The notes beneath the pieces are model-generated. The model worked only from the letters and a program-made list of their open reading frames with translations. It made no database searches and had not been told where the DNA came from. The position numbers and the translations under genes are program-made. From positions 1 to 10,929 of the forward strand of contig CAMCPC010000022.1 of assembly GCA_945876665.1 (NCBI GenBank): a stretch of DNA of 10,929 nucleotides, written 5' to 3'. The stretch is from an uncultured Oscillospiraceae bacterium (lineage in GTDB: Bacteria > Bacillota > Clostridia > UBA1381). Below are positions 1 to 10,929 of this stretch, piece after piece; position 1 is the stretch's first letter, and the number at the start of each line of letters is the position of its first letter.

Positions 1-130
1 ACTCATAATTACCTGCTTTCCGCAGACAGTAACCATTTATATTTTAACATATATAACAACCGCTTTTGTCAAGGTGAACTTCGGGTATTTTTTAAATTTA
101 TAGCTAAAATCCGAACTTCACTTTGTCAAT
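1..130 (-). promoter_or_regulatory. Probable upstream control region of a leftward gene off the left edge
   Basis: Read on the minus strand, two TTGACA hexamers (complements of 67-72 and 124-129) lie on the same strand. Between them is an inverted repeat, GTGAACTTCGG at 74-84 and CCGAACTTCAC at 111-121, with a single central mismatch. A possible start codon ATG (6-4) follows an AGCAGG-like SD at the window edge, so a leftward gene may begin here, but only two codons are visible. No convincing -10 box sits at 17 bases from either TTGACA. The inverted repeat could be an operator. Function of the gene cannot be read. Confidence 0.3.
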
Positions 131-208
131 TTAGGCCATTACTATATATATTGTAAATTAACCAAAGTCCATTATACCGGACCGAAACAAGGTTTTCTTG
201 CAAAATTC

Positions 209-244
209 AAAAAGAGCATTTTCTATAAAAATTCGAAAATGCCC
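209..244 (-). terminator. Rho-independent terminator of the 268-812 gene
   Basis: The arms 214-223 (GAGCATTTTC) and 235-244 (GAAAATGCCC) form a 10-bp stem with one G-U pair and an 11-base loop. On the minus strand the stem is followed by TTTTT (209-213). It begins 24 bases after the stop of the broken gene. The other strand has TTTT after the stem, so it may act both ways. Confidence 0.75.
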
Positions 245-267
245 TTTTCACACCCATAAAATTTATT

Positions 268-812
268 CTATACTAATTCGATAGGATACTTTTTATTATC
301 AAGCTCAACAACAAACTGTCCACCATTATTCAGCAAATGAATTTTATCAAAATCTCCGTCAAAATCATCTACATCACAAGTAAATTTGCAATCCACAGTT
401 TTCGGTTCTAACTGTACATCCATTGTATTTAATTTACACTTTGTCAGTTCAAAGTGAGCAGGTGTTACAAAGTTACTTACCACGCTTAATCCATAAACAG
501 TATTATCATATACAAGTAGTGAATACGTATAACTTCCATCAGATATATGTATCAACTTTTTCTGTTTACAATCCCAAATAAAGATGATTCCTCCTGAGCA
601 TTTGCTGTAAGCATTATTCCGACAATCCACTCACCTTGTACGTATACTCTTACGCTTTCTTGATCTATCGCATTCGCATACGACCAATATTTTTGCAAAT
701 CAGAATAATGAATGACATTTTTATCAGAATTGATAACATATTCCATGAAATCATCGTCTTTGGACACGATTTTAATCTTTATATCATATCCATTTTTATC
801 TCTCCATATCAA
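268..812 (-). pseudogene. Unknown small protein gene, frameshifted
   Basis: Two overlapping reading frames appear to be halves of one protein. The upstream half (812-552) reads through ...VYVQGEWIVG and then runs into out-of-character sequence. The downstream half (630-268) becomes protein-like from NNAYSKCSGGIIFIWD onward. A missing base near 616-625 would join them into about 180 residues rich in beta-strand patterns (IIFIWD, YSLLVYDNTVYGL). The 5' end is also odd. The only ATG with a proper SD (GGAGAG at 801-806, ATG at 793-791) reads just MDMI and stop, while the long frame can start only at TTG 812, which has no SD. This suggests a second lesion or a sequencing error. No family is recognised. 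Two separately translated overlapping genes are possible but less likely. Confidence 0.55.
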
Positions 813-824
813 AAAGTATAATTT

Positions 825-853
825 ATTATATCACACCTTATAAAAAAATTCAA
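825..853 (-). promoter_or_regulatory. Sigma-A-type promoter for the 268-812 gene
   Basis: On the minus strand, TTGAAT (853-848), a 17-base spacer and TATAAT (830-825) with an upstream TG (extended -10, TGATATAAT). The predicted start near 818 gives a short leader carrying the GGAGAG SD at 806-801. The promoter looks intact although the reading frame behind it is broken. Confidence 0.65.
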
Positions 854-884
854 TCTGTGTATATTTAATAAATAATACATCTAT

Positions 885-919
885 AAAAGGCCGGCAGAAT
901 GAAATATTTCATTCTGTCG
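885..919 (-). terminator. Rho-independent terminator of the amidoligase operon
   Basis: A perfect 22-base palindrome spans 895-916, centred on ATAT, and extends by further pairs to 892-919. On the minus strand it is followed by CCTTTT (890-885). It starts 13 bases after the stop of the glutamine amidotransferase gene, and marks the end of the three-gene operon. Confidence 0.75.
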
Positions 920-931
920 ACCAAGATTTTA

Positions 932-1855
932 TCACTCACTGCCGCAGTAAATAATATCCTCCAATTCTTCAAGGGAAAATCCCTGTTCATACAATTCCTG
1001 TATTACCTCCGGGTCTTCGCCGTACATTGCGGCAACGGTCTTTATATCTTCAAGATACTGCTCACCGTATACATCTTTTTCACCGTATATGTAACTGTAC
1101 CCAAAATCATACCAATGCGGACTGCTCGAATATGTATAGTTAAATCTGCCCTTTTCCGTCTTTCCGTTACTTGTGATTTTCAGAATATCTCCCTCTTTGA
1201 GTTCAAGCTGTTCATAATTGCCCGCCTGTAAATCATCAAATAGCTCTGAATCAATAAGCGCTCTCCAAAGTATTCTCTCAGTAGACGCAAACACATACAC
1301 TCCTATTTTTCTGAAATGCAGAATACTTATCGGACTATCGCCTTTTACAAGATAAATATTATTCTTGTTATCCAGTATATTAAAGCTGAAACTGCCGTCT
1401 ATTTCCTCCGCCATGAATTTTATACTGTCAAAGTCAAGTATATTCTTCATTTTCAACAGTTGCACCGCTACAAAGGAGTCAGTCTGTATTCTGCTCTTGA
1501 ATTTATATTTCTTCTGAATTTCCGCATCATTCATCAGCACACCGTTATGCGCCAGCGCAAACTGACAGTTCTTCACCGTTTCGCTCCACGGATGGTTATT
1601 ATAATTCTTACTCTTGTCGCCCTGCGTACTGTGTCTTGTATGACCTATAACAGCATTGATAAACTTCGGCACATTTGTCTTAAAGTGGTACGCGCTGACC
1701 GCCTGTTTGTTTATTTTTATTTTTCCCGAACTCACATATGCAATACCAGTTGCATCCGTACCGCGTTCTGCGCTTTCCTCTGCCAGAGAATTTACAAGCT
1801 CGTCCATATCCTTCAGTTTATTTTTATAGCTTAATACTCCAAAAATTCCGCACAT
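932..1855 (-). CDS. Stand-alone class-II glutamine amidotransferase (glutaminase domain)
   Basis: Cytoplasmic Ntn-type glutaminase, predicted to release ammonia from glutamine for the neighbouring amidoligase. Visible motifs: N-terminal MCGIFGVLS with catalytic Cys2 (exposed after Met removal), RGTDATG at 31-37, GHTRHSTQGD at 71-80 with the substrate-binding Arg74, AHNGVLMND at 102-110 with the oxyanion-hole Asn104-Gly105, and QTDS at 124-127. These match GlmS/PurF-type GATase_2 domains. At 307 residues it lacks the sugar-isomerase domains of GlmS and the synthetase domain of AsnB, so the acceptor half must be another protein. The C-terminal 70 residues are Tyr- and Glu-rich and not recognised. 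It starts 2 bases after the amidoligase stop, and its SD lies inside the end of that gene. The family is clear; the partner role is inference from context. Confidence 0.88.
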   Translation of the reverse strand: MCGIFGVLSYKNKLKDMDELVNSLAEESAERGTDATGIAYVSSGKIKINKQAVSAYHFKTNVPKFINAVIGHTRHSTQGDKSKNYNNHPWSETVKNCQFALAHNGVLMNDAEIQKKYKFKSRIQTDSFVAVQLLKMKNILDFDSIKFMAEEIDGSFSFNILDNKNNIYLVKGDSPISILHFRKIGVYVFASTERILWRALIDSELFDDLQAGNYEQLELKEGDILKITSNGKTEKGRFNYTYSSSPHWYDFGYSYIYGEKDVYGEQYLEDIKTVAAMYGEDPEVIQELYEQGFSLEELEDIIYCGSE

Positions 1856-1857
1856 AA

Positions 1858-2970
1858 TCAGACCTCCTCATTTGCTGTTACCGGTTCATTTACATATAGC
1901 CGTTTTGCCTTCAGATAATCAATGAGCTCCTGTTTATCCGATGTAATACGCTGCACAAAATCAAGCCATGTAAGATTTTGAAGCTCCTCATCAGACAAAG
2001 AAACAGCGACATCACAGATTTCGTCTACCATCTGTAATGTCGCTGCAAATGTGCTGTACTTTAGTGTACCTCTGAATATTCTCATTTCAACTGTATTTTC
2101 ATTTTCAAGATTGACCGCCACATATCGTCCAAGGCATGAGTTTTTGGCGTGTTTTAATGTTTCTTTGGGATTTATAAGCCCGCCGCCGTAGCGTCTTGCC
2201 CATCTGTTAGCCTGTCCTTCTGTGCGGCGGCTGAATTTAAGGATTTCATTCCAGAACTTTTCATAGAAATACAGGATTTTGGCTATCGTGGCTTCCTGCT
2301 CCTCATATGTGTCTCCTAAACCCTTTCTGCTGATATGTACATGCAAACCACATGTACGCGCCTGATGACTCCGGTATTCGAGCTCAATTGCTTTCTGCAT
2401 AATCTTCTGCCACGGCATATTATGCAAATGATAATCCAGTGTCATCGGGTGTGACACCATTTCGAAGCCGTCATCAAGAGAACCATCGTGCTTAATATAC
2501 ATATGATTGTTCGTATTATTGGCAACACCTAATATTTTTTCGGCACAACAATCACATTCCCCGCTTTCATCAATTTCAAGCTCCACACCGTAATACCGCC
2601 CGCCTGTTCCATAAAAAATCGGTTCGGGCTTGTAGTAATAATCATGGATTATCTGATCGTCCTCATGTTCGTGATAACAGTCATGGCAATATGGATACTC
2701 CCTGTCATAATCGTCACCACGATAATACGCTTCATCAAGACTTATTACTCTGTCACAGCCATCGCATCGTGTGTAATACGTTTCATAACATCCTTCGCAT
2801 AAGTCATCGTCTACTGTATCATCCACCAGTACCCTTTCACCGCAATGCCGGCATGTCACTGTTCCCAATTCAAAACAGTCCTGACACATATGCATTCCAT
2901 TTACTACATGCTCCTCTGACGGCTCATATTCATTACCGCAGATTTCACAAATTAATTTTGTTTCTTTCAT
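1858..2970 (-). CDS. Amidoligase (PF12224-like) with N-terminal zinc ribbons
   Basis: Predicted ATP-dependent amide-bond-forming enzyme of the Amidoligase_2 family, a COOH-NH2 ligase group known mainly from genome context; substrates are not established. Residues 8-98 carry six CxxC pairs (8/11, 29/32, 40/43, 58/61, 69/72, 95/98), enough for about three zinc sites. The catalytic part has GVELEID at 128-134, then HDGSL and GFEMVSHPM, then CGLHVHIS with the HxH pair, and near the C-terminus TVEMRIFRGTL, all typical of the family. Start: ATG 2970 is preceded by AGGAGG (2985-2980) that overlaps the stop of the upstream gene. The frame is open further, to 3024, but has no SD there. It sits between a DUF960-like gene and a glutaminase gene. 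The zinc ribbons may bind the target protein or nucleic acid (inference). Confidence 0.87.
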   Translation of the reverse strand: MKETKLICEICGNEYEPSEEHVVNGMHMCQDCFELGTVTCRHCGERVLVDDTVDDDLCEGCYETYYTRCDGCDRVISLDEAYYRGDDYDREYPYCHDCYHEHEDDQIIHDYYYKPEPIFYGTGGRYYGVELEIDESGECDCCAEKILGVANNTNNHMYIKHDGSLDDGFEMVSHPMTLDYHLHNMPWQKIMQKAIELEYRSHQARTCGLHVHISRKGLGDTYEEQEATIAKILYFYEKFWNEILKFSRRTEGQANRWARRYGGGLINPKETLKHAKNSCLGRYVAVNLENENTVEMRIFRGTLKYSTFAATLQMVDEICDVAVSLSDEELQNLTWLDFVQRITSDKQELIDYLKAKRLYVNEPVTANEEV

Positions 2971-2983
2971 TTTGAGATTCCTC

Positions 2984-3271
2984 CTAATATTCGTAATTAA
3001 ATAACATTGTGCAGTGTGTTTCATCGTCTATCACAAAAATCTTTGCATTTAAAAAAGGAACATCTGTTTTTATCAGATATTCCCTCTTATATTCCGGCTC
3101 TTCTTGTGAATGGACAATTTTCTGTATTCCATTTTCCTCTGACAATTCAAATACCTGAAGATAATCCTTCCTGACTTCCATCATGTCAATCAGATTCCAC
3201 ATGATAGCCTGCAGAACTATCGGGACGTTCTCTGATACTCCTCTTGTTGCCAGACGTTTTCCATTAAACAT
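2984..3271 (-). CDS. DUF960-like small protein, first gene of the amidoligase operon
   Basis: A 95-residue protein starting MFNGKRLATRGVSE and containing a run like VLQAIMWNLIDMM, KDYLQVFEL and KIVHSQEEPEY. From memory these resemble DUF960 (PF06124), a family of unknown function found in Firmicutes and their mobile elements; this was not tested by search. No signal peptide, membrane segment or catalytic motif is visible. ATG 3271 is chosen because AGGAGG lies at 3285-3280 with an 8-base spacer. The frame extends to a TTG at 3319 that has no SD. Its stop codon overlaps the SD of the amidoligase gene, so the two are probably translationally coupled. It may be an accessory or substrate-recognition subunit of the amidoligase pathway (inference). 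Confidence 0.7.
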   Translation of the reverse strand: MFNGKRLATRGVSENVPIVLQAIMWNLIDMMEVRKDYLQVFELSEENGIQKIVHSQEEPEYKREYLIKTDVPFLNAKIFVIDDETHCTMLFNYEY

Positions 3272-3354
3272 ATTTTTCACCTCCTGCTTTATATTCAAAT
3301 GAATAATATATTTACACAAAAGTAGACTTTGCGCTCGAAATTATATATTATTTT

Positions 3355-3372
3355 CCTGTAATAAATAACAGG
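3355..3372 (+). promoter_or_regulatory. Short inverted repeat abutting the SD of the 17-codon ORF
   Basis: CCTGT (3355-3359) and ACAGG (3368-3372) form a 5-bp stem with an 8-base loop. The right arm runs into the AGGAGG SD (3370-3375) of the ORF at 3383. Pairing could hinder ribosome access. The stem is short, so this is tentative. The same 3286-3382 spacer must also hold the leftward operon promoter; a TATAAT is present on the minus strand (3345-3340) but lacks a matching -35 box. Confidence 0.25.
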
Positions 3373-3382
3373 AGGTGATTTT

Positions 3383-3436
3383 GTGATCCGCAGTATTATC
3401 AGAGGTTTGAAGAAGCTTTGGATTCTGTTATGGTAA
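3383..3436 (+). CDS. Putative 17-residue cationic peptide ORF
   Basis: GTG start 7 bases after a perfect AGGAGG (3370-3375). It encodes MIRSIIRGLKKLWILLW (Met for GTG), basic and amphipathic with a hydrophobic Trp-rich end, like a membrane-active or leader peptide. The stop TAA overlaps the SD (AAGGAGG, 3435-3441) of the next ORF, so the two are probably coupled. It is transcribed opposite to the amidoligase operon. It could be a leader peptide controlling the next ORF, part of a small toxin-like unit, or an unrelated peptide. Support is the SD quality and the pairing, not homology. Confidence 0.4.
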   Translation: MIRSIIRGLKKLWILLW

Positions 3437-3449
3437 GGAGGTTTTTATA

Positions 3450-3524
3450 ATGGGTAAATTTGCATTAGCTGCATTAATTCCGCTGACAGTAATATTATAC
3501 TTTGTCGGCAGGAATGAAGAGTGA
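3450..3524 (+). CDS. Putative 24-residue single-pass membrane peptide ORF
   Basis: ATG 8 bases after AAGGAGG (3435-3441). The product has an N-terminal Lys3, a continuous hydrophobic stretch from about residue 4 to 19 (FALAALIPLTVILYFV) and a charged end GRNEE. This is the shape of a small membrane peptide such as those in type I toxin-antitoxin loci or small regulatory peptides; no family is recognised. It follows the 17-codon ORF with coupled translation, and a hairpin lies just after its stop. A link to the adjacent amidoligase operon, for example as a carboxylate-bearing substrate, is speculation. Confidence 0.45.
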   Translation: MGKFALAALIPLTVILYFVGRNEE

Positions 3525-3526
3525 TT

Positions 3527-3549
3527 AGGGTGATTTTATCAATCACCCT
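3527..3549 (+). terminator. Hairpin after the two small ORFs, probable terminator
   Basis: AGGGTGATT (3527-3535) and AATCACCCT (3541-3549) form a perfect 9-bp stem with a 5-base loop. On the plus strand it is followed by TCCAC and then seven T residues (3554-3560), slightly distant for a classic terminator. The stem starts 3 bases after the stop of the 24-codon ORF and contains the last codons and stop of the convergent rep gene. Confidence 0.55.
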
Positions 3550-4592
3550 TCCACTTTTTTTGCATCAGCATATTTTAAGCAAAGGTCAAGAATATTTGTC
3601 CCTGACTTAATACTTGATCTGCATGGCAAAGGCATAGGTGCAATATCAAGACTGTATAATTTTTTTATAATATTGATAGGCTTTAATATTGGTTCTTTAA
3701 TCACTGCGTTACTAATGCCTTTATGCTTTGAAGCTGCAGAAATAAAATCAATCATCCTTTTTTTTGTTTTTCTTTTGAACGGAGATTGCTCAATAAATTC
3801 TCTTATTTCATACAAATAGTAGTAATTATTACTAAACCCAAGCGATTTCATTTGATGTTCAAAAACATATGTACCCACTTCCGGCAATTTATCAAAAAAA
3901 TCAGCTATATCTGTCAGCTGAAACTTTCGTTTTAGAAAGTCAATATAATTCTTAAAACATCTCGCTTCGCATCTTAAAATATTAGGGTACTTTTTGACCT
4001 GAATATCTTCTGTCAGAATTTGGTGCAATTTATTGTAAAATGAAAGCTCTACATAGTTATATCTTGTAAATGTGGCTTCTTCCTTTGGCACCACGTATCT
4101 TCCTGCACGTTTATCTTTAATAAATTTCTGATGGTATTTTATATTGGGAATGTACGATTGATTAATTTGTTTTATCCATTCTTTAACCTGCGTTTCCGAT
4201 CCCAAAATTATATTCGAACAGAAATCCAATCTTACTAAATGGCATTCATTTAGTAATGGTAAATATGATGATATTGTTTTCAACAAATCATTCACTTGCG
4301 GTATTATTTTGTAAGCATCATTGGCATGGAACACATTCAAATAATCTCCGCCATCAAAACACCGCGTAGGATTAATCCTATAGTTAATATGAACCACATA
4401 ATGTTTTTCATCAATATTAACTCGATATAAATAAATAAGTATCCCTCTTCCCTTTAGTCCATCAAATTTTTTCCTATTCTCATTGTGCTTGTCGGGGTAA
4501 TAAAGTGATTTATACTGCACAAAATCATTGTGTACATTTTTATATTCATAATCCTTTAATGTACATCCGACTTCAAAAGTATGTAAATTCAT
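3543..4592 (-). CDS. Putative phage/plasmid-type replication initiation protein
   Basis: A 349-residue soluble protein that by eye resembles plasmid/phage replication initiators of the gene II/X or Rep_trans kind, which nick an origin strand to start rolling-circle replication. Supporting motifs are HLVRLDFCSN with R121 and D123, VELSFYNK at 181-188 (compare the YNK motif of Rep proteins), and ILRCEARCFK at 205-214 (compare LR.E.R). The last 100 residues are Lys-rich and helical. No HUH motif is obvious, and the catalytic tyrosine cannot be named with confidence. ATG 4592 has AAAGGAGC upstream. The gene stands alone on this strand, upstream of the HTH-integrase block, as in many integrative mobilizable elements. 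The spacer before it (4593-4854) holds inverted repeats that could be an origin or operator. Confidence 0.5.
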   Translation of the reverse strand: MNLHTFEVGCTLKDYEYKNVHNDFVQYKSLYYPDKHNENRKKFDGLKGRGILIYLYRVNIDEKHYVVHINYRINPTRCFDGGDYLNVFHANDAYKIIPQVNDLLKTISSYLPLLNECHLVRLDFCSNIILGSETQVKEWIKQINQSYIPNIKYHQKFIKDKRAGRYVVPKEEATFTRYNYVELSFYNKLHQILTEDIQVKKYPNILRCEARCFKNYIDFLKRKFQLTDIADFFDKLPEVGTYVFEHQMKSLGFSNNYYYLYEIREFIEQSPFKRKTKKRMIDFISAASKHKGISNAVIKEPILKPINIIKKLYSLDIAPMPLPCRSSIKSGTNILDLCLKYADAKKVEG

Positions 4593-4638
4593 AGTTTACA
4601 TGCTCCTTTCATAAATAATTTATTCCACAAAACTGCAT

Positions 4639-4694
4639 AACTAGTGTCAGATAAAAAAACACTCAGTTGCCTGATAAATTGTGGCTTACAATTT
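4639..4694. repeat. Two inverted repeats upstream of the rep gene
   Basis: AACTAGTGT (4639-4647) faces ACACTCAGTT (4659-4668), an imperfect stem with a bulge, and AAATTGT (4676-4682) faces ACAATTT (4688-4694), a perfect 7-bp stem with a 5-base loop. They lie in the 262-base spacer between the divergent rep and HTH genes. Such repeats are common at replication origins and operators; which applies here cannot be told. Confidence 0.35.
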
Positions 4695-4785
4695 AGTTAA
4701 GCTGATTATAAAAATAAATATTCTATTCTTTTGCATAACCTATATAGTCCTAAAAAACAGATATTAACAGCTACAAATTGTTTTA

Positions 4786-4814
4786 TTGCAATGTTTAAAA
4801 CTGTTATTTTTAAT
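4786..4814 (+). promoter_or_regulatory. Possible promoter of the HTH gene at 4855
   Basis: TTGCAA (4786-4791), a 17-base spacer and TTTAAT (4809-4814). Each hexamer departs from consensus, but spacing is ideal and the predicted start near 4821 gives a leader of about 34 bases with the SD at 4840-4847. Confidence 0.4.
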
Positions 4815-4854
4815 TTACATCTGTCCAACATTAAATTAAGGAAGGTGATGCTTT

Positions 4855-5043
4855 ATGTTTATGTCTGATGAAGAAATGCCAAGCGTTCTGACTTTTGAAG
4901 AAGCTCGCGAATATCTTTATGTAAGCAGGAATACACTGCTCAACCTGCTTCATAGTAAAACGCTGAAGGGGTTTAAAGTCGGCAATAGATGGAGAATCCG
5001 TAAAGATGATCTCTTTGAATTTACAAAAAAAGAATGGTGGTGA
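4855..5043 (+). CDS. Excisionase-family helix-turn-helix DNA-binding protein (62 aa)
   Basis: A small MerR/HTH_17-type DNA-binding protein. Residues 11-33 (VLTFEEAREYLYVSRNTLLN and on) form the helix-turn-helix. FKVGNRWRIRKDDL at 40-53 is the wing with the typical G-x-R-W-R-I pattern, followed by an end helix FEFTKKEWW. The SD GGAAGGTG at 4840-4847 fits ATG 4855; ATG 4861 is a possible alternative. It is divergent from rep and convergent with the integrase. In integrative elements such proteins act as recombination directionality factors or as regulators of rep. The 67-aa HTH gene directly upstream of int is the more likely excisionase, so this one may be the regulator. Its last codons lie in the hairpin that terminates int. 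Confidence 0.75.
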   Translation: MFMSDEEMPSVLTFEEAREYLYVSRNTLLNLLHSKTLKGFKVGNRWRIRKDDLFEFTKKEWW

Positions 5044-5062
5044 CCCATTACAAGTCACCACT
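5025..5062 (-). terminator. Rho-independent terminator of the integrase gene
   Basis: GTGGTGAC (5037-5044) and GTCACCAC (5054-5061) form a perfect 8-bp stem with a 9-base loop, extended by one G-U pair. On the minus strand it is followed by CATTC and then seven T residues (complement of 5025-5031). It begins 20 bases after the integrase stop and lies inside the final codons of the convergent HTH gene. On the plus strand there is no T-run. Confidence 0.7.
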
Positions 5063-5081
5063 TCCTCTATTTGATAATGTA

Positions 5082-6239
5082 TTACAGCCCCTTCATTGCA
5101 TCTCTCAACTGATCTATGCTTTCATGCACATAGGTGTCATATGTAATCTGCACCCCCGAATGTCCCAACAGTCTGCTTATAAGCTTCACATCCACACAAT
5201 TATCAAATAGCCAGGATGCGAAGCTATGACGCAATATATGTACTCCGCTCGCTTCAATACCTGCTGCTTTATAAATAGCATTAACAGATTTAGCAAGGTT
5301 GTGAGGCGATAGATGTGTATCTTTGTCAGTGGTGAATATAAAATCTTCATCATCGCCACGATAATATAAATCCCTATGTTTCGAGATAGCTTCAAATGCT
5401 TTATCACAAAGCGGAATGATTCTCATACCCGATGCCGTCTTGACTGTCTTTTGTATAACAAGCGAACGATGTTTACCGCCGCTGCCGTCAGTAACAGAGA
5501 CTAAGTTCTGTTCGACTGTGACGGTTTTGTTTTTAAAGTCTATGTGCCGGTACTGTAATGCCAATGCCTCGCCTACTCTAAGTCCCGTAAATAGAATAAA
5601 TACCGCCCCGAACCCATATCGATAGCGGTACTCGTCAACACCTGTATATTTAGATGTTGCTATTTTGGTAAACAGATCCATTTCTTCTGCTGTAAGCGCT
5701 TTCTTCTGCTTCATCTCAAACTCTGATACAGGCGGAAGCCTGACTGCCGTAACAGGATTATAGCTAAGCTGTCTTTCAATAATGAGTTGATTAAAATATC
5801 CGTTTAGTGCTTCCTTTGCTTTCTTAATACTGCTGCGTGATAAGCCCTTATTCTTTAGAATTGTTATCATCTGCTGAATTTCATCTGATGTGATTGTCTT
5901 TACGTAATCATTGCCAAGGTATGGTATTACATTCCACTCAACCGTCTGCACAAGCCGGTCATAACTGGCCGGCTTAAGAAATGGTTTTTTGTGTGTTTGA
6001 AGCCACAGTTCCATTCCTTCAGCAAGCAGACAATCGGCTTGCTGGATTGATGCAAGATTTGCCTGTTCTTTCTTATAGCTACTCATTTTCTTACGTACTT
6101 CTGTAACTGTCTTACCGCTGAATGTTTTAATTTTGGGCTTACCATTCGGATTCTTGCCAATTTGCAGTCTTCCTATGTATTTTCCATTTCCACGGGGGTC
6201 TGAAATTATACATCCCTCGCCATTGCCTCGTTTACTCAT
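5082..6239 (-). CDS. int: Tyrosine recombinase / integrase (Tn916- and phage-type)
   Basis: A 385-residue site-specific integrase that cuts and rejoins attachment sites through a covalent tyrosine link. The N-terminal 55 residues (GNGEGCI, KYIGRLQIGKNPNGKPK) match the arm-type DNA-binding domain. About 70-155 is the SAM-like core-binding domain. The catalytic domain shows TGLRVGEAL with Arg221, HILRHSFAS with His334 and Arg337, LLGHSG with His360, and the nucleophile Tyr370 in YDTYVH. All required residues are present, so the enzyme looks active. Start ATG 6239 has AGGAGG at 6254-6249. It follows the excisionase-like gene after 60 bases, the standard xis-int order, and is terminated by the hairpin at 5025-5062. 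TGTATTACA overlaps its stop codon. Confidence 0.93.
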   Translation of the reverse strand: MSKRGNGEGCIISDPRGNGKYIGRLQIGKNPNGKPKIKTFSGKTVTEVRKKMSSYKKEQANLASIQQADCLLAEGMELWLQTHKKPFLKPASYDRLVQTVEWNVIPYLGNDYVKTITSDEIQQMITILKNKGLSRSSIKKAKEALNGYFNQLIIERQLSYNPVTAVRLPPVSEFEMKQKKALTAEEMDLFTKIATSKYTGVDEYRYRYGFGAVFILFTGLRVGEALALQYRHIDFKNKTVTVEQNLVSVTDGSGGKHRSLVIQKTVKTASGMRIIPLCDKAFEAISKHRDLYYRGDDEDFIFTTDKDTHLSPHNLAKSVNAIYKAAGIEASGVHILRHSFASWLFDNCVDVKLISRLLGHSGVQITYDTYVHESIDQLRDAMKGL

Positions 6240-6259
6240 AAATTTATACCTCCTGTCAT

Positions 6260-6306
6260 TGTAATACTTGAATATAATGTATAATTGAGCGCAAATGTAT
6301 TACTTG
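6260..6306. repeat. Direct repeat TGTAWTACTTG between xis and int
   Basis: TGTAATACTTG (6260-6270) and TGTATTACTTG (6296-6306) differ at one base and are 36 bases apart. The second covers the last codons of the excisionase gene. The 8-base core TGTAWTAC also occurs at 5078 over the int stop and twice at 10320-10339. These could be integrase or excisionase binding sites; this is inference from position. Confidence 0.35.
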
Positions 6307-6503
6307 TATCTGTATGCCTGTTGCTCTTGTCTGTCAAGCCACTTTGTCAGCGCCTTCTTTTGTACCACATAACGGCGCATAATCTTAAATGCAGGAAACC
6401 CTTTCTTCCGCATCAGACGGTATGCCGCCGCGCGACTAATTTCAAACAGATCCATTATTTCCTCTGTCTCCAGCAACTCTGGAAACTCACTTAAATTTTT
6501 CAT
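6300..6503 (-). CDS. xis: Excisionase-like HTH protein upstream of integrase (67 aa)
   Basis: A small HTH_17/Xis-type DNA-binding protein, likely the recombination directionality factor that bends the attachment site and favours excision by the integrase. Residues 11-31 (LETEEIMDLFEISRAAAYRL) form the helix-turn-helix. FPAFKIMRRYVVQKKAL at 36-52 is the wing and following helix. Length is typical for the family. ATG 6503 has a strong AAGGAGG SD (6518-6512). The gene lies 60 bases upstream of int on the same strand, so the two are probably cotranscribed. A perfect 9-bp hairpin (6515-6537) covers part of the SD, so translation could be regulated. A role as transcriptional regulator of the divergent 6621 gene is an alternative. 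Confidence 0.8.
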   Translation of the reverse strand: MKNLSEFPELLETEEIMDLFEISRAAAYRLMRKKGFPAFKIMRRYVVQKKALTKWLDRQEQQAYRYK

Positions 6504-6514
6504 TAAACTTTCCT

Positions 6515-6537
6515 CCTTTTTCTGAATTAGAAAAAGG
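6515..6537 (-). promoter_or_regulatory. Hairpin masking part of the excisionase SD
   Basis: CCTTTTTCT (6515-6523) and AGAAAAAGG (6529-6537) form a perfect 9-bp stem with a 5-base loop. On the xis mRNA the 3' arm of this stem includes the first four bases of AAGGAGG (6518-6512). It could limit ribosome loading on xis, as expected where excision must be kept low. No T-run follows, so it is not a terminator. Confidence 0.4.
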
Positions 6538-6569
6538 TTGATAAGATTGTAAAATTTTATTTACGCCGG

Positions 6570-6598
6570 TAGACGGTATTGAGCATCTGTGATATAAT
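6570..6598 (+). promoter_or_regulatory. Extended -10 promoter of the 688-aa gene
   Basis: TAGACG (6570-6575), a 17-base spacer and TATAAT (6593-6598), with TG at 6590-6591 giving TGATATAAT. The predicted start near 6605 falls at the SD GAGAGGTGA (6606-6614), so the leader is very short. The promoter is divergent from xis. Confidence 0.6.
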
Positions 6599-6620
6599 AA
6601 TTTCAGAGAGGTGAAATATC

Positions 6621-8687
6621 ATGGGACATAAACTCAAAATAACCGATATAATACGGCTTCCGGGTCCGCCAAGATTTATTGCTGTGTTGGAATCCAAAAA
6701 CAAAGATTTTGCGCCTTTATGCACTATAACTAAGAAATACCGAATAAGATATCGCATGTCAAATTCTTTCAAAAAATTTAAGTACAATAAGATTAACGAT
6801 GTTTTCCACAAAAATTATGATAATGACAATAAGATTGACGATATTTTTAACAAAATTTATGATTCGGAAGAGGACAGAGACTTACAATTTAAATATGCAG
6901 AAGAAGAGATATTTTCAGAGTTGAATTTAGATTTAAACAAATTAAAAAAAAGGATACGAAAAATGTATACTGACTCCTATATCAGTTATGACGCATACAA
7001 AACTGGTGATCGAACCATGACACCATTTACTAGCGGATACATTTATGAGTATGGAATTGTTAAATATTATCTTATCAGCCAAATTTATGACCTGCCCGAA
7101 AATTTTGAAAATCAATTTGCATTTTTACCCGAAAATAACTTAAAGTTTGAAAGAAGGTATGAAGAATATTTAAATCAATGTATAAGAAAAATTAATAAAT
7201 TTATAATACATAATCCTATATCTTTACCTATTTTTTCATACACTCTTCTTGCATTAACAGAGAATGTTCTCAACTACTATTATACCGAAGATACAAGTTT
7301 TTCTCTTTGGGTTCATTCATCTGAATATAAAAATGCACGCAATACCGCAAATCTTTTTTCTAACATGTTTACATACAAACCGCAGAGTATATATAATTAT
7401 CATAAGTTCCATATAAACATATCTGCAAAAACATGTGACTTAGATGATTATATATATACATTTAATGATTTGCCACTTATAATATACTCAAATTCTCATA
7501 AACACACGCTCTCTTCAAGCAAAGTACAAGCAATTATTGACAAGAAGTACAGTAACATAATAACATTTTCCCCTGTATTTATATCGTCTTCATCTAATAA
7601 TTCGAACAAAGTTCTTAATATTAGGGCTGATAAATTAGTCTATGAAGATGATTTTGAGACAATAAAGAACAATCTCAACATTGTATATCACGAATTTATA
7701 TGTTTCATATGCCAGCTTAAAAACACTGATAAACAATATATGCTAAATGACATTATTCCTGAATTTTTAACCTCTGAATTTCATGAACGCATACAAGCTG
7801 AATTTCAAAGCAAAGAGGCATTTCCTTTTTTTAATCACTTCTCCATAACTATGGAACATATATATCAAGAAATACCTCTACGGTTTGAAACGATAGCAGA
7901 TGAAATACTCAGTGTCAGAAACGATATTATTAAATGTCTCCCAAAATATATGCGGGAAGATTTAAATATAGATCCGACTTTAGTATATATAAAAAAAAGT
8001 AACCGTCATAAAAAAATACTAAGTATTCAGTTTCCTATGCTATCCCGCGAAGATCAAAAATGGAATGATTTTGATGAATATATTTTTTCTGACAAATTCT
8101 TTAAATACCTCACTGATGTACTCAAAGCAATGAAAAGGTTACAAAAGAGAGTCTGCTTCTTATTATATATCTACAAGCTTTGTATTGCCCTTGGTTATTA
8201 TGATAAATTTATGTCTAATAATAACCTTGCTAACGAAGAAATTAAAACATTCATGTGTTTTTCTTACAAAGCGCTGAATAAACTGTTGCACAAACAACCT
8301 TTGATAAGCATTGCTGAGAAACAAGCAGTATCAAAACTTAATGACGATGTAACAATTTTTATTGAACAACTCAAAAAGACTGTCCATAAACATCTCGGTG
8401 ATATTCCTCCGGCAACTGTCATCAAATCTAAATACCGCATATCTCCTGGTATGGAATGTAATGTTTATGAAGTTGACAGAAATTTAATCAAAGAGCTTCT
8501 AAATAATCACATTACAACTCCAGAAAGGAAATTTCTAAATGAATTAGCACATCGCGATATACTAATTAGGAATGATAAAATACCCAAGCAAACACGCTTT
8601 GTATTTCAGCGAACAGTCAAATCGAAACCTTATTACTTTTACATAATACGAGAAGATTCTTTATTGCCAAAAGATAATAAGCTTTGA
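6621..8687 (+). CDS. Large unknown protein, possible degenerate DUF927-like ATPase
   Basis: A 688-residue soluble protein with no signal or membrane segment. It is not recognised outright, but residues 226-330 follow the order seen in DUF927-like phage/plasmid helicases. FSLWVHSSEYKNARNTANLF at 227-246 stands where FSLWxxGPxGSGKTxxAxLF is expected. LPLIIYSNS at 284-292 takes the place of a Walker B strand ending in DD. NIITFSPVFISSSS at 312-325 resembles the sensor-1 strand. The Walker A Lys and Thr are Ala239 and Arg240, and the Walker B acids are Tyr289-Ser290, so ATP hydrolysis is unlikely if the alignment holds. Residues about 625-680 (LLNNHITTPERKFLNELAHR and on) look like a C-terminal winged helix. 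ATG 6621 follows GAGAGGTGA. It is more AT-rich than int, suggesting separate acquisition. Function unknown. Confidence 0.7.
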   Translation: MGHKLKITDIIRLPGPPRFIAVLESKNKDFAPLCTITKKYRIRYRMSNSFKKFKYNKINDVFHKNYDNDNKIDDIFNKIYDSEEDRDLQFKYAEEEIFSELNLDLNKLKKRIRKMYTDSYISYDAYKTGDRTMTPFTSGYIYEYGIVKYYLISQIYDLPENFENQFAFLPENNLKFERRYEEYLNQCIRKINKFIIHNPISLPIFSYTLLALTENVLNYYYTEDTSFSLWVHSSEYKNARNTANLFSNMFTYKPQSIYNYHKFHINISAKTCDLDDYIYTFNDLPLIIYSNSHKHTLSSSKVQAIIDKKYSNIITFSPVFISSSSNNSNKVLNIRADKLVYEDDFETIKNNLNIVYHEFICFICQLKNTDKQYMLNDIIPEFLTSEFHERIQAEFQSKEAFPFFNHFSITMEHIYQEIPLRFETIADEILSVRNDIIKCLPKYMREDLNIDPTLVYIKKSNRHKKILSIQFPMLSREDQKWNDFDEYIFSDKFFKYLTDVLKAMKRLQKRVCFLLYIYKLCIALGYYDKFMSNNNLANEEIKTFMCFSYKALNKLLHKQPLISIAEKQAVSKLNDDVTIFIEQLKKTVHKHLGDIPPATVIKSKYRISPGMECNVYEVDRNLIKELLNNHITTPERKFLNELAHRDILIRNDKIPKQTRFVFQRTVKSKPYYFYIIREDSLLPKDNKL
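6789..6872 (+). repeat. In-frame 42-bp tandem duplication inside the 688-aa gene
   Basis: Units 6789-6830 and 6831-6872 match at 28 of their first 33 bases and then diverge. They encode KINDVFHKNYDNDN (57-70) and KIDDIFNKIYDSEE (71-84). The unit is a charged helical segment, kept in frame, so the protein appears to be under selection rather than decaying. Confidence 0.6.
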
Positions 8688-8729
8688 TTGAATGTAATTA
8701 TTTAAAGGTTAGATAACTAATAAAATTTT

Positions 8730-8754
8730 AGTGTTATGTTTATTTCATAATACT
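8730..8754 (+). terminator. Weak hairpin after the 688-aa gene
   Basis: AGTGTTATG (8730-8738) and CATAATACT (8746-8754) form a 9-bp stem with one G-U pair and a 7-base loop, 43 bases after the stop. No T-run follows, so it may only slow or partly stop transcription. The rest of the 8688-8880 spacer shows nothing definite. Confidence 0.25.
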
Positions 8755-8888
8755 TATAGAAGATTTTGTATTATCCACTCAAATCTTTAGGGGATCATAG
8801 AAAATATGCAATACGGTATCTATATAATAGAAATTATTTTTATGTAAATTTTTTAAATATTTTGTATATTTGTATACTATAAGTACAT

Positions 8889-8941
8889 ATATTATTCAAA
8901 ATAGAATAATATAAATATTATATTCTTTACAGAATAATATT
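8889..8941. repeat. AATATTATTC/GAATAATATT inverted repeats, likely operator
   Basis: Two adjacent inverted repeats. ATATTATTC (8889-8897) faces GAATAATAT (8904-8912), a perfect 9-bp pair. AATATTATATTC (8914-8925) faces GAATAATATT (8932-8941), with one extra base in the left arm. The 6-base gap of the second repeat (8926-8931) is exactly the -35 box TTTACA of the 8974 promoter. A protein bound here would block RNA polymerase. The 418-aa product carries a winged helix, so autoregulation is possible. Confidence 0.6.
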
Positions 8942-8954
8942 TTGGATGTATAAT
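8926..8954 (+). promoter_or_regulatory. Strong sigma-A-type promoter of the 418-aa gene
   Basis: TTTACA (8926-8931), a 17-base spacer and a consensus TATAAT (8949-8954). The predicted start near 8961 coincides with the SD GAGGTGA (8961-8967), giving a leader of about 13 bases before ATG 8974. The -35 box and spacer lie within the inverted repeats. Confidence 0.7.
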
Positions 8955-8973
8955 GTATATGAGGTGACAGATT

Positions 8974-10230
8974 ATGAATTTTAATAATGAACTTAAAAAC
9001 GAAATTTCAAATTTTATATCGGATGACAACCAAATAATGTTAATATACACTGACAATATCATGGCTGTTTCCAGATATATTAGACAACAGCCAACCAATG
9101 TTCATATGATATTTGCCAGTGAATGTGACTTACTGAATAAAAACCAGCTGTCAATGCCAAGCAATACAAAAATATGTATCATTCATAGACCTGAAAAATT
9201 AGACATAGTTTTTGATGATCTTAAAAATGTGTTATCAAAGAAAATTAAAATCATACTTGTATCATCTAGCAGAAAATTTGTATATCGATTTAGAAAATAT
9301 TTTAATATCATTCTGCGAGACTACGATTATGATTTCTCAGAATATTTCCAGTATAAAACATTAAACCTGCTGAAACAACTCTATTTATATATTCTCACAG
9401 ACGGCAGGGATATGTACCTAACTTTGTTTGATACAAACAAGAACCTCAATAAATATATAAAAGATAATATATATGCCGAAACTGGCATACTGCATGATAA
9501 ACCTATCAGAGATATTTCCTCTTGCTTTAATACTCCCGCTAATTACATAGCTGTAATGTATGCTTTAGCAAATGAATGTAGGAATTCCGGCAATATATCT
9601 AAATTTCTCGGAATGAAACAGACTACCGTCTCAAAATATCTCTCGCAGCTTCAAAGTTACGGCTTTATTGAATATGTTACGTCATTAGACGCACCTGAAA
9701 AAAGCAAAAGCGGAAAATACAAGATAATCAGCCCATATCATCATTTTTGGTTTCGGTTTATGTATGAGGATATGTATACATACGGTAATATTGAAAAGCT
9801 TAATTTTAATCTTAATAGTAACCTGCGTGCATATTTGATTGAAAATCACTTGATCGTCTACATGAAGCATATAATTGATAAAAGATTTCAAAGCCAAAAT
9901 ATATCTTATAAAGAATGGTGGAATGATGATAACCACATTGATATTGTAGGCGTATGCAATGCGAAAAAAACACTGTATATCGGTCAATATTATTGCAACC
10001 ATGTTCATTGGGATGAGTATAATGAGTTGGTATCTCTGTCGGGTAAAATAAAGGGATACGAAAAGTGGAAAAAGGTATATATAATATTTTCTTCAGCAGG
10101 ATTTGATGATGAGCTGAAAGCTGTCAGTGATGCGAATAAACATATTATTCTTCATAGCGTTTCATTTAATGAGCCACTAACAAATACCGTGATACCTCTA
10201 ATTATCGAAACAAGAAAAAAATTAAAATAA
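8974..10230 (+). CDS. Degenerate archaeal-type ATPase with winged helix and DUF234-like C-terminus
   Basis: A 418-residue protein laid out like archaeal-type AAA ATPases that end in DUF234 (PF03008). The N-terminal part has IMLIYTDNIMAVSRYI (21-36) where VIYGRRRVGKTxLI is expected, so Walker A is gone. KICIIHRPEKL (66-76) replaces a Walker B strand ending in DE. KIKIILVSSS (90-99) fits the sensor-1 strand usually read as LILCGSS. NISKFLGMKQTTVSKYLSQL at about 207-226 is the winged helix. KYKIISPYHHFWFRFMY at about 248-264 is the DUF234 signature. EWW..DDNHIDIVG keeps the nuclease Asp, but the usual GECKW is GQYYC, so Glu and Lys are lost. It probably acts as a binding protein, not an enzyme. 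ATG 8974 follows GAGGTGA. It is AT-rich like the 688-aa gene upstream. The role is unknown. Confidence 0.72.
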   Translation: MNFNNELKNEISNFISDDNQIMLIYTDNIMAVSRYIRQQPTNVHMIFASECDLLNKNQLSMPSNTKICIIHRPEKLDIVFDDLKNVLSKKIKIILVSSSRKFVYRFRKYFNIILRDYDYDFSEYFQYKTLNLLKQLYLYILTDGRDMYLTLFDTNKNLNKYIKDNIYAETGILHDKPIRDISSCFNTPANYIAVMYALANECRNSGNISKFLGMKQTTVSKYLSQLQSYGFIEYVTSLDAPEKSKSGKYKIISPYHHFWFRFMYEDMYTYGNIEKLNFNLNSNLRAYLIENHLIVYMKHIIDKRFQSQNISYKEWWNDDNHIDIVGVCNAKKTLYIGQYYCNHVHWDEYNELVSLSGKIKGYEKWKKVYIIFSSAGFDDELKAVSDANKHIILHSVSFNEPLTNTVIPLIIETRKKLK

Positions 10231-10319
10231 AGAGTTTTTATATAAAATGATACTGAAAAGGAGCACATAGTATCCAGAAATAGCCTTCATCCTAAATATG
10301 ATACTCTACTTTCCTATTT

Positions 10320-10341
10320 TGTATTACAACCTGTATTACAA
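10320..10341. repeat. Tandem direct repeat TGTATTACAA x2
   Basis: TGTATTACAA occurs at 10320-10329 and 10332-10341, a 12-base period. TGTATTACA is also found at 5078-5086 over the end of int, in the same orientation. This fits integrase or excisionase binding sites at the two ends of an element of about 5.3 kb, but a 9-base match in AT-rich DNA is weak evidence. Confidence 0.5.
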
Positions 10342-10347
10342 TTATTT

Positions 10348-10382
10348 CGTAAATAAGCGAAAATCAACGTAAATAAGTGAAA
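10348..10382. repeat. Tandem direct repeat CGTAAATAAGYGAAA x2
   Basis: CGTAAATAAGCGAAA (10348-10362) and CGTAAATAAGTGAAA (10368-10382) match at 14 of 15 bases with a 20-base period, about two helical turns. They lie directly after the TGTATTACAA pair. The spacing suggests binding of a protein to one face of the DNA, as in arm-type integrase sites, iterons or an operator. The remaining spacer 10383-10524 shows no supported gene. Confidence 0.55.
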
Positions 10383-10524
10383 CTATTCCCATTTAATTAC
10401 ATAGGATTTTTAGTTTTTCAAATAGGAATACCACTATGATTTTAACCATAAAAAATGTGATTTTTCATGAAAAAAATGATGGTGAGTACAGCTTATATTT
10501 TTAAATAAAATAACGTGTATATAC

Positions 10525-10555
10525 AAAAAGAAATCGCATAGCTATGCGATTTCTT
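10525..10555 (-). terminator. Rho-independent terminator of tRNA-Ala
   Basis: A perfect 28-base palindrome (10528-10555) centred on AGCT. On the minus strand it is followed by five T residues (complement of 10525-10529). It begins 6 bases after the CCA end of the tRNA gene, as expected for a single tRNA transcript. Confidence 0.8.
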
Positions 10556-10561
10556 ATACTT

Positions 10562-10637
<76 letters not shown>

Positions 10638-10644
10638 ATAGCAG

Positions 10645-10670
10645 AAAACCACCGACAATGCGGTGGTTTT
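10645..10670. terminator. Hairpin just upstream of the tRNA gene, possible terminator
   Basis: AAAACCACCG (10645-10654) and CGGTGGTTTT (10661-10670) form a GC-rich stem with a 6-base loop, flanked by A-runs and T-runs so that it could terminate in either direction. It lies only 7 bases from the mature 5' end of the tRNA, which is an unusual place for a terminator on the tRNA strand. It may stop plus-strand transcription crossing the tRNA, or end an upstream minus-strand unit. Confidence 0.5.
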
Positions 10671-10876
10671 GTGGCAAATAACTGCAATTTTGATAAAATA
10701 CACCCCCATAAGAGAATTTGCACCCACTCGTCCAACTTTAGTTTACCATAGTACAACTGCTGTAAACTTTATTAATATGTCCTATATTCATCTAACATCT
10801 TTTTTAATAACTTCAGAAGATTCAGAAACAGAATACTGCATATATTCATATATCAACATCCAGAACGATACAAAAC

Positions 10877-10902
10877 AAAGGTGGCAGCTTAACAGCTGCC
10901 AC
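10877..10902 (-). terminator. Probable terminator of a leftward gene beyond the right edge
   Basis: GTGGCAGCT (10881-10889) and AGCTGCCAC (10894-10902) form a perfect 9-bp stem with a 4-base loop. On the minus strand it is followed by CTTTGTTTT (complement of 10872-10880). The gene it ends would lie to the right and is not visible. The 10671-10871 stretch shows no supported gene. Confidence 0.65.
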
Positions 10903-10929
10903 GCAATTTCACTTTATTTATCCAAACTA

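What the first reader, a model, noticed from the sequence alone, without database searches (positions are those of the whole stretch)
6621..10230. Two neighbouring apparent pseudo-ATPases carried next to an int-xis module
The 688-aa and 418-aa proteins each keep the order of an ATPase fold (strand before the P-loop, Walker B strand, sensor strand, winged helix) but have lost the residues needed to bind and hydrolyse ATP. They are co-oriented, similarly AT-rich, each has its own strong promoter, and they lie directly beside a complete integrase/excisionase pair. Two independent inactivations side by side, with long open frames kept, suggest selection for a non-enzymatic role such as DNA binding, decoy or regulatory complex, possibly in element control or defence. 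No known pair like this comes to mind.
Basis: partly seen in the sequence, partly recalled or inferred. Interest (0 to 1): 0.72.

Follow-up and report, generated by a model that had tools for sequence, protein, structure and literature searches.

The report
Two dead ATPases in mobile element
A small mobile DNA element of Clostridia bacteria carries, beside its integration genes, two proteins that look like worn-out ATP-burning enzymes kept for another job, one of them probably reused as a DNA-binding switch for its own gene.

Summary
The ORFs, their orientation, AT-richness and the xis-int neighbours are real. The 418-aa protein is a full-length relative of the DUF234 "archaeal ATPase" family (hhalign 99.9%, E 3e-32) that lacks Walker A, Walker B and the E-x-K of its PD-(D/E)XK nuclease. 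The same losses occur in 3 of 3 family members (this one included, 25-35% identical); 17 of 18 other relatives keep Walker A. Its winged helix is kept. Two palindromes (ATTATTCTnnnnAGAATAAT) sit in its promoter, one over the -35 box; the G018 relative has the same pair.

The 688-aa protein founds a small family (five diverged members), all without Walker motifs and all within two genes of a site-specific recombinase. Its C-terminus resembles DUF927 replication helicases (0 of 200 shuffles as good); its core match is not significant and its structure model failed.

The pair is adjacent in two distinct tRNA-Ala elements, but two other elements have the 688 gene without a 418 gene beside it. So 688 looks like element core and 418 an addition. 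Most likely, dead enzymes were reused as DNA-binding regulators or replication adaptors: a new variant of known mobile-element parts. No function was shown.

The parts
8974..10230 (+). 418-aa protein: DUF234-type ATPase-nuclease with all catalytic motifs lost
   Evidence: hhalign of 3 family members against 18 motif-bearing relatives: prob 99.9, E 2.9e-32, 380 columns; PDC-S27 E 4e-11 over residues 121-268; DUF234 E 0.0028, below its cut-off
8974..9363 (+). former P-loop ATPase domain (residues 1-130), no Walker A or B
   Evidence: G-R-R-R-V-G-K-T and D-E of the relatives absent in 3 of 3 family members; model confidence here is low
9496..9759 (+). winged helix, residues 175-262
9850..10167 (+). 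PD-(D/E)XK-like domain without E-x-K, residues 293-398
6621..8687 (+). 688-aa protein, founder of a new family, probable DUF927-type helicase relic
   Evidence: nothing above cut-off in Pfam, nothing in NCBIfam, PADLOC or PHROGs; relatives in G018, G031, G345, G763
7296..7370 (+). degenerate P-loop place, residues 226-250
   Evidence: alignment A7, read by eye: no G-K-T/S in 5 of 5 members
8298..8684 (+). C-terminal domain like that of DUF927 helicases, residues 560-688
   Evidence: hhalign score 31.3, reached by 0 of 200 column shuffles (max 14.9); three other families 13.8-16.4
8891..8910 (+). upstream palindromic operator-like site of the 418 gene
8919..8938 (+). second palindrome, overlapping the -35 box
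   Evidence: same pair in G018
8926..8954 (+). promoter of the 418 gene, TTTACA-17-TATAAT
6300..6503 (-). excisionase-like gene, HTH_17
   Evidence: PF12728 2e-10; phrog_66 1e-7
5082..6239 (-). tyrosine integrase
   Evidence: PF00589 8e-24; phrog_1
3543..4592 (-). Rep-like protein, G2P/Phage_CRI resemblance below cut-off
   Evidence: E 0.048; 50% identical to the G018 protein at the same place
10318..10382 (-). tandem repeats (TTATTTACG and TTGTAATACA) between the tRNA and the pair, possible arm-type sites
   Evidence: similar tandems in L029 at about 1288-1355
10562..10637 (-). tRNA-Ala (CGC), likely integration site
   Evidence: ARAGORN, Rfam tRNA 63 bits; same tRNA beside the G020 and G018 elements

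Best explanation
The window holds one end of a small integrative element sitting at tRNA-Ala(CGC). Two of its genes come from ATPases that have lost catalysis but are kept as DNA-binding proteins. (1) Shown at sequence level: the 418-aa protein is a DUF234-type ATPase-wHTH-nuclease whose two sets of catalytic motifs are gone in all three family members known here. (2) Inferred: it now works as a winged-helix regulator that represses its own promoter through the two palindromes, one of which covers the -35 box. (3) Partly shown: the 688-aa protein belongs to the core of a family of recombinase-bearing elements and is most likely a dead DUF927-type replication helicase. (4) Inferred: it acts with Rep and Int/Xis as a non-catalytic adaptor or regulator of excision and replication.
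For: 418: full-length profile match to 18 relatives; Walker A 17/18, Walker B 18/18, E-I-D..E-x-K 15/18 by strict pattern in those relatives, 0/3 in the family; of nine of the closest other hits, Walker A and B 9/9; wHTH and nuclease folds. Two palindromes in the same promoter in two elements; 0 of 2000 dinucleotide shuffles of either intergenic region gave two separate sites (the pattern was drawn from these sequences). Palindromes also occur in promoters of motif-bearing DUF234 genes: in 9 of 16 the best one is reached by at most 10 of 200 shuffles. 688: open frames in window/G020, G018, G345 and G763 and a 5'-cut one in G031, hosts in three families; a recombinase within two genes in 5 of 5 elements; C-terminal match to DUF927; a recombinase was found in 10 of 12 stretches around DUF927 genes. 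DUF927 helicases with recombinases are known in Bacillota elements (PMC10061031, passages read).
Against: The core (P-loop) match of the 688 family to DUF927 is not significant (19 of 200 shuffles as good), a plain HMM of DUF927 finds the 688 protein only at E 0.55, and hhalign to a D5-type helicase of a sister element gave nothing. Against P0003 alone the 418 family aligns only over residues 131-373, so the N-terminal match rests on the larger profile. Few substitutions separate window and G020: 418 gene 6 non-synonymous (one of them ATG to GTG at the start codon) and 2 synonymous codons, 688 gene 3 and 2, integrase 0 and 4; this does not show recent purifying selection, though 7 of the 8 base changes in the 418 gene lie within 44 bases. 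The operator pattern is not rare over the whole window (19 of 200 shuffles gave at least two matches), and the generic palindrome test is weak for the window alone (30 of 200). No binding or regulation was tested.
Confidence: 0.5

Rival explanations
1. Plain decay: both genes are non-functional relics that have not yet picked up stop codons.
For: Window against G020: 6 non-synonymous to 2 synonymous codons in the 418 gene and 3 to 2 in the 688 gene; a decayed 688-like fragment with stops exists in G010.
Against: Open frames of 418, 433 and 471 aa at 25-35% identity and of 688, 623, 642 and 607 aa at 20-32% are unlikely to survive such divergence without constraint; the wHTH and the promoter palindromes are kept.
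Confidence: 0.1
2. Decoy or interference: the 418 protein pairs with, or competes for the operators of, active DUF234 ATPases (PDC-S27, a candidate anti-phage gene) and so blunts a host or rival-element defence.
For: DUF234 genes are common in related genomes (28 of 150 genomes had a match to P0002, the three with pseudo members included). Motif-bearing DUF234 genes and the 418 gene both have promoter palindromes, with similar AT-rich half sites in L021/L016 by eye. PDC-S27 is a candidate defence gene; [quoted passage not shown]
Against: The window's genome (82% complete), G020 and G018 show no other DUF234 gene (one match each). The 418 operator pattern itself is not in the promoters of 17 motif-bearing genes: best 3 mismatches in two, 4 to 6 in the other 15, one of these with only 51 bases upstream.
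Confidence: 0.15
3. The 688-aa protein never was an ATPase: it is an unrelated DNA-binding replication protein with a chance resemblance.
For: No family above cut-off, useless model, core match not significant, DUF927 HMM only E 0.55, no match to solved structures.
Against: C-terminal match to DUF927 stands clear of shuffles and of three other families; the core motifs align in the same order as in DUF927 (second alignment); DUF927 genes are also found near recombinases.
Confidence: 0.3
4. Unlinked cargo: the two genes are independent passengers without joint function.
For: 688 family without a neighbouring 418 gene in G345 and G763; a gap of 286 (window) and 254 (G018) bases between the genes and a promoter of its own for the 418 gene.
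Against: Same order, orientation and similar gap in two elements whose proteins are only 25-32% identical.
Confidence: 0.35

Closest known systems
DUF234 archaeal ATPases (PF01637 + PF03008; PADLOC PDC-S27; structures 2qen, 2fna)
   Same: Full-length profile match, winged helix, FWFR segment and PD-(D/E)XK-like C-terminus.
   Different: No Walker A, Walker B or E-x-K in any of three members; two of the three known to sit in an integrative element near int-xis (the third, P0002, has no context).
DUF927 helicases of mobile elements (like SCC Cch and SaPIbov1 Rep, as PMC10061031 says)
   Same: Similar C-terminal domain, similar size, near a site-specific recombinase.
   Different: No Pfam DUF927 match in the members scanned, no Walker motifs in 5 of 5 members; core similarity not significant.
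CARF-wHTH-nuclease proteins (Card1/Can2)
   Same: Foldseek lists them first; order of a Rossmann-like domain, wHTH and nuclease (recalled).
   Different: TM-scores about 0.2 with rmsd over 20, and PADLOC CARF hits cover the wHTH region only; the DUF234 match is far stronger.
P-loop-REase genes linked with prokaryotic transposable elements (origin of CRN effectors, reviewed in PMC5289972, passages read)
   Same: ATPase plus restriction-type nuclease linked with mobile DNA.
   Different: There the nuclease is thought to act; here both halves lack their catalytic motifs.

Membership tests
DUF234 ATPases (PDC-S27) | full-length homology to the family | tested here: met
   hhalign prob 99.9, E 2.9e-32
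DUF234 ATPases (PDC-S27) | Pfam DUF234 above curated cut-off | tested here: not met
   18.5 bits, cut-off 22.5
DUF234 ATPases (PDC-S27) | Walker A and Walker B | tested here: not met
   0 of 3 family members; 17 and 18 of 18 other relatives, 9 and 9 of 9 hits
DUF234 ATPases (PDC-S27) | winged helix | tested here: met
DUF234 ATPases (PDC-S27) | PD-(D/E)XK catalytic residues | tested here: not met
   0 of 3 against 15 of 18
DUF927 helicases | Pfam DUF927 match | tested here: not met
   no hit at E up to 1 in the 688-aa protein and in two relatives, none at E up to 5 in the G345 member; the G763 member was not scanned
DUF927 helicases | P-loop core with Walker motifs | tested here: not met
   motifs absent in 5 of 5 members; core similarity reached by 19 of 200 shuffles
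DUF927 helicases | C-terminal domain | tested here: met
   reached by 0 of 200 shuffles
CARF-wHTH-nuclease proteins | CARF domain | tested here: inconclusive
   Foldseek TM about 0.2; model pLDDT 43-62 in residues 1-110 and lower up to 170
Integrative element at tRNA | integrase and excisionase near a tRNA 3' end | tested here: met
Integrative element at tRNA | second att copy at the other end | tested here: inconclusive
   no convincing repeat of the tRNA end in L029 or the window or, by exact words, L030; the window's other end lies off the contig
Integrative element at tRNA | transfer or mobilisation genes | not tested
   the contig is only 10929 bases long

The most novel reading that the evidence does not exclude
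Mobile elements have turned a complete ATPase-nuclease of a candidate defence family (PDC-S27) and a replication helicase into a matched pair of pseudoenzymes. The first keeps only its winged helix's ability to read palindromes and uses it to control the element, and perhaps to shut down or jam the active PDC-S27 genes of hosts or rival elements. The second replaces catalysis by recruitment in starting excision and replication.
Probability: 0.15. Interest if true: 0.75.

Novelty: new variant of a known kind. Interest (0 to 1): 0.48.

Why it matters
Shared loss of two active sites in one protein, in a mobile element, would be a clear natural case of an enzyme turned regulator, and it comes with a ready test: two palindromes over its own promoter. 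Promoter palindromes in many motif-bearing DUF234 genes suggest that this widespread candidate defence family is autoregulated, which could be tested at once. The 688 family puts a Walker-less protein where active helicases are known near recombinases.

Tried and rejected
Structure of the 688-aa protein: AlphaFold with two rows gave pLDDT 35 and was not searched. D5-type helicase of the sister element as ancestor: hhalign score 15.9, nothing. CARF-nuclease as the identity of the 418-aa protein: Foldseek's first rows, but TM about 0.2. Relatives in IMG/VR: four scans, none (for the 688 family, 48 for P0003, 128 for the 418 family). tblastn: 688 protein in plasmids and phages, G345 protein in plasmids, G763 protein in phages, no match; the 418 protein was not searched there. 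Marginal 688 hits in G023/G042 (frames with stops; in G023, L006, amid unrelated ORFs) and G306 (E 5.5e-4) were dropped; G010 is a decayed fragment. att repeat search failed. Rfam at E up to 1: one tRNA only. The first alignment of DUF234 proteins took wrong frames for loci on the minus strand (8 of 17 loci gave wrong or cut proteins, and in one more a different gene); it was replaced. The first DUF927 set missed seven loci for the same reason and was replaced. The places (31 in all, the window's own included) were checked for motifs only in nine. Papers: searches; two found nothing, and the titles and abstract starts listed by the others (20 of 43, 10 of 341) did not name such a pair. Of PMC5289972, PMC12988326 and PMC10061031 only passages were read; the 2016 'Transposons to toxins' paper is not held.
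Full report
Anatomy. The two ORFs (6621-8687 and 8974-10230, plus strand) lie between a tRNA-Ala(CGC) (10562-10637, minus) and a divergent xis-int pair (6300-6503 and 5082-6239, minus). Beyond int come a small HTH gene, a Rep-like gene (weak Phage_CRI resemblance), DUF960, an amidoligase and a class-II glutamine amidotransferase. The tRNA 3' end faces the pair, and repeats of the kind that integrases bind lie between them (window 10318-10382). This looks like the tRNA-side end of an integrative element; its other end was not found.

Relatives. In the genomes searched the 688-aa protein has few relatives: 5 of 101 genomes, namely the window's own, G020 (nearly identical), G018 (38% in its best piece, 32% over the alignment) and two marginal matches later dropped; G031 added with a profile (4 of 95 genomes of the order, own included); G345 in the class sample (4 of 391: own, G345, the decayed fragment of G010 and the marginal G306); G763 in the order of G345 (2 of 344, G345 included); none further in the phylum sample (1 of 388, the window's own). 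The protein search of 5.8 billion sequences returned only the protein's own cluster, with 7,992 candidates scored.

Neighbourhood. The window and G020 share the region at 99.55% over 5,597 bases, so they count as one element. G018 has the same order, tRNA-Ala, 418-like (471 aa), 688-like (623 aa), xis, int, Rep, amidoligase, amidotransferase, with proteins 25-69% identical (the amidotransferase by eye). In G031 a 5'-cut 688-family gene is convergent with a 63% identical integrase, and the contig ends on the other side. In G345 the gene lies between a large serine recombinase (named by eye) and a Rep-like gene (that gene is not significantly similar to the window's Rep; its best E with any of the Rep proteins compared is 0.055). 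In G763 it lies between a Rep gene, with xis-int behind it, and genes that look like host genes. So a recombinase lies within two genes in 5 of 5 elements, and a 418-like gene is beside it in 2 of the 4 where both neighbours could be seen; a tblastn of the 418 protein over 22 stretches matched only the window, G020 and G018. The four genomes of the order with an integrase over 60% identical (window, G020, G018, G031) all carry the 688 gene.

The promoter of the 418 gene. Aligning the 286 and 254 bases before the 418-type gene in window and G018 showed two copies of ATTATTCTnnnnAGAATAAT in each: window 8891-8910 and 8919-8938, L029 2884-2903 and 2841-2860. The near copy covers the -35 box; G018 has a perfect TTGACA-17-TATAAT there. 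No dinucleotide shuffle of 2000 gave two separate sites in either region, though the pattern was read from these sequences. Over the whole sources the pattern is less rare: 19 of 200 shuffles of the window gave two or more matches at up to 3 mismatches, 1 of 200 shuffles of L029 three or more. No other site with at most two mismatches occurs in window or L029. Motif-bearing DUF234 genes do not have this very pattern (17 promoters, best 3 mismatches), but have palindromes of their own: in 9 of 16 the best one is matched by at most 10 of 200 shuffles, several by eye over the -35 box; many of these genes are close relatives, so they are not independent. Autoregulation by the winged helix is the simplest reading.

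The 688-aa protein. No library names it. In five aligned members the place of a P-loop reads FSLWVHSSEYKN, FSLWVHSTDYKY, FSFNYYGDDLRY, FALCLYGNSNKFSYK and LPICICGINNKISPK: the strand and following helix seem kept, the G-K-T/S is gone. For comparison I took 12 of the 37 DUF927 places (11 of the 12 strongest plus the marginal G057). hhalign finds the C-terminal domain (in one search, with 11 of the 12, whole-family score 33.1 against 18.2 for the best of 60 shuffles, C-terminal part 31.3, probability 54%, against 14.9 for the best of 200), while the core alone is not significant (14.2; 19 of 200 shuffles as good) although it aligns in order. A DUF927 HMM scores the 688 protein at E 0.55. Against DUF234, integrase and Rep families the same C-terminal part scores 13.8-16.4, against full-length DUF927 29.6. 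In 10 of 12 stretches around DUF927 genes a recombinase was found by tblastn, and DUF927 or D5-type helicases beside recombinases are described for Bacillota elements, with SCC Cch and SaPIbov1 Rep as DUF927 examples (PMC10061031, passages). I therefore take the 688 protein as a probable helicase relic, at about 0.6.

How it may work. Shown at sequence level: motif loss, kept winged helix, conserved palindromes, conserved place. Inferred: the 418 protein represses its own gene; the 688 protein, transcribed away from xis (window, G018), the Rep gene (G763) or the serine recombinase (G345), but towards int in G031, tunes or assists excision and replication. A TTATTTACG motif of the presumed arm sites also lies in the xis-688 divergent region in window (6560) and L029 (4995), which hints that Int or Xis binding and 688 transcription are linked; the motif is short and common, so this is only a lead.

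Caveats. Only three 418-type and five 688-type members are known here. Recent changes between window and G020 do not show purifying selection. The window's contig may be misbinned: 292 bases beyond the tRNA are also 98% identical to G020 (6 differences), which is placed in another genus and whose neighbouring chromosome matches this genome at 70% in the best long match.

Noticed in passing
L011-L027 (promoters of motif-bearing DUF234 ATPase genes): Long inverted repeats at the promoter, several over the -35 box by eye, of many DUF234 genes, in at least three sequence types (for example TTAGTCAAGTATAAT with its complement); this candidate defence family looks autoregulated in general.
   Followed up: partly
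L045 197-1915, L047 386-1642, window 8974-10230: Elements with related integrases each carry a different ATPase-nuclease gene near int: AAA-ATPase_like with PDDEXK_9, AAA_14 with DUF4143 (PDC-S01), and the dead DUF234 protein of the window.
   Followed up: partly
L046 2312-3967: In the sister element the place of the 688 gene, divergent from xis, holds a 551-aa protein without any Pfam family above cut-off; a D5-type helicase lies on the other side of int in L047.
   Followed up: partly
window 932-3319: Amidoligase, class-II glutamine amidotransferase and DUF960 genes lie in this element; the amidoligase (tblastn) and, by eye, the amidotransferase recur in G018 and G044.
   Followed up: no
window 10638-10929 and whole contig: Flank beyond the tRNA is 98% identical to G020 of another genus; the contig may be misbinned or the region recently transferred.
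   Followed up: partly
L029 10947-15795: The G018 element, or sequence next to it, carries a 1241-aa protein that looks like a SNF2-type helicase with two smaller genes after it, the last apparently cut short; perhaps a defence cassette (named by eye, no domain search made).
   Followed up: no
window 9959-10002: Seven of the eight differences between window and G020 in the 418 gene fall within 44 bases, as if by gene conversion; P0001 differs in another patch near the N-terminus.
   Followed up: no
window 6515-6537: Palindrome CCTTTTTCTGAATTAGAAAAAGG in the xis-688 divergent region just before xis (3 to 5 of 200 shuffles as good).
   Followed up: no
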